Below, one piece after another: positions 1 through 64,000 of a stretch of 64,000 bases of DNA; position 1 is the stretch's first letter, and the number at the start of each line of letters is the position of its first letter. The translations under genes and the position numbers were made by a program. The notes below the pieces were generated by a model that did not search any database, had not been told where the DNA came from, and saw nothing but the letters and a program-made list of their open reading frames with translations. Origin of the DNA: Arthrobacter sp. zg-Y844 (GTDB lineage Bacteria > Actinomycetota > Actinomycetes > Actinomycetales > Micrococcaceae); assembly GCF_024385465.1 (NCBI RefSeq), contig NZ_JANFLS010000002.1:310001-374000 (forward strand), given 5' to 3'.

Positions 1-791
1 TCGACCGGATTTCCGACGTCAAGCCGCTCTCCGCTCCCGAACGCCGCGCCATCCAGTCGCTGCTGGAAGAAGCCGACGACCTCGACGATGTGATGGACCG
101 TACCGTCAGGCTGCTGTCGCAGCTGACCAACCAGGTGGCCGTGGTGCAGTACCCGCATCTGGGCAATGCCAAGGTCCGGCACATTGAATTTGTCCTGCTG
201 GCTCCGGCGCAGGTGCTGGTAGTGCTCATCTCGACCACGGGGCGGGTGGAGCAGCGCGTAATTACCGTTCCGCAGCCGGTGACGGAGCCGGACCTGAGTG
301 ACCTGCGCCAGCACTTCCTGTCCGCGTTGGCAGGCACGCCGCTGAGCAGCATCACGAGCCAGCTGGCCAATGCCCTTGCCACGGTGCCGGCCGAACGCAG
401 GCGCGTGGGCAACTCCCTGGGGCACTGCCTGGAGCAGCTGGCCGGCATCAACCGCGAGGACCGCATGGTGATGGCAGGGACAGCCAACCTGGCCCGCTCC
501 ACTGTAGACTTCCCGCTGACTATCGGTCCCGTGCTCGAAGCGCTCGAGGAGCAAGTGGTGATGCTGCGGCTGCTGTCGGAGATGGAACAGGATGCCCGCG
601 GCGTTGCCGTCCGGATCGGCCGGGAGAATCCGTACGGCGGATTGTCGGAAGCCTCGGTGGTGGCTACGGGATACGGTCCCGACGCCACCGCGAAGGTCGG
701 CATTCTCGGTCCCACGCGGATGGACTATCCCACCACCATGGCAGCGGTGCGAGCCGTGGCCAGGTACCTGTCCCGAATACTGAACAACTAA
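1..791 (+). CDS. hrcA: Heat-inducible transcription repressor HrcA (5' end outside window)
   Basis: This is the C-terminal part of HrcA, the repressor that binds CIRCE operators and controls chaperone genes. The reading frame is open from base 3, so the N-terminal winged helix lies upstream of the window. The visible part carries the typical C-terminal GAF-like dimerisation domain: the motif around QLTNQVAVVQYP, then NPYGGLSEASVVATGY and the closing IGP/RMDY-type segment LGPTRMDYPTTM. The stop is TAA at 789-791. dnaJ follows about 105 bp downstream, the usual hrcA-dnaJ order in actinobacteria. The identity is secure; only the true start is unknown. Confidence 0.93.
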   Translation, partial: DRISDVKPLSAPERRAIQSLLEEADDLDDVMDRTVRLLSQLTNQVAVVQYPHLGNAKVRHIEFVLLAPAQVLVVLISTTGRVEQRVITVPQPVTEPDLSDLRQHFLSALAGTPLSSITSQLANALATVPAERRRVGNSLGHCLEQLAGINREDRMVMAGTANLARSTVDFPLTIGPVLEALEEQVVMLRLLSEMEQDARGVAVRIGRENPYGGLSEASVVATGYGPDATAKVGILGPTRMDYPTTMAAVRAVARYLSRILNN

Positions 792-896
792 CGCGGTCCC
801 CAGCAGTTACGGACCCGCCTGCCGGGGAACCGGCGGGAACCCAACCTCCGTCTTCAAAGTTTGAAGGCACGCAATACAGGAAAGCGATGTGCACGA

Positions 897-2036
897 GTGA
901 GCGATCACTACCAGGTTCTGGGTGTCGGACGAGACGCCACCGGTGAAGAAATCAAGAAGGCGTACCGGAAGCTAGCCCGCAAGCTGCACCCGGACGTCAA
1001 CAATGCTCCGGGCGCCTCGGACGAGTTCAAAGCCGTATCGCACGCCTACGAGGTTCTTTCCGATCCGGAAAAACGGCGGATCTACGACACCACGGGCAAC
1101 GAGAACGGCAACGACAACGGCTTCGGAGGCGGCGGTTTCGGCGCCCAGGGGTTCGGTTTCCAGGACATCTTCGACACCTTCTTCGGCGGCGGCGCCCCGG
1201 GCGGAGGACGCGGACCGGCCTCACGCAGCCGCCGCGGACAGGACGCCCTGATCAACGTCCGGATCGACCTCAAGGATGCCGTCTTCGGCACCAACAAGAA
1301 GATCGACGTCGACACTGCAGTCGTCTGCCCCACCTGCGACGGTTCCTGCTGCCAGCCCGGCACCTCTCCGCGCACCTGCGACATCTGCCACGGCACCGGT
1401 CAGGTCCAGCGGGCGGTCCGCTCGATCCTGGGCCAGGTCATGACCTCGGCACCCTGCGGCACCTGCAACGGCTTCGGCACCGTCATCCCCGACCCCTGCC
1501 ACGAGTGCTCCGGCGAGGGCCGCGTCCGCAACCGGCGTACCCTGACCATCAAGATCCCGGCCGGCGTCGCCACCGGTACCCGGATCCAGCTCGGCGGGCA
1601 GGGTGAAGCCGGGATGGCCGGCGGTCCCGCCGGCGATCTCTACGTGGAGATCCGCGTCAACAATGACCCGACGTTCCTCCGTGACGGCGACGACCTGCAC
1701 GCCACACTCACCATCCCCATGACTGCCGCAGCGCTGGGAACCACCGTTGCACTGGAGACCTTCGACGGCGAACGCGAAATCACCGTCAAGCCCGGCACGC
1801 AGTCCGGCGAGGTGTCCGTCCTCAACGACCTGGGCGTCACGCACCTTCGCGGCCACGGCCGCGGCGATCTTCGGGTGCACCTGCACGTGGAGACCCCGCA
1901 GAAGCTGGACTCAGAGCAGGAGGAACTGCTCCGCCGCCTCGCCAAGCTGCGCGGCGAGGAATACAGCGAGGGAAAGCTCAACAGTTCAGGCAACGGCGTT
2001 TTCGCCAAGCTGCGGGACCGTCTGGGCAACCTCTGA
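897..2036 (+). CDS. dnaJ: Molecular chaperone DnaJ (DnaJ2 type)
   Basis: Hsp40 co-chaperone that stimulates DnaK ATPase and delivers unfolded clients. The protein of 379 residues has an N-terminal J domain with the HPD motif (KLHPDVNN), a Gly/Phe-rich linker, a zinc domain with four CxxC modules (CPTC, CDIC, CGTC, CHEC) and a C-terminal substrate-binding domain. The first zinc module ends in DGSCC, giving two more cysteines than usual. I chose the GTG at 897 because the homology starts at [10 protein letters not shown]; an in-frame TTG at 861 would add 12 residues unlike the family. It lies downstream of hrcA and ends one base before rsmE, so the three are probably co-transcribed. Confidence 0.93.
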
Positions 2037-2037
2037 G

Positions 2038-2805
2038 ATGACCAACCCGATTTTCTTCGGTGACCCGGCGCAGGTGGCGGCGGCCGGGCCCGGAGACATC
2101 TTCCGTCTCGAAGGCCCGGAAGCTCGGCACGCTGTATCTGTGAAGCGCCTCGGAGCCGGTGAAAGCGTGGACGTGGTCGACGGCGCCGGCCGCCGGCTCA
2201 CCGGCACGGTAACGGAAACCGGTGCGTCGCTTCTGGAACTGCGGGTGTCAGGTGTCATCGACGAACCGGTCGAGCCCGAACGGTTCTTCCTGGTCCAGGC
2301 GCTGGCCAAGGGGGACCGGGACGAGCAGGCAGTGGAAGCTGCGACCGAGCTGGGTGTGGACACGGTGATCCCGTGGCAATCCGACCGCAGCATTGTCCGG
2401 TGGCGCGCCGAGAAGGCGGTTAAGGGACAGGCCAAATGGCAGGCCCTGACCTTTGCCGCTGCCAAGCAGTCCCGCCGTTCCCGCATCCCTGCGGTGGAGC
2501 CCGCGCTGGACAGCCGTGCCCTGCCGGCCAGGCTGGCGGAACTTGACCTCGTCCTTGTCCTCCATGAGGAGGCCGACGTGCCGCTGGCGGATGCGGTGCG
2601 TGACCTTGGCAGGCGCGGTCCGGACGAGGCCTCCGCCTCCATTGCGGTAGTCGTGGGTCCGGAAGGCGGCATCAGCCCCGCCGAGCTGGAAGCGCTGCGC
2701 GGGGCCGGAGCGGTCGCCGTCCGGCTCGGACCGCATGTGCTGCGTTCCTCCACTGCAGGTCCGGCAGCGCTGGCTGTGCTGAATTCGCTGCTCGGCCGCT
2801 GGTAG
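2038..2805 (+). CDS. rsmE: 16S rRNA (uracil(1498)-N(3))-methyltransferase
   Basis: SPOUT-fold methyltransferase that makes m3U1498 in the decoding region of 16S rRNA using SAM. The 255-residue protein has the N-terminal PUA-like part (FRLEGPEARHAVSVKRL), the family segment QALAKGDRDEQAVEAATELGV and the C-terminal SAM-binding knot region with VVGPEGGISPAELEAL and LRLGPHVLRSSTA-like sequence (here VRLGPHVLRSSTAGPAAL). The ATG at 2038 lies one base after the dnaJ stop. The same order, dnaJ2 then rsmE, is found in mycobacteria. Confidence 0.93.
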   Translation: MTNPIFFGDPAQVAAAGPGDIFRLEGPEARHAVSVKRLGAGESVDVVDGAGRRLTGTVTETGASLLELRVSGVIDEPVEPERFFLVQALAKGDRDEQAVEAATELGVDTVIPWQSDRSIVRWRAEKAVKGQAKWQALTFAAAKQSRRSRIPAVEPALDSRALPARLAELDLVLVLHEEADVPLADAVRDLGRRGPDEASASIAVVVGPEGGISPAELEALRGAGAVAVRLGPHVLRSSTAGPAALAVLNSLLGRW

Positions 2806-2818
2806 GAAGCCCGCCGGG

Positions 2819-3790
2819 CTAGCCCTCCGGATCCTCCCGGGAAGCAGAGACCGTAATGCGCTTGGAATCCCCGGCGGTTTCCTGCCCGCTGTAGAAGACC
2901 CGGAGGCTGTATTCGCCCGGGGCGAGGGAAGCTGTGAAGCTGAATTCGCCCGTCTTGCCGGGCGCCTTGTCCAGTTGCACGCTGCCGGAAGCCGCAGCCC
3001 CGGCCGACGGCCTGCCGTCCACTATGGGTTCGGCCCGCCAGAGCAGTTCAACCGTCTGCGCCACCGCAGTCCCGCTGACCTCGACCTCGGTGCCCCGGAT
3101 CTGGGATTCCTGCGGATCAATCACCCAGATCGGTGCCACCAGCGCGGGATCCCTGTGCAGCGGCTCCTCCAGGGTCACATGGCCGAACGCGCGGTACCCC
3201 TCCTTGCCGTCCACCAGGATCGCCACACTGCTTTCCTGCCCTACGGTGGTCAACCCCGCGTTGGCTGCTGCTGCCGTGGCGGTGTAGACCAGCTGCTGCA
3301 CTGCACGGTGGGCCATGCCCGAGTCGAGGGAGCCCTTGAACGCGTCCGAGGAGATGTCCACGGTAATGACGTTCTTGCTGGAAATGGATGCGGTGACGCT
3401 GTCCGCCGCGTGCCAGGGAGTGAAGTAGTCCTGGTCCAGCGGTTGGGCCGCCGTCATGGCCTGGACTGCCTCGCCGATGGGATCACCGGTGTTGTCCGAG
3501 GAGAGGAACTCACGGTAAAGACTGACCGTCGAGTCGTTCCGTCCCAGCCAGTACACCGGCATGAGCGTTCCGGCGGAACTGGCCTCCGCCGGCGGGGAGA
3601 CCGTCATCGGAGCAGCAGCGGAGGCCCCTGAGCCGTCGAAGGATGACGGCATCGTGATGGTGGGATTCTCGGCTAAGACGCCGCATCCACCCAGCCCCAG
3701 CGCAGCCGCGGCCAACAGGGAACCGGCCAGGAAATACCGCTGGCGAAGCCCTCGGAGACAGGACGTTGCGTCGTTGGATCCGGCGTCCAT
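2819..3790 (-). CDS. GerMN/Gmad2 domain lipoprotein
   Basis: Predicted secreted lipoprotein of 323 residues. A signal sequence with hydrophobic core (FLAGSLLAAAALGLGGC) ends in a lipobox LGGC at about residue 36. A GerMN-like domain follows (about 75-210: MPVYWLGRNDSTVSLYREF, then VDISSDAFKGSLDSGMAHRAVQQLVYT), and a C-terminal Gmad2 immunoglobulin-like domain (about 218-315) starting near IWVIDPQESQIRGTEVEVSG. GerM-type domains occur in proteins of cell-wall or spore-peptidoglycan maintenance; the role here is unknown. A strong Shine-Dalgarno (AGAGGAGG) precedes the ATG. The gene is divergent from phoH and its 3' end lies 13 bp from that of rsmE. Confidence 0.85.
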   Translation of the reverse strand: MDAGSNDATSCLRGLRQRYFLAGSLLAAAALGLGGCGVLAENPTITMPSSFDGSGASAAAPMTVSPPAEASSAGTLMPVYWLGRNDSTVSLYREFLSSDNTGDPIGEAVQAMTAAQPLDQDYFTPWHAADSVTASISSKNVITVDISSDAFKGSLDSGMAHRAVQQLVYTATAAAANAGLTTVGQESSVAILVDGKEGYRAFGHVTLEEPLHRDPALVAPIWVIDPQESQIRGTEVEVSGTAVAQTVELLWRAEPIVDGRPSAGAAASGSVQLDKAPGKTGEFSFTASLAPGEYSLRVFYSGQETAGDSKRITVSASREDPEG

Positions 3791-4148
3791 CTATCCTCCT
3801 CTGGGGTAACTCGAAAACGTACGTCTTCAACCTTTGCACATGCTTTGGGGCCTTCCCGTGCCGTGGACGGGCCAGCGCCCGGACTGAAACACGATTGAGA
3901 CATCACCGTTGCGGGGCCGAGACAAAAACCCGATGCCGGTCGGTTCGCCGGGGAGCACATCAAGTAAGATTTAGGTAGCGTGCGGTGCGCGGCGCGTCGT
4001 CCGGGACCCGCGGAAATAATCGTCTGTACCAGGGCGTTTACTTTCCCGGGACGGATGGCCGGACCGGCCGTCACCACCGTAAAAAGTTCGAAGAACTTTA
4101 AAACCAGACTCTATAAGGGGCGATGAAAGGCCTGAAAGGGCCGTCTAT
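3791..4148. promoter_or_regulatory. Divergent intergenic region between GerMN lipoprotein and phoH
   Basis: This 358-bp region separates two divergent genes and must hold both promoters. I see no coding sequence. On the phoH side there is a perfect 7-bp inverted repeat, AAAGTTC-GAA-GAACTTT (4083-4099), 12 bp ahead of a TATAAG hexamer (4112-4117) that could be a -10 box. A ribosome binding site GAAAGGG lies just before the phoH ATG. An AT-richer stretch around 3966-3976 (AAGTAAGATTTA) may be another promoter element. Confidence 0.5.
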
Positions 4149-5225
4149 ATGACCGAATCTTCAACGGAAATCGGCACCATTCGGCTGGACAACCAGACAA
4201 TAGTCTTTGACTCGACGGAACACATGGTCCAGTCACTGGGTGCCAATGATGAGGCGCTCAGGATCATTGAGACGGCAAATCCCGAGGTAAGCCTGATGGT
4301 GCGCGGCAACGAACTGTCCGTGTCCGGCCCCGCTGCAGAGGTGGAACAGACCGTACGCCTGGTCAACGAAGTCCGTGTACTGGCCCGCCACCAGACCCGC
4401 GTCACGCCGCAGGTTCTCGAACAGCTGATCAGCATGCTCAAGGACCAGAGCACCCACCGCCCGGCCGATGTCCTGACGCAGAACATCCTCTCCACCCGGG
4501 GAAAGACCATTCGGCCCAAGACCCTGAACCAAAAGAACTACGTGGATGCGATTGACCGCAACACGGTGGTTTTCGGCATCGGTCCTGCGGGCACCGGCAA
4601 GACGTACCTGGCGATGGCCAAGGCAGTGCAGGCCCTGCAGCAAAAAGAGGTCAACCGGATCATCCTCACCCGTCCGGCAGTGGAAGCGGGGGAGCGGCTC
4701 GGCTTCCTTCCGGGGACGCTGAGCGACAAGATCGACCCGTACCTGCGGCCGCTCTACGACGCCCTGCACGACATGATGGACCCCGAATCGATTCCCCGCC
4801 TGATGGCGGCCGGCACCATCGAGGTGGCGCCCCTGGCCTACATGCGCGGCCGGACGCTCAATGACGCGTTCATCATCCTCGATGAAGCCCAGAACACCAC
4901 GCCCGAGCAGATGAAGATGTTCCTTACCCGTCTCGGCTTCGGCTCGAAGATGGTCGTCACCGGCGACGTTACCCAAGTGGACCTGCCCGGCGGCACCGCC
5001 TCCGGCCTGCGGATTGTCCACGACATCCTGGGCGGCATCGACGACGTCGCATTCTCGGAACTGCAGGCAGTGGACGTTGTCCGGCACCGCCTGGTCAGTG
5101 ACATTGTCACGGCCTACAGCGAATGGGACGAGGTCCGGCGCTCCGGCGCAGCCCGCGCCGACGGCGGCCGGTCCAACGGCAGCGGCCATGCCAACGCCGG
5201 ACGCAACCGGGAGGCCCGCGCATGA
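4149..5225 (+). CDS. PhoH family ATPase/putative RNA helicase
   Basis: PhoH-like P-loop NTPase of 358 residues, a family linked to RNA metabolism. An N-terminal KH-like part precedes the ATPase domain. Walker A is GPAGTGKT (145-152) and Walker B is ILDEAQN (243-249), followed by [10 protein letters not shown]. The C-terminal tail (about 330-358) is basic, Gly/Asn-rich and probably disordered. The gene is the first of a tight operon: its stop overlaps the start of ybeY (ATGA), and corC and era follow, the same order as in M. tuberculosis. Context with ybeY and era points to a role in ribosome or RNA quality control. Confidence 0.92.
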
Positions 5226-5698
5226 GCATCGAAGTGAACAACGAATCCAGTGCACCGGCTGTCGATGAAGAGGAACTCGCCCGGCTGGGCAGGTACCTCC
5301 TGGACAGCCTGTATGTCCATCCGGAGGCAGACCTGTCCATCATCCTCGTGGATGAGGACGCCATAGAAAAGCTGCACATCGAATGGATGGATCTGCCGGG
5401 TCCCACAGATGTGCTGTCCTTCCCGATGGATGAACTGCGCCCCGGAACCGCCGGCCGGATCACCCCCGCCGGGGTCCTTGGCGACATTGTGCTGTGCCCG
5501 CAGGTGGCGGCCCTGCAGGCCGCCGACGCCGGCCACAGCACCGGTGAGGAGCTGCTGCTCCTGACCACCCACGGCGTCCTTCACCTGCTGGGCTACGACC
5601 ACGCCGAGCCGGAAGAGGAGAAGGAGATGTTCGGTCTCCAGCGCCGCCTCCTTTCCGCTTACCTGGGTAAACAGGCACCCAAGGAGACCCGAAGTTGA
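5222..5698 (+). CDS. ybeY: Endoribonuclease YbeY (rRNA maturation factor)
   Basis: Metal-dependent single-strand endoribonuclease for 16S rRNA 3'-end maturation and late ribosome quality control. The 158-residue protein shows the signature H3xH5xH in [11 protein letters not shown], with predicted metal ligands His117, His121 and His127, and the conserved [10 protein letters not shown] stretch. The ATG at 5222 overlaps the phoH stop by four bases; a longer reading of the frame is possible but would run into phoH. The stop overlaps the TTG start of the next gene. Confidence 0.94.
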
Positions 5699-7023
5699 GT
5701 ATTGGTGTCCTCGTCGTCATGGCCATGGCTTTCATGGTCCTGGCGGGCCTGCTCACCGCCGCGGAGTCGGCCTACGGCTACCTGCCCCGGCAGGACGCCG
5801 AAGCGCTGCTCCACGGCAAGGCAGGAGCCCCGCTGCGCCGCATCCTGGCGCACCCGGTAGCACACATGCACGCGCTGCGGTTCTGGCGCGTGTGGTTCGA
5901 AATGGCCATGGCGGTGTCCGTGGCGACGCTCTTCCAGCTGCTGCTGGACAATATCTGGCTGGCGGGACTGCTTGCCACGGTGACCATGGCTGCCGTCGGT
6001 TTTGTCCTCGTGGGCGTCTCTCCGCGGCAGATCGGGCGTAAGCACGTCACCGCCGTCGTTGTGCTCACGGCCGGACTGGTCCGCGTGCTGCGGACCGTCC
6101 TGGGTCCGATCCCCGGATGGCTCGTCCGCCTCGGCACCGCCGTCGCCCCCGGCACCCAGGGGCCCGATGCCGCGTTCTTCACGGAAGAGGAATTCCGCGA
6201 GCTGCTGGACCGCGCGTCCGATGCGGACATGATCGAGGATACCGAGGCGGAACTGATCCACTCGGTCTTCGAACTCGGCGACACCAAAGTCCGGTCCGTC
6301 ATGGTCCCGCGCACGGACATGGTGTGCATCGAAGCCGGCAGCACCCTGCGCCAGGCCATGTCCCTGTTCCTGCGCTCGGGCTATTCCCGCGTCCCGGTGA
6401 TCGAGGACAGCGCCGACCACCTGGTGGGCATCCTCTATCTGAAGGACGTCGCCGCGCAGATGCACAGTGACCCGGAGCGCGCCTCGGTGCAGAAGGTCGA
6501 AGATTACGCCCGAAGCGTCCGCTACGTTCCCGAGTCCAAGGCCGTAAGCGAACTGCTGCAGGAACTGCAGCGTGAATCAACGCACGTGGCGATCGTGATC
6601 GACGAATACGGCGGAACGGCGGGATTGGTTACGCTGGAGGACCTGATCGAAGAAATCGTCGGGGAAATCGTGGACGAGTACGACTCGGAGCGCCCCGACA
6701 TCGAAGGCCTCGGCAACGGCCGCTACCGGGTCAGCTCCAAGACCGGGATCGACGACCTTGGTGAGTTGTTCGGCGTCGAACTGGAGGATGATGAAGTGGA
6801 CACGGTGGGCGGCCTCCTGGCCAAGGCCCTGGGCCGCGTCCCGATTGTCGGCAGCGAGGTAGTGGTCGAAGGCATCGCCCTGCACGCCGAACGGCTGGAG
6901 GGCCGGCGCAACCGCGTTTCGCATGTGCTGGCCTGGAACACCGAAAACGAAGAAATCAGCGATGAGGGCAGAAACCCTGCTCCGCGCACCCGCTCTACAG
7001 AATTGGTACCCCGTAATGACTGA
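5695..7023 (+). CDS. CNNM/CorC-HlyC family transporter-associated protein (CBS domains)
   Basis: Membrane protein of 442 residues of the hemolysin C/CNNM family, whose members are linked to Mg/Co efflux. An N-terminal DUF21 region with several hydrophobic segments (about 1-150) is followed by two CBS domains (about 205-325, [21 protein letters not shown] and [23 protein letters not shown]) and a C-terminal CorC_HlyC domain (about 340-425). Translation appears to start at TTG 5695, whose TGA overlap with ybeY (TTGA) suggests coupling. The end overlaps era by 8 bp. Confidence 0.9.
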
Positions 7024-7945
7024 ACCGCAGTTCCGCGCAGGATTCGTTTCCCTGGTGGGCCGGCCCAACGCCGGAAAGTCCACCCTGACCAATGCGCTGG
7101 TCGGTTCCAAGGTGGCCATCACTTCCGCCAAGCCGCAGACCACCCGGCACACCATCCGCGGCATCGTCCACCGCGAGGACTCCCAGGTGATCCTCGTGGA
7201 CACCCCGGGCCTGCACCGGCCGCGGACCCTGCTGGGCAAGCGGCTGAACGAGCTGGTGGCGGATACTTTGGCCGAGGTTGACGCCGTTGGTTTCTGCCTG
7301 CCCGCCAACGAGGCAGTGGGCCCCGGCGACCGCTACATCGCTGCGCAGCTGGCGGCCCTGAAGCGGACACCCGTGATTGCCCTGGTTACCAAGACGGATC
7401 TGGTGGACCGCGCCGCGCTGGCCAAGCAGCTGATGTCCGTCACCGCACTGGGCAATGAAGTGCTGGGCGAGGCAGGATGGGCCGACGTCGTGCCCGTTTC
7501 GGCAGCTGACGGCTTCCAGGTCGATACCGTGGCGAAGGTCCTGGCGGGGCACATGCCCGCGTCCCCGCCCCTGTACCCGGACGGCGAACTGACCGACGAG
7601 CCCGAAGCCGTGATGGTGGCCGAACTGGTCCGCGAAGCAGCCCTTGAAGGCGTCCGCGACGAGCTGCCGCACTCCCTTGCCGTGGTAGTGGACGAGATTG
7701 TGCCGCGCGAGGGACGCAGCGAAGACAACCAGCTGCTGGATGTCCGGGTCAACCTCTACGTGGAGCGTTCTTCGCAGAAGGCCATTATTATCGGCCGCGG
7801 CGGGTCCCGGCTGCGCGACGTCGGAACCACTGCGCGACGCGGCATCGAGGCGTTGCTGGGCACTAAGGTGTACCTTGACCTGCACGTTAAAATCGCCAAG
7901 GACTGGCAGCGGGATCCCAAGCAGCTGGTGAAGCTCGGTTTCTAG
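7016..7945 (+). CDS. era: GTPase Era
   Basis: Ras-like GTPase that binds the 3' end of 16S rRNA and helps 30S assembly. The 309-residue protein has G1 GRPNAGKS (15-22), G3 DTPG (62-65) and G4 TKTD (125-128), followed by a C-terminal KH domain containing IIIGRGGSRLRDVG. The ATG at 7016 starts at the conserved FRAGFVSLVGRPNAGK and lies inside the last codons of the preceding gene. Fourth gene of the phoH operon. A GC-rich hairpin follows the stop. Confidence 0.95.
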   Translation: MTEPQFRAGFVSLVGRPNAGKSTLTNALVGSKVAITSAKPQTTRHTIRGIVHREDSQVILVDTPGLHRPRTLLGKRLNELVADTLAEVDAVGFCLPANEAVGPGDRYIAAQLAALKRTPVIALVTKTDLVDRAALAKQLMSVTALGNEVLGEAGWADVVPVSAADGFQVDTVAKVLAGHMPASPPLYPDGELTDEPEAVMVAELVREAALEGVRDELPHSLAVVVDEIVPREGRSEDNQLLDVRVNLYVERSSQKAIIIGRGGSRLRDVGTTARRGIEALLGTKVYLDLHVKIAKDWQRDPKQLVKLGF

Positions 7946-7952
7946 TCCGGAG

Positions 7953-7984
7953 CGGCCGGCTCCCGTATCCACAGGAGCTGGCCG
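7953..7984 (+). terminator. GC-rich hairpin after era
   Basis: An 11-bp stem with one G-U pair (CGGCCGGCTCC at 7953-7963 with GGAGCTGGCCG at 7974-7984, 10-nt loop) follows the era stop codon. There is no T tract, so termination is only a possibility; such tract-less hairpins are common behind actinobacterial genes. Confidence 0.4.
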
Positions 7985-8035
7985 TACACTTTGAAGCATT
8001 CGTTTGAGCACATTGATTCATGAAGGGGACCGGCT

Positions 8036-9550
8036 ATGTCATCTCGCCGTGCCGCAACGGGCGGCGGCCCCTTGGGAAAACCGACTGCAGGTAAGGGTTC
8101 AGCGGAACCGGGCGGGAGGCACCTCTCGAGCGGAGCCGCCGCAGGCCATCCGCTGCTGAAAGGCATCGCCGCGGCGCTGGCCCTGGTCCTGGTCGGCGGG
8201 GTGGTCTTCGGTGCCGTCCAGCTGCTGAGGCTGAGGGGCAACTTCGATACCCAGCCCCTGAACCTGGGGTCGAATGACACCCAGGTGGAGCAGGTGGACG
8301 CCAACACCGATCCCATGCAGATCCTGGTGCTCGGTACCGACCAGCGGGACGGGCAGGACTCGAACAACTCCGACGTAATGATGCTGGTGAACCTCACGGC
8401 GGACCGCTCGAACGTCACCGTGGTCAGTTTCCCCCGGGACCTCCTGGTCCCGCTGCCGGAATGCGAGGATCCCGCGTCCGGCGCGGTGTATGACGCCATG
8501 GACCTGGGCCAGCTGAACGGTGCCCTGGGGAACGGCGGACCCGGCTGCACCGTTGCTGCCATCAACGAGGTCACCGGCCTGTCGATCGACCACTTCATGA
8601 TGGCCGACTTCGATGCGGTGAAGGAACTGTCGAACACCCTCGGCGGCGTGGAAGTCTGCGTCAACCAGCCCGTTGACGACCCGCTCTCCGGCCTGAACCT
8701 GCCGGCCGGAGTGAGCAGCGTCCAGGGCGAGCAGGCCCTCGCCTTCCTCCGGACCCGGCACGGGTTCGGCAACGGCGGCGACGAAGGCCGCATCCGCGCC
8801 CAGCAAAGCTTCCTGGCCTCCATGGTGCGGAAGGTCAAGGAGGAGGGAACGCTGAACAACCTGCCCAAGCTCTATTCGATTGCGGAAACCGTCACGAAGA
8901 ACCTCACCGTGGACGAAGAGCTTGCGAACATCCCCGACCTGGTCTCCCTGGCAACCCGCCTCAAAGACGTTGACCTCGGGAACGTTGCCTTCGTGACGGC
9001 TCCCGTAGTGCCGTACGAATACGACACCAACCGGCTGGTCCTCGACGAAGCCAAGGCCCAGCCGCTCTTCGATGCACTGGTCTCCGACCAGGGCATCAGT
9101 GCGGGCGAAACCCCGTCCCCGGCGGCCACTGATACGGCTGAAGCGGGCACACCCGCGACGACGGAACCTGCCGCGCCCGCCGTGGACCCCGCTGCGGTGC
9201 CGGTGACGCTCGTCAACGCTTCGGGCACCGCCGGCCGCGACGCCGCGGTCCTCGCGTACCTCACTTCCAAGGGGTTCACCCAGGCACTTGCCGGCGGCGC
9301 AGCCGAGTCCGAGAGCCCGGCCACCCAGATCTTCTACGGCTACGGATATGAAGAGATGGCCCTGGAAGTGGCCCGGACACTGAATATCCCGGGCGTGCAG
9401 GTGGTACTCAGCACCGCCTACACCGGAGTTTCGGTGGAGATCGGCGCGGACTTCGCCAGCGGCTCCACCATGGGGGACCTGGGCGATCTGGGTGACCTGG
9501 ACGGGCAAACCGCGGCCCAGGTTACGTGCCAGACGGCGTTTGGGAACTAG
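8036..9550 (+). CDS. LytR-CpsA-Psr family cell-wall glycopolymer ligase
   Basis: LCP protein of 504 residues. LCP enzymes transfer glycopolymers from lipid carriers onto peptidoglycan. A basic cytoplasmic N-terminus leads to one transmembrane segment (about 40-62), then the LCP domain (about 95-250) with LVLGTDQRDG, NNSDVMMLVNL, VVSFPRDLLVPLPECE and FLRTRHGFGNGGDEGRIRAQQ, containing the Arg/Asp residues that bind pyrophosphate lipid. A Pro/Ala/Thr-rich linker (about 355-385) connects to a C-terminal LytR_C domain (VTLVNASGTAGRDAAVLAYL). Near the end there is a short GDL repeat (GDLGDLGDLDG). Start chosen at ATG 8036 after a GAAGGGG site. It appears to be transcribed alone. Confidence 0.92.
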   Translation: MSSRRAATGGGPLGKPTAGKGSAEPGGRHLSSGAAAGHPLLKGIAAALALVLVGGVVFGAVQLLRLRGNFDTQPLNLGSNDTQVEQVDANTDPMQILVLGTDQRDGQDSNNSDVMMLVNLTADRSNVTVVSFPRDLLVPLPECEDPASGAVYDAMDLGQLNGALGNGGPGCTVAAINEVTGLSIDHFMMADFDAVKELSNTLGGVEVCVNQPVDDPLSGLNLPAGVSSVQGEQALAFLRTRHGFGNGGDEGRIRAQQSFLASMVRKVKEEGTLNNLPKLYSIAETVTKNLTVDEELANIPDLVSLATRLKDVDLGNVAFVTAPVVPYEYDTNRLVLDEAKAQPLFDALVSDQGISAGETPSPAATDTAEAGTPATTEPAAPAVDPAAVPVTLVNASGTAGRDAAVLAYLTSKGFTQALAGGAAESESPATQIFYGYGYEEMALEVARTLNIPGVQVVLSTAYTGVSVEIGADFASGSTMGDLGDLGDLDGQTAAQVTCQTAFGN

Positions 9551-9579
9551 GCGTTCGGCAAACGGGATCGGCTGCATGT

Positions 9580-9594
9580 TAGTCTGGTCACGTG
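9580..9594 (+). promoter_or_regulatory. Putative promoter of the leuA leader
   Basis: A TAGTCT hexamer (9580-9585) ends six bases before the GTG (9592) that opens the leader peptide frame. That distance fits a -10 box (TAnnnT) with transcription starting at the GTG, i.e. a leaderless leader peptide. I see no Shine-Dalgarno before that GTG. No convincing -35 box is visible. This is inference from spacing only. Confidence 0.4.
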
Positions 9595-9651
9595 CACGCA
9601 GAGATCCTCCTCCTTAGCTGCCGCGGCGAGGCCACACAAGCACCTGCTTAG
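9592..9651 (+). CDS. leuA leader peptide (leucine attenuator)
   Basis: A 19-codon reading frame, GTG start and TAG stop, encodes VHAEILLLSCRGEATQAPA with three consecutive leucine codons (CTC CTC CTT at 9607-9615) after an isoleucine codon. An in-frame TAG at 9580 rules out a longer start. It sits 75 bp before leuA. Leucine-rich leader peptides upstream of leuA are known in actinobacteria, where ribosome stalling at Leu codons changes the downstream RNA structure. Reading it as such a sensor of leucyl-tRNA is well supported by position and composition. Confidence 0.72.
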   Translation: MHAEILLLSCRGEATQAPA

Positions 9652-9668
9652 GCCGCCCCTCGCTGCGG
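9621..9668 (+). promoter_or_regulatory. leuA attenuator stem
   Basis: Within and just behind the leader peptide frame, CCGCGGCGAGG (9621-9631) can pair with CCTCGCTGCGG (9658-9668) as an 11-bp stem with one G-U pair. The left arm overlaps the codons right after the Leu run, so a ribosome stalled on Leu codons would affect its folding. No T tract follows, so control may act on translation of leuA or through a tract-less terminator. Confidence 0.55.
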
Positions 9669-9708
9669 AGTCTGTGTTGCCCGGCCACTCTTTCTGATGA
9701 TCGACTAG

Positions 9709-11469
<1,761 letters not shown>

Positions 11470-11472
11470 ATC

Positions 11473-11519
11473 GCCCGGAGGCACGCCGGGCGGCAGCGGT
11501 CCGCCGGGCGTGCCCGGGC
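11473..11519 (+). terminator. GC-rich hairpin after leuA
   Basis: Immediately after the leuA stop there is a strong GC hairpin: GGCACGCCGGGCGG (11480-11493) faces CCGCCGGGCGTGCC (11501-11514) with one mismatch, extended by an outer GCCCG/CGGGC pair. There is no T tract. It lies between leuA and recO and is a plausible tract-less terminator. Confidence 0.45.
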
Positions 11520-11536
11520 ATGGGAAAATAGGTTCC

Positions 11537-12286
11537 GTGGCCAAATCCTTTGCATCCCGCACCTATCGGGATGACGCGGTTGTCCTGCGCACCCACAAGC
11601 TGGGCGAAGCGGACCGCATCCTCGTCCTCCTCACCCGCGAGCACGGGCAGGTGCGTGCCGTGGCCAAAGGCGTTCGGCGGACCTCCAGCAAGTTCGGTGC
11701 CCGGCTGGAACCCTTCATGGTCGCCGAGCTGCTGCTCTCGCACGGCCGGAACCTGGACATTGTGACCCAGGCCCAAACCAAGGGCGCCTACGGGCACGGC
11801 ATCGCAGCCGATTACGCCCGCTACACGGCGGCGGCCGCCATTGCCGAAACCGCGGAGCGGCTGACCGACATTGACGGCGAATCCGCGAAGGCCCACTACC
11901 AGCTGGTGATCGGCGCCTTTGCGGCCCTCAGCCGCGGCTCCCACGCCCCGGAACTGATCCTGGATTCCTATCTGCTGCGCGCCCTGTCCACCGCCGGGTG
12001 GGCACCGAGTTTTACCGACTGTGCCCGCTGCGGAGCCGCCGGCCCGCACACCGCCTTCTCCGCACCGCTGGGCGGCGCTGTTTGTCCCGCCTGCCGCCCG
12101 CCGGGCTCGGCGTCGCCGTCCCCGGAAACAATGGTGCTGCTGGGGGCGCTGCTCACCGGCGACTGGCCCACTGCCGACGCCTCCGGCCCGCAGCCGCGCC
12201 ATGAATCCGCCGGCCTGGTGGCCGGATATCTTCAGTGGCACCTGGAACGGGTGCTGCGGTCCCTTCAACATGTGGAGCGTGTCTGA
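11537..12286 (+). CDS. recO: DNA repair protein RecO
   Basis: Recombination mediator that anneals SSB-coated DNA and loads RecA in the RecFOR pathway. The 249-residue protein has the N-terminal OB fold ([20 protein letters not shown], then [23 protein letters not shown]) and a C-terminal helical domain with a zinc-binding CARC...CPACR pair. I chose GTG 11537 since homology begins at [13 protein letters not shown]. The gene ends two bases before the likely TTG start of uppS, matching the recO-uppS pair of mycobacteria. Confidence 0.92.
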
Positions 12287-12288
12287 CC

Positions 12289-13173
12289 TTGCGTTCAAAA
12301 TCTTCCGCCGCCAAACCGGCAGGACCCGCGAGCCGGCCTGCGCCCCACCCCTCCGGTGCGGTTCCGCCGCAGGTTCCGGCCGAACTGGTGCCCGCCCATG
12401 TGGCGATCGTGATGGACGGCAACGGCCGCTGGGCGAACCAGCGCGGCCTGCCCCGGACCGAGGGGCACCGCGCCGGCGAGGCCGCGCTGCTGGACGTGAT
12501 GGCAGGGGCCATCGAGATGGGCATCCGCCACGTTTCCGTGTATGCGTTCTCCACCGAGAACTGGAAGCGGTCCCCGGAGGAGGTCCGCTTCCTGATGGGC
12601 TTCAGCCGTGATGTGCTGCGCCGGCAGCGGGACCAGCTCAGCGAGTGGGGAGTACGGATCCGCTGGTCGGGGCGCCGCCCGCGGCTGTGGCAAAGCGTAG
12701 TGCGGGAACTGGAGATCGCCGAAGAGGAAACCCGCAGCAACACCGTGTGCACCTTGAACATGTGCGTGAACTACGGGGGCCGGGCCGAGATCGCCGACGC
12801 CGTTGCCGCCATTGCCGCCGACGTCCAGAAAGGCAAGCTGCGGCCGGGATCCATTTCCGAGAAGACCATCCAGAAGTACCTCGACGAACCCGACCTGCCC
12901 GACGTCGACCTGTTCCTGCGCACCTCGGGAGAGCAGCGGTTCTCCAACTTCATGCTCTGGCAGTCCGCGTACGCCGAGATGGTCTTTATGGATACGCTCT
13001 GGCCGGACGTGGACCGGCGGACCCTGTGGGAAGCCGTGGAGATCTACGCCCGCCGGGACCGCAGGTACGGCGGTGCGGTCGACAAGGCGGCCGGGGGCAC
13101 GGACGCCGGCGAAGCGGACGGCCAGGCTTCTGCTCCTGCCGCCGACAAGGCCGGAGCTAGCGTGGGAGCATAA
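12289..13173 (+). CDS. uppS: Isoprenyl transferase (cis-prenyltransferase, UppS family)
   Basis: Makes cis-polyprenyl diphosphate, the lipid carrier for cell-wall precursors, by adding isopentenyl units to an allylic diphosphate. The family signature [27 protein letters not shown] begins near residue 38, with the Mg-binding Asp at about 43; the second signature [24 protein letters not shown] is present. The N-terminal 30 residues are basic and Pro/Ala-rich. TTG 12289 is the first usable in-frame start after recO; this start is inferred. The last 17 bp overlap the 3' end of the convergent hydrolase gene. The C-terminal tail (about 270-294) is Ala/Gly-rich and unlike the family. Confidence 0.9.
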
Positions 13174-14155
13174 AGGCCCTGGACCACCGCAGGATTCCCT
13201 CGTAGACCCGGGTGCGGACCGGCAGCGCGGACAGCAGGGTGTCGTGCAGGGCGCCGTCGAACCGGTACACGGTGATTTCCGGACCAAGCAGGACACCGCG
13301 CTGAACCATCAGGTTCACGTCCAGCACGCTGTCGGTCCGCAGCATCAGCGGATTCCACGCAGGGGCGATGGTGGAGGCCGCGGAGGCCAGCAGCAGCACC
13401 GGCACCCGGATGTCCAGGCCCCGGGCAACCTGCGCGTGGCCCGCGAGCACAGCCCTGAGCCAGCCGGCACGGACCGGGAAGCTGAACGGCGGCCGCCAGA
13501 GCGGATCCACGTCCCACTCTCCGTCCATAGCCGAACTGATGCTCCGGAAGTAGAAACCGAACTCCGGGATTTTCAGCCGTGTCCGGGGCCGGCGGCGGGC
13601 GACCGGTTCCAGCAGGCCGTTGGTGGCGAAGCGCAGCATGGAACTGCCGCTGAGCTCCAGCCAGGGACTGTTCAGGATCAGTGCCTGCAGGCGCCCGGGG
13701 AAACGGTCCGCCCAGAGCGCGGCGACCAGCCCGCCGGTTGAGTGCGCCATCAGCGTGGTGCGCATGCCGGCACCGCAGCGGGCCTGGAGGTCCGCTTCCA
13801 TTGCCTCGAGCGCTGCCTCGATATCGGCGTCGTACTCCGCCAGGTCGCCCACATAGCCCTCCGACTGGCCCGGGCGCAGGCTTCGGCCGTACTTGCGCAG
13901 GTCAAGGGCATAGAAGGCCACACCCTGGGCGGCCCAGAACCGCGCCAGATCCACCTGGAAGAAATAGTCACTCCATCCGTGCAGGTACAGGACGGCATCC
14001 ACTTTGCCCTCGACCGGGACGGGCGGAACCGCCGGGCAGTGCGAGACCAGGGTGGCAACCACCGGGCCCTCATCGTCTTCCCCCAGCTCGAGGGTCAGGC
14101 TGCGGAACCCGTCGCCGAGAACGTCAGGTTTCCAGGCGGGGTGTTCACGGCGCAT
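13157..14155 (-). CDS. Alpha/beta hydrolase (serine aminopeptidase S33-like)
   Basis: A 332-residue alpha/beta-hydrolase, likely a lipase or esterase of the monoacylglycerol-lipase/hydrolase_4 type. Features are [21 protein letters not shown] (oxyanion region), the nucleophile elbow [15 protein letters not shown] (GxSxG as HSTGG), and a late histidine in [16 protein letters not shown]. Substrate unknown. The ATG at 14155 starts [17 protein letters not shown]; the frame is open further upstream but overlaps pyrD antisense. Divergent from pyrD and convergent with uppS. Confidence 0.83.
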
Positions 14156-14233
14156 GCAACTGACATTAGCCGACAGGCCGCCGGTTTGCGGTTGGGGTTT
14201 GGAACGCGGTGCCGGTTCTGGAATCTTTGACGT

Positions 14234-15304
14234 ATGCGCATCTATCCCACCTTCTTCCGGCTCGTTTTCTCCGGCATGGATCCCGAACTGGCCCACCGGA
14301 TCGGTTTTGTCCTGATCCGCGCGGCCGCCCGCACCCCGGCCGGTCCGGTACTGCGCCGCCTGATGCGCCCTGCCCCGGTACTGCGGACCGAGGCGCTGGG
14401 CCTGACGTTTCCCTCCCCGTTCGGGCTGGCGGCGGGATTCGATAAGGAAGGCTCGGGCATTGTTGCCCTCTGCAACCTGGGCTTCGGACACGTGGAGGTG
14501 GGTACCGTGACCGCTTCCGCCCAGCCGGGCAATCCGAAGCCGCGGCTGTTCCGCCTGGTCGAGGACCGGGCGGTGATCAACCGGATGGGTTTCAACAACG
14601 ACGGCGCCGCCGCGGTGGCCCCCCGCCTGGACAAAGCCCGGAAGGGACTGGCAAAAGCCTTCGGGACGCCGCGCCCCGTCATCGGCATCAATATCGGCAA
14701 GACCAAGACCGTCGAGCTCACGGACGCCGTTGAGGACTACCTCGCCAGTGCCCGGGCCCTCGCCCCGCACGCGGACTACCTCGCCGTAAACGTCAGCTCA
14801 CCCAACACGCCCGGGCTGCGGCTGCTGCAGGACATTTCCACGCTGCGCCCGCTGCTGGCCCAGGTGGGCAGCGCCGCGGACCAGGCCGCCGGCCGGCACG
14901 TCCCGCTGCTGGTCAAGATCGCCCCGGACCTGAGCGACGCGGACATTGACGACGTCGCCGAGCTCGCCCTGGCCCTGAAGCTGGACGGCGTGATCGCCAC
15001 CAACACCACCGTCACCCGGGAAAACCTGGTGACGGACCCGGAGCGCGTCATTGCCTGCGGCGTCGGCGGGCTCAGCGGTGCACCGCTGAAGAAACGGTCC
15101 CTCGAGGTCCTGCGGCGGCTCCGCACCGCATTGGGGGAGGACGGCCCGGCCATCATTTCCGTCGGTGGAGTGGAAACGGCTGCCGATGTGCAGGAGCGAC
15201 TCGACGCCGGTGCGGTCCTGGTGCAGGGGTACACCGCGTTCCTGTATGAGGGTCCTTTCTGGGCGGCACGGATCAACCGGGGCCTGGCCAAGTCCCGGCG
15301 TTAA
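14234..15304 (+). CDS. pyrD: Dihydroorotate dehydrogenase (quinone), class 2
   Basis: Membrane-associated FMN enzyme that oxidises dihydroorotate to orotate in pyrimidine synthesis, passing electrons to quinone. The 356-residue protein has the class 2 N-terminal helix (RLVFSGMDPELAHRIGFVLIR), the FMN-barrel segment FPSPFGLAAGFDKEGSG, NRMGFNNDGAAAV, and the active-site loop VNVSSPNTPGLR with Ser as catalytic base, as in class 2 enzymes. The C-terminal SVGGVETAADVQERLDAGAVLVQGYTAFLYEGP is typical. A strong terminator follows. Confidence 0.95.
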   Translation: MRIYPTFFRLVFSGMDPELAHRIGFVLIRAAARTPAGPVLRRLMRPAPVLRTEALGLTFPSPFGLAAGFDKEGSGIVALCNLGFGHVEVGTVTASAQPGNPKPRLFRLVEDRAVINRMGFNNDGAAAVAPRLDKARKGLAKAFGTPRPVIGINIGKTKTVELTDAVEDYLASARALAPHADYLAVNVSSPNTPGLRLLQDISTLRPLLAQVGSAADQAAGRHVPLLVKIAPDLSDADIDDVAELALALKLDGVIATNTTVTRENLVTDPERVIACGVGGLSGAPLKKRSLEVLRRLRTALGEDGPAIISVGGVETAADVQERLDAGAVLVQGYTAFLYEGPFWAARINRGLAKSRR

Positions 15305-15308
15305 AGCA

Positions 15309-15345
15309 ATGAAAGGGCCGCCCGAGGGCGGCCCTTTCATTTTCG
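15309..15345. terminator. Bidirectional terminator between pyrD and DUF3043 gene
   Basis: A perfect 14-bp stem (ATGAAAGGGCCGCC at 15309-15322, GGCGGCCCTTTCAT at 15327-15340) with a CGAG loop is followed by TTTTCG on the plus strand. It starts 5 bp after the pyrD stop and serves the two convergent genes. Confidence 0.85.
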
Positions 15346-15367
15346 TACGGAAGTTGTCCTGGAAGAC

Positions 15368-15961
15368 CTAGGAAGGGTACTGGCCGCGGGTGACCTGCGG
15401 CTTGGGCAGGCGGAAACGCCGCAGCTGCAGGGACCGGGAAACCCCATACCAGACATCACCGGGATTGGGTCCGCCGAACTTGGCCGTCAAGCGCTTCCGG
15501 ATCTGCCGGCGCAGCATAAAGCTGTCCGCAATGACCAAAAGGATGAGTACCCAGAACGCAGCCATCACAATCAGCTGGACATCGACGCTCCGGATGAAGC
15601 TGAACAGGACGAACACCAGCGCAGCGATCATGATGAATTCGCCGAGGTTCCAGCGGGCATCAACAATGTCGCGGACAAACCGGCGGTTGGGGCCCTTGTC
15701 CCGAAGGGGAAGGTAACGCTCCTCGCCGGTGTCCAGCGCGCGGCGGGTCTTCATCCGCTCCTCCCGGAGTGCCTCGCGGTTGGCAGCCTTGGCCGCCTTC
15801 CGGTCATCAGGCACCAGCGGCCGCCGGCGGGCGGCTACCTGGTCCTTGCGGCGGGGCGTCGGGGCTCCCTTGCCCACCCGTACGTTGGCTGCCTGGTCAG
15901 CGGCAGCTGCCTGGTCCACAGTTTCCTGCGCGGTGGGCGCTTCTTTCTTTCGTCCGAACAC
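15368..15961 (-). CDS. DUF3043 domain-containing membrane protein
   Basis: A 197-residue protein of the actinobacterial DUF3043 family. The first 100 residues are charged and basic (RKDQVAARRRPLVPDDRKAAKAANREAL and following), then ERYLPLRDKGPNRRFVRDIVDARWNLGEF leads into two transmembrane segments (about 110-128 and 132-150). The C-terminus is basic. Function unknown. It is divergent from the M20 peptidase gene and shares a terminator with pyrD. Confidence 0.85.
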   Translation of the reverse strand: MFGRKKEAPTAQETVDQAAAADQAANVRVGKGAPTPRRKDQVAARRRPLVPDDRKAAKAANREALREERMKTRRALDTGEERYLPLRDKGPNRRFVRDIVDARWNLGEFIMIAALVFVLFSFIRSVDVQLIVMAAFWVLILLVIADSFMLRRQIRKRLTAKFGGPNPGDVWYGVSRSLQLRRFRLPKPQVTRGQYPS

Positions 15962-15999
15962 ATCCCAAGGATACCGTGAAAGATTGTAGGGTTTTGGCT

Positions 16000-17415
16000 A
16001 TGACTTCCAACCCCACTCCAGACGCAAATCCCTCCTCCGCGGACGTCCACGAAGACGCCCTCCGTGCCAGCGTGGCCGCGGATTTCCCGCGGACCGTCGA
16101 GCAGCTCAAGTCCCTGGTGAGCATTCCGGGCATCGCGTGGGACTCCTTTGATCCCGAGCACCTCAACCGCAGTGCCGCCGCCGTCGCCGAGTTGGTCCGC
16201 GAAGCCGGCATCGAAGACGTCCAGGTGCTGCGCGTTGACAACGACGGCACGCCCGGCGGCCCCGCCGTCGTCGCCCGCCGTCCCGCCCGGGCCGGCGCGC
16301 CCACCGTCCTGCTGTACGCCCACCACGATGTCCAGCCGCCCGGGGACCCGGACCTCTGGGAATCCGACCCGTTCACCGCCGAAGAGCGCAACGGACGGCT
16401 CTACGGCCGCGGCGCCGCTGATGACAAGGCCGGCATCGTGGCGCACATCGGTGCGCTGCGTGCCTTGGAAGACGTCCTGGGGGAGGAGTCCGGCGTCGGC
16501 GTCACCCTGTTCATCGAAGGTGAGGAAGAAGCCGGGTCCCCGACCTTCCGCACCTTCCTGGAGACCTACCAGGACCTGCTGCGCGCCGACGTCATTGTGG
16601 TGGCCGATTCGGGTAACTGGAAGGTAGGCGTACCGGCGCTCACCACGAGCCTGCGCGGGCTGGTGGACGGCACGGTCGAGGTCCAGGTGCTGGACCACGC
16701 CGTGCACTCGGGGATGTTCGGCGGTCCGGTGCTGGACGCGCCCACCCTGCTGGCCCGGTTGATTGCGACCTTCCATAACGACGCCGGCGACGTCGCCATC
16801 GCCGGACTCGTGTCCGGCGACGACGCCGCGGTGGACTACCCCGAGGCGGACTTCCGTGCCGATTCTTCGCTGCTCGACGGCGTCCGGCTCGCCGGAACGG
16901 GCTCCATTGCCTCCCGGCTGTGGACCAAGCCCGCCCTGTCGATCATCGGCATAGATGTGCCGACCGTGGCGATGTCCTCCAACACCATCCAGCCGAAGGC
17001 CCGCGCGAAGTTCAGCCTGCGCCTGGCCCCCGGGCAGAGCCCGGAGGAAGCCATGGCAGCCGTCGAGGCGCACGTCCAGGCCCACGCTCCCTTCGGTGCC
17101 AAGGTCACCTTCACGCCGGGGGAGCAGGGCAACGCCTTCGCTACCGACACCAGCGCCAGCGCCGCACGCACCGCGCTGTGGGCCCTGGAGCGGGCGTGGG
17201 GGGTGCAGCCGGTGGAATCGGGCATGGGCGGATCCATCCCGTTCATTTCGGACCTCGTGGAACTGTTCCCGGAGGCGCAGATCCTGATCACCGGCGTCGA
17301 AGATCCGGATTCACGCGCCCACAGCGCCAACGAGTCGCTGGACCTGGGCGACTTCCGGAACGCGATCCTGGCCGAAGCGCTGCTCCTTGCCCGCCTTGGT
17401 GCCGTAGCCGGCTAG
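16000..17415 (+). CDS. M20 family metallopeptidase (dipeptidase)
   Basis: Zinc-dependent exopeptidase of 471 residues. The M20 signature VLLYAHHDVQPPGDPDLWESDPF carries the first metal His and Asp; GRGAADDKAG has the bridging Asp; FIEGEEEAGSPTF has the catalytic Glu pair; ADSGNW supplies a further ligand. The dimerisation lid (about 220-340) is inserted as usual. Likely acts on short peptides or N-acylated amino acids; the exact substrate cannot be read from sequence. ATG 16000 was chosen; the frame is open upstream but runs antisense through the DUF3043 gene. Confidence 0.88.
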   Translation: MTSNPTPDANPSSADVHEDALRASVAADFPRTVEQLKSLVSIPGIAWDSFDPEHLNRSAAAVAELVREAGIEDVQVLRVDNDGTPGGPAVVARRPARAGAPTVLLYAHHDVQPPGDPDLWESDPFTAEERNGRLYGRGAADDKAGIVAHIGALRALEDVLGEESGVGVTLFIEGEEEAGSPTFRTFLETYQDLLRADVIVVADSGNWKVGVPALTTSLRGLVDGTVEVQVLDHAVHSGMFGGPVLDAPTLLARLIATFHNDAGDVAIAGLVSGDDAAVDYPEADFRADSSLLDGVRLAGTGSIASRLWTKPALSIIGIDVPTVAMSSNTIQPKARAKFSLRLAPGQSPEEAMAAVEAHVQAHAPFGAKVTFTPGEQGNAFATDTSASAARTALWALERAWGVQPVESGMGGSIPFISDLVELFPEAQILITGVEDPDSRAHSANESLDLGDFRNAILAEALLLARLGAVAG

Positions 17416-17430
17416 GAAACAGGACAAAAG

Positions 17431-17468
17431 CAGGTGCCGGGCGGGAATTCTTTTAGGCCCGGCACCTG
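17431..17468 (+). terminator. Hairpin after M20 peptidase gene
   Basis: A perfect 12-bp stem, CAGGTGCCGGGC (17431-17442) with GCCCGGCACCTG (17457-17468) and a 14-nt loop, lies 15 bp past the stop. Only a short T pair follows, so it is likely but not certain to terminate transcription. Confidence 0.6.
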
Positions 17469-17575
17469 TTAGATCGTTGGGGGTCAGCAGACGTACCATT
17501 GAGACACTGGTCCGGCCCGCGGCAGGCGATTCAAGGCGTGCACGCGGAAAGACCAGCTGAGGAAAGAGAGAAACT

Positions 17576-17956
17576 ATGAGCGTTTCCACCAGCGAAAACA
17601 AGACCGCCGCAGCAGAGGCCGAGCTGCCCGTACACGAAGTACTGCTGTCGGATGTAGCCGCACAGAAGGTCCGCAGCCTGCTGGAGCAGGAAGGCCGCAC
17701 CGACCTCCGTCTCCGTGTGGCAGTCCAGCCCGGAGGCTGCTCGGGACTCATCTACCAGCTCTACTTCGACGAACGCGTCCTCGACGGAGACGCCGTCCGT
17801 GACTTCGACGGCGTCGAGGTCATCGTGGACAAGATGAGCGTTCCCTACCTGTCCGGCGCGTCGATCGACTTCGAGGACACCATCTCGAAGCAGGGGTTCA
17901 CCATCGACAACCCCAATGCCGGCGGCTCATGCGCCTGTGGAGATTCCTTCCACTAG
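17576..17956 (+). CDS. erpA: Iron-sulfur cluster insertion protein ErpA (HesB/IscA family)
   Basis: A-type carrier that delivers Fe-S clusters to apoproteins. The 126-residue protein has the three conserved cysteines: Cys in QPGGCSGL and the C-terminal pair in GGSCACGDSF (CxC). A 20-residue N-terminal extension is variable. It stands alone just upstream of the cytochrome oxidase genes, as in M. tuberculosis. AGGAAAGAGAGAAAC provides the ribosome binding site before the ATG. Confidence 0.92.
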   Translation: MSVSTSENKTAAAEAELPVHEVLLSDVAAQKVRSLLEQEGRTDLRLRVAVQPGGCSGLIYQLYFDERVLDGDAVRDFDGVEVIVDKMSVPYLSGASIDFEDTISKQGFTIDNPNAGGSCACGDSFH

Positions 17957-18138
17957 GAGCCAAGGCTGCGGCGGCCCGTAACAGGAGCATTAAACGCCCG
18001 GCGCGGCGGTGATCTGTCACTGGATCGCCGCGCGTACGGGTAAGCTCTACACGTAGTAGTAAAACTAATGTCCGTAACCGGGAACTTTTTTGTCCCCGTG
18101 CGGACAGCACTTGCACGCAACAAGAGGAAGGGCCGTCT

Positions 18139-18996
18139 GTGAGTTCGCAGGACCGAACCAGCAGCCGACGCGCCAGGATCTTAAAGATCTCAGCCGTAAC
18201 GTCGGCCGGCGCGTTGTTTTTATCGGGGTGTTCATCGGAGGCTCAAACGGGCTGGTTGCCGACGGACCGCGACACCACTAACCACACCGGCCGGATCATT
18301 GACCTTTGGGTCAACTCGTGGATCGCTGCCTTGGCTGTTGGTATCCTCACCTGGGCTTTGATCCTGTGGTGCATGGTTGCCTACCGCCGTCGCAAGAACG
18401 AGACCGGGTACCCGCGCCAGCTCAGCTACAACCTGCCGCTGGAGATTTTCTACACGGCCGTGCCGCTGTTCATGGTTCTGGTGTTGTTCTACTTCACCAA
18501 CCAGGACATCAAGGCGATCAATGCAACCAGCGATGACCCGGACCGGGTCATTATTGATGTGCGCGCCAAGCAGTGGTCCTGGGACTTCAACTATGTCAAC
18601 GAAGACAAGTACTACCAGGGCGTTCAGGTCAACCTTGACGGCCAGGAAGTCGACCAGGATGAGTTCCCCACGCTGGTGCTCCCCGTCGACAAGACCATCG
18701 AGCTGCAGCTGAACACCCGCGACGTCCAGCACTCCTTCTGGGTGCCTGCATTCCTGCAGAAGATGGACGTCTACCCCGGCCGCACCAACGTGATCACCCT
18801 CGAAACCGGCAAGACCGGCACCTTCGACGGTAAGTGCGCCGAGCTTTGCGGTGAGTACCACTCCGAAATGCTCTTCAACGTCGAGGTTGTCACCGAAGAG
18901 GCCTACAACGACTACGTAGAGACCCTGCCCAGCGGGCAGGTCGACGGGGACTACGACCGCCAGTACAACTCAGAATCTAGCGAAGTTAGGAAGTAG
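18139..18996 (+). CDS. ctaC: Cytochrome c oxidase subunit II
   Basis: CuA-bearing subunit of the aa3 oxidase that takes electrons from the diheme cytochrome c QcrC. The 285-residue protein starts at GTG with an AGAGGAAGGG site. It has a signal sequence ending in a lipobox LSGC (about residue 31), two transmembrane helices (about 55-78 and 98-120), and a periplasmic cupredoxin domain. The CuA site is visible as a His in DVQHSFWVP and [12 protein letters not shown] near 233-244. First gene of ctaC-ctaD-ctaF. Confidence 0.95.
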
Positions 18997-19004
18997 GTGA
19001 CGTC

Positions 19005-20729
19005 ATGACTACTCTCGAATACACTTCGGAAGATTCCGGCACCAGGGTTGCGCCTCGCGTAGTACCCGTCTCCAAGGGACGAATCGTTGTCAGCTGGATC
19101 ACGTCCACTGACCACAAGACCATCGGGTACATGTACCTGATCGCCTCGTTTATCTTCTTCTGCCTCGCCGGCGTGATGGCCCTGGTCATCCGCGCGGAGC
19201 TGTTTGAGCCCGGTATGCAGATCCTGCAGACCAAGGACCAGTACAACCAGCTGTTCACGATGCACGGCACCGTGATGCTCCTGATGTTCGCCACCCCGCT
19301 GTTCTCCGGCTTCGCGAACGTCATCATGCCCCTGCAGATCGGCGCACCGGATGTCGCGTTCCCGCGGCTGAACGCCCTGGCGTTCTGGTTCTTCCTCTTC
19401 GGCAGCACCATTGCCGTTGCCGGCTTCATTACGCCGCAGGGCGCTGCGTCCTTCGGCTGGTTTGCGTACACCCCGCTCTCCAGCACCACGTTCTCTCCGG
19501 GCGTGGGCGGAGACCTCTGGGTCTTCGGCCTGGCACTGTCCGGCTTCGGCACCATCCTCGGTGCCGTCAACTTCATCACCACCATCATCTGCATGCGTGC
19601 CCCGGGCATGACCATGTGGCGGATGCCGATCTTCACCTGGAACACCCTCGTGACGGCCATCCTGGTCCTGATGGCGTTCCCGCCCCTGGCCGCTGCACTG
19701 TTCGCCCTCGGCGCCGACCGTCGCTTTGGAGCTCACATCTTCGATCCGGAACGCGGCGGCGCCATCCTGTGGCAGCACCTGTTCTGGTTCTTCGGCCACC
19801 CCGAGGTGTACATCATCGCGCTGCCGTTCTTCGGCATCGTGTCCGAGATCTTCCCGGTCTTCAGCCGCAAGCCGATCTTCGGCTACAAGGGCCTGGTCTA
19901 CGCAACGATCGCCATCGCCGCACTGTCGGTGACGGTCTGGGCGCACCACATGTACGTGACCGGCGCAGTCATGCTGCCGTTCTTCGCCTTCATGACGATG
20001 TTGATCGCGGTGCCTACGGGCGTGAAGTTCTTCAACTGGATCGGCACGATGTGGCGGGGGTCCATTACCTTCGAGACCCCCATGCTCTGGAGCATCGGCT
20101 TCCTCATTACGTTCCTCTTCGGCGGCCTGACCGGCATCATCCTGTCCTCCCCGCCGCTGGACTTCCACGTCTCGGATACGTACTTCGTGGTGGCGCACTT
20201 CCACTACGTCATCTTCGGCACCGTGGTGTTTGCAATGTTCGCGGGCTTCTACTTCTGGTGGCCCAAGTGGACCGGCAAGATGCTCAACGAACGCCTGGGC
20301 AAGATCCACTTCTGGCTCCTGTTCATCGGCTTCCACGGCACCTTCCTCATCCAGCACTGGCTGGGTGTCCTGGGCATGCCGCGCCGCTACGCCGATTACC
20401 TGGTGGAAGACAACTTCACCGCGATGAACCAGTTCTCCACCATCGCCTCCTTCGTCCTGGGTGCCTCGATGATCCCGTTCTTCTGGAACGTGTACATCAC
20501 CTGGCGCCACGGCAAGAAGGTTGAAGTGGATGACCCCTGGGGCTTCGGTGGCTCGCTCGAGTGGGCAACTTCCTGCCCGCCGCCGCGCCACAACTTCACC
20601 TCGCTGCCCCGGATCCGTTCCGAGCGTCCGGCACTGGACCTGCACCACCCCGAGCTGCAGCAGCACGTCACTGACGATTCCGCCGCTGCCAAGGTATTCG
20701 GCCCCGGCGACCGGAAGGAAAAAGTCTAA
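19005..20729 (+). CDS. ctaD: Cytochrome c oxidase subunit I
   Basis: Catalytic heme-copper subunit of the aa3 oxidase, 574 residues, twelve predicted helices. Metal ligands are recognisable: MHGTVM (low-spin heme), [10 protein letters not shown] (CuB His and the His-Tyr crosslink), HHMYVTGA (CuB), and HFHYVIFG (heme a3 and heme a ligands). It begins 8 bp after ctaC, and its stop overlaps the ctaF start by one base (TAATG). Confidence 0.96.
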
Positions 20730-21130
20730 TGAAGGTTGAGACTAAGCTCTTCGCTTACATGACGCCGTTCTTCATCGTCGTCGGTGTTGTCTACGGCTAC
20801 ATGGTGGATTGGATGGAGCCCGTCGGTTACCTGGCGCTCTTCCTCACCGGCGGCATGTCCGGCATGATCGCCTACTACATCGGCTTCACCGGCAAGCGCG
20901 TCGGCCCCCGGCCCGAGGACCGCCTGGACGCCGAGATCCACGAAGGATCCGGCGAGCAGGGCTTCTTCAGCCCGTGGAGCTGGTGGCCGCTGCTGCTGGG
21001 TGCCTCTGCCGCTATCGGCTTCCTGGGCATGGCGGTAGGCTGGTGGATCCTTTACATCGGCGCCGGCCTGGCCGTTGTCGCACTGGTTGGCTGGGTATTC
21101 GAATACAGCCGCGGAAACCACGCCCACTAG
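20729..21130 (+). CDS. ctaF: Cytochrome c oxidase subunit IV (actinobacterial CtaF)
   Basis: Small actinobacterial oxidase subunit of 133 residues with four hydrophobic segments (about 8-28, 33-52, 84-102 and 106-124). The central AIYIGFTGKRVG-like segment (here AYYIGFTGKRVGPRPEDR) and the helix-loop EGFFSPWSWWPLLLG-like part (GEQGFFSPWSWWPLLLG) are typical. It is translationally coupled to ctaD and followed by a strong terminator. Confidence 0.92.
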   Translation: MKVETKLFAYMTPFFIVVGVVYGYMVDWMEPVGYLALFLTGGMSGMIAYYIGFTGKRVGPRPEDRLDAEIHEGSGEQGFFSPWSWWPLLLGASAAIGFLGMAVGWWILYIGAGLAVVALVGWVFEYSRGNHAH

Positions 21131-21147
21131 GGACCGCATAACAGCAT

Positions 21148-21190
21148 AAAAAAGGAAGGACCCGCAGGAGACTGCGGGTCCTTCCTTTTT
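21148..21190. terminator. Strong terminator after ctaF
   Basis: An almost perfect stem, GGAAGGACCCGCAG (21154-21167) with CTGCGGGTCCTTCC (21172-21185), GAGA loop, flanked by six A on the left and five T on the right. It ends the ctaC-ctaD-ctaF transcript. Confidence 0.9.
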
Positions 21191-21342
21191 GCCTTGGCCA
21201 GCCGCGGCAGGACAAGGAGCGCGGCAGGGGAGGGGCGGTGCGGGATGCCGGTATCCTTAGACGGCAGCAGTATTTCCCAGCCGGAGGGGCGGAATAGAAA
21301 CATGCACGTTACGGGTCCGTTCATTCGCTCGGGATACCGCGG

Positions 21343-22140
21343 GTGAGCAATCACCGGCTGCGCCTGATTACCGAGGGCATCGATCCCGGCACGGGCGTCG
21401 CCAAGCACTTACAGCTCCAAGGCATCCTCCGCCGCTTCGTGGAAACCCATGCCGGGGCAGGGGAAATCATCCCGTCGGAGCGTGAGCTCTCCGAACACTT
21501 CTCCGTAGCCCGCATGACCATCCGCCAGGCCGTGGATGCCCTGGTGGCGGACGGCGTGCTTGAGCGCGTCGTCGGGCTGGGGACCTTCGTGGCACGGACG
21601 AAGATGGACCTGCAGGTTCAGCTGACCTCGTACTCCGAGGAAATGCACCGCCGCGGCATGGTTCCTGACGCACACGTCCTGAGTTTCGAGCAGATCGGCG
21701 CCTCGCAGCTGGTGGCGCGTGAACTCCAGATCGAACCGGGCCAGCCCGTCGTGCGGTTCCGGCGGCAGCTGCTGGCGGACGGCGAACCGATGAGCGTCGA
21801 TGAGAACTTTATCCCCGCACACTACGTGCCGGGGATTCTCGAGGAAGAGCCGCCGACGTCGCTCTACAACGTGCTGAGCGAACGGTACGGCCTGGTGATG
21901 GAGTGGGGCGAGGACACCATTGAGGCAACGGCCGCCTCGGCCTCCATCGCCCGCCTGCTCAACGTTGAGCTCGGAGCACCGGTACTGAAGATCCAGCGCC
22001 ACGCCTATGTCTCGCGGGCGATGGTCGACTATTCGGTGTCCTACTACCGGGCGGACCGTTACAAGCTCTGGGTGCCGTTGCAGCGGCCCGGAGTCCGCAC
22101 CCCACGCTCTTACCACCCACGCCGGCGCCCGCACGCCTGA
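21343..22140 (+). CDS. GntR family transcriptional regulator (HutC/UTRA type)
   Basis: A 265-residue regulator with an N-terminal winged helix (about 20-88; IIPSERELSEHFSVARMTIRQAVDALVADGVLERVVGLGTFVA) and a C-terminal UTRA effector domain (about 105-250; LQVQLTSYSEEMHRRGMVP, then GEPMSVDENFIPAHYVPGIL and YSVSYYRADRYKLWVPLQR). Such regulators usually sense sugar phosphates or similar small molecules; the ligand cannot be told. It starts at GTG. The unknown gene 62 bp downstream may be co-transcribed. Confidence 0.88.
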   Translation: MSNHRLRLITEGIDPGTGVAKHLQLQGILRRFVETHAGAGEIIPSERELSEHFSVARMTIRQAVDALVADGVLERVVGLGTFVARTKMDLQVQLTSYSEEMHRRGMVPDAHVLSFEQIGASQLVARELQIEPGQPVVRFRRQLLADGEPMSVDENFIPAHYVPGILEEEPPTSLYNVLSERYGLVMEWGEDTIEATAASASIARLLNVELGAPVLKIQRHAYVSRAMVDYSVSYYRADRYKLWVPLQRPGVRTPRSYHPRRRPHA

Positions 22141-22201
22141 GCGCCGCCCAGGGGGCTCGCAGCCCCCGCCAAGACCCCACAGCAGGAAGAGGAACACCAC
22201 G

Positions 22202-22759
22202 ATGGTCACTATTCGGATGTACAAGCGCGACGAGGCGGGGGTGCTCCATTTCCGTGAGGCGCTCTATGACGAGGACGAAGGGCAGTTGATGCTTTCCTCC
22301 GGACCCGTAGGCTACGAAGGCTCGGCGAAGGTCCAGGAGGTGGCACCGGAAGCCGCGGAGGGCCTGCTGCACGCCTTTGCCGTCACCTCGGAGGAAGAGG
22401 GGTACGCGGAGATTGATCCGGCGGACCAGCACTGGGTCATCGTCCAGTACGCGCTCAAGACCGCCGAAGGCACCGAGCGGGACCGCTACCTCGAGCACAA
22501 GGCCACCCAGGCCATTTCCTCGTACTTCCTGTGGCGGGGACTGGGGGAGGTGGACCACACGGAATTCGCACCGCGGAAGCTGAATATCTATTGCCTGGTC
22601 CCGGACGTGAACAAGGCAGTTGCAGGCCTGAAGGTAGTGCTGCGGGATCCGCTGCTCGACTTCACCAAGCTCACCATCGGATCGGCGCCCGTAGCGGACC
22701 TCTCCGCACTGAAGCAGCGGTACCCGCTTCCGGCCAAGCGGCCCTTCACACTGGCCTAA
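22202..22759 (+). CDS. Conserved hypothetical protein
   Basis: I do not recognise this 185-residue acidic protein. It starts at ATG 22202 with an AGGAAGAGG site. It begins MVTIRMYKRDEAGVLHFREALYDEDEGQLML and has no signal sequence, membrane segment or cysteine cluster (a single Cys in the C-terminal half). A mixed alpha/beta composition suggests a soluble cytoplasmic protein. It lies behind the GntR regulator and shares a bidirectional terminator with qcrB. Confidence 0.7.
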   Translation: MVTIRMYKRDEAGVLHFREALYDEDEGQLMLSSGPVGYEGSAKVQEVAPEAAEGLLHAFAVTSEEEGYAEIDPADQHWVIVQYALKTAEGTERDRYLEHKATQAISSYFLWRGLGEVDHTEFAPRKLNIYCLVPDVNKAVAGLKVVLRDPLLDFTKLTIGSAPVADLSALKQRYPLPAKRPFTLA

Positions 22760-22803
22760 CCCGCGTTATCCGCCCGCCGGCGCATTGCCGAGGGACAAAC
22801 AAA

Positions 22804-22844
22804 AGAAGAGGGCCCGACCGGATGATCCGGTCGGGCCCTCTTCT
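22804..22844. terminator. Bidirectional terminator between unknown gene and qcrB
   Basis: A perfect 19-bp stem, AGAAGAGGGCCCGACCGGA (22804-22822) with its complement at 22826-22844, TGA loop. A-rich on the left and T-containing on the right, it can end both convergent transcripts. Confidence 0.85.
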
Positions 22845-22858
22845 GCACTGCCTTGCGG

Positions 22859-24544
22859 TTAGTGCTGTTCGATCGATGCCTGGTCGTCAGCCTTGGCTGC
22901 AACCTCGGACGGCGATTCGTGGTGATGCGCGTTCTCCAGCTCGGACGGCGTCACCGGAGCAACGCGGTCCTCGAAGAAGAAGCGGGACAGTTTCGCGCGC
23001 CGCTTCTCCTTCCGGGAGACCTTGCCGTTGGCGTCCGGCTGGGCCGGGAGTGCCTTGTAGGAGTCAAAGTCCACCAGGCGGTAGCGCTTGTACTCGTCGA
23101 GCGGCTCATGCACCTCGATGTACTCACCGTGCGGGAGACGGACGATACGTCCGCTCTCAACACCGTGAAGGACAATCTCGCGGTCCTTGCGCTGCAGCGC
23201 CAGGGCGATGCGGCGGGCAATGATGAAGCCCAGGATCGGACCGACGAAGAACAGGACGCGAAGCCAGTACGTCACATCGTTCAGCGACACGTGGAAGTGC
23301 GTGGCGATGAGGTCGGAGCTGGCAGCAGCCCACATGACGCAGTAGAACGTGATGCCTGCAACGCCGACGGCGGTGCGGTACGGCGCGTTGCGCGGGCGGT
23401 CCAGCAGGTTGTGGACCCGCTTGTCCTTGGTCAGCCAGGCTTCGATCCACGGCCATGCGAAGAGCAGGGTGAAGACGAGGCCTGCCGGGCCCAGGGCCGG
23501 GAGCAGCACGTTCAGCGACAGGGTGTTATCGCCCCAAGGGAACGGGATGACCCATTCCAGCGGGAACGCCCCGATGAATCCGGGCATCAGGCGCAGGGCG
23601 CCGTCGACCCAACCGATGTACCAGTCGGGCTGGGTACCGGCGGACACGGGGGAGGGATCGTAGGGACCGTAGTTCCAGATCGGGTTGATGGTGAAGAAGC
23701 CCGCGATGATCGCAATCACGCCGAAGACGATGAAGAAGAAGCCGCCGGCCTTCGCTGCGTAGACCGGGCCGACCGGGTAGCCGACAACGTTGTTGTTGGT
23801 CCGGCCGGGGCCGCGGAACTGCGTGTGCTTGTGGATAACCACCATGAACAGGTGGATGGCAATCATCAGCAGGATCAGCGCCGGAACCAGGAGGATGTGC
23901 AGCATGTAGAGGCGGCCGATAATCGCGGTTCCGGGGAACTCACCTCCGAAGAGGAAGAAGCTGATGTAGGTGCCTACCACCGGGACCGACTTGATGACGC
24001 CGTCGATGATGCGCAGGCCGTTGCCGGAGAGCAGGTCATCGGGGAGGGAGTAGCCGGTGAAGCCCGCAGCCAGGGACAGGATCAGCAGGACGCCGCCCAC
24101 CACCCAGTTGAGTTCGCGGGGCTTGCGGAAGGCTCCGGTGAAGAACACGCGGAGCATGTGCACCGAGACGGCTGCTACGAAGAGCAGGGCCGACCAGTGG
24201 TGTACCTGGCGCATGAAGAGGCCGCCGCGGACATCGAAGGAGATGTTCAGGGAGGACTCGTAGGCCACCGACATTTCGACGCCGCGCAGCGGTACGTAGC
24301 TGCCTTCGTAATGCGTTTCCGCCATGGACGGATCGAAGAAGAACGTCAGGAACGTTCCGGTCAGCAGCAGGATGACGAAGCAGTACAGCGCAACTTCGCC
24401 GAACATGAACGACCAGTGGTCGGGGAAGACCTTGCGGCCGAGCCCCTTGACTATGCCGGAACCGTTGACGCGGGAGTCAACGAAGTTGGTGACCCGTCCC
24501 AGACGGGTCTTGGCCTCGTAAGGCGTGGCAGAGGGAACACTCAT
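22859..24544 (-). CDS. qcrB: Cytochrome bc1 complex cytochrome b subunit
   Basis: Membrane subunit that oxidises menaquinol and carries the two b hemes, 561 residues. Heme-ligand histidines are visible in VHHWSALLFVAAVSVHMLRVFF and MLHILLVPALILLMIAIHLFMVVIHKH. The sequence NPIWNYGPYDPSPVSAGTQPDWYIGW covers the quinol-oxidation region (PDWY variant of the PEWY motif). The C-terminal extension (about 450-561) is charged and cytoplasmic, as in other actinobacteria. Last gene of ctaE-qcrC-qcrA-qcrB. Confidence 0.96.
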   Translation of the reverse strand: MSVPSATPYEAKTRLGRVTNFVDSRVNGSGIVKGLGRKVFPDHWSFMFGEVALYCFVILLLTGTFLTFFFDPSMAETHYEGSYVPLRGVEMSVAYESSLNISFDVRGGLFMRQVHHWSALLFVAAVSVHMLRVFFTGAFRKPRELNWVVGGVLLILSLAAGFTGYSLPDDLLSGNGLRIIDGVIKSVPVVGTYISFFLFGGEFPGTAIIGRLYMLHILLVPALILLMIAIHLFMVVIHKHTQFRGPGRTNNNVVGYPVGPVYAAKAGGFFFIVFGVIAIIAGFFTINPIWNYGPYDPSPVSAGTQPDWYIGWVDGALRLMPGFIGAFPLEWVIPFPWGDNTLSLNVLLPALGPAGLVFTLLFAWPWIEAWLTKDKRVHNLLDRPRNAPYRTAVGVAGITFYCVMWAAASSDLIATHFHVSLNDVTYWLRVLFFVGPILGFIIARRIALALQRKDREIVLHGVESGRIVRLPHGEYIEVHEPLDEYKRYRLVDFDSYKALPAQPDANGKVSRKEKRRAKLSRFFFEDRVAPVTPSELENAHHHESPSEVAAKADDQASIEQH

Positions 24545-24546
24545 GA

Positions 24547-25578
24547 TCAGCCACGCTCCCAGTAGCTCGGTCCGACAGGTTCTTCGAAGTCACGCTGGGC
24601 GACCAGGTAGCCCTCGCTGTCGACCTCGATCGGCAGCTGCGGCAGTGCGTGCCCGGCCGGTCCGAAGATGACTTTGCATTCCTGCGTGACATCGAAGGTC
24701 GACTGGTGGCACGGGCACAGCAGGTGGTGCGTCTGCTGCTCGTAAAGGGCAACGGGGCATCCAACGTGCGTGCAGATCTTGGAGTAGGCGACAATGCCGT
24801 CCACTGCCCAGTCTTCGCGTCCGGGGGAGGGATTCAGGTCCTCGGGGTTCAGGCGCATCAGCAGGACAACTGCCTTGGCCTTTTCCTCAAGCTTGTGCTC
24901 GGGCAGATCGTTCAGACCGTCCGGGATGACGTGGAACGCAGAGCCCAGGGTGACATCCGAAGCCTTGATGGGCGTGCCGCTGGGGTCGCGCACCAGGCGG
25001 GTTCCCTCTTTCCACATGGTGTGGCGAAGGGTGTTGCCCGGAAGCGGGCCGAGGTCCCGGAAGACGGCGATGGCCGGCAGCGGTGCCAGGACCATGGCGC
25101 CGAGGAGAGTGTTGCGGATCAGGGGACGGCGCTTGATGCCCGTTTCCTCGATGATGTCCCCAACCATCTTCTCCGCGACCACGCGGTCCTCTTCAGGACG
25201 GATCTCGTGACGGTCTTCGGTGATCTCGTGGTCCGGCATAAGCGTCTTTGCCCAGTGGACAATGCCGACGCCGATTCCAAGCATCGCGAACGCGGTGCCG
25301 AGTCCCAGGAGGATGTTCTGCAGCCGCAGTTCAGCGATGCTGGCATCATCCAGGTGGATGCTGAAGTACCCGATGAAAAATACGATGGTGCCGATGATCG
25401 ACACGATGAACAGGCTCGCCACCTGCCGCTCTGCCCGCTTTTCGGCGCGGGGATTTGTGTCGGCTAGACGAGGGCGGTGTGGGGGAAGTCCCGGATTCTG
25501 GAACTTCTCCTCATCTCCCTGGCCAGCCGTAGCGACGGTGCCCGAGGTGTTCGGACTGCCGTGACTATGGTCGCCCAT
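24547..25578 (-). CDS. qcrA: Cytochrome bc1 complex Rieske iron-sulfur subunit
   Basis: Rieske [2Fe-2S] protein of 343 residues with three N-terminal helices, the actinobacterial form. The cluster motif is CTHVGCPVAL then CPCHQSTFD (C-x-H-x2-C and C-x2-H). I chose ATG 25578 because a GAGGGGG site lies before it; another ATG at 25590 would add four residues. Ends two bases before qcrB starts. Confidence 0.94.
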   Translation of the reverse strand: MGDHSHGSPNTSGTVATAGQGDEEKFQNPGLPPHRPRLADTNPRAEKRAERQVASLFIVSIIGTIVFFIGYFSIHLDDASIAELRLQNILLGLGTAFAMLGIGVGIVHWAKTLMPDHEITEDRHEIRPEEDRVVAEKMVGDIIEETGIKRRPLIRNTLLGAMVLAPLPAIAVFRDLGPLPGNTLRHTMWKEGTRLVRDPSGTPIKASDVTLGSAFHVIPDGLNDLPEHKLEEKAKAVVLLMRLNPEDLNPSPGREDWAVDGIVAYSKICTHVGCPVALYEQQTHHLLCPCHQSTFDVTQECKVIFGPAGHALPQLPIEVDSEGYLVAQRDFEEPVGPSYWERG

Positions 25579-25663
25579 GATCCCCCTCATCCTTCTCTGA
25601 AAACTGCATTTATAGACCTATATGTAACTGTGATGTCACCCGTGGAGGTGAGCGCGGCTGTGG

Positions 25664-26464
25664 TTAGGAAGACCGGGAGGTCAACCAGATGGTGAAAGCG
25701 ATGATGATTCCCAGACCAGCGGTCCAGATGAACAGACCCTCGGAGACCGGACCGAGCGAGCCCAGCTGGGCTCCACCGGGGGAGCCGCTGGATTCGATGT
25801 CCTTGAGGAACGTGATGATGTCCTGCTTGTCCTCGGGAGTGATGTTGGTGTCGCTGAAGACAGGCATGTTCTGCGGGCCGGTGACCATGGCCTCGTAGAT
25901 GTGCTTTTCGCTGACCCCGTCCAGGCTCGGAGCGAACTTGCCCCGGGTCAGTGCACCGCCGGCAGCTGCTGCGTTGTGGCACATGGCGCAGTTCACGCGG
26001 AAGAGCTCACCGCCGTTGGCGGCTGCCTCTTCGTCGGTGGTGTCCGGCTCAAGGTATTCCGAGTCCGGAACCGAAGGTCCGGCACCGAGGCTGGAAACGT
26101 AGGCAGCCAGGTCAGCGGTCTGGTCTTCGTCAAACTGGACCGGCTTCTGCTGGGCCTGCGGGCCCTGCATGGCCATCGGCATGCGGCCGGTGCCGACCTG
26201 GAAGTCGACCGATGCTGCGCCGACGCCTACCAGCGAAGGACCGTTTTCGGTGCCCGTGGCTTCAATGCCGTGGCACGTTGCACAGTTGGCGACGAAGAGC
26301 TTCTCGCCCTCGCTGACGTCTTCGGCAGTGTACGTGGTGGTAGCCGCCTGGGCCTGGTTGGCTCCGTTGGCTACGGCATAGAGACCACCCGTAACGAGGA
26401 GTCCCAGCAGCAGCAGCGCGACTGCTGCGAGGGGATGACGCCGCCTTTGCGATAGTGCCTTCAC
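25664..26464 (-). CDS. qcrC: Cytochrome bc1 complex diheme cytochrome c subunit
   Basis: Diheme cytochrome c of 266 residues that passes electrons from the bc1 complex directly to CuA of the oxidase. An N-terminal membrane anchor (about 12-35) precedes two class I cytochrome c domains with CATCH (about 61-65) and CAMCH (about 157-161), and a C-terminal transmembrane helix (LFIWTAGLGIIIAFTIWL) ends the protein. The gene lies between ctaE and qcrA. Confidence 0.95.
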   Translation of the reverse strand: MKALSQRRRHPLAAVALLLLGLLVTGGLYAVANGANQAQAATTTYTAEDVSEGEKLFVANCATCHGIEATGTENGPSLVGVGAASVDFQVGTGRMPMAMQGPQAQQKPVQFDEDQTADLAAYVSSLGAGPSVPDSEYLEPDTTDEEAAANGGELFRVNCAMCHNAAAAGGALTRGKFAPSLDGVSEKHIYEAMVTGPQNMPVFSDTNITPEDKQDIITFLKDIESSGSPGGAQLGSLGPVSEGLFIWTAGLGIIIAFTIWLTSRSS

Positions 26465-26545
26465 TTCGTAGTTCCTAACTTATGTGGTCTTTGGGAAACT
26501 TGTGCCACTTTGAAGTATTTCGTGGGGTGCGATCCTCAAGCAGTG

Positions 26546-27184
26546 TTACTTGAGGAAGTAAATGATGACGAACAGGGCAATCCAGACCACATCAACGAAG
26601 TGCCAGTAGTACGAGGTTACGATCGCCGAAGTTGCTTCGAAGTGTCCGAAGCGCTTGGCGGCGTAGGCACGGCCGATGATGAAGAGGAACGCGATCAGGC
26701 CGCCGGTCACGTGCAGGCCGTGGAAACCGGTGGTGAGGTAGAACGCGGAACCGTAGGAGTTCGACGAGAGGGAGACGCCTTCAGAGACGAGCATGGCGTA
26801 TTCGTAGGCCTGTACGGAGACGAAGATGGCTCCGAGTACGAAGGTCAGCAGGAACCACTCAGTCATGCCCCAACGGGAGAACTTCAGGAGCCCTCCGGTG
26901 CGGCGTGCCTGGAGTCGTTCTGCGGCGAAGACGCCGAACTGGCAGGTGAAGGAGCTGGAAACAAGGATCACCGTGTTCACGAAAGCGAACGGAACGTTCA
27001 GCTTCTCGGTCTCCATGGCCCACAGTTCGCTCGAGACCGAGCGGAGAGTGAAATACATGGCGAAGAGGGCAGCAAAGAACATTAGTTCGCTGGAGAGCCA
27101 CACCACGGTTCCTACGGAAACCATATTGGGGCGGTTCAGCGTGGGGTGAGCCGGGGTACTGGGGGCATGGGTCGCTGTTGTCAC
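26546..27184 (-). CDS. ctaE: Cytochrome c oxidase subunit III
   Basis: Non-catalytic integral subunit of the aa3 oxidase, 212 residues with five predicted helices. [15 protein letters not shown] and the C-terminal [21 protein letters not shown] are typical. GTG 27184 gives the family start ([19 protein letters not shown]). An upstream extension is open but unlike the family. First gene of ctaE-qcrC-qcrA-qcrB, probably translated from a leaderless mRNA. Confidence 0.93.
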
Positions 27185-27221
27185 ATAGACATTATGGCGG
27201 TAAAACTGCCCAGTTCTCCAA
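27184..27221 (-). promoter_or_regulatory. Putative leaderless promoter of ctaE-qcrCAB
   Basis: On the minus strand CATAAT (27196-27191) ends six bases before the GTG start of ctaE, and TTGGAG lies 19 bp further upstream. No Shine-Dalgarno is visible before the GTG. This matches a -10 box placed so that transcription starts at the start codon. Confidence 0.45.
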
Positions 27222-27344
27222 CAGATCAGGGCCGACGGCGCGTCCAAAGTCGGCCACGGCGCCCCGGATCCCTGTATTGGCGCGGAAATAGGCCTCGCAG
27301 AAAGAAATCAGCTTTTTCTACGAAACGTAGATAACCTAGGGTGT

Positions 27345-28391
27345 GTGACTACGATTCCGAGTTCCGGTGACACCTGGCCGAGCCTGATTAATGCCCTCAT
27401 TGGAGGCGAAAACCTCTCCACCGAGCAGACCCGATGGGCGATGGCCACCATCATGGCGGGCAACGCCACGGACTCGCAGATTGCGGGGTTCCTCGTGGCG
27501 CTGCGGGCCAAGGGCGAAACCGTCGATGAGCTCACCGGGCTGGTCGAGGCCATGGTTGCCAGCGCCCGGCCCATTAACATCCCGGGGGAGACCCTCGACA
27601 TCGTGGGCACCGGCGGGGACCGCCACAACACCGTGAACATCTCCTCCATGGCTGCACTCGTGTGCGCCGGTGCGGGCGCGAAGGTGGTCAAGCACGGAAA
27701 CCGTGCTGCGTCGTCGGCCTCCGGATCCGCGGATGTCATTGAAGCGTTGGGGGTCCGGCTGGATCTGTCCGTGGAGCGGGTGGCGCAGGCTGCTGTTGAA
27801 GCCGGCATCACGTTTTGCTTTGCCCAGGTCTTCCACCCGTCCATGCGCTTCGCCGCCGTGCCCCGCCGCGAGATGGGGGTGGCCACGGCCTTCAACTTCA
27901 TGGGGCCGCTGACGAATCCGTCCAACCCCAGCGCCTCGGCCATTGGTGTCGCAGACGCCCGGCTGGCACCGCTGATGGCCGGCGTGCTCGCAAGGCGCGG
28001 TGTGCGCGCCCTGGTGTTCCGCGGCGACGACGGGCTCGACGAGATGACCACCACCGGCGTCTCTACCGTCTGGGAAGTCCGTAACGGGGCCGTAGAGGAG
28101 TCCGTAGTGGATCCCTTGGATCTCGGGATCAGCCGGGCCACGCTGGAGGATCTGCGGGGCGGTGACGCCGCCGCGAATGCGGCAGTGGTGCGCAGCGTAC
28201 TGGCGGGGGACAAGGGACCGGTGCGGGACGCCGTCGTACTGAACGCGGCAGCGGCACTGGTGGCCCTGGACAGCGAGGCGGACGGCCCGCTGATCGACCG
28301 GCTGTCCCGCGGCCTGGTCCGTGCCTGCGAGTCGATTGACAGCGGCGCGGCCCAGGCAGCGCTGGACCGCTGGGTGGCCGTTACGCAGTAA
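27345..28391 (+). CDS. trpD: Anthranilate phosphoribosyltransferase
   Basis: Joins anthranilate and PRPP in tryptophan synthesis. The 348-residue protein has the PRPP-binding [25 protein letters not shown] (GTGGD), [21 protein letters not shown], and [15 protein letters not shown] with the acidic pair for Mg. It starts at GTG 27345 with a possible TAACCT -10 box (27332-27337) seven bases ahead, so it may be leaderless. It stands alone, divergent from ctaE, as in M. tuberculosis. Confidence 0.95.
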
Positions 28392-28394
28392 GCT

Positions 28395-28413
28395 CCGGCG
28401 GTCAGGCCGCCGG
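28395..28413 (+). terminator. Short GC hairpin after trpD
   Basis: CCGGCGG (28395-28401) pairs with CCGCCGG (28407-28413) around a 5-nt loop and is followed by GGTTTGCT. It lies between the convergent trpD and RAM genes; termination is plausible but weakly supported. Confidence 0.4.
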
Positions 28414-28419
28414 GGTTTG

Positions 28420-28701
28420 CTAGCTGTCGAAGCCCAGCGAGAACGCCGCGTCCAGGTCATGCTGCGAGTAGGCACGGAACGCGATCTGCGTGGTGGTTCC
28501 GATCACGCCGTCGACCTTGGACAGGCGGTTGGCAATCGCATCGGCGAGGTCCTCGTGGCGCTGCACCCGTGCGATGGCAATCAGGTCGCATTCGCCGGTC
28601 ACTGAGTAGACCTCGCTGATGCCGTCGATCTCGGAGATTTCCTCGGCGCATTCCGGGATCCTGGCGGAGTCGGTCTGGATGAGTACGAAAGCGGTGATCA
28701 T
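28420..28701 (-). CDS. Stand-alone Lrp/AsnC ligand-binding (RAM) domain protein
   Basis: A 93-residue protein consisting only of the RAM effector domain of Lrp/AsnC regulators (MITAFVLIQTDSARIPECAEEI, ...VTGECDLIAIARVQRHEDLADAIANRLSKVDGV). There is no DNA-binding helix-turn-helix. Such proteins bind amino acids and form oligomers. It sits convergent to trpD, so a link with tryptophan or amino acid sensing is possible but unproven. Confidence 0.85.
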   Translation of the reverse strand: MITAFVLIQTDSARIPECAEEISEIDGISEVYSVTGECDLIAIARVQRHEDLADAIANRLSKVDGVIGTTTQIAFRAYSQHDLDAAFSLGFDS

Positions 28702-28722
28702 GGAGGGCCTTCCCTGCGGGTC

Positions 28723-28786
28723 TTTTAGCGCGGTGGCTTCTAAATGCGGTGGCGTCTAAATGCGGTGGGGTTTTAATGCGGTTGCG
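28723..28786. repeat. Four imperfect 16-bp tandem repeats
   Basis: Between the RAM gene and the DUF3054 gene there are four units of 16 bp: TTTTAGCGCGGTGGCT (28723-28738), TCTAAATGCGGTGGCG (28739-28754), TCTAAATGCGGTGGGG (28755-28770), TTTTAATGCGGTTGCG (28771-28786). Function unknown. Confidence 0.8.
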
Positions 28787-28808
28787 TTGAGTGGTGCTCT
28801 CTTTGAGC

Positions 28809-29213
28809 CTAGTCGATGGAACCGCGCCGGCGGCGGGAAATCACTGTCCACACCGCGCGCTGGCCGAGCAGGAACACCCCGAGCACTGCCAGGGTGACTA
28901 CTTGGAAGCTGACGGCGGTGCCGCCGCCGGCCAGCGCACGGATACCCAGGCCGGCGGCTACGGTTCCGAGCCAGATGACGACGCCGTCGGGCCATAGCCG
29001 TGCCGGACGCCGCCAGGCGCGCATGGCCGCCCAGGAGAGCAGGCAGGCCAGCAGGAACGGCAGCGCGGTGGTGAGGATGCCGAGCATGGCCAAGCCGTGT
29101 TCGTGGCTTTGCCGGCCGAGTGCGGCGAAAACGACGATGAGGACGAGGTCCGAAGCGAGAACCCAGGGCCAGGTCCGGACGGCCGTTGCGGATCGAACGG
29201 TCGTGTCTGTCAT
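28809..29213 (-). CDS. DUF3054 domain-containing membrane protein
   Basis: A 134-residue integral membrane protein with about four hydrophobic segments (WPWVLASDLVLIVVFAAL; LAMLGILTTALPFLLACLLSW; VVIWLGTVAAGLGIRALAG; VSFQVVTLAVLGVFLLGQ). It matches the actinobacterial DUF3054 family of unknown function. Its ATG overlaps the stop of the TetR gene (ATGA), so it is the last gene of the exporter operon. Confidence 0.82.
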   Translation of the reverse strand: MTDTTVRSATAVRTWPWVLASDLVLIVVFAALGRQSHEHGLAMLGILTTALPFLLACLLSWAAMRAWRRPARLWPDGVVIWLGTVAAGLGIRALAGGGTAVSFQVVTLAVLGVFLLGQRAVWTVISRRRRGSID

Positions 29214-29818
29214 GCGGAGTCCTCCCGGGCGGGATGGGTGGAGCGTTTGTCGCGGACGTAGGGGCCGAGGAGCTCCCGGACGCGCTCCTCGACTGTCTCC
29301 CGGGCGGTCCCGGATTCGAGCAGCCGGGTGGACGAGTGCACGATGGCGTTGATGAGCTCGGCAGTGACCTGCGGCTCCGGCACCCCCAGCAGCGTGAGCG
29401 TGTCCATCAGCGGGGTCAGCAGCTGGCGGTGCATCATGGCACTTTGGTTGTTCAGTTCCTCGCCGGGGGCGACGGCGGCCAGCGCATTGCCGACGGCGTG
29501 TTCGCCCTCTGCGACGAGCGCGATGTTGGTCAGGACGTACGCCAGGATGCGGTCTGCGGGATCCGGTTCCGCATCCATGGCCTCGCGCACCCGGCGGGTC
29601 CAGCGCGGAAACACATCCAGCACCAGGGCATGCAGCAGGTCCTGGCGGGACTTGTAGTACTGGTAGGCACTCGGACGGGCGAGGCCCGCCAGTGCGGCCA
29701 CTTCGGCCATGCTGGGGGCCTCGCCCGTGCGGGCCAGGAGGGTGCGTGCCGCATCAAGCAGCGCCCGCTGCTGTGCCGCCCGGTGTTCGGCCACCGTGGG
29801 GGCAGTAATTCGGGGCAC
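29210..29818 (-). CDS. TetR family transcriptional regulator
   Basis: A 202-residue TetR regulator. The helix-turn-helix lies in the first 60 residues (ALLDAARTLLARTGEAPSMAEVAALAGLARPSAYQYYKSRQDLLHAL). The C-terminal domain would bind an unknown effector. It is the third gene of an operon after the ABC permease and ATPase, so it likely represses this exporter, with the palindrome upstream of the permease gene as the probable operator. Confidence 0.88.
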   Translation of the reverse strand: MPRITAPTVAEHRAAQQRALLDAARTLLARTGEAPSMAEVAALAGLARPSAYQYYKSRQDLLHALVLDVFPRWTRRVREAMDAEPDPADRILAYVLTNIALVAEGEHAVGNALAAVAPGEELNNQSAMMHRQLLTPLMDTLTLLGVPEPQVTAELINAIVHSSTRLLESGTARETVEERVRELLGPYVRDKRSTHPAREDSA

Positions 29819-29843
29819 TTATGCCCTCCTGTTCGTGCTCTGG

Positions 29844-30545
29844 CTAGCTTGAGAGGCGACCATCCACCATCTCGACGACGCGGTCGCAATGGTGCAGGAC
29901 GTCGTGATCGTGCGTCACCATAACTGTAGCAACGCCGCGCTCATGGGTTTCCCGGGCGAGCAGGGCAACCACGTCCTGGCTGCGGGCGCGGTCCAGTGCT
30001 GCAGTGGGCTCATCCACAAGCAGCAGCGAGGGCCGGTTTACCAGCGAGCGGGCAATGCCGACGCGCTGGCGCTCACCGCCGGACAGCTGGTCCGGACGGC
30101 TCCGGGCCTTGTGGTCCATGCCCACTGCCGCCAGGAGCTCCAGCGGATCGAGCGTGTCCCGGCTTCCGGCAAGCTTCTGCATCAGGCGCAGCTGTTCCAC
30201 CGAATTCAGTGCCGGAATCAGGTTCCCGGACTGGAACACGAAGCCGATCTCCTGCAGGCGGAACCGGGCCCGGGCCGCCTTGCCCAAGGTGCCCAGATCC
30301 ACACCGTTGACCCGGACCGTTCCGGAATCGGGGGTGGTGAGGGCCCCGGCCACGGCCAGCAGACTGGATTTTCCGGCGCCGGACGGGCCGACGATGGCGA
30401 CCATCTCACCGGGCCGGACGGTCAGCGACACGTTATCCAGGGCCTGCACCGTGCTGTCACCGTCGCCCAGGGCGAGGTTTGCGGACTCGATCAGCAGTCC
30501 GCCGGTACGCGTGCCGGGGGTGCGTTCTTCAGTGGCGGTGCTCAT
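29844..30545 (-). CDS. ABC transporter ATP-binding protein (MacB/LolD type)
   Basis: A 233-residue ATPase. Walker A is GPSGAGKSS, the signature is LSGGERQRVGIARSL, Walker B is LLLVDEPTAALD, followed by the H-loop MVTHDHDV. The MacB/LolD-like sequence fits the FtsX-type permease whose stop overlaps its start (ATGA). Together they form an exporter, perhaps for a lipid, peptide or antibiotic. Confidence 0.92.
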   Translation of the reverse strand: MSTATEERTPGTRTGGLLIESANLALGDGDSTVQALDNVSLTVRPGEMVAIVGPSGAGKSSLLAVAGALTTPDSGTVRVNGVDLGTLGKAARARFRLQEIGFVFQSGNLIPALNSVEQLRLMQKLAGSRDTLDPLELLAAVGMDHKARSRPDQLSGGERQRVGIARSLVNRPSLLLVDEPTAALDRARSQDVVALLARETHERGVATVMVTHDHDVLHHCDRVVEMVDGRLSS

Positions 30546-31687
30546 CTCTGTCCTCCAAGGGCTGCAAGGGGATCTACGCGGGAAATCCGGACGATGGCCA
30601 GGGCGGCGCCCACCAGGCCCAGGACGATCGTCAGGACCGTGGCCGTCAAGATGGGAGTGGCCTCAAGCGCGAAAGGCATGGCCGTACCGCTCAGTCCGGC
30701 CCCCATGGCGAGGCCGGCGAGAATGCCGACGACGGTGGAGGTCACCAGGATGATGGCCGCCTGGAGCAGTCCGTCACGCAGCAGGTAGCCGGTGGAGGCG
30801 CCTACGGCGCGCAGCACCGCAAGTTCATGCTTCCGCTGGATGGTCCAGACCGTGAAGAACGCTCCGACCACGAGGGCGCAGATGGCGTACAGGAAGATCT
30901 GGATCATTTCCAGGGTCATGGTTTCGGCGGAGTAGCCGGGGGAGGCGTTGAAGGACTCCGCCAGGGTCGAGGTGACCGTTCCGGCGGCTTCATCGCCGGC
31001 GGCGAAATCGATGTCCGCACCGTCGGCTGCCTTCAGGGCAACCGTGCTGGCGGTGTCGAAGTCGACGCGGGACATGGTGTCAGTGGTCGGCGTTCCGGGG
31101 GCACTCTGTCCGCTCGCCAGGTACTGCCAGGTGTCCAGCGGGAGGTAGGCGAGGTCAACGTGTCCGAAAGTCTCCTGACCGTCGGTGTAGCCCACTACGG
31201 TCAGCTCGACGCCGATCCGCTCCAGGGTGACGACGTCGCCGATGTGCAGGCCTTCTTCAGCTGCGGTGGCGGACACCACGATCTCGTTCGGGGCGGCCAT
31301 GCTGCGGCCCTCGCCGACGGTCGGGGCCAGGAAGGAACCGGGCTCGATCCCGAACAGGGCCAGGTCAACCTGGGTGCCGTTGCCGGTGGTGCCATTCATC
31401 ATGGCGGTGCCCATCAGCGCGGACTCTTCCACGCCGGGCTGCTCGGCCCAGACGGCGGCCTGGTGCTCGTCCACCACGCTGCGGGAAAAGGCATTGTCGG
31501 TCTTGGTGCCCTCGTTGAAGGCGAAGGCGGTGGCTGGCATGGCTTTCAGGCCGGACACGCCGTCGTTGACGAGTCCGGAGGACAAGCCGGATAGAAGGAC
31601 CATAAGAACGGCGATGAGGGCGACGACGCCACCCATCAGTCCGAACCTGGCCCGGGCAAAACGCAACTCTCGAAGCGCTAGGAACAT
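30542..31687 (-). CDS. ABC transporter permease (FtsX/MacB-like)
   Basis: A 381-residue permease with one N-terminal helix (about 20-42), a large extracellular domain (about 50-255) and three C-terminal helices in an FtsX domain (about 260-375; QIFLYAICALVVGAFFTVWTIQRKHELAVLRAVGAS). ATG 31687 starts MFLALRELRFARARFGLMG; the frame is open further but would cross the operator palindrome. First gene of the exporter operon. Confidence 0.88.
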   Translation of the reverse strand: MFLALRELRFARARFGLMGGVVALIAVLMVLLSGLSSGLVNDGVSGLKAMPATAFAFNEGTKTDNAFSRSVVDEHQAAVWAEQPGVEESALMGTAMMNGTTGNGTQVDLALFGIEPGSFLAPTVGEGRSMAAPNEIVVSATAAEEGLHIGDVVTLERIGVELTVVGYTDGQETFGHVDLAYLPLDTWQYLASGQSAPGTPTTDTMSRVDFDTASTVALKAADGADIDFAAGDEAAGTVTSTLAESFNASPGYSAETMTLEMIQIFLYAICALVVGAFFTVWTIQRKHELAVLRAVGASTGYLLRDGLLQAAIILVTSTVVGILAGLAMGAGLSGTAMPFALEATPILTATVLTIVLGLVGAALAIVRISRVDPLAALGGQR

Positions 31688-31719
31688 CGGAACCCCTTGG
31701 TGGATTGCTGGAAATGTTG

Positions 31720-31746
31720 CCAACACCGTGTTGGGAACATACCAAC
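31720..31746. promoter_or_regulatory. Palindromic operator candidate for the TetR regulator
   Basis: A perfect inverted repeat CCAACAC-C-GTGTTGG (31720-31734) lies 33 bp upstream of the permease start. Its right half overlaps a second inverted repeat GTTGG-N7-CCAAC (31730-31746). Two overlapping symmetric sites before an operon that encodes its own TetR regulator are typical of autoregulation. Confidence 0.6.
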
Positions 31747-32195
31747 ATCATGTCAGAAAAAGACCGGCTGGGTGAAATGCGCGCACTGGAGCTTCCCGGC
31801 CCGGGCCGGGCAAAGACAGGGGAGTGGCCTGGGCGCAGCCCGTCTGCTGCGTAGGTTCCGTGCCGGCGCACGGCTTCGCGGCGGGTGCAGGGGGACGACG
31901 TCGGCTGCAGGCCGTATCGGGCTGATCAACCAACCGGCACTGATGGTGCCGGCACTGTTCGTGCGTGTGATGGTTCTGCCGACCGTGCTGGATCGGCATC
32001 CCGCGGGCGTGGGGCGGGGCGGTGTGGGTGGTGCGGTCGGTGGCAGGGACGGTTCCAGTTCCTGGTTGCCGATCCCCGCGGGGGCGCCGGCCCAGGTCTT
32101 ACTGCGGCCGGGCGCACTGCGGCCGGGCGAGCCGCCGGCGCCGGGAGGTAGTCCTCACCGGCGCCAACGGTTCCGCCGAGGGGCGGTTGGGTTGG
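31747..32195. other. Intergenic region without a recognisable gene
   Basis: About 450 bp between the ABC operon and the SDR gene. Open frames exist on both strands but their translations are Arg/Gly/Pro-rich and match nothing. A direct repeat ACTGCGGCCGGGCG occurs twice in tandem (about 32100-32129), and GGCAC-TGATG-GTGCC forms a small palindrome near 31941. It may be a decayed gene or simply spacer. Confidence 0.4.
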
Positions 32196-32981
32196 TTAGG
32201 ACCAGATGTCGTCGCCGCGCAGCGTGGCGTCGGCGCCGCCGTCGGTGTAGATGGTCTGCCCCGTGGTGTGGGTGTTCTCTTCGGAGGTCAGCCAGACCAG
32301 GAGGCGGGCAATAACTTCCGGTTCCGAGTGGCCGTTCAGCGGCATTGGCACGTTGGAATCCACCATGGCCCGGCCTTCAGGGGTGGACAGCAGGTCGCGC
32401 GTCATGGCGGAGAGCACGGTGCCCGGTGCAACCGCGTTCAGCGGAATCCCGGCGCCGGCAAAGGCGGGGGTGATGCTCTCGCGGCGGACCCAGCGGCTCA
32501 GTGCCCGCTTGCTGGACGGGTAGTTCAGGTAGCCGGTCTGGGGGCCGTTGTCGGCAAGCGCCTGGCCGATCCGCAGGGCTTCCTCCTCGTTGCCGGCGAG
32601 CATGGCGTCGACAAGTTCGGGGGAGTTGGGCTGCAGGCTCGCCATGGAGCTGACGACGGCGGCGCGCGGGGCGCTGCTCTTCGCCAGGGTCGGGGCCAGT
32701 TCGGTCAGGAAATCCGTGACGCCGAAGAAGTTCACGGCAACGGTGATGGGTGCCGGGGCGGAAATGCCGGCGCACGCGATGACTGCGTCGACGTTCCCGC
32801 CGGCAAGTTCCACGGCCTTCGCGACGGCGGCGGAGCGGCCCTCGGGCTTGCTCAGGTCCGCTTCGACGTCGGCGTTGCGCAGGTCGACGCCGATGACGGT
32901 GTTGCCGCGCTCCTTCAGGATGGCGGCGGTTGCTGCTCCGATGCCGGAGGCGGATCCGGTCACAATGTAGGTTCTAGTCAT
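32196..32981 (-). CDS. Short-chain dehydrogenase/reductase
   Basis: NAD(P)-dependent oxidoreductase of 261 residues. The cofactor motif TGSASGIG (about 8-15), NADVEADLS for the adenine-binding Asp, and the catalytic Tyr-Lys in YPSSKRALS are visible. An insertion before the Tyr (SPELVDAMLAGNEEEALRIGQAL) resembles 3-alpha-hydroxysteroid dehydrogenase/carbonyl reductase-like members. Substrate unknown. It appears monocistronic. Confidence 0.85.
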   Translation of the reverse strand: MTRTYIVTGSASGIGAATAAILKERGNTVIGVDLRNADVEADLSKPEGRSAAVAKAVELAGGNVDAVIACAGISAPAPITVAVNFFGVTDFLTELAPTLAKSSAPRAAVVSSMASLQPNSPELVDAMLAGNEEEALRIGQALADNGPQTGYLNYPSSKRALSRWVRRESITPAFAGAGIPLNAVAPGTVLSAMTRDLLSTPEGRAMVDSNVPMPLNGHSEPEVIARLLVWLTSEENTHTTGQTIYTDGGADATLRGDDIWS

Positions 32982-33018
32982 GTTTACAGTGTAGACCTGT
33001 CAGCCTTGTCCCGGCGTT

Positions 33019-33366
33019 TCAATGCAGCAGTTCCTGCCAGTCCGGCGGCACCCGGTCAGCCGGTCCGGGAACAGACTGGCTATTCGGGTGGTGGGCCGGC
33101 GGGGCGAGCTCCGGCCCCGCGAAGACCGAGGACTCCGCGTAGTTCCAGAACCAGTCCTCCCCGGGTTCGAAGCTGCGGATCACGGGATGCCCGGACTGCT
33201 GTTCGTGAAGGGTGGCGTGCTGCCCGGGGGAGCTGTCGCAGCAGCCGATGTGCCCGCATTCGGCACACCGGCGCAGGTGGTACCACCACCCCTGCTGCTC
33301 GGCGCATTCCACACAGCCCGGGCCGCTGGGCGGAACTGAAACGTTGATACCGGGGATCGGGTCCAT
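33019..33366 (-). CDS. UBP-type zinc finger domain protein
   Basis: A 115-residue protein with a ZnF-UBP domain: CVECAEQQGWWYHLRRCAECGHIGCCDSSPGQHATLHEQQSGHPVIRSFEPGEDWFW in outline, with paired CxxC ligands and the later H...H residues. In eukaryotes such domains bind ubiquitin; in bacteria the role is unknown. A consensus Shine-Dalgarno AAAGGAGGT lies before ATG 33366. Confidence 0.85.
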   Translation of the reverse strand: MDPIPGINVSVPPSGPGCVECAEQQGWWYHLRRCAECGHIGCCDSSPGQHATLHEQQSGHPVIRSFEPGEDWFWNYAESSVFAGPELAPPAHHPNSQSVPGPADRVPPDWQELLH

Positions 33367-33502
33367 GACGGACCTCCTTTGACGTACGGGCTGATCATCA
33401 GTACCGGCCGGCATACGGGAATGCCGTCCCCACCACGTTAGCCACCCGGCCGTCCCCGTCAACAGGTGCCGGGCACAACAGGTCCCGGGTCCGGGGTCCG
33501 GA

Positions 33503-35170
33503 CTAGGCCAGCCAGGCGGTGGTGTCGGGCGGCAGCAGGCCGCCCTCGAGTGCGCCGCTGCTGAGCAGCACGGACCCTTCCGGCAGTTCGATGGCCGCAC
33601 CGCCGAAGTTGGTGATGCTCTGCCACCCGCCGGGCCGTTGGAAGTGCAGCACGGTAGCCGCGCTCCGGACCCAGAGCAGTTCCTCCGGACCCTGCTGCTT
33701 TCCGCGCAGCTCCAAGGCACGGCGGTAGAAATTCAGGGTCGAGTCCCCGTCCTGCTCCTGGGCGGAGACGGCAGCCCGCGCGAAGTCGCCGGGCTGGGGC
33801 AGATGGGCGGAGCCGGTGCCGAAGCCGAAGCACGGGCCTTCCGCGGTCCAGGGCAGGGGTACCCGGCACCCGTCACGGCCCTTGTCCACACCCGCGTTGC
33901 GGTGGAACGTTGGATCCTGCCGGTCTGCGTCCGGGATCTCCGCCACTTCGTGCAGGCCCAGTTCCTCCCCCTGGTACAGGTAGGCCGAACCCGGCAGCGC
34001 GAGCATCAGCAGCGTGGCGGCCCGCGCCCGACGCAGGCCCAGCTCGCGGTCCAGCGCCGGTTCGGTGCCGCCCGAGAAGACCCACGCTTTTCCGTCCTGT
34101 CCTTTTTTGCTGCCTGCCGGAGCGGGCGGCAGGCCGTACCGCGTGGCGTGCCGGACGACGTCGTGGTTGGACAGCACCCAGGTGGAGGAGGCTCCGGTGG
34201 CAGCGGCCTGGTCCAGGTTGGCAGTGATGACCTCCCGGAACCGGGCGGCATCGAAGTCCGCCTGGAGCAGGTCGAAGTTGAACGCCTGGCCCAGGCCTTC
34301 GGGACTGGCGTACCGCCCGCGGCGCGAGGCATGCACCCAGGCCTCGGCAACCGCCGTGCGCGGAGGATCGTACTCGTTGAACAGCTTCCGCCACTCGGCA
34401 TAGATTTGGTGGACCTCGTCACGGTCCCAGAACGGGTGGCCGCCGTCGACACCGTCACCTTCCGGCGTCAGCTCGGCGCTGGCTGCCAGGGGCTCGGTAA
34501 GGTCCTTCGCCAGTGCGTGGGCCACATCTATCCGGAAGCCGTCCACACCGCGGTCGGACCAGAAGCGCAGGGTGGTGAGGAACTCCGCGCGCACCTCGGG
34601 GTTCTCCCAGTTGAAATCGGGCTGTTCCGGGGCGAACAGGTGCAGGTACCACTGCCCGTCCGGCACCTGCTCCCAGGCGCTGCCGCCGAAGACAGACTGC
34701 CAGTCCGAGGGCGGCAGGCTTCCGCCGGGTCCTGTTCCGTCCCGGAAGATGTACCGGTTGCGGGCCGGGGAGCCCTTGGGGGACGCCAGCGCTTCCTGGA
34801 ACCAGGCGTGGCGGTTGGAGGAGTGGTTCGGGACGATGTCCACGATCAGTTTGATGCCGGCGGAGTGCAGTGCCGCGGCAAGGTCATCGAAGTCGTCCAG
34901 GCCGCCCAGGCGCGGATCGACGGCGCGGTAGTCGTCGACGTCGTACCCGCCGTCCGCGAGCGCCGAGGGGTAGAACGGGCTCAGCCAGACGGCGTCGACC
35001 CCCAGTTGCGCAAGGTACGGAACCTTGGCCGTGATGCCGGGCAGGTCACCGAGGCCGTCTGCGTTCGAATCCGAGAAGCTGCGCGGATAGATCTGGTAGA
35101 CGGCGGCCTGCCGCCACCAGTGCGGATCCTTCATCGGGTCGGCGTGGAACGGCTGTGCGGAAGCGGTCAA
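33503..35170 (-). CDS. Alpha-glucosidase (glycoside hydrolase family 13)
   Basis: Cytoplasmic GH13 enzyme of 555 residues resembling oligo-1,6-glucosidase/alpha-glucosidase. Conserved regions are AVYQIYPRSFSDSNADGLGD, DIVPNHSS, DGFRIDVAHAL with the nucleophile Asp, VAEAWV with the acid/base Glu, and LSNHDVVRH with the transition-state Asp. No signal peptide is seen. It probably cleaves alpha-1,4 or 1,6 glucose from short oligosaccharides; exact specificity is not readable. No sugar transporter lies nearby. Confidence 0.92.
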   Translation of the reverse strand: MTASAQPFHADPMKDPHWWRQAAVYQIYPRSFSDSNADGLGDLPGITAKVPYLAQLGVDAVWLSPFYPSALADGGYDVDDYRAVDPRLGGLDDFDDLAAALHSAGIKLIVDIVPNHSSNRHAWFQEALASPKGSPARNRYIFRDGTGPGGSLPPSDWQSVFGGSAWEQVPDGQWYLHLFAPEQPDFNWENPEVRAEFLTTLRFWSDRGVDGFRIDVAHALAKDLTEPLAASAELTPEGDGVDGGHPFWDRDEVHQIYAEWRKLFNEYDPPRTAVAEAWVHASRRGRYASPEGLGQAFNFDLLQADFDAARFREVITANLDQAAATGASSTWVLSNHDVVRHATRYGLPPAPAGSKKGQDGKAWVFSGGTEPALDRELGLRRARAATLLMLALPGSAYLYQGEELGLHEVAEIPDADRQDPTFHRNAGVDKGRDGCRVPLPWTAEGPCFGFGTGSAHLPQPGDFARAAVSAQEQDGDSTLNFYRRALELRGKQQGPEELLWVRSAATVLHFQRPGGWQSITNFGGAAIELPEGSVLLSSGALEGGLLPPDTTAWLA

Positions 35171-35241
35171 GGCGGTCCTTCGGGTATGCGGCGTTTATGC
35201 GTTCCCTGGACTCTACCAACGGGTGTGGCACAGCTGACATC

Positions 35242-36489
35242 TCAGGGGGCGGCGGCCCGGCGTTCGAGCACCTCCCGTTCGCGGCGGTTCCGGGCCAGGG
35301 CTGCGGCAGCAGAAAATTCGGCCCGGGCCTCGTCCGTCCGGCCGAGCCTTGCCAGCAGCTCGGCCCGCACACTGGGCAACAGATGGGATCCCCGCAGTGC
35401 ACCTTCGGCCGCCAGGCGGTCCACGATGGCCAAGGCAGCTTCCGGGCCTGTCGCCATGGACACTGCCACCGCCCGGTTCAGTTCAACCACGGGACCGGGG
35501 GAGAGCCGCCCCAGTGCTTCGTAGAGCACCACGATGCGGGGCCAGTCCGTGAGCCCGGGCCGTGCGGCCGTGGCGTGGCACTGCGCGATAGCGGCCTGCA
35601 GGGCATAGCTCCCGCGTGTGAGGCCGAGTTCCTCCGACAGCCCGTCGGCACGGGCAAGGCCGGCCACGCCGCGGTGGATCTGCGCCCGGTCCCAGCGGGT
35701 GCGGTCCTGGTCCGCCAGCAGGACGGGCGCACCGCCGGGACCGGTGCGGGCGGCGAAGCGGGAGGCGGAGAATTCCAGCAGGGCCACCAGCGCGTGTGCT
35801 TCCGGTACCCGGGGGACCAGTCCGGCGAGGACCCTTCCGATCCGCAGCGCTTCGTTCGCCAGGTCCGGTCGGGTCCAGTTCTCGCCGCTGGTCGCCGCGT
35901 ACCCTTCGGTGAACATCAGGTAGATGACATGCAGCACCCCGCGCAGCCGCGGCGTCCACTCATTGGGCTCCGGCGGTTCAAAGGGAACCCTGGCCGCCGC
36001 CAGGGTTTTCCGGGCCCGGACAATGCGCTGCTGCACTGTGGCTGTGGGGACCAGGAACAGCCGGGCAATTTCGTCGGTGCGCAGCGACCCCACCACCCGC
36101 AGGGTCAAGGCAATCTGTGCCTCCGTGGAGAGCACCGGATGGCAGGCCGTGAACAGCAGCCGAAGCACATCGTCGGGCAGCGGGTCCCACTCCGGGGCTG
36201 CCTCGTCCTGCGCCCGGCGTGCCAGCATCTCGTAGCGGTCCTGAAGCCGCTCGGCCCGCCGCCACCTGTCGATGGCCCGGCGTTTGGCCACCGTACTGAT
36301 CCAGGCACCGGGGTTGCGGGGAATGCCGGTTCCGCTCCATGAGGCCAGGGCCTCGGCGACGGCGTCCTGCGCGGCGTCCTCGGCAAGGCCGACGTCGCCG
36401 GTCACCCGGGCCAGGGCAGCCACAATCCGGGCGCCTTCGATGCGCCACAGGGCATCGAGGCGTCCCCGGACTGCTGCCGCGGAATCCAC
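35242..36489 (-). CDS. ECF42-type RNA polymerase sigma factor with C-terminal TPR-like domain
   Basis: Sigma factor of 415 residues: sigma2 (about 10-75, ARVTGDVGLAEDAAQDAVAEALASW) and sigma4 (about 120-175, RVVGSLRTDEIARLFLVPTATVQQRIVRARKTL), followed by a 240-residue TPR-like extension (LRGVLHVIYLMFTEGYAATSGE..., ARAEFSAAAALARNRREREVLERR). This layout, with a DGPF protein gene directly upstream, is that of ECF42 sigma factors, which lack a classic anti-sigma factor. GTG 36489 is two bases past the upstream stop; GTG 36534 with a GGAAGGA site is an alternative start. Confidence 0.88.
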   Translation of the reverse strand: MDSAAAVRGRLDALWRIEGARIVAALARVTGDVGLAEDAAQDAVAEALASWSGTGIPRNPGAWISTVAKRRAIDRWRRAERLQDRYEMLARRAQDEAAPEWDPLPDDVLRLLFTACHPVLSTEAQIALTLRVVGSLRTDEIARLFLVPTATVQQRIVRARKTLAAARVPFEPPEPNEWTPRLRGVLHVIYLMFTEGYAATSGENWTRPDLANEALRIGRVLAGLVPRVPEAHALVALLEFSASRFAARTGPGGAPVLLADQDRTRWDRAQIHRGVAGLARADGLSEELGLTRGSYALQAAIAQCHATAARPGLTDWPRIVVLYEALGRLSPGPVVELNRAVAVSMATGPEAALAIVDRLAAEGALRGSHLLPSVRAELLARLGRTDEARAEFSAAAALARNRREREVLERRAAAP

Positions 36490-36491
36490 GG

Positions 36492-36935
36492 CTATCTGTT
36501 CTCCGCGTTCAGGTTCTCCTCTTCCTGACGCCACAGCTCTTCCTTCCGGATGTATTCGTTGTCCGCAAAGTCGGCGAAATCGTCGGCTTCATTCACGCGC
36601 CGGACCTCGAGTTTGGACCCGGGACCAAGCGGCGCACGGCTGGCCCACTCCGCGGCCTCCTCACGGGAGCCCACCTGCACAATCCAAAATCCGTTGAAGA
36701 GTTCGTGGGTTTCGCCGTAGGGGCCGTCGGTGACCAGCGGCGGATCCTCGGAGAAATCCACCACCAACCCGCTGCCCTCGGAGACGTCCGCCAGGCCTTC
36801 GCCTCCGATCATCACTCCGGCATTGATCATCGACTCGTTGTAGGCACCCATCTGGTTGATGATCTGCTCAAACGGGATGGCCTTGGACGCCTGCAGCGCC
36901 TCGTCGGTGGCCCGCATGATGAACATGTACTTCAT
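36492..36935 (-). CDS. YCII/DGPF domain protein, ECF42 partner
   Basis: A 147-residue YCII-related protein (KYMFIMRATDEALQ, then LVTDGPYGETHELFNGFWIVQVGSREEAAEWASRAP). The DGPY motif is the variant of DGPF found in proteins encoded next to ECF42 sigma factors. It sits immediately upstream of that sigma factor gene in the same operon. Its molecular role is not known; a regulatory or enzymatic role in the same response is inferred from context. Confidence 0.88.
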   Translation of the reverse strand: MKYMFIMRATDEALQASKAIPFEQIINQMGAYNESMINAGVMIGGEGLADVSEGSGLVVDFSEDPPLVTDGPYGETHELFNGFWIVQVGSREEAAEWASRAPLGPGSKLEVRRVNEADDFADFADNEYIRKEELWRQEEENLNAENR

Positions 36936-37118
36936 GGCACTCTCCTTGCTGCTTGTTTTATGGAAGGTGCTGATGCGCCTCCTACTATGACGTCGAACGG
37001 GCAGGATGGATATCGACAGCAGAGAAGAATTTTCCTGGCGCCGGAGTGCGGGCAGCCTCAGTGCCAGCAGCCGTTCAGCCGACGGCGGCGATGCCGCGTG
37101 TCTGGTTGCGTCCCGGCC

Positions 37119-37155
37119 TTTCGGCCAGCCGGACCGGGTCCTACAGTGTGGTGCA
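37119..37155 (+). promoter_or_regulatory. Putative leaderless promoter of the BTAD regulator
   Basis: TTTCGG (37119-37124), a 17-bp spacer and TACAGT (37142-37147) precede the ATG at 37155 by seven bases. No ribosome binding site is visible, so transcription probably begins at or next to the ATG. Confidence 0.5.
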
Positions 37156-38969
37156 TGGCCGGGATTAGGGTGCGCCTGCTGGGGCCGCCGTCGATCGAGT
37201 GCCCAGCCGGTGACGGGAGGCAGCCCCGTGGCCGGAAGGGTTGGGGGCTGCTCACCTATCTGCTGCTGCACCGCATTCCCACTCCGCGCGGCCAGCTGGC
37301 CGCGATGCTGTTTCCCGATGCCGGGGATCCGCTCGGGGCGCTGCGCTGGCACCTGTCGGATCTGCGCCGCGTGCTGGGCCCGGGCTCGGTGCTGCAGGGC
37401 GACCCGCTGATCCTGCGGCTGCCGCCGTCGTCGTCCTGCGACGCCGATACCGCCGCACCTTGGTCAGCGGACACCGCGTCCGCCGAACTCCTTGAGCGGC
37501 TGGAGTTCGCTGACTGCCCCGGCTTCGATACCTGGCTGACCGTGGAACGTCACCGGCTGCGGCACTTCGTTGAAACAGCGGCCTACGAAAAGGGGTTGGC
37601 TGCCCTCGCCGACGGCGATACCGGCAGTGCCGTGAAGTTCGCCGGGCAGGCCGTTCGCCTGGACCCGCTGAACGGTGACTTCCATGCCCTGCTTGTCCGC
37701 GCCCTCCTGGCCGTCGGGGACCGCAGCGGAGCCCGGGACCAGGCCGCCCGGTGCACCCGCCTTTTTGCCGAACACCTTGGCCTGGGCATGCCCGCTGAAG
37801 TCCAGCAGGCCCTGGCCGCCCCGGATGTCAGGATCAGTGCCCTGCCGGCCACCGCCGTCGCGGTCAGGTCCTATCTGGAAGCGGCCGCGTCCTGCCTCGC
37901 CGCCGGTGCCGCCACGCCCGCGTTGGCGCACCTGCGGGTGGCCGGCGGCCTGGCCGAACGGACCCGGAACCGCCAGCTGCAGGCCGAGGCACTTCTGGCC
38001 CTGGCGGGAGCCCTGATCCACGGTGCCGGCGGCCGCGGCGCCGAGGTCGCCGACCTGCTGCACCGCGTGGTGTCCCTCTCCGGGCCGGACGGCAGTCCTG
38101 CCGTGCAGGCTGCCGCGTACCGGGAACTGGGATTCCTCGCCGTGCAGCGCGGCTTCCCGGCGAGCGGGATTCGCTGGCTGGCCCGGGCGTTGGCGTTGGC
38201 GTCGGCGGCCGGACTGGCGGACGAAACGGCCAGGGTGTTGGGCGTCCGCGGAATGCTGGCCACCGATACCGCTGACTATCCCGCAGCCGCCGAAGCGCTG
38301 GCCACATCGACGGGCCTGAGTACCGACGGCGGCAACCTCCGGCAGGCGGCGTTCGCCCGTGCCATGCTGGGCCGGCTATACCTGCTGACCGGGCAGCACG
38401 GCACCGCCGCTGAGGAACTGGACGCGTCCCTGATGCTCCTCGCGAGTGAGCACTGGACCGCGTTCCGACCGCTGGTGGAGGCCCTGAGAAGCGAGGCATA
38501 TCTGCTTTCCGGCGCTTCGGTGGAAGCGGCGGAGCTGGCCGACCACGCGGTCGCGCTGGCCGAGGCGTTCGGGGACCGCTGTTATCTGGACTCGGCGTTC
38601 CAGGCCAAGGCCCGGGTCCTGCTGGCTGCCGGCGACCGGGCTGCTGCGGGAGAGTGGATCCGCCGCGGGCTGCGCCCCGACCCCTGGTACCGCTGGTTCC
38701 GGGGACGGAACCTGGAATTCGCCTGCACGGTTGCGCTGCATTCGGATCCCCCGCTGGCACTCGTGTACGCACGGGAGCTCAGCGAGTTGTCCAGCCGCTA
38801 CGGGCACGACGAGCTCACCGTCCGGGCCTATTCCTTCCGGGCGGCGCTGGGGGACTCGGCCGTGGAAACGGCTATTCCGCTGCTGGCCGCCCGCATCACC
38901 AATCCCCGGCTGCGGGCTGACCTTGCCGGCCTTGCACACGGCACCGCACACGCCGGGATCGGACACTGA
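37155..38969 (+). CDS. BTAD domain transcriptional regulator (AfsR/SARP-like)
   Basis: A 604-residue regulator. The N-terminus (about 1-90, IRVRLLGPPSIECPAGDGRQPRGRKGWGLLTYLLLHRI... then LFPDAGDPLGALRWHLSDLRRVLG) is the OmpR-like winged helix of SARP/BTAD proteins. The bacterial transcriptional activation domain covers about 100-220 (DTWLTVERHRLRHFVETAAYEKGLAAL...). The rest is Ala/Leu-rich, TPR-like repeats. There is no NB-ARC ATPase, unlike AfsR. Targets unknown; the methyltransferase gene just downstream could be one. Confidence 0.82.
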   Translation: MAGIRVRLLGPPSIECPAGDGRQPRGRKGWGLLTYLLLHRIPTPRGQLAAMLFPDAGDPLGALRWHLSDLRRVLGPGSVLQGDPLILRLPPSSSCDADTAAPWSADTASAELLERLEFADCPGFDTWLTVERHRLRHFVETAAYEKGLAALADGDTGSAVKFAGQAVRLDPLNGDFHALLVRALLAVGDRSGARDQAARCTRLFAEHLGLGMPAEVQQALAAPDVRISALPATAVAVRSYLEAAASCLAAGAATPALAHLRVAGGLAERTRNRQLQAEALLALAGALIHGAGGRGAEVADLLHRVVSLSGPDGSPAVQAAAYRELGFLAVQRGFPASGIRWLARALALASAAGLADETARVLGVRGMLATDTADYPAAAEALATSTGLSTDGGNLRQAAFARAMLGRLYLLTGQHGTAAEELDASLMLLASEHWTAFRPLVEALRSEAYLLSGASVEAAELADHAVALAEAFGDRCYLDSAFQAKARVLLAAGDRAAAGEWIRRGLRPDPWYRWFRGRNLEFACTVALHSDPPLALVYARELSELSSRYGHDELTVRAYSFRAALGDSAVETAIPLLAARITNPRLRADLAGLAHGTAHAGIGH

Positions 38970-39029
38970 CGGGGTCAGGCAGCACAAGGGGCGCAATGCA
39001 AGCCCCTCAAACGCAAGGACGTGAGGATC

Positions 39030-39860
39030 ATGACGGACACACAAACCAGCCCCGACCGGGAACTGAAGGCGAAGCTCCGGGCGGTATGGGCGCTCGGGAA
39101 CTATCCGGCCGTGGCCAGCGAGATCATTCCCGGCCTGGGACCGGTGCTGGTGGAGGCCTGCGGTGTTACGGACCGGGATGAGGTCTTGGACATCGCGGCG
39201 GGTACGGGCAACGCAGCAATTCCGGCGGCGGAGACCGGCGCCGCCGTGACAGCCTCGGACCTGACACCGGAACTCCTCGAATCGGGCAAACGGATAGCGC
39301 AGTCCCGGGGTGCGTACCTGAACTGGGTGGTGGCCGACGCCGAATCGCTTCCGTTCGCGGACGGCTCCTTCGACGCGGTGATCTCCTGCGTCGGAGTGAT
39401 GTTCGCTCCGCACCACGGGCCGGCGGCGTCGGAAATGGTGCGTGTGTGCCGGCCCGGCGGAAGGATCGGGCTGATCAACTGGACCCCGGAAGGATTCATC
39501 GGGCGCATGTTCGCCGCCATGAAGCCGTACGCGCCGCCTCCGCCTCCCGGAGCGCAGCCGCCGCCGTTGTGGGGAAACCCCGAGCATGTGGAGTCTCTCC
39601 TGGCGGGCAAGGTGCGGAATTTCACCGCCGAACGCCGGACCCTTCGTGTTGACCGGTTCGCGACGCCGGAGGAGTTCCTGGGCTTTTTCAAAGCGAACTA
39701 CGGTCCCACCCTCGCCGTGTACAAATCGCTCGGGGACAGCCCGGACCGTGCTGCAGCACTGGATCAGGAACTGCTGGAACTGGCGAGCCGGTTCAGCGCC
39801 GGCACGGGCAACACGGCCATGGACTGGGAGTACTTGCTGGTCACGGCGCGGCGCGCCTAG
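39030..39860 (+). CDS. Class I SAM-dependent methyltransferase
   Basis: A 276-residue methyltransferase of the UbiE/methyltransferase_11 type. Motif I is VLDIAAGTGNAAIPAAETGA, followed by ASDLTPELLESGKRIA, the acidic VVADAESLPFADGSFDAVISCVGVMF and RVCRPGGRIGLINWTPEGF. A Pro-rich loop (KPYAPPPPPGAQPPP) interrupts the middle. Substrate unknown. ATG 39030 is preferred over GTG 39021. It may be co-transcribed with the BTAD gene 60 bp upstream. Confidence 0.85.
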   Translation: MTDTQTSPDRELKAKLRAVWALGNYPAVASEIIPGLGPVLVEACGVTDRDEVLDIAAGTGNAAIPAAETGAAVTASDLTPELLESGKRIAQSRGAYLNWVVADAESLPFADGSFDAVISCVGVMFAPHHGPAASEMVRVCRPGGRIGLINWTPEGFIGRMFAAMKPYAPPPPPGAQPPPLWGNPEHVESLLAGKVRNFTAERRTLRVDRFATPEEFLGFFKANYGPTLAVYKSLGDSPDRAAALDQELLELASRFSAGTGNTAMDWEYLLVTARRA

Positions 39861-39930
39861 GGGAGTGGCCCAGGGGAGTAGGCCCAGGAGAGTAGGCCCA
39901 GGCGAGTAGGCCCAGGCGAGTGGGCCGGGC
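39859..39930. repeat. 14-bp imperfect tandem repeats
   Basis: Directly after the methyltransferase stop, about five copies of a 14-bp unit close to GGsGAGTAGGCCCA follow one another; the unit resembles the sequence around the stop codon itself. The run is noncoding. Confidence 0.75.
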
Positions 39931-40069
39931 CCGGCCCGGAGAGGTCGGCTCCGCGCACCAGGAAGTCCCGCCGCGCACAGCGTCCCACTGAGTGGGGCGT
40001 ATGTGACTGGAGGGTTCATTTTCTCCCCATGCGTCACAAACCTCGGGATCCTGTGGGAATCAGCCGCAC

Positions 40070-40125
40070 CTTGTGTACAGCTGATGCTGCCTGCGGGCGA
40101 TCCAACAGCATCAGCTGTACACAAG
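40070..40125. repeat. 20-bp perfect inverted repeat
   Basis: CTTGTGTACAGCTGATGCTG (40070-40089) and its exact complement (40106-40125) flank a 16-bp spacer. No T tract follows on either strand, so it is not a standard terminator. It could form a long hairpin or cruciform, or bind a dimeric protein at either arm. Confidence 0.9.
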
Positions 40126-40304
40126 CGGAACGGACCGGCGTCCGTCGTGAGGCATGGATGCTGCCGGAGAGTCGGCCCGGGAATTCGGCATTCGGTCAGC
40201 CGCTTGTCTATCAAGCCGCCGGTTGTGGGTGCAGGACGGTTTCCGTGCGAGCCTGGCCCTCCGGGCCGGGGAACCCGCCCCGGGGGAACCCCCTTCTCAA
40301 CGCT

Positions 40305-40332
40305 AGTTGACATAATGTAGATTATCGGCGTT
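40305..40332. other. dif: Candidate chromosome-dimer resolution site dif
   Basis: A 28-bp site: AGTTGACATAA (40305-40315), 6-bp centre TGTAGA (40316-40321), TTATCGGCGTT (40322-40332). Read on the other strand this is XerC-type arm AACGCCGATAA, centre TCTACA and XerD-type arm TTATGTCAACT, the same 11-6-11 layout as E. coli dif (arms ending CATAA/TTATG) and close to the dif sequences I know from actinobacteria. XerC/XerD and FtsK would act here to resolve chromosome dimers. Strand-biased oligomers switch at this point, which supports the call. Confidence 0.85.
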
Positions 40333-40583
40333 ATAAACGGGGTGCCGGAAGTGGCGTAAACCACAGATATTCCCCAATCGTCCATCCGGCCCCGATTGCC
40401 CGCTAATCCCCCGTTTTCGCCGCATTTTCCGGAAATTACCAGCGTCCGTCGTTTTCCGCGCAGGCTCCGGCGCCGTGGATGCTGTCCCGTACTGAAAGGC
40501 CGCCAACGGCTGGGGGCCCCAAAACGGCTGACCAGGTCCGACGGTTTCCGTCCCCTTGGCGCCCGATGCGCCGCCGCGTACTC

Positions 40584-40594
40584 AGTTGACATAA
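40584..40594 (+). repeat. Isolated XerD-arm copy (exact)
   Basis: AGTTGACATAA, identical over all 11 bp to the XerD-type arm of the dif site and in the same orientation, but followed by CGTCCTCC instead of a XerC-type arm. It cannot be a complete dif site. Confidence 0.7.
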
Positions 40595-40628
40595 CGTCCT
40601 CCGGGAACCCGGTTGGGTGATCTGCACG

Positions 40629-40639
40629 GCTTTACATAA
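40629..40639 (+). repeat. XerD-arm-like motif (8 of 11)
   Basis: GCTTTACATAA matches the dif arm AGTTGACATAA at 8 of 11 positions including the last six, same orientation. The weakest member of the series. Confidence 0.4.
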
Positions 40640-40730
40640 CCGCCGCTCGGCCCCTGCCCTGCCCGGGAAACCGCCTGACCTGGTCGCGCGCCTTTCAGCC
40701 GGCGCCAGCCGCGCAAGGCGTAGCTTCCCG

Positions 40731-40741
40731 GGTTGACATAA
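40731..40741 (+). repeat. XerD-arm-like motif (10 of 11)
   Basis: GGTTGACATAA matches the dif arm at 10 of 11 positions, same orientation, followed by TGCCCCGAT and no second arm. Confidence 0.6.
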
Positions 40742-40774
40742 TGCCCCGATCAGCTGCTCGGTCGGGGCTGCGCG

Positions 40775-40785
40775 GATTGACATAA
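40775..40785 (+). repeat. XerD-arm-like motif (9 of 11)
   Basis: GATTGACATAA matches the dif arm at 9 of 11 positions, same orientation, followed by CCGGCT and no second arm. Confidence 0.55.
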
Positions 40786-40960
40786 CCGGCTGCTCAACAC
40801 TGCCCTGCCGTGCCCTGCAGGGTGACCTGGCCCCGGCCGGCCCGGGCATGAAAGCGGGAATACAAAGTTCCGACGGGACGTTGATCACTTTCCTGCCGTA
40901 TTTCGTCATCCGTGGCCCGCCACGCCTGTACGGTTTGGTGCAGCGACTTTCGTTGCCCTA

Positions 40961-40966
40961 TATGAT
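40961..40966 (+). promoter_or_regulatory. Putative -10 box of the DUF4193 gene
   Basis: TATGAT 40 bp ahead of the start codon is close to the consensus -10 box. TTTGGT or TTGGTG at 40934-40940 are possible but widely spaced -35 boxes. Confidence 0.4.
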
Positions 40967-41006
40967 CTACGCTTCACCCCCACAATCAGGAGATAAGCAC
41001 AAGAAA

Positions 41007-41309
41007 ATGGCTACCGATTACGATGCCCCGCGCGTCAAGGAAGAAGACCAGCACACAGACTCCCTCGAGGGTCTGAAAGCTCAGCAGCGTGGCGGAGCGA
41101 TGACAGCAGTCATCGATGTCGAAGAGTCAGACGCCATTGACGGTTTCGACCTTCCGGGTGCGGATCTTTCCGGCGAGGAACTGCTCATCAAGGTGGTTCC
41201 CCCGCAGGCAGACGAGTTCACCTGCATGTCCTGCTTCCTCGTACGCCACCGTTCGCAGATTGCCCGCGAAAAAAACGGCGAGGCCTACTGCGTGGACTGC
41301 GAGGGCTAG
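41007..41309 (+). CDS. DUF4193 family protein
   Basis: A 100-residue acidic protein of the actinobacterial DUF4193 family, starting MATDYDAPRVKEEDQHTDSL. The C-terminal half carries FTCMSCFLVRHRSQIAREKNGEAYCVDCEG, where CMSC and CVDC likely bind zinc. Function unknown. An AGGAG sequence lies 14 bp before the ATG. It is the first gene after the dif-like site. Confidence 0.88.
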   Translation: MATDYDAPRVKEEDQHTDSLEGLKAQQRGGAMTAVIDVEESDAIDGFDLPGADLSGEELLIKVVPPQADEFTCMSCFLVRHRSQIAREKNGEAYCVDCEG

Positions 41310-41327
41310 TCACTCCCCGAGCCGCCC

Positions 41328-41367
41328 AGCCGGGTTCCGCCAGACGGCGGACCCGGCTGTTTGTCTT
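41328..41367 (+). terminator. Terminator after DUF4193 gene
   Basis: AGCCGGG (41328-41334) pairs with CCCGGCT (41352-41358), an inner CCGCC (41337-41341) with GGCGG (41346-41350), with a small bulge; GTTTGTCTTT follows. A good intrinsic terminator. Confidence 0.75.
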
Positions 41368-41399
41368 TAACGGCCGGACCCGCGCCGTAGACTCTGCGC

Positions 41400-41834
41400 A
41401 TGCCTACTTCCCTTCCCCCGTCCGCCCTGCCGCTCACCCCTGCGGACCGGGCACTCGTGGACCTGGCCCGGTGCACCATTGACGCTGCCACCGACGCCGG
41501 GCCCGACGAAGACGGCATCCACACCATGGGCGCGGCGGTCCGCACGGCCGACGGCGGGATGCACGCGGGTGTGAACCTCTATCACTTCACCGGCGGTCCC
41601 TGCGCCGAACTTGTTGCCCTGGGCACGGCACGGGCGGCCGGAGCCGCCGAGCCCACCTGCATTGTCGCCGTCGGCAACCATGGCCGCGGTGTCCAAAGCC
41701 CGTGCGGCCGGGACCGGCAGGTCCTTGCCGACTACTACCCCGGGATCCGCGTGATCCTGCCAACGCCGGAGGGCCCGGTCAGCATTTCCGCGGGAGACCT
41801 GCTGCCACTGGGATTCGTCCCGCCTGCGGCATAA
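41400..41834 (+). CDS. Cytidine deaminase-like protein
   Basis: A 144-residue member of the cytidine/blasticidin-S deaminase fold. The zinc and catalytic motif is FTGGPCAELVAL (C-A-E), and the second motif is QSPCGRDRQVL. In standard deaminases this reads PCxxC; here the second Cys is replaced by Asp. Either the metal site differs or the protein is a distinct subfamily. Substrate unknown. The GNAT gene starts 7 bp downstream. Confidence 0.78.
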   Translation: MPTSLPPSALPLTPADRALVDLARCTIDAATDAGPDEDGIHTMGAAVRTADGGMHAGVNLYHFTGGPCAELVALGTARAAGAAEPTCIVAVGNHGRGVQSPCGRDRQVLADYYPGIRVILPTPEGPVSISAGDLLPLGFVPPAA

Positions 41835-41841
41835 CCGCCGG

Positions 41842-42297
41842 ATGCGGGCCGCTCCCCTGCTGCGTGCCTGGACGCAGGCCGACGCTCCGTCCCTCCATGC
41901 GGCGTTCGCCGCCGATCCTGGGCTCGAGCACCAGCTGGGCTGCCGGCTCGACGACGTCGGACAGGCCTCCCGGTATCTCCAGACCGCCTGGGTCTCCTAT
42001 TGGCTCGCTCCGTCCGCGCGGGGACATTCCCTGGCCTCCCGCGGCGTCGCGGCCGCAGCAGCCTGGGCCCTCGGCGACGGCGGCCTTTTCCGCCTCGAGC
42101 TGGGACACCGGACCAACAACCCCGCATCCTGCCGGGTGGCGCTGAACGCCGGGTTCCGGCCGGAGGGTATCGAACGGTCGAAACTGCGCTACGGCAAGGA
42201 CCGCTTCGACGTGGAAACCCATGCGCGGCTTGCCTCCGATCCGGTGCCCGGCATCAGTGCGCTGCCGCTTCAATCCCCCGGCCCCTCCACGTCCTGA
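41842..42297 (+). CDS. GNAT family N-acetyltransferase, apparently shortened
   Basis: A 151-residue RimJ/RimL-like protein. The N-terminus LLRAWTQADAPSLHAAFAADPGL and the C-terminal half YWLAPSARGHSLASRGVAAAAAWAL and HRTNNPASCRVALNAGFRPEGI are clear. Between them only about 25 residues remain, whereas the family usually has about 60-70 here with beta strands 2-4. The acetyl-CoA loop Q/RxxGxA is altered to ARGHSLAS. It may be inactive or a remnant. Its last 28 bp overlap the convergent SOUL gene. Confidence 0.7.
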   Translation: MRAAPLLRAWTQADAPSLHAAFAADPGLEHQLGCRLDDVGQASRYLQTAWVSYWLAPSARGHSLASRGVAAAAAWALGDGGLFRLELGHRTNNPASCRVALNAGFRPEGIERSKLRYGKDRFDVETHARLASDPVPGISALPLQSPGPSTS

Positions 42298-42830
42298 ACC
42301 ACTTCATTGCGGCGCAGGAACCACGGCCGGAACGGCGGGTCGAACCGCGCGAAGCGCGGACCGCCCAGAGGGGAGAACCCTTCGGCAGATACTGCAGCCA
42401 GCAGGGTATGGAGATGGCTTTGGTAGTTGGCTTCGCTCCAGCGGCCGGAAAACGCCGCAGCAGCCGCCGTCTGACCCGGCACCGAAACAATGCTGACGGC
42501 CGGATCCTCAGGTACCGGGGCGGCGGCAGCAGTCAGCTCCGCGGGCAGGACGAAAGCCACGCAGAAGGCTCCCGGAATCGGGCTTGGCTCCAGCAGGACC
42601 GGAGCCGTCATCGCCAGGATCTGCCCGTCGGTACCGGACGGCGCCTGTTCCGGCGGGAGCAGGAACGAGTTCCTCCCGCTGATGTACGCGTAGAGGTGCC
42701 GGAAGCCGGCATTGCCCGCCCCCTGGAAGCCTGCATTCACGGTGACCTGGGCCACGAGGTGCGCGGGGTAATGGCGCAACTCGAAACCCGGATACCGCCC
42801 CAGGACGCTGTACGTCTGCTGCTCGGTCAT
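42270..42830 (-). CDS. SOUL heme-binding family protein
   Basis: A 186-residue SOUL/HBP domain protein (YPGFELRHYPAHLVAQVTV, then FRHLYAYISGRN, ILAMTAPVLLEP, and a C-terminal YNPPFRPWFLRRNEV-like end, here FDPPFRPWFLRRNEV). SOUL proteins bind tetrapyrroles in eukaryotes; bacterial roles are unclear. ATG 42830 chosen; GTG 42839 would add three residues. Confidence 0.88.
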   Translation of the reverse strand: MTEQQTYSVLGRYPGFELRHYPAHLVAQVTVNAGFQGAGNAGFRHLYAYISGRNSFLLPPEQAPSGTDGQILAMTAPVLLEPSPIPGAFCVAFVLPAELTAAAAPVPEDPAVSIVSVPGQTAAAAAFSGRWSEANYQSHLHTLLAAVSAEGFSPLGGPRFARFDPPFRPWFLRRNEVVQDVEGPGD

Positions 42831-42895
42831 GGTGCCCACGACGTTACGCCGCCCTGGCTGCGCGCGAACACCGTAGCGGCCACTAGGATGAAGCG

Positions 42896-43525
42896 GTGCC
42901 CACAGATTCCACCGCCCTGCTGCGCGACCTGGTCCTGCCGATGCTTGAGCAGGAGCTCGTGCCGATAGTCCAACTGGGGCACCCCGCCCTCCGCCGTGAG
43001 GCGCTGCCCTTCGACGGCGAACTGGACGCCGCCGAACTGGACGCTCTCGTTGCGCTCATGCGCCGGGTCATGCATGCCGCCCCCGGCGTGGGACTGGCTG
43101 CACCCCAACTGGGTATTCCGCTCCAGATCGCGGTGCTGGAAGACACCTTCGACGCCGGTGCCGAGGCCTCCGCCCTCCGGGAGCGGGTTCCCCTGCCGTT
43201 CTTCACCATCATCAATCCCCGGTACGAAGCCGACGGAGACGAGACCGCCGCGTTCTTCGAAGGCTGCCTGTCCTTCGAGGGCTACCAAGGCGTGGTCCGC
43301 CGGCCCCGTTCCGTGGTGCTGGACTACACCGACCTGCAGTCCCGGCAGCGCATGGAGCGCTTCAGCGGCTGGCAGGCGCGGATAGTCCAACATGAAACGG
43401 ACCATCTCTTCGGAACCGTGTACGTGGACAAGATGCTTCCCCGGTCCCTGTGCAGCAACGCCGAATACGCCCGCCGCTGGGCCTCACCGGGTATCGGCGA
43501 GGCCCAGCGGATACTGGGCTTCTAG
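42896..43525 (+). CDS. def: Peptide deformylase
   Basis: Removes the formyl group from N-terminal methionine of new proteins. The 209-residue protein has all three motifs: GVGLAAPQLG, EGCLSFEG and QHETDHLFGTVYVDKM (HExxH variant HETDH with both His ligands), Cys in EGCLS being the third metal ligand. It starts at GTG. The N-terminal part (LLRDLVLPMLEQELVPIVQLGHPALRREALPF) matches actinobacterial type deformylases. Confidence 0.93.
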   Translation: MPTDSTALLRDLVLPMLEQELVPIVQLGHPALRREALPFDGELDAAELDALVALMRRVMHAAPGVGLAAPQLGIPLQIAVLEDTFDAGAEASALRERVPLPFFTIINPRYEADGDETAAFFEGCLSFEGYQGVVRRPRSVVLDYTDLQSRQRMERFSGWQARIVQHETDHLFGTVYVDKMLPRSLCSNAEYARRWASPGIGEAQRILGF

Positions 43526-43530
43526 GCCAG

Positions 43531-43594
43531 GCGGGTTCTAGGGTCGGCAGGTTCCAGGCTCGGCAGGTTCTAGGTCAGCCAGGTTCTAGGCACG
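43531..43594. repeat. 16-bp imperfect tandem repeats after def
   Basis: Four consecutive 16-bp units, GCGGGTTCTAGGGTCG, GCAGGTTCCAGGCTCG, GCAGGTTCTAGGTCAG and CCAGGTTCTAGGCACG, run from the def stop into the 3' end of the convergent S9 peptidase gene. The unit resembles the sequence around the def stop (CTTCTAGG). Confidence 0.75.
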
Positions 43595-45625
43595 CGCAGG
43601 CTCCGGCGTGCGGGCCTGCTCCGGGGCCGGGTTCTGCGGCGTCGGCAGCCAGCGGGCCCACCATGCGAGCAGATGCTCGAAGCGCCGCCGCCGGTGCCAC
43701 GGCGTGCCGCTGCGTGAGAGCTCGTGGTTTTCGCCCGGGAAGAGCAGCAGCTCGGTAGGCACCGACCGCAGCTTTAAGGCGGTGTAATACCGCTGGGCCT
43801 GTTCCACCGGACAGCGCAGGTCCTCTTCGGAATGGACCACGAACGTGGGGGTGCGGACGGAGTCCACGCACGCCATCGGGCTCTGCGCCTGCACGGCGGC
43901 CGGATCCGTGCCGGTGTAGCCGGCGCTGAAGAACCAGCCGATGTCCGCGGAGCCGACAAAGGACAGGGGATCCAGGAAGCCGCGTTCCACCACGGCGGCA
44001 GTGAACCGGTGGTCGTGCGCGATGGTCCATGCCGTGAGATAGCCGCCGTAGGATCCGCCCATGATACCCAGCCGGCTTCCGTCCAGTTCCGGATGCGCGG
44101 CCAGCGCACCGTCTACGAACGCCAGCACGTCGGCCAGGTCCAGGGTGCCCATGGCTTCCTTGATGCTTCGGCCGTGCGCCTGCCCGTAGCCGGCTGACCC
44201 GCGGGGGTTGCACATCAGCACCGCGTAACCGGCGTTGGTGTAGACCTGTGTCTCGTCGAAATAGCCCCAGCCGTACTGGGCGAACGGACCGCCGTGGATG
44301 TTCAGCAGCACCGGGTGCGGGCCGGGCCCCTCGGGCAGCGCCAGCCAGCCGTGCACGGGATAGCCGTCCCCGGAGGGATGGGTTTCCTCCACCGGCAGCG
44401 TCACTGCGGTTTCCCGGCGCAGCGCGTCGGAGAAGTCCGTGATGGGGCGGAGGCCGCCGGCGTCGACGACGGCGAGGTCGCCGGCCGTCCGCGGGTCGGT
44501 GTAGCCGACCACCACTGTGCCGCCCGCGGACCCGGCCGTTTCCACGACCCGAGGCCCCGCCACCAGGACTTCCACGCGTCCGCGCGGATCCACGGCCAGG
44601 AGTTCACCTGCCCCGCGCGTCCGGCGAAAGACCAGCACCTCGGCGCCGTGGTGCGGCACCACGGTACCCTCTGCGAGGTCAGCGCTCTCCGGATCCGTCA
44701 GTCGGCGCACTGCCGTTGGATCCGCTGCCGGGGCCGCATACAGTGCGGTGTTCCGGGCGACGAAATCGGTGCCGGTGACGGAAACCTCCTGGCCCAGATA
44801 GAACAGCCAGTGCCCGTTGGTGCTCTCCACCGGGTCCGAAACCGTCAGCGGGTTGCCGGCGTCGTGGTTGGTAAGCCGGGTCAGGCCGGTGCCGTCGGGG
44901 TGGATGCTGAAGACATCGGACACCAGGGACGCATCCAGGTCCGGGGAGGACGTGAACAGGATCCGGCCGCCGTCCGCCGTGAACACCGGCTGCAGATGGT
45001 CTGCTGCGTCGGAAGTCAGCTGGACGGCCTCGGGCAGGCCCTTTCCGGACTCGGCGCCGTCCTTGGCCCGGCCCCGCGGCTCGATGTGCGGCTCGGCGTC
45101 GAGGTCCGGCAAGACCAAGTGGAAGATCTGCACGGGCTTGTCGCCGGTGTAGCCCACCCCGTTCATCCGGTATTTGAAGGTGGTGATGAGCCGGGGATCC
45201 TCAGCGGCGGAACCCACGCCGTCCGTGGTTCCGTACCGGCCTTCCTCCGGTACGCGGGCGGAAAACACCACGCTGCGGCCGTCCGGCGAGAAATTGAACC
45301 AGGACACGCCCAGCAATGCGTCAGTCAGCCGGACGGGCTCCCCGCTGCCGGCACCGAGGATGAACAGCTGGGCCGGCTCCCCCGGTGCCGCACGCAGAAA
45401 CCCGAGGCTGGAACCGTCGGGACTGTACTTCGGCGACGTGTCCCGGAAACCGCGGGTGAGCCGGCGCGGCCGGCCTCCCTGCGTCAGGGGAACCCGCCAC
45501 AGCTGCCCGGTATAGGCATCGGCGGTGAAGTCCGGCCGGGTCACTGAGACCACGCAGTGCAGGGCATCGGGATGGACGGCCGGAGCGGACAGGGAATTCA
45601 GGAGAGGCAGGTCACATGGTTTCAC
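43586..45625 (-). CDS. S9 family prolyl oligopeptidase-like serine peptidase
   Basis: A 679-residue S9C-type peptidase. The N-terminal beta propeller contains PRRLTRGFRDTSPKYSPDGSSLGFLR and similar TolB-like repeats. The C-terminal hydrolase domain has the nucleophile in LGIMGGSYGGYLTAW (GxSxGG), the Asp near HSEEDLRCPVEQAQRYY and the His in GENHELSRSG. Acts on short peptides, probably in the cytoplasm as no signal is seen. GTG 45625 (KPCDLPLLNSLSAPAVHPD) is the likely start; the frame is open further but runs under the divergent methyltransferase. Confidence 0.9.
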   Translation of the reverse strand: MKPCDLPLLNSLSAPAVHPDALHCVVSVTRPDFTADAYTGQLWRVPLTQGGRPRRLTRGFRDTSPKYSPDGSSLGFLRAAPGEPAQLFILGAGSGEPVRLTDALLGVSWFNFSPDGRSVVFSARVPEEGRYGTTDGVGSAAEDPRLITTFKYRMNGVGYTGDKPVQIFHLVLPDLDAEPHIEPRGRAKDGAESGKGLPEAVQLTSDAADHLQPVFTADGGRILFTSSPDLDASLVSDVFSIHPDGTGLTRLTNHDAGNPLTVSDPVESTNGHWLFYLGQEVSVTGTDFVARNTALYAAPAADPTAVRRLTDPESADLAEGTVVPHHGAEVLVFRRTRGAGELLAVDPRGRVEVLVAGPRVVETAGSAGGTVVVGYTDPRTAGDLAVVDAGGLRPITDFSDALRRETAVTLPVEETHPSGDGYPVHGWLALPEGPGPHPVLLNIHGGPFAQYGWGYFDETQVYTNAGYAVLMCNPRGSAGYGQAHGRSIKEAMGTLDLADVLAFVDGALAAHPELDGSRLGIMGGSYGGYLTAWTIAHDHRFTAAVVERGFLDPLSFVGSADIGWFFSAGYTGTDPAAVQAQSPMACVDSVRTPTFVVHSEEDLRCPVEQAQRYYTALKLRSVPTELLLFPGENHELSRSGTPWHRRRRFEHLLAWWARWLPTPQNPAPEQARTPEPARA

Positions 45626-45682
45626 GCTCCGAAGCCTAATGTCCGCGGCCGCCGGGGCCAACCGCCGCCTTAGGATGGACTC

Positions 45683-46519
45683 ATGCCTTCCCTGCCGCTG
45701 CTGGTCTGTCCCGTCTGTGGCAGCAGCCTCGAACCCGATTCGGGCAACCGTTCCCTCAGCTGCGCTGCCGGCCATCGATATGATGCGGCCAAGCAGGGCT
45801 ACTTCAATCTCCTCACAGGCGGCGGCACCAAGTTCCAGGCCGACACTGCCGCCATGGTGCAGGCCCGCACGGACTTCCTCGCGGCCGGGCACTACCAACC
45901 CATGGCGGCCGAGCTGGCACGCCTCGTATCGGCAGCAGCACCTCACGCAGGAGCGGTTCTCGACGCCGGCGCCGGCACGGGCTACTACCTCGCCGAGGTG
46001 CTTCGGCCGCTTCCCGGGGCCGCCGCGGTGGCACTGGACATTTCCAAGTACGCGCTGCGCCGTGCGGCCCGTGCGCTGCCGGGAAGCTACGCACTGGTGT
46101 GGGACGTCTGGCGGCGGCTACCGCTGCGGGATGCCTCCGTGGATGTGGTCCTGAATGTCTTCGCGCCGAGGAACCCGTCCGAATTCCGCCGTGTCCTGGC
46201 TCCCGGCGGCATCCTGGCAGTGGTGACTCCGCAGCCTGGGCACCTGCAGGAAATCAGGGCAGGCGCGGCGATGCTGGGTATCGCCGCCGAAAAGGAAGAA
46301 CGGGTCAGCGCGTCCCTGTCGCCCGGTTTCTCTCCCGTGCAGACCGCACAGTGCACGTACTCCATGCAGCTGGGCAAAGCGGACGTTCGAAACGCCGTGA
46401 TGATGGGTCCTTCCGCCCGGCACCTGGAGCAGTCTGCCCTTGAACAGACCCTGGCCGGCCTGCCCGACCCCGTCGAGGTGACTGCGTCCTTCACCCTGCA
46501 GATCTTCCGCGCGGACTGA
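45683..46519 (+). CDS. Putative 23S rRNA (guanine-N1)-methyltransferase (RlmA family)
   Basis: A 278-residue methyltransferase of the RlmA/TlrB family that acts on G745 or G748 of 23S rRNA. An N-terminal zinc ribbon CPVCG...CAAGHRYDAAKQGYFNLLTGGG is followed by the SAM domain (AGAVLDAGAGTGYYLAEVL; VALDISKYALRRAARA; VLNVFAPRNPSEFRRVLAPGGILAVVTP). Some TlrB-type members give macrolide resistance; whether this one does is not readable. Confidence 0.88.
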   Translation: MPSLPLLVCPVCGSSLEPDSGNRSLSCAAGHRYDAAKQGYFNLLTGGGTKFQADTAAMVQARTDFLAAGHYQPMAAELARLVSAAAPHAGAVLDAGAGTGYYLAEVLRPLPGAAAVALDISKYALRRAARALPGSYALVWDVWRRLPLRDASVDVVLNVFAPRNPSEFRRVLAPGGILAVVTPQPGHLQEIRAGAAMLGIAAEKEERVSASLSPGFSPVQTAQCTYSMQLGKADVRNAVMMGPSARHLEQSALEQTLAGLPDPVEVTASFTLQIFRAD

Positions 46520-46689
46520 GCGCGGACGCACAAAACGTTATCCTTCCGCCGCCCGTAGCCCTAGGTCTGCGGCACGGTCTCGGGCAGAATGTACTAAACG
46601 CCCGGTAACCGACGCCGCGCGCTACCGGCGCCAAAGGCGGGGGAACAACCAGGACAAGCGGAACTGTCCGGAAGATAAGGGGAAAACGG

Positions 46690-47169
46690 ATGCAGGATGT
46701 CTTCGAATGGATGCTCAGCTACGGCTGGGCCCTCTGGTTGGTGCTTTTCCTCGGATTCGCCGCCGTGGAGGCCCTTACCCTGGACCTGTTCTTCGGCATG
46801 CTCGCCGTGGGCGCCCTGGCCGCTATGCTGGCGTCGTTCTTCGCCGCCCCGCTCTTCCTGCAGGTGGTGGTGTTCGCGGTGGTCTCCGTACTCATGATCG
46901 GCGTAGTCCGCCCGGTCGCCCTGAAGCACTTGCAGAAGGGCGACAAGGACCAGTTGTCCAATATCGACCGGATAATAGGCGCGCCTGCGCTGACGCTGGA
47001 ATCCGTGACGGGTTCCTCCGGAACGGTGAAAATCGGCGGCGACACGTGGACTGCCCGCAGCGTTGACGGATCCCCGCTTCCCGCGGGCGTCGAGGTCAGC
47101 GTCGCACGCATCGAGGGTGCCACCGCCCTGGTCCAGGCTGCGGGAACGGAAACAAAAGCGGCATCCTGA
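46690..47169 (+). CDS. NfeD family membrane protein
   Basis: A 159-residue protein with two to three transmembrane helices (about 12-55 and 58-78) and a C-terminal OB fold (about 95-150; GAPALTLESVTGSSGTVKIGGDTWTARS). NfeD proteins pair with SPFH/stomatin proteins in membrane microdomains, and the gene 105 bp downstream encodes such a protein. Confidence 0.9.
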   Translation: MQDVFEWMLSYGWALWLVLFLGFAAVEALTLDLFFGMLAVGALAAMLASFFAAPLFLQVVVFAVVSVLMIGVVRPVALKHLQKGDKDQLSNIDRIIGAPALTLESVTGSSGTVKIGGDTWTARSVDGSPLPAGVEVSVARIEGATALVQAAGTETKAAS

Positions 47170-47274
47170 AGAACCGGCGGCAAAGCCGCCAAACCGAATG
47201 CGGGCATTTCCGGAAGGGATCCCGCTGAACCAAACCGCGGGAGCCGCCGGCACCCGCGGAACGCAAGGGGGAAC

Positions 47275-48222
47275 ATGAGTGGAACAGCAGTCCTAGTAAT
47301 TCTCGCCGTCCTGGTGATCTTTGTACTGGTCATCCTGGTCAAGGCGGTCAAGATCGTCCCGCAGGCCCGGGCAGGCGTGGTGGAACGGCTTGGCAAGTAC
47401 CAGCGCACATTGAATCCCGGCCTGACCATCCTGGTTCCTTTTGTGGACCGGATGCTGCCCCTGCTGGACCTGCGTGAGCAGGTAGTGTCTTTCCCTCCGC
47501 AGCAGGTCATCACCGAGGACTCCCTCGTGGTTTCCATCGATACCGTGGTCTACTTCCAGGTCACCGACGCCCGGGCAGCCACCTATGAGATCGCGAACTA
47601 CATCCAGGCAGTGGAACAGCTGACCACCACCACGCTCCGCAACGTGGTGGGCGGCCTCAACCTGGAAGAGGCGCTGACCTCCCGTGACCAGATCAACGGC
47701 CAGCTGCGCGGCGTCCTGGACGACGCCACCGGCCGCTGGGGCATCCGGGTCTCCCGGGTGGAGCTCAAGGCCATTGAACCGCCCCTGTCGATCCAGGATT
47801 CCATGGAGAAGCAGATGCGGGCCGAGCGGGAACGGCGCGCAACCATCCTGACGGCCGAAGGCACCAAGCAGTCGCAGATCCTCACCGCCGAAGGCCGCCG
47901 GCAGGCCGCCATCCTCGCTGCCGAGGGTGACGCCAAAGCCGCGATCCTCCGGGCCGACGGCGAGGCCCAGGCCATCGCCAAGGTCTTCGATGCCATCCAC
48001 AAGGGCAATCCGGACCAGAAGCTGCTGGCCTACCAGTACCTGCAGACCCTGCCGAAGCTGGCCGAAGGCACGTCCAACAAACTGTGGATCATTCCCAGCG
48101 AGCTCGGCGAAGCCCTCAAGGGTGTCGGCAGCGCACTGGGCGACTTTGTGCCGGACGCGGCCATGCACTCATCCAACGGGAGCACCCCGGCCCAGACCAC
48201 CGGCCCTGCAGCCGGAGCCTAG
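47275..48222 (+). CDS. SPFH/Band 7 (stomatin/QmcA-like) protein
   Basis: A 315-residue stomatin-like protein: an N-terminal membrane helix (about 3-25), the SPFH domain (IVPQARAGVVERLGKYQRTLNPGLTILVPFVDRM ... SIDTVVYFQVTDARAATYEI), then an alanine-rich coiled region with repeats of the type ILTAEGxxQ (four copies about 180-225). Forms scaffold rings in the inner membrane together with NfeD. A GGGGGAAC site precedes the ATG. Confidence 0.92.
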   Translation: MSGTAVLVILAVLVIFVLVILVKAVKIVPQARAGVVERLGKYQRTLNPGLTILVPFVDRMLPLLDLREQVVSFPPQQVITEDSLVVSIDTVVYFQVTDARAATYEIANYIQAVEQLTTTTLRNVVGGLNLEEALTSRDQINGQLRGVLDDATGRWGIRVSRVELKAIEPPLSIQDSMEKQMRAERERRATILTAEGTKQSQILTAEGRRQAAILAAEGDAKAAILRADGEAQAIAKVFDAIHKGNPDQKLLAYQYLQTLPKLAEGTSNKLWIIPSELGEALKGVGSALGDFVPDAAMHSSNGSTPAQTTGPAAGA

Positions 48223-48248
48223 CCCCTCCGCTCCCCCTGTTAGCCGAT

Positions 48249-48309
48249 TCCCGTTCGGTGCCGGTATAATCGGTTGTTTGCCGGACAATAGCTGCGGCAC
48301 CGAACGGGA
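48249..48309. repeat. 15-bp inverted repeat upstream of rbpA
   Basis: TCCCGTTCGGTGCCG (48249-48263) and its exact complement CGGCACCGAACGGGA (48295-48309) flank 31 bp that begin with a consensus TATAAT hexamer (48265-48270). It may be an operator pair around a housekeeping promoter, or a hairpin ending the SPFH transcript. Confidence 0.75.
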
Positions 48310-48317
48310 CCGCCGAC

Positions 48318-48344
48318 GGGAACAGCTGCGGCGTCGTCGGCGTT
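48318..48344 (+). promoter_or_regulatory. SigH/SigmaR-type promoter upstream of rbpA
   Basis: GGGAAC (48318-48323), 18 bp, GTT (48342-48344). This fits the disulfide-stress ECF promoter consensus (GGGAAC/T, 16-18 bp, GTT) of SigmaR in Streptomyces and SigH in Mycobacterium. rbpA is a known SigmaR target in Streptomyces coelicolor. The element lies about 120 bp before the rbpA ATG. Confidence 0.65.
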
Positions 48345-48466
48345 GTATTGGCTGTGACGGCCAGCCTTAGGCACCCTGCCGGTCCGCCTCCGGGCGGCAG
48401 GCGGGTACGGCACCGGCATAACAAGGGATCCGCCAGCGGATCCAGCGGATTGAAGAGGGAGAAAAG

Positions 48467-48814
48467 ATGAGCGATCGTAGCCTGCGGGGTATGCGCCTGG
48501 GCGCGCAGAGCATGGAGACTGAATCCGGTGTGGAGCCGGCTCCCCGCCAGCGGGTGGAATACCGCTGTGAGGACGGCGAGCGTGTTTTCGTAACTTTCGC
48601 TGCCGAAGCGGACGTTCCTCCGGTCTGGATCTCCAAGACCGGCAAGGAAGCGCTTCTGGTGGACGGCGAGAAGCCGGACACCAGCAACGACAAGCCGGTG
48701 CGGACGCACTGGGACATGCTGCTGGAACGACGCAGCATCGAGGAACTTGAAACGATCCTCCAGGACCGCCTGACGATCCTGCGCGAACGCCGCGGAGAGC
48801 GCACCAGCGCCTAG
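48467..48814 (+). CDS. rbpA: RNA polymerase-binding protein RbpA
   Basis: Actinobacterial transcription factor of 115 residues that binds the principal sigma factor and stabilises the open complex. Seen are the N-terminal tail RSLRGMRLGAQSMETESGVEPAPRQ, the core VEYRCEDGERVFVTFAAEADVPPVWISKTGKEALLVDG, a basic linker and the sigma-interacting helix SNDKPVRTHWDMLLERRSIEELETILQDRLTILRERRG. The convergent arrangement with ppm1 is the same as in M. tuberculosis. Confidence 0.95.
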   Translation: MSDRSLRGMRLGAQSMETESGVEPAPRQRVEYRCEDGERVFVTFAAEADVPPVWISKTGKEALLVDGEKPDTSNDKPVRTHWDMLLERRSIEELETILQDRLTILRERRGERTSA

Positions 48815-48862
48815 ATCCCTGCGGTGCCCTGGTCCGGTGAACGGACAAGGGCGCTTAGAGAC

Positions 48863-48910
48863 AAAAAAGCGGGGCGGCTGCCAAACGGCAGCTGCCCCGC
48901 TTTTTTCTTT
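48863..48910. terminator. Bidirectional terminator between rbpA and ppm1
   Basis: GCGGGGCGGCTGCC (48869-48882) pairs with GGCAGCTGCCCCGC (48887-48900) with one G-U pair and an AAAC loop, flanked by six A on the left and six T on the right. It can terminate both converging transcripts. Confidence 0.9.
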
Positions 48911-48915
48911 TCGGC

Positions 48916-49644
48916 TCAGCCGCGTCCGGTGAGCTTCCGCCAGCGGGCGGTCAGACCCCAGCGGGTCACATTGGCCATTGCCTCAACGACAATGTTGCCG
49001 CTCATCTTGGAGTCACCGAGTTCGCGTTCGACGAAGGTGATCGGCACCTCGGTGATCTTCAGGCCCAGGCGTGCCACACGGAAGGTCATGTCCACCTGGA
49101 AGCCGTAGCCGACGGACTCGACGGCGCCCAGGTCCAACTGCTCCAGCGTGCCGCGGCGGAAGGCCCGGTAGCCTGCGGTGATGTCCCGGACAGGGATGCC
49201 CAGCATGAACCGCGAGTAGGTGCTGCCGGCGCGGGAAAGCAGCTTTCGGTGGAACGGCCAGTTGACCACCGATCCCCCGGTGACCCAGCGGGAACCGATG
49301 ACGAGGTCGGCACCCGCCTTGGAGGCTTCAAGCAGGCGGGGCAGCTCTTCCGGGCGGTGCGAACCATCGGCGTCCATTTCGACCAGGATGTCGTAGCCGC
49401 GTTCCAGGCCCCATCGGAAGCCGGCAATGTACGCAGCTCCGAGCCCTTCCTTGCCCTTGCGGTGCAGCACATGCACCTTCGGATCGTTGGCAGCGGCTTC
49501 GTCGGCGTAGCCGCCGGTGCCGTCCGGGCTGTTATCGTCCGCGATCAGTACATCCGAATCTGGAACTGCGTCCCGCAGCCGCTTCAGTGTGATGGGGAGC
49601 GACTCGATCTCGTTGTAAGTGGGGATGATAGTCAGGACACGCAC
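48916..49644 (-). CDS. Polyprenol monophosphomannose synthase (GT2)
   Basis: Glycosyltransferase of 242 residues that makes polyprenyl-phosphomannose from GDP-mannose, the donor for lipoglycan and protein mannosylation. [48 protein letters not shown], and the DXD-like [20 protein letters not shown] are conserved. It corresponds to the catalytic domain of Ppm1; no fused N-acyltransferase domain is present here. GTG start with GAAAGG eight bases upstream. Confidence 0.88.
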
Positions 49645-50138
49645 TCAGTAAGCCTTTCAGCGGACGCACGCCGCGTTGTTCGCGGCAGGGACGGGGTTAC
49701 TCCCCCGGCAGACTATCCAGTATATGGGAGTACGCGGCCCCTCGGGTCAGCGCCTTGCAGCCCGGGACAGCGCAACCGGGCGGATCCAGCCGTCTTCGGG
49801 CCAGTACCGGCGAACTGCCGGCCCTGTTTTCTACTGACGGTTGAATCCACCCGGTTGTGTAATGCTGGACCCGGTAACCGTCACCCGCGGAGCAGCTGCT
49901 CCGGTGCGCGTAGTACAGGCCATGGCAGTACGGGCCGGCCGAAGGCACCCGAAGCGCAGCCTGGAAACAGCTCCAGGACAGCGCTCGGTATACCTCAAAA
50001 GGCCGGACCCGACTACGGTCCTCATAGACTACGTGCTGGCTAGCCCCTGTCAATATGGCCCCTGACTAGGACGTTTCCATGTCCATGCAGGTCAGACGCG
50101 GTGTGGAGGAGGCCGAAGCACGCAGGTTGTTTCGCTGT
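49645..50138. other. Intergenic region upstream of ppm1
   Basis: A 494-bp stretch between the 3' end of the amidohydrolase gene and the start of ppm1. Short frames occur but none resembles a protein. On the minus strand TATACT (about 49719-49724) and TAGTCT (about 49710-49715) could serve as -10 boxes for ppm1. No obvious terminator follows the amidohydrolase gene. Confidence 0.4.
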
Positions 50139-51785
50139 TCAGGCAAGATCCGGAGCGCGGTACAGTTCTTTGCCGTTGTGGACCGTCTGCAGGCAGCGCG
50201 GCTCGTCTCCGTTGTCCAGCGCGGGCAGCAGCGGCGTGCCGGCGCGCGGATCCGTGCTCCACGCGGATACGTTCGCATCCGGCGTCTGGACCATCAGTTC
50301 CTGCACTTCCCAGAGCGCAAAGGACGCCGGTGCTCCGGCGGCCAGCTGGCCCCGCATGAAATTGCTCTCCCCTGCCGCACGCCAACCGGCACGGGTATGG
50401 CCGATAAACGCCGCCCTCGCCGAGACCCGCTCCTTCGGGTTGGAATGGGACACAGCGGCGCGCACACCGGACCAGGGATCCAGCGGCAGGACGGGAGTGT
50501 CGGAACCCAGGGCAACGGGCACACCGGCGGAGAGCAGGGAGGCCATCCGGTTCATATTTCCGCGCCTGTCCCCCAGACGCTGTTCATACAGTCCGCCGGG
50601 ATGGCCCCATGCAGCATCGAACCCGGGCTGCAGGCTGACAGTGACGCCGAAGCGCAGCAGTTCGGCAATGGCGGCGTCATCGGTCAGTTCCGCATGTTCC
50701 AGCCGGTGGTGGGCAGCCCGGACGGCTGCTTCCCCGACGGCCTCGGCAGCGAGGCGGAGCCCGGCCAGCGCCGTGTCCATCCCTGCGTCGCCAATGACGT
50801 GGAAACCGCCCTGCAGCCCGGCCTTCGTCATGAGCTCCAAGTGCCGCCCGGCCTGTTCCGGAGTCAGGTACATGGTGCCGCTTGTGTCGGGCCGGTCGGC
50901 GTAGGGCTCGCGCAGCGCAGCCGTCCGGGCACCGAAGGACCCGTCAATGTTCAGGTCGCCGGCGAGGCCCAGCAGCCGGCCCTCAAAGAAGTCCACCAGT
51001 CCGGCTACCTGCGCCTCGCTTTCGGCCAGCTGGCCCCAGTACGGCAGGATCTGCGGCAGCGCCTCGTCGCTGAGGGGACCGTCCAGGCCCAGCAACCGGC
51101 GCAGGTCCTCCGGCGGCGCAATGTGCGGGGCGGCCATTTCCGCGACTGCCACCACCCCGCGGGAGGCCGCATGCTTCAGGGCAGCCAGCTGGAAGACGCC
51201 GCGCTGGTCCGGATCGGCGTCGCGCGCTACGGTGCGCGCGGCGTCGTGCGCGGCACGGACGACGAAGCCGTTGTCCCAGCCGTCGTACTCCTGCAGCCGG
51301 AGTTCGGCCGCCAGCGTGCCGGAGACGGCCGCACAGTGCACATCGGAGCGGGAGAGGTACACGGCGCGGTTGCCGGAGGCTGCGTCGAGTTCGGCCGCGG
51401 TGGGCGCGCGCCGTTCCGGCCAGCGCGACTCGTCCCAGTTGGACCCCAGGATCAGGCCCGCGGTCCCTGCCGCATGGTCCCGGACCTTGTCCAGCAAATC
51501 GTCGAGGGAGGTGCATCCGCTCAGATCCAGCGTCACCAGGGACATGCCCAGCTCGGTGGTGTGGACGTGGGAATCCACGAATCCGGGCGCCACCAATGCG
51601 CCCTGCAGGTCCACTACGTCCATCTTGCTGTCCTGGATGGAGGTGGCGGCCTGTTCCGACCCCACCCAGGCGACGGTATCGCCGTCGACCAGCATTGCGG
51701 TGGCAAAGGGATCGCCGGCGCTGTAGACCGAACCGTTGCGGTAGAGCGTCAGGGTGCGGGCGCTCGGGATGGGACTGCCGTTCAA
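50139..51785 (-). CDS. Amidohydrolase family protein (YtcJ-like)
   Basis: A 548-residue metal-dependent amidohydrolase. The metal site HVH is in LVAPGFVDSHVHTTELGMSL; later HVIGDAGMDTALAGL and HRLEHAELTDDAAIAELL supply further His ligands, and LGSDTPVLPLDPWSG the final Asp. YtcJ-like enzymes act on amides or esters of unknown nature. It starts 43 bp after the helicase gene ends, so it may be in the same transcript. Confidence 0.88.
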   Translation of the reverse strand: MNGSPIPSARTLTLYRNGSVYSAGDPFATAMLVDGDTVAWVGSEQAATSIQDSKMDVVDLQGALVAPGFVDSHVHTTELGMSLVTLDLSGCTSLDDLLDKVRDHAAGTAGLILGSNWDESRWPERRAPTAAELDAASGNRAVYLSRSDVHCAAVSGTLAAELRLQEYDGWDNGFVVRAAHDAARTVARDADPDQRGVFQLAALKHAASRGVVAVAEMAAPHIAPPEDLRRLLGLDGPLSDEALPQILPYWGQLAESEAQVAGLVDFFEGRLLGLAGDLNIDGSFGARTAALREPYADRPDTSGTMYLTPEQAGRHLELMTKAGLQGGFHVIGDAGMDTALAGLRLAAEAVGEAAVRAAHHRLEHAELTDDAAIAELLRFGVTVSLQPGFDAAWGHPGGLYEQRLGDRRGNMNRMASLLSAGVPVALGSDTPVLPLDPWSGVRAAVSHSNPKERVSARAAFIGHTRAGWRAAGESNFMRGQLAAGAPASFALWEVQELMVQTPDANVSAWSTDPRAGTPLLPALDNGDEPRCLQTVHNGKELYRAPDLA

Positions 51786-51828
51786 GGACTCACCTGTTTT
51801 CTGTAGGGCGATGGAGGGTGGCGGCGGT

Positions 51829-54690
51829 TCAGTCGCCGACGTTGGAGTAGGCGACGACGCCGCGCCGCACCAGGGAAATGGCGTCCAGGAAGCGGCGGCG
51901 CATGCCGGCCGGCAGGTCCGGGACCTTGGCCAGCTGGTCCAGCAGGTCGATCACCTGCTTGGCCCAGCGGACAAAGTCCCCCGCAGCCAGCTCAGTGCCG
52001 TTCAGGGCCACCTGCAGGTGCTTGCCCTTGACCCACTTGTACATGGGCCAGACCAGGCCAAGTTCGGGTTCGACGGTCTGCGGCAGCCGGGACGCCTCTT
52101 CGAGGTCCGTGAGCTCGGACCACTGGCGGATGACGATGTCCACCGCCGACTCCAGCGAAACACTCGGCATCTTCGGCCGCAGCCCGCGCTCTTCCCGCTT
52201 CGCCTGGTAGACCAGGGCGGAGGCCAGGCAGGCCAGCTCGGCGGCGTCGAGGTCGGTGAAGGCGCCCTGCTCCAGCGAGAGGGCCACGAGGAGGTCCTTT
52301 TCGCCGTAGATGCGCCGCAGTTTCTGGCCGGCCGGGGTCACGGCGTCGAGGCCGGACTCGTCCGGGGCTACGTAGCCGTACCTGGTCAGCACCTCGCAGA
52401 CCCGGTCGAAGGTCTTGGCAATGGTGTTGGTGCGGCCCCGGATCTGTCCGACGAGGTTGTCGGTCTCCCGGCGCAGCTTCCACCAGCGCTCGGCCCAGCG
52501 GGCGTGGTCTTCGCGTTCGCTGCAGCCGTGGCAGGGATGCGCCCGCATTTTCCGGCGCAGCTCTGCGATCGCCTGCTCCTGCCGCTGGGTGCCCGCCGTG
52601 TGCATGGCATTGGCGCGGGCCGACGCCGGCCGCGGCGGCCGATGGTCGTGCAATGCGTTGCGCAGCGACGAGGACAGATCGCGGCGGTCCTTGGGTGAGC
52701 GCGCGTTGAAGGACTTGGGGATGCGGATGTGCGAGACCGGTTCAAGGACGTCATCGATGTCGGCAGCGCTGATGCGCCGGATCTGCTTGTCTTCGGTCAG
52801 GATCGCCGGCCGCACCTCGCGGGCGGAGGCATCCACGTCCAGTACGACGGCGTGGCCGGAGTTCCGGCCGGCGGGAAGGAACACGATGTCCCCCGGGCGC
52901 AGGTTCTCCAGCGAGGCTGCGGCAGCACTCCGCCGATTCCGTGCCTTGGTTTTTGAAGCGGTGTTTTCCAGGTCCGAGAGCTGCCGGCGCAGGGCCGCGT
53001 ATTCGTTGAAGTCCCCCAGATGGCAGGTCATTGCCTTTTCGTAGCCGGCGAGTGATTCCTCACGCGAACGGACCTGCTTCGCCAGGCCCACCACGGACCG
53101 GTCCGCCTGGAACTGGGCGAAGGAGGACTCGAGGATCCCGCGCGCCCGTTCCCGCCCGAACTGCGCGATGAGGTTGATGCTCATGTTGTAGGTGGGCCGG
53201 AAACTGGAGTTCAGCGGGTATGTGCGCCGCGAGGCCAGGCCCGCCACGGCAGCGGGGTCGGTGCCCGGCTGCCAGAGCACCACGGCGTGGCCCTCGACGT
53301 CGATCCCGCGGCGTCCTGCCCGTCCGGTCAGCTGGGTGTACTCGCCGGCGGTGATGTCCACGTGCGCTTCGCCGTTGAACTTGTCCAGCTTTTCCAGCAC
53401 CACCGACCGTGCCGGCATGTTGATGCCCAGCGCCAGCGTTTCGGTGGCGAAAACCGCGCGGACCAGCCCGGCGGCGAACAGGCGTTCCACCACTTCCTTG
53501 AAGGTGGGCAGCATGCCGGCGTGGTGGGCGGCGAAACCGCGCACCAGGCCTTCGCGCCACGTCCAGAACCCCAGCACCTCGAGGTCTTCTTCGGGAATGT
53601 CCTGGGTGGCTTCGTCCACCACCCGGGCAATCTCCCGGCGCTCGTCTTCGTCCGTCAGCCAAAGCCCCGACTCGACGCACTGGCGTACAGCGCCCTCGCA
53701 GCCGTTGCGGGAAAAGATGAAGGTGATGGCGGGCAGCAGGCCGTTGCGGTCCAGCTGGGCGATGACCTGCGGCCGCGATGCCCGCTGGATGCGCGTGATC
53801 GGCGGCCCGCCGTGGCCGCCGCCGTGGCCGCCGGGCCTCCCTCCGCGGGAGGAGTCACGGCGTCCGCCGCGGGAGGAACCGCGTGGACCGCCCCAGTGGC
53901 CGCGCTGGTTGACGCGGGACTCGGCCCGCGCCAGTTCCATCAGCTCGGGGTTGACCCGGTAGCGTTCCTTGGCGCCGGGATGCTCATCGGCCGCCTCGTC
54001 GAAGGAAACATCGGATTCGAACAGGTCGAAGATGTCGCGGCCAACCATCACGTGCTGCCAGAGCGGAACCGGACGGTGCTCTGAAACCACCACGTCGGTG
54101 TCGCCGCGGACGGTGTCCAGCCAGGCGCCGAATTCCTCGGCATTGGACACGGTGGCGCTGAGCGAAACCACCCGGACGTCGGAAGGCAGGTGGATGATGA
54201 CCTCTTCCCAGACCGCCCCGCGGAACCGGTCCGCGAGGTAATGCACCTCGTCCATGACCACGTAGCCCAGGTCGATGAGGGTGTCCGAGTTGGAATAGAG
54301 CATGTTCCGCAGCACTTCGGTGGTCATCACCACTACGTCGGCGTCCGGGTTGATGCTGGTGTCTCCGGTCAGCAGGCCCACCCGGTCACTGCCGTAGGCG
54401 GCCGCCAGCTCACTGTATTTCTGGTTGCTCAGGGCCTTGATGGGGGTGGTGTAGAAGGCCTTCAGGCCGTTCTGCAGGGCCAGATAGACGGCGAACTCCC
54501 CCACCACTGTCTTGCCGGCCCCCGTGGGAGCCGCGACGAGGACGCCGCGCCCGGCTTCGAGGGAGCGGCAGGCTTCCGACTGGAAAGCGTCCAGTTCGAA
54601 GCCCAGCGACTGCTCGAAGACCCCCAGCTGCGTCTTGGAATGTTCGGAACGTTGTTTTGCGGCAAGGTACCGCTCCGAAGGAGAAGTCAT
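51829..54690 (-). CDS. DEAD/DEAH box RNA helicase (HelY/Ski2-like)
   Basis: A 953-residue superfamily 2 helicase of the Ski2/Mtr4 type. Walker A APTGAGKT (54-61), DEVH (147-150) and SAT (178-180) are present; the second RecA domain carries TETLALGINMPARSVVLEKL and QLTGRAGRRGIDVEGHAVVL. A region rich in Arg and Gly with RGG motifs (263-296) sits between the two RecA domains. The C-terminal part is the DSHCT-type domain (SLEQGAFTDLDAAELACLASALVYQAKRE). Likely unwinds structured RNA or RNA-DNA; the M. tuberculosis homologue is helY, also next to tatC. Confidence 0.92.
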   Translation of the reverse strand: MTSPSERYLAAKQRSEHSKTQLGVFEQSLGFELDAFQSEACRSLEAGRGVLVAAPTGAGKTVVGEFAVYLALQNGLKAFYTTPIKALSNQKYSELAAAYGSDRVGLLTGDTSINPDADVVVMTTEVLRNMLYSNSDTLIDLGYVVMDEVHYLADRFRGAVWEEVIIHLPSDVRVVSLSATVSNAEEFGAWLDTVRGDTDVVVSEHRPVPLWQHVMVGRDIFDLFESDVSFDEAADEHPGAKERYRVNPELMELARAESRVNQRGHWGGPRGSSRGGRRDSSRGGRPGGHGGGHGGPPITRIQRASRPQVIAQLDRNGLLPAITFIFSRNGCEGAVRQCVESGLWLTDEDERREIARVVDEATQDIPEEDLEVLGFWTWREGLVRGFAAHHAGMLPTFKEVVERLFAAGLVRAVFATETLALGINMPARSVVLEKLDKFNGEAHVDITAGEYTQLTGRAGRRGIDVEGHAVVLWQPGTDPAAVAGLASRRTYPLNSSFRPTYNMSINLIAQFGRERARGILESSFAQFQADRSVVGLAKQVRSREESLAGYEKAMTCHLGDFNEYAALRRQLSDLENTASKTKARNRRSAAAASLENLRPGDIVFLPAGRNSGHAVVLDVDASAREVRPAILTEDKQIRRISAADIDDVLEPVSHIRIPKSFNARSPKDRRDLSSSLRNALHDHRPPRPASARANAMHTAGTQRQEQAIAELRRKMRAHPCHGCSEREDHARWAERWWKLRRETDNLVGQIRGRTNTIAKTFDRVCEVLTRYGYVAPDESGLDAVTPAGQKLRRIYGEKDLLVALSLEQGAFTDLDAAELACLASALVYQAKREERGLRPKMPSVSLESAVDIVIRQWSELTDLEEASRLPQTVEPELGLVWPMYKWVKGKHLQVALNGTELAAGDFVRWAKQVIDLLDQLAKVPDLPAGMRRRFLDAISLVRRGVVAYSNVGD

Positions 54691-54759
54691 GAACCAAGCC
54701 TATGCGCTGCGCCCGCCGCAGTACGCCAATATCATCGGTGGGCGAACGCGTCCATGGCC

Positions 54760-55587
54760 TTACAGCTTGTCGATGGGGGTGGCGGTGTCCGCTTCGGCTT
54801 CCACTGCTGCTTCCCGCTCGGCCTGCTTCCGGACCCGGCGCCGGTCATTGAGCAGGCAGATGCCCACTGCTACGGCGAACAGCAGCAGCAGCGGCGCGGC
54901 GAGGTAGAACATGCTCAGGGCGTCGGCGCCGGGGGCAGCCATGGCGGCGAAAAGGCAGATCAGGAAGACGGTGATCCGCCAGTATTTGATGATGGTCCGC
55001 CCGCTCAACAGGCCGGCCAGGTTCAGGCCCACCAGGAATACCGGAATCAGGAAGGCGATGCCGAAGGCCAGGAGCAACCGCAGCACGAAGGCTAGGTAGA
55101 CCGAAGCCGTAATGACGTTGGACCCGCCCTCGGGCGTGAAGTCGGTAAGCACCCGCACGGCCTGGGGCAGGATCAGCCACGCCAGGACAATACCGCCGAT
55201 GAACAGCGGAACGGCGGCGGCCAGGAAGCCCAGGGCCGCGCGGCGTTCCTTGCGCTTGAGGCCGGGCGTGATGAACGCCCAGGCCTGGTAGAGCCACACC
55301 GGGCTGGAGGCCACAAGCCCCACGAATACCGAGACCTGGACCATCTGGTCGAACGGAGTAGCGACGCCTTCGAAGTTGATGGTGGTGAAACGGCCGCCGC
55401 TGTTGCCTGCGTCCAGGAGCGGCCGGGTCAGCGCCTCAAAAACCGGCAGGTAGACGAAGAACCCGCCCACGGTGCCCAGCACCACGGCGATGGCCGATTT
55501 GAAGAGCCTGTTGCGGAATTCCCGCAGATGCTCCTTGAGGGCCATCCGCCCTTCGGGGTTGGATTTGCGCCCTTTGTTCAGCGCCAC
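54760..55587 (-). CDS. tatC: Twin-arginine translocase subunit TatC
   Basis: Core receptor of the Tat pathway that recognises twin-arginine signal peptides, 275 residues with six helices. The N-terminal MALKEHLREFRNRLFKS, then EALTRPLLDAG and YQAWAFITPGLKRKERR are typical. tatA lies 5 bp upstream in the same operon; helY follows. Confidence 0.94.
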   Translation of the reverse strand: MALNKGRKSNPEGRMALKEHLREFRNRLFKSAIAVVLGTVGGFFVYLPVFEALTRPLLDAGNSGGRFTTINFEGVATPFDQMVQVSVFVGLVASSPVWLYQAWAFITPGLKRKERRAALGFLAAAVPLFIGGIVLAWLILPQAVRVLTDFTPEGGSNVITASVYLAFVLRLLLAFGIAFLIPVFLVGLNLAGLLSGRTIIKYWRITVFLICLFAAMAAPGADALSMFYLAAPLLLLFAVAVGICLLNDRRRVRKQAEREAAVEAEADTATPIDKL

Positions 55588-55592
55588 GGCTG

Positions 55593-55901
55593 CTAGCGGC
55601 TGGTTGGCGGGTTACCCGCAGAATCCGGGGACCCGCCGGGGGTGCCAGAGGGCGGAGTCTGTCCGGGGAAGAACGTCTGTTCGGACGCCTTCTGCTGCGG
55701 TGCGGGGTGCACTACCTTCCCCTCCACCGGATCGGTGGGCGCCGTGGTCGAAGGACTGTCGTCCTTCATCTGGCGGACTTCGGATTTGAAGATGCGAAGG
55801 GACTGCCCCAAGCTCCTTGCCAGCCCCGGAAGCTTCGGAGCGCCGAAGAGCAGAATGGCCAGTACAACAATGACGATGATTTGCCAGCCTTCAAGCCTCA
55901 T
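55593..55901 (-). CDS. tatA: Sec-independent translocase protein TatA
   Basis: Pore-forming component of the Tat system, 102 residues. A single N-terminal helix (about 3-20, GWQIIVIVVLAILLFGAPKLPGLARSLGQSLRIFKSEVRQMKDD in outline) has the FGxxKLP hinge, followed by an amphipathic helix and a long Pro/Ser/Thr-rich tail. Confidence 0.93.
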   Translation of the reverse strand: MRLEGWQIIVIVVLAILLFGAPKLPGLARSLGQSLRIFKSEVRQMKDDSPSTTAPTDPVEGKVVHPAPQQKASEQTFFPGQTPPSGTPGGSPDSAGNPPTSR

Positions 55902-55933
55902 GGCGGTGTCCTTTCGTTGGAGAATATTCTATG

Positions 55934-56269
55934 TCAGAGTTCCGGGAAATCCCGCCACGCGCGCGGCTGTCCCTTGGCGGTGCGCCGCTCGATGCGGCGC
56001 AGGCGCCGGGCCTCCCGGCGGGCCGCCTTGCCGGCGTCGTAGGCCTTCCGTGCTTCGTCCGGATCCGTGAAGATGCCGGCAGGCTCTTCTTCGAGGACGG
56101 TGGACGGAACGGTATCCGGAGTGCGTAGGGACAGCTTCGCAGATGCGGCTTCGAATTCCCGGAGAATACCGAGGAACCTCTGGAAGAGCCGGTAGCCGAT
56201 CAGGGCGTAGAAAGCCGCAGCGCCTGCCGCGAGGGCAAGCCAAATGAGTATCCAGGACCACCAAGGCAT
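55934..56269 (-). CDS. Conserved hypothetical membrane protein
   Basis: A 111-residue protein with one N-terminal transmembrane helix (WILIWLALAAGAAAFYALIGYRLFQRFLGIL) and a charged, basic C-terminus (ARKAYDAGKAARREARRLRRIERRTAKGQ), probably coiled. It lies between pafBC and tatA in the minus-strand cluster. I do not recognise a function. Confidence 0.75.
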   Translation of the reverse strand: MPWWSWILIWLALAAGAAAFYALIGYRLFQRFLGILREFEAASAKLSLRTPDTVPSTVLEEEPAGIFTDPDEARKAYDAGKAARREARRLRRIERRTAKGQPRAWRDFPEL

Positions 56270-56312
56270 ATCCCCAGCATAGTGGAGACTGCCCGCCCGG
56301 CCGGACCGGAGG

Positions 56313-58283
56313 CTAGGCAGGCCGGTAGTTCGCGGCGGCGGCCTCCAGCCAGGCCAGGGTGGCGGAACGCAGTTCGTCCGGCGCCGCGACCGCGGCTGCT
56401 CCGCCCAGCCGGGCAGTGAAAGCCGGGATCCAGCCGGTATCCGCGGTGCGCAGTTCCACGGCGGTCCGTCCGTCCGCCAGCGGGGCCTGCCGTTCGGCGT
56501 CGTAGGCCTCGGCCACCCAGAGGGCGGCGGGGTCCAGGACCATTGTGACCCGGTGATCCAGGGGTCCCGGCGTGAACAGGCTGGCGGGGAATGCGGCCCC
56601 CGGCTCCGGGGCGTGGGTCAGCGCCGGGCCGGTGTCCCGCACGCCGTGGATCCGGTCCACCCGGAAATTCCGCGGCGCTTCCGCCCGGTGGCACCACGCT
56701 TCCAGGTACCAGGTGTTGTCCACGGAGAAGAGCCGCCTCGGGTCAACGGTGCGGAGAGTGACTTCGTCGCGGCGCGGGACCAGATAGCGCAGTTCAAGCT
56801 GGCGCGTGCCGCTGATCGCCTGCTGGAGTTCGGCCAGTACGGTGCCGTCGGATTCGTCGTCCAGGCGGGCCGCGACGGCGGTGCCGACGCCGCCGGCCTC
56901 CCCTGCCGCTTCGGTCAGCTTCTCCAGGGCGCTGGCAACTGCGGCGGAGGAACCGATGCCCGGCAGTGCCGACAGTGTGTCCAACCCCACGATCAGGGCC
57001 GCGGCTTCGTCCATGCCGAAACGCACCGGCTCGGAGAGGTTCTCGGCGTTCTCGATGTAGATCCGGTCGTCGTCGAAACTGACGTCCATCAGCCCGTTGG
57101 GGTAATGCCGCGGGCCGCTCACGAACAGCAGGTTCAGGTCCTTGCCCAGCTGTTCCTTGCTGACACCGAAGGCATCGGCGGTCTCGTTCATGTCCGCGCC
57201 CTGGTTCGCCAGGACGTAGGGCACCAGGTCCAGCAGGCGGGTGAGGTGGTCCTGCGCGCCCGACGCCGGACGGCGGGCGGGAGCGGCGGAGGCGGCCAGT
57301 TCGAACCCGGGCAGCGGCCGGCGCTGGGTGTCCAGGGCCCGCGCGAGGGCGGTACGGACGGCGTCGGCAAATTCGGCCGGTTCGACGGCGACGGCGGCCG
57401 CACCGAGGGCGGCGGTGTCCGCGGCCAGCGCATCCAGATCGCGGACCCGGAGATGCAGCCGGTCCCGGCCCGCGTTTCCGGGCTCGATGGATTCTGCCTG
57501 CAGCCGCAGGGCCGCCCCGGCGCCGGGGTCCACGTCCACTGCTGCCGGCCGCGGCGCGTAGACGTCGTCCAGGGAAGCGAGCGAGGCGTCGATGTCGAAC
57601 TCCGCGGGGACGGTGTAGGCGCCGGGCCGCAGCCGTACCGGCCCTTCCATCCGGGAAAGCCGGAAGATCCGTTCCGCACCGCGGTCCAGGTCGTAGCCCA
57701 CCAGGTACCAGTGGCCGAAGCGGCTGCCCATGCCCCAGGGCTGGACCTGCCGGACGGACTGCTCCGTGCTGCCGACCGGCCGGTAGCCGAAGGTTACCGG
57801 GGTGCGGGTGGTGGCGGCACGCCAGATCTCGTCGAAATGCGCGTCATTGGTGCGGATGCTGGGCTGGAGGGGGATGGCCGCGGCGTCGTCGGGAAGTACC
57901 CCCCGGGCGTGGAGCTTGCGCAGGGCGCGGGCGGCGGCGGAGCCCAGCGATGCCTGGTCCCACATGCGGGCGGCCAGGGTCAGGACGGCGGATTCCTCGG
58001 GCGTGAACCGGACACCCGGAAGCCGGTATGCGTCCTGCCGGATGCGGTAGCGCTGCGTGGTGTTGTCCTCGAACATGGTCTCTTCGCTGTAGGACTCCAC
58101 CGGGATGCCCTGCTCACGGAGGAAGGCCTTGTCCCGGTCAAAGAGCTTTTCCCGGGCATCTGCCGTGGAGGCTTCGGAATACAGTTCAATCTCTTCGAAC
58201 AACTCGTGCTTGGTGAAGCCCCTGCGCGTGGACAGCAGCGCAATGACCAGATTCAGCAGGCGTTCGGTTCTCTTGGCGGACAC
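56313..58283 (-). CDS. pafBC: PafB-PafC fusion, WYL-domain DNA-damage response activator
   Basis: A 656-residue protein made of two consecutive HTH-WYL-WCX units: PafB-like (about 1-320; KRTERLLNLVIALLSTRRGFTKHELFEEI, then TPVTFGYRPVGSTEQSVRQVQPWGMGSRFGHWYLVGYDLDRGAERIFRLSRM) and PafC-like (about 335-656; DHLTRLLDLVPYVLANQGADMNETADAFGVSKEQLGKDL, then LELRYLVPRRDEVTLRTVDPRRLFSVDNTWYLEAWCHRAEAPRNFRVDRI). In mycobacteria they are separate genes that jointly activate the LexA-independent damage response; the fused form is known from Arthrobacter. The gene is read without any frame break. Confidence 0.93.
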   Translation of the reverse strand: MSAKRTERLLNLVIALLSTRRGFTKHELFEEIELYSEASTADAREKLFDRDKAFLREQGIPVESYSEETMFEDNTTQRYRIRQDAYRLPGVRFTPEESAVLTLAARMWDQASLGSAAARALRKLHARGVLPDDAAAIPLQPSIRTNDAHFDEIWRAATTRTPVTFGYRPVGSTEQSVRQVQPWGMGSRFGHWYLVGYDLDRGAERIFRLSRMEGPVRLRPGAYTVPAEFDIDASLASLDDVYAPRPAAVDVDPGAGAALRLQAESIEPGNAGRDRLHLRVRDLDALAADTAALGAAAVAVEPAEFADAVRTALARALDTQRRPLPGFELAASAAPARRPASGAQDHLTRLLDLVPYVLANQGADMNETADAFGVSKEQLGKDLNLLFVSGPRHYPNGLMDVSFDDDRIYIENAENLSEPVRFGMDEAAALIVGLDTLSALPGIGSSAAVASALEKLTEAAGEAGGVGTAVAARLDDESDGTVLAELQQAISGTRQLELRYLVPRRDEVTLRTVDPRRLFSVDNTWYLEAWCHRAEAPRNFRVDRIHGVRDTGPALTHAPEPGAAFPASLFTPGPLDHRVTMVLDPAALWVAEAYDAERQAPLADGRTAVELRTADTGWIPAFTARLGGAAAVAAPDELRSATLAWLEAAAANYRPA

Positions 58284-58322
58284 GGGAGCTAATCTACCTT
58301 CCTTCCGGGCCGGGACATGCGA

Positions 58323-58364
58323 AAGGGCGGAACCGCCGTCGCAGGTGACAGCGGTTCCGCCCTT
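58323..58364 (-). terminator. Hairpin after the cytoplasmic FKBP gene
   Basis: A perfect 14-bp stem (AAGGGCGGAACCGC at 58323-58336 with its complement at 58351-58364, 14-nt loop) lies 16 bp past the FKBP stop on the minus strand. It separates the FKBP pair from pafBC, suggesting that pafBC has its own promoter. Confidence 0.65.
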
Positions 58365-58379
58365 GGCAGGAGGGACGGA

Positions 58380-58775
58380 TCAGCGGACGCCGAGCAGGTC
58401 CACTACGAAGATCAGCGACTCGCCCGGAGCCACGGCGGATCCGGCGCCCCGGTCCCCGTAGGCCATCGAGGAAGGGATCTCGAGCCGGCGGCGGCCGCCG
58501 ACCTTCATGCCCAGCAGGCCCTGGTCCCAGCCCTGGATAACCTGGCCGACGCCCACACGGAAGTCCAGGGGTGTACCCCGGTTCCAGGACGCGTCGAATT
58601 CCTCGCCGGTGGAGAAGGCGACGCCCACGTAGTGGGTGGAAACCGTGTCTCCGGCCTTTACTTCCCGGCCGTCGCCGACCACGAGGTCCTCGATAACGAG
58701 ATCCGTGGGGGCATCGTGGGCCGGGAAATCGATTTCCGGCTTCTGGCGGTCGTATTCACGCTTTCCGAATGACAT
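58380..58775 (-). CDS. FKBP-type peptidyl-prolyl cis-trans isomerase
   Basis: A 131-residue single-domain FKBP without signal peptide. Core residues are VGDGREVKAGDTVSTHYVGVAFSTGEEFDASWNRGTPLDFRVGVGQVIQGWDQGLLGMKVGGRRRLEIPSSMAYGDRGAG in outline, with the Trp of VIQGWD and Tyr of AYGDRG at the active site. It follows the lipoprotein FKBP by 36 bp, so the two are probably co-transcribed. Confidence 0.92.
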   Translation of the reverse strand: MSFGKREYDRQKPEIDFPAHDAPTDLVIEDLVVGDGREVKAGDTVSTHYVGVAFSTGEEFDASWNRGTPLDFRVGVGQVIQGWDQGLLGMKVGGRRRLEIPSSMAYGDRGAGSAVAPGESLIFVVDLLGVR

Positions 58776-58811
58776 TGGTGCTCCTTATGTCTGGTGGGTC
58801 AGGAGTTAAGG

Positions 58812-59765
58812 CTACTTGACTTCCTTGATGTCTACGACGAAGACCAGCGGACCCGAGGGGCTGCTGCCGCCGGCAGGATCACCGTAGGCCAGCTCGGACG
58901 GCAGGACCAAGAGGACCTTGGAGCCGGCCTTCTGACCGGCCAGGCCGTAGGTCCAGCCCGGAATCACGTTCGCCAGGGGGAACTCGGCAGGTTCGCCGCG
59001 CTCGTAGCTGGAGTCGAACATCTCGCCGTCCCGCAGGCCGACACCGAGGTAATCGGCTACCACGGTCCCGGTGGATTCGAGCACCGGACCGTCGCCTTCT
59101 TCCAGGACCTTCACTACCAGGCGCTCCGGTTCCTCGGCGCCTTCCGGGATGGTGATGGACGGGGTGCCGTCTTCGGCGAAGGAAACCTCGGGAAGCTTCC
59201 CTTCGTCTTCAAGGGCCGTGACGTCTTCGCTGCTCATCAGCAGGGTGCCGTCGGTGTTCCGGGCAGCAGCTTCGTCCGGGCTCAACGTCGGGACCGTGTC
59301 CATCGCATCAGTGATGGTGAAGACGAGGAAATTCGCTTCGGTTCCGGCTTCTTCATTGGCCGGAATGTAATACGCGAAATCCGAGCCCACGGGAGCGCCG
59401 AGCAGTGCGTCATACATCTGCGAATTGCCGGACTTCAGGCTCTCGTCCACGGCGATGCCTTCGGCGTTTTCGCCGCTGTAGGTTTCCTGGCCGACCGTGC
59501 CGTCTTCCGGGTTGACGATCGCGAGGCGGATCATGGCCGTCTGGCCCTCGGCTACTTTGTCGCCGTCACCGTCGTTGACCCGGGTCAGGGTGGGCTCGTC
59601 GGCGCTCAGCGGCTTATCGAAGTCGACGCTTGGGACGGAGGTTTCTTCGTCGCCGCGCTCGATCTTCACGGAGGACAACGGCCCGCTGCTCTTGGCTTCA
59701 TCGCCGCCGGAGCAGGCGGTGAGGAACAGCAGGAAGGGCAGGAGGATTGCTAGTACTTTACGCAC
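58812..59765 (-). CDS. Lipoprotein FKBP-type peptidyl-prolyl isomerase
   Basis: A 317-residue extracytoplasmic isomerase. GTG 59765 opens a signal peptide (VLAILLPFLLFLTAC) with lipobox LTAC at about residue 18. The long middle part (about 45-215) resembles a second, degenerate FKBP-like domain (EGQTAMIRLAIVNPEDGTVGQETYSG). The C-terminal FKBP domain (about 218-317) has TVVADYLGVGLRDGEMFDSSYERGEPAEFPLANVIPGWTYGLAGQKAGSKVLLVLPSELAYGDP in outline. Probably helps fold exported proteins. Confidence 0.9.
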   Translation of the reverse strand: MRKVLAILLPFLLFLTACSGGDEAKSSGPLSSVKIERGDEETSVPSVDFDKPLSADEPTLTRVNDGDGDKVAEGQTAMIRLAIVNPEDGTVGQETYSGENAEGIAVDESLKSGNSQMYDALLGAPVGSDFAYYIPANEEAGTEANFLVFTITDAMDTVPTLSPDEAAARNTDGTLLMSSEDVTALEDEGKLPEVSFAEDGTPSITIPEGAEEPERLVVKVLEEGDGPVLESTGTVVADYLGVGLRDGEMFDSSYERGEPAEFPLANVIPGWTYGLAGQKAGSKVLLVLPSELAYGDPAGGSSPSGPLVFVVDIKEVK

Positions 59766-59934
59766 AGTACTTCTTTCAGTGGTGGACAGTGAGCAGGGCG
59801 GCCTTACCGTAGTTGCCGGTACGCCGGGCAGGGAGACGCCACGCGGCCGCAATACGCCCCAGACTAGCCGGTCCAGCTGGATGAAGCCTAGGTAAGGTTC
59901 CGGGGCAGCGCCGGCGGACGCCGGCGGAGAGGGA

Positions 59935-61296
59935 TCAGAGAGTGGACAGCAGCGCCTCGACCCGTTCATCGACGGACGCGAAAGGATCCTTGCACAGCAC
60001 CGTCTGCTGGGCACGGTCATTAAGCTTGAGGTGCACCCAGTCCACCGTGAAGTCGCGGTTCGCATTCTTGGCACGGCGGACGAAGTCGCCGCGCAGCTTG
60101 GCGCGGGTGGTCTGCGGCGGCTGGTCCACGGCTTCCTTGATGTCGCTGTCCTCCACCACACGGGCCGTTTCGCCGCGGGACTGCAGCAGGTAGAACAATC
60201 CGCGGCGCCGGGAGATGTCGTGGTAGGTCAGGTCGACCTGGGCCAGGCGCGGGGAAGACATCTCGAGTCCGTGCCGCTCTGCCACCCGGGTCACCAGTTT
60301 TTTCTTGATGGCCCAGTCGATTTCCGTATCGATCCCGGAGTGGTCGCCGGATTCGATGGCGTCCAGCGTGCGTGTCCACAGATCGATGATCCGTCCGACA
60401 TGCCGGTTGTGCTCACCGTTGGCTGCGACGAAGTCCTGGACGCGCTGCAGGTAGATGCGCTGCAGGTCCAGCGGCGACATCGTGGAGCCGTTGGCCAGTT
60501 TCAGCGGCTGCCGGCCGGAGAGGTCATGGGAGGTTTCCCGGATGCTGCGGATCGGGTTCTCCAGGCGGAGGTCCCGCATCAGGACGCCGGCCTCGATCAT
60601 CCGCAGCATCAGGTCGACAGACCCGGCCTTGAGGAGCATGGTCGTCTCGGACATGTTCGAATCTCCGGCTATCACGTGCAGCCGGCGGTAGTGCTCGGCG
60701 TCGGCATGCGGCTCATCCCGGGTGTTGATGATGGGCCGGGACCGGGTGGTCGCAGAGGAGACGCCTTCCCAGATGTGGTCCGCCCGCTGGGAAAACGCGA
60801 AGAGGGAACCGGACTGGGTCTTGAGCACCTTGCCGGCACCGACCAGCAGTTGGCGGGTGACCAGGAACGGAATGAGGACGTCCGCCAGCCGGGAAAATTC
60901 GAGGCGGCGCGGAATGAGGTAGTTTTCGTGGCTGCCGTAGGAGTTTCCGGCGGAGTCGGTGTTGTTCTTGAAGAGGTAGACGTTGCCGTTGAAGCCTTCG
61001 GCTTTGAGCCGGTCCTCCGCCTCCTCCACCAGGTCTTCCAGGATCAGCTCGCCGGCGCGGTCATGGGCCACCAGCTGTGCCAGGTCGTCGCACTCCGCGG
61101 TGGCGTACTCCGGGTGCGAGCCGACGTCGAGGTAGAGGCGTGAGCCGTTGGTCAGGAAGACATTTGATGAGCGGCCCCAGCTGACGACCTTGCGGAAGAG
61201 GTAGCGGGCCACTTCCTCGGGGGAAAGGGGACGCGAATCGGGCCCGGAATAGGCAATGCCGAATTCCGTTTCGACTCCATAGATCCTGCGGTCCAT
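59935..61296 (-). CDS. pafA: Pup-protein ligase PafA
   Basis: Attaches the prokaryotic ubiquitin-like protein Pup to lysines of target proteins, 453 residues. The glutamine-synthetase-like fold starts with [20 protein letters not shown], where the Glu residues bind Mg-[34 protein letters not shown] is shared with Dop. The start overlaps the prcA stop by one base (TGATG), so translation is coupled to the proteasome genes. Confidence 0.95.
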
Positions 61297-62036
61297 CAGT
61301 CTCCTTCCGCGCTGGCCAGCAAACGGTCCAGCTCAACGGTGTTTATCCTGCGGAACGCCCTGACGGTGCCGCGGGTGGAAAGCGGGTTCCGGTCCAGGAC
61401 GGCGACCTCCAGCAGTCCGGCGCCCAGCGGTTCGGGTGCCTGCCCGTTGCCCGAACCGTTGGCTGCGCGGGTGGCGGAAAGCGCCTGAACCGCCGTCCGG
61501 ATGGCGGAGCCGAAATCGGCGTCCTGGTTCCAGGACCGGCTGAGGGCTTCGTTGACGATCTCCGCCTGCCCGCCCATCACCGTGTAATTGCTTTCATCCG
61601 CGATGGAGCCGTCGAAGTTCAAGCGGTACAGGCGGTCCGAATACGGATCCTCCCCTACCTCTGCGACGGCCAGCTCCACCTCGAACGGTTTTCCCTCGGT
61701 GGTGAAAACCGAGCCGAGGCTCTGCGCGTAGACACTGGCCAGCCCGCGCGCGGAGACGTCGTCGCGGGAATAGGAGTAGCCGCGCACATCCGCGAACCGG
61801 ATGCCGGCCTGGCGCAGGGACTCGAATTCGTTGTACTTGCCGACGGCGGCGAAGCCTATCCGGTCATAGATCTCGCTGAGCTTATGGAGGGACGGTGAAG
61901 GGTTCTCCGCCACCAGGGCAATGCCTTCCCTGCAGGTCAGGACCACTACCGAGCGTCCCCGGGCAATGCCTTTGCGGGCGAAGTCCGCCCGGTCCTTCAT
62001 CAGTTGTTCGGGTGAGACGTAGAACTGCTGGGTCAC
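61296..62036 (-). CDS. prcA: Proteasome alpha subunit
   Basis: Structural alpha ring of the 20S proteasome, 246 residues. It begins [44 protein letters not shown], the actinobacterial alpha start, which gates the pore. There is no catalytic Thr. GTG start two bases after the prcB stop. Confidence 0.94.
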
Positions 62037-62038
62037 GG

Positions 62039-62863
62039 CTACGCCTCCAGTCCGGCAGCGGTGCGCCTTGCGATGAGGTCACGGGAGAGTTCCTGCAGTT
62101 CCCGTTCGGGGATCTCCCGGTTGCCGGCACTGTTGACGACATAGACCACCGGCCACAGACGCCGGACCATGTCCGGGCCGCCGGTGGCCGAATCGTCGTC
62201 GGCCGCGTCGTAGAGGGACTCCACGGCCACCCGGACCGCATCCTCCTCGTCGAGGTTCGGCTGCCAGAGTTTTTTTAGGGCGCCGCGTGCGAACACGGAC
62301 CCGGACCCGACGCTGTGGTGCTCGTATTCCTCATACCGGCCTCCGGTGACGTCGTAGGAAAAGAGCCGGCCGGTCCGCCGCTGGGTGTCGAACCCGGCAA
62401 AAAGCGGGACAACGGCCAGTCCCTGCAGCGCCAGCGCAAGGTTGGAGCGCACCATGGCCGCGAGCCGGTTGGACTTGCCGTCCAGGCTCATAGGCGTTCC
62501 CTCGATCTTCTCGTAGTGCTCCAGTTCCACCTGGAACAGCCGGATCATGTCAAGGGCGAGCCCTGCCGTACCGGCGATCCCGAGCACGGAGTAGTTGTCC
62601 GCCGGGAAGACCTTCTTGATGTGCCGGCTGGCGATCATGTTGCCCATCGTGGCCCGCCGGTCCCCTGCCATCAGGACTCCCCCTGCGTAGGTGAGGGAAA
62701 CGATGGTGGTGGCCTGCGGGGCGAGCTCCCCCGCGGAACCGTGCGACGCCGGTCCCAGGGATCGGGAGGACGGCAGCAGTTCGGGGCGGTGAAGGGCGAG
62801 ATGGTCGGTAAAGGAAGAGGACGGGGCTTGATGGATGGAGGCGGCGGGGTCCCGGGGGGCCAT
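62039..62863 (-). CDS. prcB: Proteasome beta subunit
   Basis: Catalytic subunit of the 20S proteasome, 274 residues. An N-terminal propeptide of about 52 residues ends before the catalytic Thr in [30 protein letters not shown]. Conserved Asp and Lys residues of the active site follow (LMAGDRRAT, then [24 protein letters not shown]). Located between pup and prcA. Confidence 0.94.
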
Positions 62864-62866
62864 CCG

Positions 62867-63067
62867 TTACTGACCGCCCTTTTGGATGAAGCCGCGGACG
62901 AACTCTTCGGCGTTGCTCTCCAGCACGCCGTCGATCTCGTCCAGCAGGTCGTCCACGCCTTCAGTCTCAGTGGAAGCTTCCGCTTCGGCTGCAGGGGGCG
63001 GGACGGCCTCGGTTTCTTCTTCTTCGACGGGATGCGTTCCGGTGTTTTTGCGGTCCTGGGTTGCCAT
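62867..63067 (-). CDS. pup: Prokaryotic ubiquitin-like protein Pup
   Basis: A 66-residue disordered, acidic protein attached to targets for proteasomal degradation. The C-terminal helix VDDLLDEIDGVLESNAEEFVRGFIQKGGQ is typical, ending GGQ; Dop must deamidate the last Gln to Glu before PafA can ligate it. The gene ends three bases before prcB. Confidence 0.96.
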   Translation of the reverse strand: MATQDRKNTGTHPVEEEETEAVPPPAAEAEASTETEGVDDLLDEIDGVLESNAEEFVRGFIQKGGQ

Positions 63068-63107
63068 GATGCCTAGCCCTTTCTTGCCCGGGGGATGAAT
63101 CCTAGTC

Positions 63108-64000
63108 CTATGGTGCCACGGCGGCGTCGGAACCGGTCAGGAGTCTGGTGACAAAATCCTCCGCATCGGCTGATGCGTTGAAGAGTTCCTCGGTCAGGGC
63201 CCTGGTGCCGCGCAGCGGCTCGCGGGTGGGGATCCGCTGGAGCCGCCGCCGGGAGGGCAGTTCGAAGATGATCGAATCCCAGCTTGCTCCGATCACTTCC
63301 TTGGGGAAACGGGTGAGGCAGTTCCCGCGGAAGTAGGCACGGGTGTCGTCCGGCGGGGAGGTGACGGCACGGGCAATCTCCTCGTCGGTAAGCACCCGTT
63401 CCATCTGGCCCCGGGCCGCCAGCCGGTAGTACAGCCCCTTCTCCGGGCGCATATCCGAGTACTGCAGATCCACCAGGTGCAGCCGGGCGTCCGACCAGGC
63501 CAACCCGTCGCGCTCGCGGTAGGCCTGCAGCAGCTTCAGCTTCGCCACCCAGTCCACGGAAGCGGCTGCCTCCAGCGGGTCGCGCTTCAGGGTGCCCAGC
63601 AAAGCGGACCAGCGGGCGAGTATGTCTTCGGTGTCTGCGTCCGTTCCTCCGCCGGCGCGGGAGTGTGCCGCTGCTGCTTCGAAGTAGATCTCCTGCAGGT
63701 CCAGGCCGGTCACCATCCTGCCGTCCGTCAGTTCCACCAGCTGTTCCAGCGACGGGTCGTGGCTGATGGCCTGCAGTGCGCCCACCGGGTCCCGCAGCTC
63801 GACGGCGGGGGCGCTGCCGGCTTCGATCATCGACAGGACAAGCGAGGTGGTGCCGATCTTCAGCAGGGCGGATACCTCGCTGAGGTTCGCGTCCCCGATG
63901 ATGACGTGCAGGCGCCGGTACTTTTCCGCTACGGCGTGCGGCTCGTCCCGGGTATTGATGATCGGGCGGCGGATGGTGGTTTCCAGCCCCACTTCCGTTT
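63108..64000 (-). CDS. dop: Depupylase/deamidase Dop (5' end outside window)
   Basis: C-terminal part of Dop, the PafA paralogue that deamidates Pup and removes it from conjugates. Visible are [51 protein letters not shown] and the long C-terminal half with ARLHLVDLQYSDMRPEKGLYYRLAARGQMERVLTDEEIARAV. About 297 codons are present; the family is roughly 500-550 residues, so the N-terminus with the catalytic residues lies beyond base 64000. First gene of dop-pup-prcB-prcA-pafA. Confidence 0.93.
   Translation of the reverse strand, partial: TEVGLETTIRRPIINTRDEPHAVAEKYRRLHVIIGDANLSEVSALLKIGTTSLVLSMIEAGSAPAVELRDPVGALQAISHDPSLEQLVELTDGRMVTGLDLQEIYFEAAAAHSRAGGGTDADTEDILARWSALLGTLKRDPLEAAASVDWVAKLKLLQAYRERDGLAWSDARLHLVDLQYSDMRPEKGLYYRLAARGQMERVLTDEEIARAVTSPPDDTRAYFRGNCLTRFPKEVIGASWDSIIFELPSRRRLQRIPTREPLRGTRALTEELFNASADAEDFVTRLLTGSDAAVAP

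Follow-up and report, generated by a model that had tools for sequence, protein, structure and literature searches.

The plasmid recombination sites cer and psi carry accessory sequences that adjoin the XerC side of the Xer core and are bound by PepA with ArgR or ArcA. The exit of SMC from the chromosome is, to our knowledge, known in detail in few bacteria. In Bacillus subtilis, XerD-specific binding sites reportedly unload SMC at the terminus, a result attributed to Karaboja et al. 2021. B. subtilis XerD is also cited as a sequence-specific SMC unloader at the terminus in passages of two papers (PMC12322038, PMC11898615). Here we describe a row of XerD-type half-sites beside dif in an Arthrobacter genome, its conservation throughout the host's genus, and an N-terminal tail of XerD with the same distribution. 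The locus shares with B. subtilis the presence of XerD-type half-sites without a XerC arm, near the presumed terminus, in an organism with SMC and XerD. As at cer and psi, the extra sequences flank a Xer core on its XerC side. The window is the whole stretch of DNA that was analysed, 64,000 nucleotides long.

XerD-type half-sites beside dif

The window contains an ordinary actinobacterial dif, composed of a XerD arm, a 6-bp centre and a XerC arm. Four half-sites resembling the XerD arm lie to the right of it, inside the 1.1-kb gap between the end of a methyltransferase gene (39860) and a DUF4193 gene (41007-41309).

40305-40332, + strand: dif, AGTTGACATAATGTAGATTATCGGCGTT, with the XerD arm first (40305-40315), then the centre (40316-40321) and the XerC arm (40322-40332)
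40584-40594, + strand: XerD-type half-site 1, AGTTGACATAA, identical to the dif XerD arm
40629-40639, + strand: XerD-type half-site 2, GCTTTACATAA, 8 of 11 positions matching the dif arm
40731-40741, + strand: XerD-type half-site 3, GGTTGACATAA, 10 of 11 matching
40775-40785, + strand: XerD-type half-site 4, GATTGACATAA, 9 of 11 matching

An earlier, sequence-only reading of this DNA had listed these sites and their match counts, and each was confirmed in place and on the + strand. Its further claim, that the half-sites have no XerC-type arm, is borne out by the host genome. A search for full dif, allowing up to two mismatches, gave a single match, so the extra half-sites are arms without a XerC partner. 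The sequence-only reading mentions neither the even number of half-sites nor the GACCWGGTC motif nor the tail of XerD, which is encoded elsewhere in the genome.

The row of half-sites beside dif is far from chance. There are six exact copies of the 9-mer TTGACATAA in the 3,370,572-base (3.37-Mb) host genome, five on the + strand and one on the - strand, and 4/6 share a strand and a 480-bp stretch at dif. The reversed-letter pattern of TTGACATAA, used as a control, occurs five times. The genome-wide count of the 9-mer, which the sequence-only reading had put forward as a check, is therefore favourable to it, since the copies are not scattered. Across the whole window, arm-like 11-mers with up to two mismatches number 7 against 2.95 expected, and 5 of 100 shuffles reach 7. 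That count is unremarkable alone; the clustering is the striking part. In the 29 genomes of the genus described below, TTGACATAA occurs 4-8 times per genome, and its sole cluster among the matches listed is at dif.

Several other features were noted along the way. A perfect 20-bp inverted repeat with a 16-nt loop lies left of dif (40070-40089 / 40106-40125) and is possibly a terminator or operator. A tandem 14-bp repeat (GGCCCAGG.GAGT-type) occupies 39867-39922, directly after the methyltransferase stop. Elsewhere, hand comparison showed that at least 13 genus genomes have a lone TTGACATAA some 60-82 kb away from xerD (e.g. G000:C2:869969 and G007:C1:1438733), perhaps within a conserved gene.

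Conservation of the array in the genus

The dif region was examined in 29 species-level genomes of the host's GTDB genus, the Arthrobacter citreus/luteolus/koreensis group. The dif pattern is present in 29/29 genomes. It has a single match in 28, and G021 has a second one, with two mismatches, on another contig. In genus genomes with a main contig longer than 3 Mb, dif lies 35-56% along that contig, a position that is meaningful only if contigs start near the origin, as was assumed; the host assembly consists of 9 contigs.

A strict arm pattern identified 95 half-sites in the 29 loci, with four sites at 19 loci, two at 9 and one at a single locus (L005). A relaxed arm pattern, written after the weaker second site of L005 was seen, identified 96 half-sites in 29/29 loci, four at 19 and two at 10, and with this pattern the number per locus is always even. 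All 96 are oriented like the XerD arm of dif and lie at +235 to +477 from dif on its XerC side, the first of them at +235 to +320 in every genome. In the 29 loci the opposite strand of this interval has no half-site, and neither has the dif strand of the mirror-image interval upstream of dif. A weight-matrix scan covering 1.5 kb to either side gave 97 matches besides dif; every one fell between +200 and +550 and on the strand of dif, leaving 0 in the other bins and 0 on the other strand. L030 (the second dif-like site of G021), L085-L088 (secondary dif-like sites) and L199 (G250, from another family) were left out of the counts. The half-sites that the sequence-only reading proposed to look for in the dif regions of relatives are kept in the host's genus.

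The DNA between the half-sites has diverged and contains insertions and deletions; other short blocks are also kept in the window's subclade, as seen by alignment. TTGACATA and TGACATAA, both supplied by the half-sites, are the sole 8-mers common to 29/29 loci at +24 to +540, with 0/29 in control stretches left of dif. Information content in the half-site core is 1.3-2.0 bits per position, values that are partly built in because the sites were chosen by pattern. The independent evidence for the array is strand, position and the shared 8-mers. Internal spacings of the half-sites cluster at 42-46 and 52-56 bp, and the distance to dif is loose. Helical phasing was considered and rejected. Spacings of 32-33, 42-46 and 52-56 bp approximate 3, 4 and 5 turns, but those of 100-102 bp are off, and the period statistics are weak.

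Promoter and RNA readings of the array were discarded. The half-sites start with a -35-like TTGACA as in sigma-70 promoters, but a TANNNT -10 box is found 15-19 bp downstream in 0/95. The stretch 40440-40860 folds no better than shuffled sequences (z -0.9; 20 of 100 shuffles at least as good). In the array stretch Rfam gave four weak matches, none reaching the gathering score.

A companion motif and the neighbouring gene

A second conserved motif, GACCWGGTC, is interleaved with the half-sites in the window. Together with a half-site pair it makes up a module of about 147 bp.

40530-40538, no strand assigned: GACCWGGTC companion motif of module 1, GACCAGGTC, 54 bp ahead of half-site 1
40677-40685, no strand assigned: GACCWGGTC companion motif of module 2, GACCTGGTC, 54 bp ahead of half-site 3 and 147 bp past module 1
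40824-40832, no strand assigned: degenerate companion motif, GACCTGGCC, a further 147 bp on, with no half-sites after it
41007-41309, + strand: DUF4193 gene (PF13834), bordering the array

With up to one mismatch allowed, GACCWGGTC occurs downstream of dif in 12/29 genus loci, namely 11/12 of the window's subclade, as grouped by XerD, and L008. Two copies 144-148 bp apart are found at 9 loci. At 3 loci, copies with one mismatch are present to the left of dif as well, within 300 bp. A 20-bp inverted repeat (90%) at 40530-40549 / 40666-40685 encloses half-sites 1 and 2 and contains both GACCWGGTC motifs.

Throughout the genus the array is flanked by dif and DUF4193, the DUF4193 start having been located by pattern in 27/29 loci and by alignment in the other two. 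The DUF4193 gene is probably a neighbour and not part of the system.

The array outside the genus

The comparison with other genera used 79 dif loci from 31 other Micrococcaceae genera. They are part of 185 non-genus genomes of the family: 18 came from the initial listing, 36 were hand-picked to cover genera, and 25 were added for genera without listed places. A same-strand pair of half-sites within 120 bp was found in 0/79 of these loci, a few of which are cut by contig ends, vs 29/29 in the genus. The search for half-sites beside dif in other Micrococcaceae, also proposed by the sequence-only reading, thus argues against a wide role.

Lone half-sites do occur. Among 54 other-genus loci scanned with the weight matrix, 14 fall at +200 to +550 (9 on the dif strand, 5 on the opposite strand) and 7 in all other bins together. 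The remaining 25 loci have 3 lone half-sites, one of them at +200 to +550. Lone half-sites are thus somewhat enriched 200-550 bp from dif elsewhere, partly in coding sequence, and such a lone site may predate the genus or may carry no meaning. The four lone sites of genus g10 (L034, L037, L038, L041) lie in conserved sequence that was read by eye as type III polyketide synthase-like coding sequence. Those of g13 (L062, L063, L084) have the opposite orientation. L068, L069 and L195 (genera g23 and g31) each have one half-site in the orientation of dif, some 300 bp away in apparently non-coding DNA, and these could be ancestral single sites.

Close pairs of half-sites were also sought in wider samples. 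In an order-wide sample the TTK form of the pair pattern, which recovers 25/29 known arrays and misses lineages with a different XerD arm, was found in 4/396 genomes: 3 of the 4 genus members sampled and G250, which belongs to another family and carries its pair and its dif-like site on separate contigs. In a class-wide sample the TTG form, which recovers 18/29 and misses the same lineages, was found in the window's genome only, of 394. As far as tested, the array is therefore confined to one genus and so is not an actinobacteria-wide equivalent of the B. subtilis sites. The idea of an actinobacterial XerD/SMC counterpart, raised by the sequence-only reading, keeps the support of a conserved, oriented array in the host's genus but loses its general role, there being no pairs at the dif loci of other Micrococcaceae.

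Secondary dif-like sites with a changed centre (e.g. TTGACATAAGGT..) were seen in several Micrococcaceae genomes (L030, L085-L088 and others). Some are on contigs of 100-400 kb, and they are possibly the dif sites of replicons or mobile elements. The five that were inspected all lack a half-site on their XerC side; L088 carries one on the opposite side, at 384 bp.

XerD of the genus has an N-terminal tail

The xerD gene lies outside the window. XerD of the genus is longer than in the other genera inspected. Ahead of the XerD core, 29/29 genus genomes encode a conserved tail motif, NDT[IV]-x(5-11)-N-x-T[LI]-x-L[DE]. In most of them the motif leads into a variable linker in which Ala, Pro and often Lys abound. 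Tail and core were placed in one open frame by script in 27/29. In G001 (L236) the core pattern is unmatched, yet tail and core share an open frame of the same length, 457. In G022 (C1:2740602-2740724) the tail is in a different frame from the core, reflecting either a sequencing error or a real frameshift.

The tail is very probably translated, since a possible xerD start codon lies -1 to +14 nt from the stop of the upstream gene in 29/29 genomes. The upstream gene was read by eye from its sequence as a NUDIX hydrolase. The distance from the upstream stop to the conserved XerD core motif is 272-497 nt in six genus members vs 47-143 nt at ten loci from eight other genera, two of which were measured twice. 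A profile built from 15 tails found no match at E <= 0.01 in the 79 other Micrococcaceae genomes of the dif comparison and none below E 0.05 in 14 genomes of other families.

Array and tail have the same distribution: both are universal in the genus and absent in the other genera compared, where a XerD without this tail serves a dif without an array. Because both arose on one branch, which amounts to a single event, the shared distribution is suggestive of a link and leaves the mechanism unproven. From these sequences, the tail quite possibly acts together with the array, a claim that we place just short of probable.

XerD as the candidate reader of the half-sites

The half-sites were compared with the XerD arms of dif itself. 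The 95 strict-pattern sites comprise TTGACATAA (64), TTTACATAA (14), TTGTCATAA (8), CTGACATAA (5), ATGACATAA (3) and TTAACATAA (1). The dif XerD arms of the 79 other-genus loci are TTGACATAA (47), TTTACATAA (25), CTGACATAA (5) and TTAACATAA (2). TTTACATAA, the form of half-site 2 in the window, is the dif XerD arm in 2/29 genus genomes, and ATGACATAA is also met as a dif arm in other genomes. TTGTCATAA, which accounts for 8/95 half-sites, was found as a dif arm in none of the 108 loci compared. Apart from TTGTCATAA the two sets of variants coincide, which favours XerD as the reader.

The host can supply the players that the sequence-only reading had named, with XerD, a XerC-like recombinase and SMC all encoded. 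Four tyrosine recombinases were found in its genome and three were scanned by profile. XerD matches TIGR02225 with 348.2 bits, above the NCBIfam cut-off of 329.6. The XerC-like recombinase has XerC as its best match with 318.9 bits, below the cut-off of 335.15. The third, encoded on contig C5, resembles XerD more weakly (162 bits). SMC matches TIGR02168 with 891 bits. Judging from the half-site variants and the encoded proteins, XerD is likely to bind the array.

Possible functions of the array

On balance, we favour reading the array as a platform at the replication terminus that binds XerD only, where tailed XerD would form a polar nucleoprotein complex. Monomers of tailed XerD would occupy the half-sites two by two, all with the same orientation, with no part played by XerC or by recombination. 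The tail, with its short conserved motif and flexible, partly basic linker, would tie array-bound XerD molecules together or recruit a partner, and we infer that binding would be cooperative. The polar complex, a few hundred bp from dif on its XerC side, would mark the terminus. It would most likely stop or unload a DNA-translocating complex, for which SMC-ScpAB is the prime candidate.

The output of such a platform is a separate matter. SMC unloading or blocking leads by analogy with B. subtilis, although as a specific claim it is doubtful, and FtsK-linked roles or help to dif recombination may be the output instead. The B. subtilis unloading sites are not known to depend on dif. Nearness to dif would therefore not be required for unloading, which counts against our reading. 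The full proposal is put forward tentatively: the genus would have evolved a XerD tail and an oriented half-site array, forming a polar complex that is distinct from the recombination synapse and that ends SMC (or FtsK) translocation at the terminus.

The array might instead be an accessory sequence for dif recombination, at which bound XerD raises the local concentration or shapes the synapse so that one topology is favoured, as at cer and psi. Its placement speaks for such a role: in 29/29 genus loci the half-sites share the polarity of dif and lie 235-477 bp away from it on its XerC side, the side that the accessory sequences of cer and psi also flank. However, dif and half-site 1 are 235-320 bp apart, a variation unlike that of a rigid accessory complex, and the 79 dif loci of other genera have no pair. 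We therefore regard an accessory role as somewhat unlikely. Since the internal spacings are clustered and the dif distance is loose, a stand-alone platform fits better than a rigid accessory complex.

Tailed XerD bound to the array could also act on a terminus machine other than SMC, as a polar barrier or as a signal for loading, through FtsK arrival or arrest or through fork arrest. Strict polarity and the position at dif are consistent with this, and FtsK acts through XerCD at dif. We consider such a function unlikely.

A different kind of explanation is that the half-sites are operators of another DNA-binding protein, for instance a DUF4193 regulator, and that their likeness to the XerD arm is fortuitous. 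The array sits between dif and DUF4193 throughout the genus, GACCWGGTC is interleaved with it in one subclade, and a third XerD-like recombinase is encoded on another contig. Against this, among 65 non-genus DUF4193 loci, the 12 without dif that were inspected have no exact half-site in the fetched flanks. Moreover, none of the 95 half-sites has a -10 box at sigma-70 spacing, and the spectrum of half-site variants largely tracks that of dif XerD arms. Taken together these results make operators quite improbable.

That the half-sites are decaying remnants of a duplicated dif, or of elements integrated at dif, is very improbable: they equal one dif arm and some retain a few central bases (TGT/CGT), but they are kept in 29/29 species-level genomes while the intervening DNA diverges, they occupy one strand and one distance range, and a second full dif (up to two mismatches) exists in 1/29 genomes, on a different contig.

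The compact array and the removable XerD tail with which its presence tracks offer a two-part, deletable system for asking if XerD does anything beyond recombination, and if such a function depends on additional contacts between XerD molecules or with a partner.

Comparison with known systems

At cer and psi, the accessory sequences are read by PepA with ArgR or ArcA. The Arthrobacter repeats differ from them in being copies of the XerD arm and in lying at a variable distance from the core, the 235-320 bp between dif and half-site 1 standing in place of a fixed accessory-to-core distance. The core site itself is an ordinary actinobacterial dif in the light of Kono et al. 2011 (PMC3025954), and the arrays are additional to it; the terms 'half site' and 'Arthrobacter' are absent from the main text of that paper, the part to which this statement applies. 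MatP-matS of E. coli, in which a sequence-specific protein bound at the terminus is reported to displace an SMC complex (MukBEF), resembles the function proposed here. The protein and the sites are different in Arthrobacter, and no relation is claimed.

Searches of the open-access literature turned up no account of half-sites arrayed next to dif, nor of an Arthrobacter XerD with a tail. XerD-only sites are known in kind; as far as these searches show, a unidirectional array fixed next to dif and paired with a tail on XerD is undescribed in that literature.

The nearest relatives in kind are the XerD sites of B. subtilis, from which SMC unloading in Arthrobacter would follow only by analogy. 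The Arthrobacter array differs from them in that it is compact and strictly oriented, consists of 2 or 4 sites set off from dif by a few hundred bp, is found in one genus, and is accompanied by a tail on XerD.
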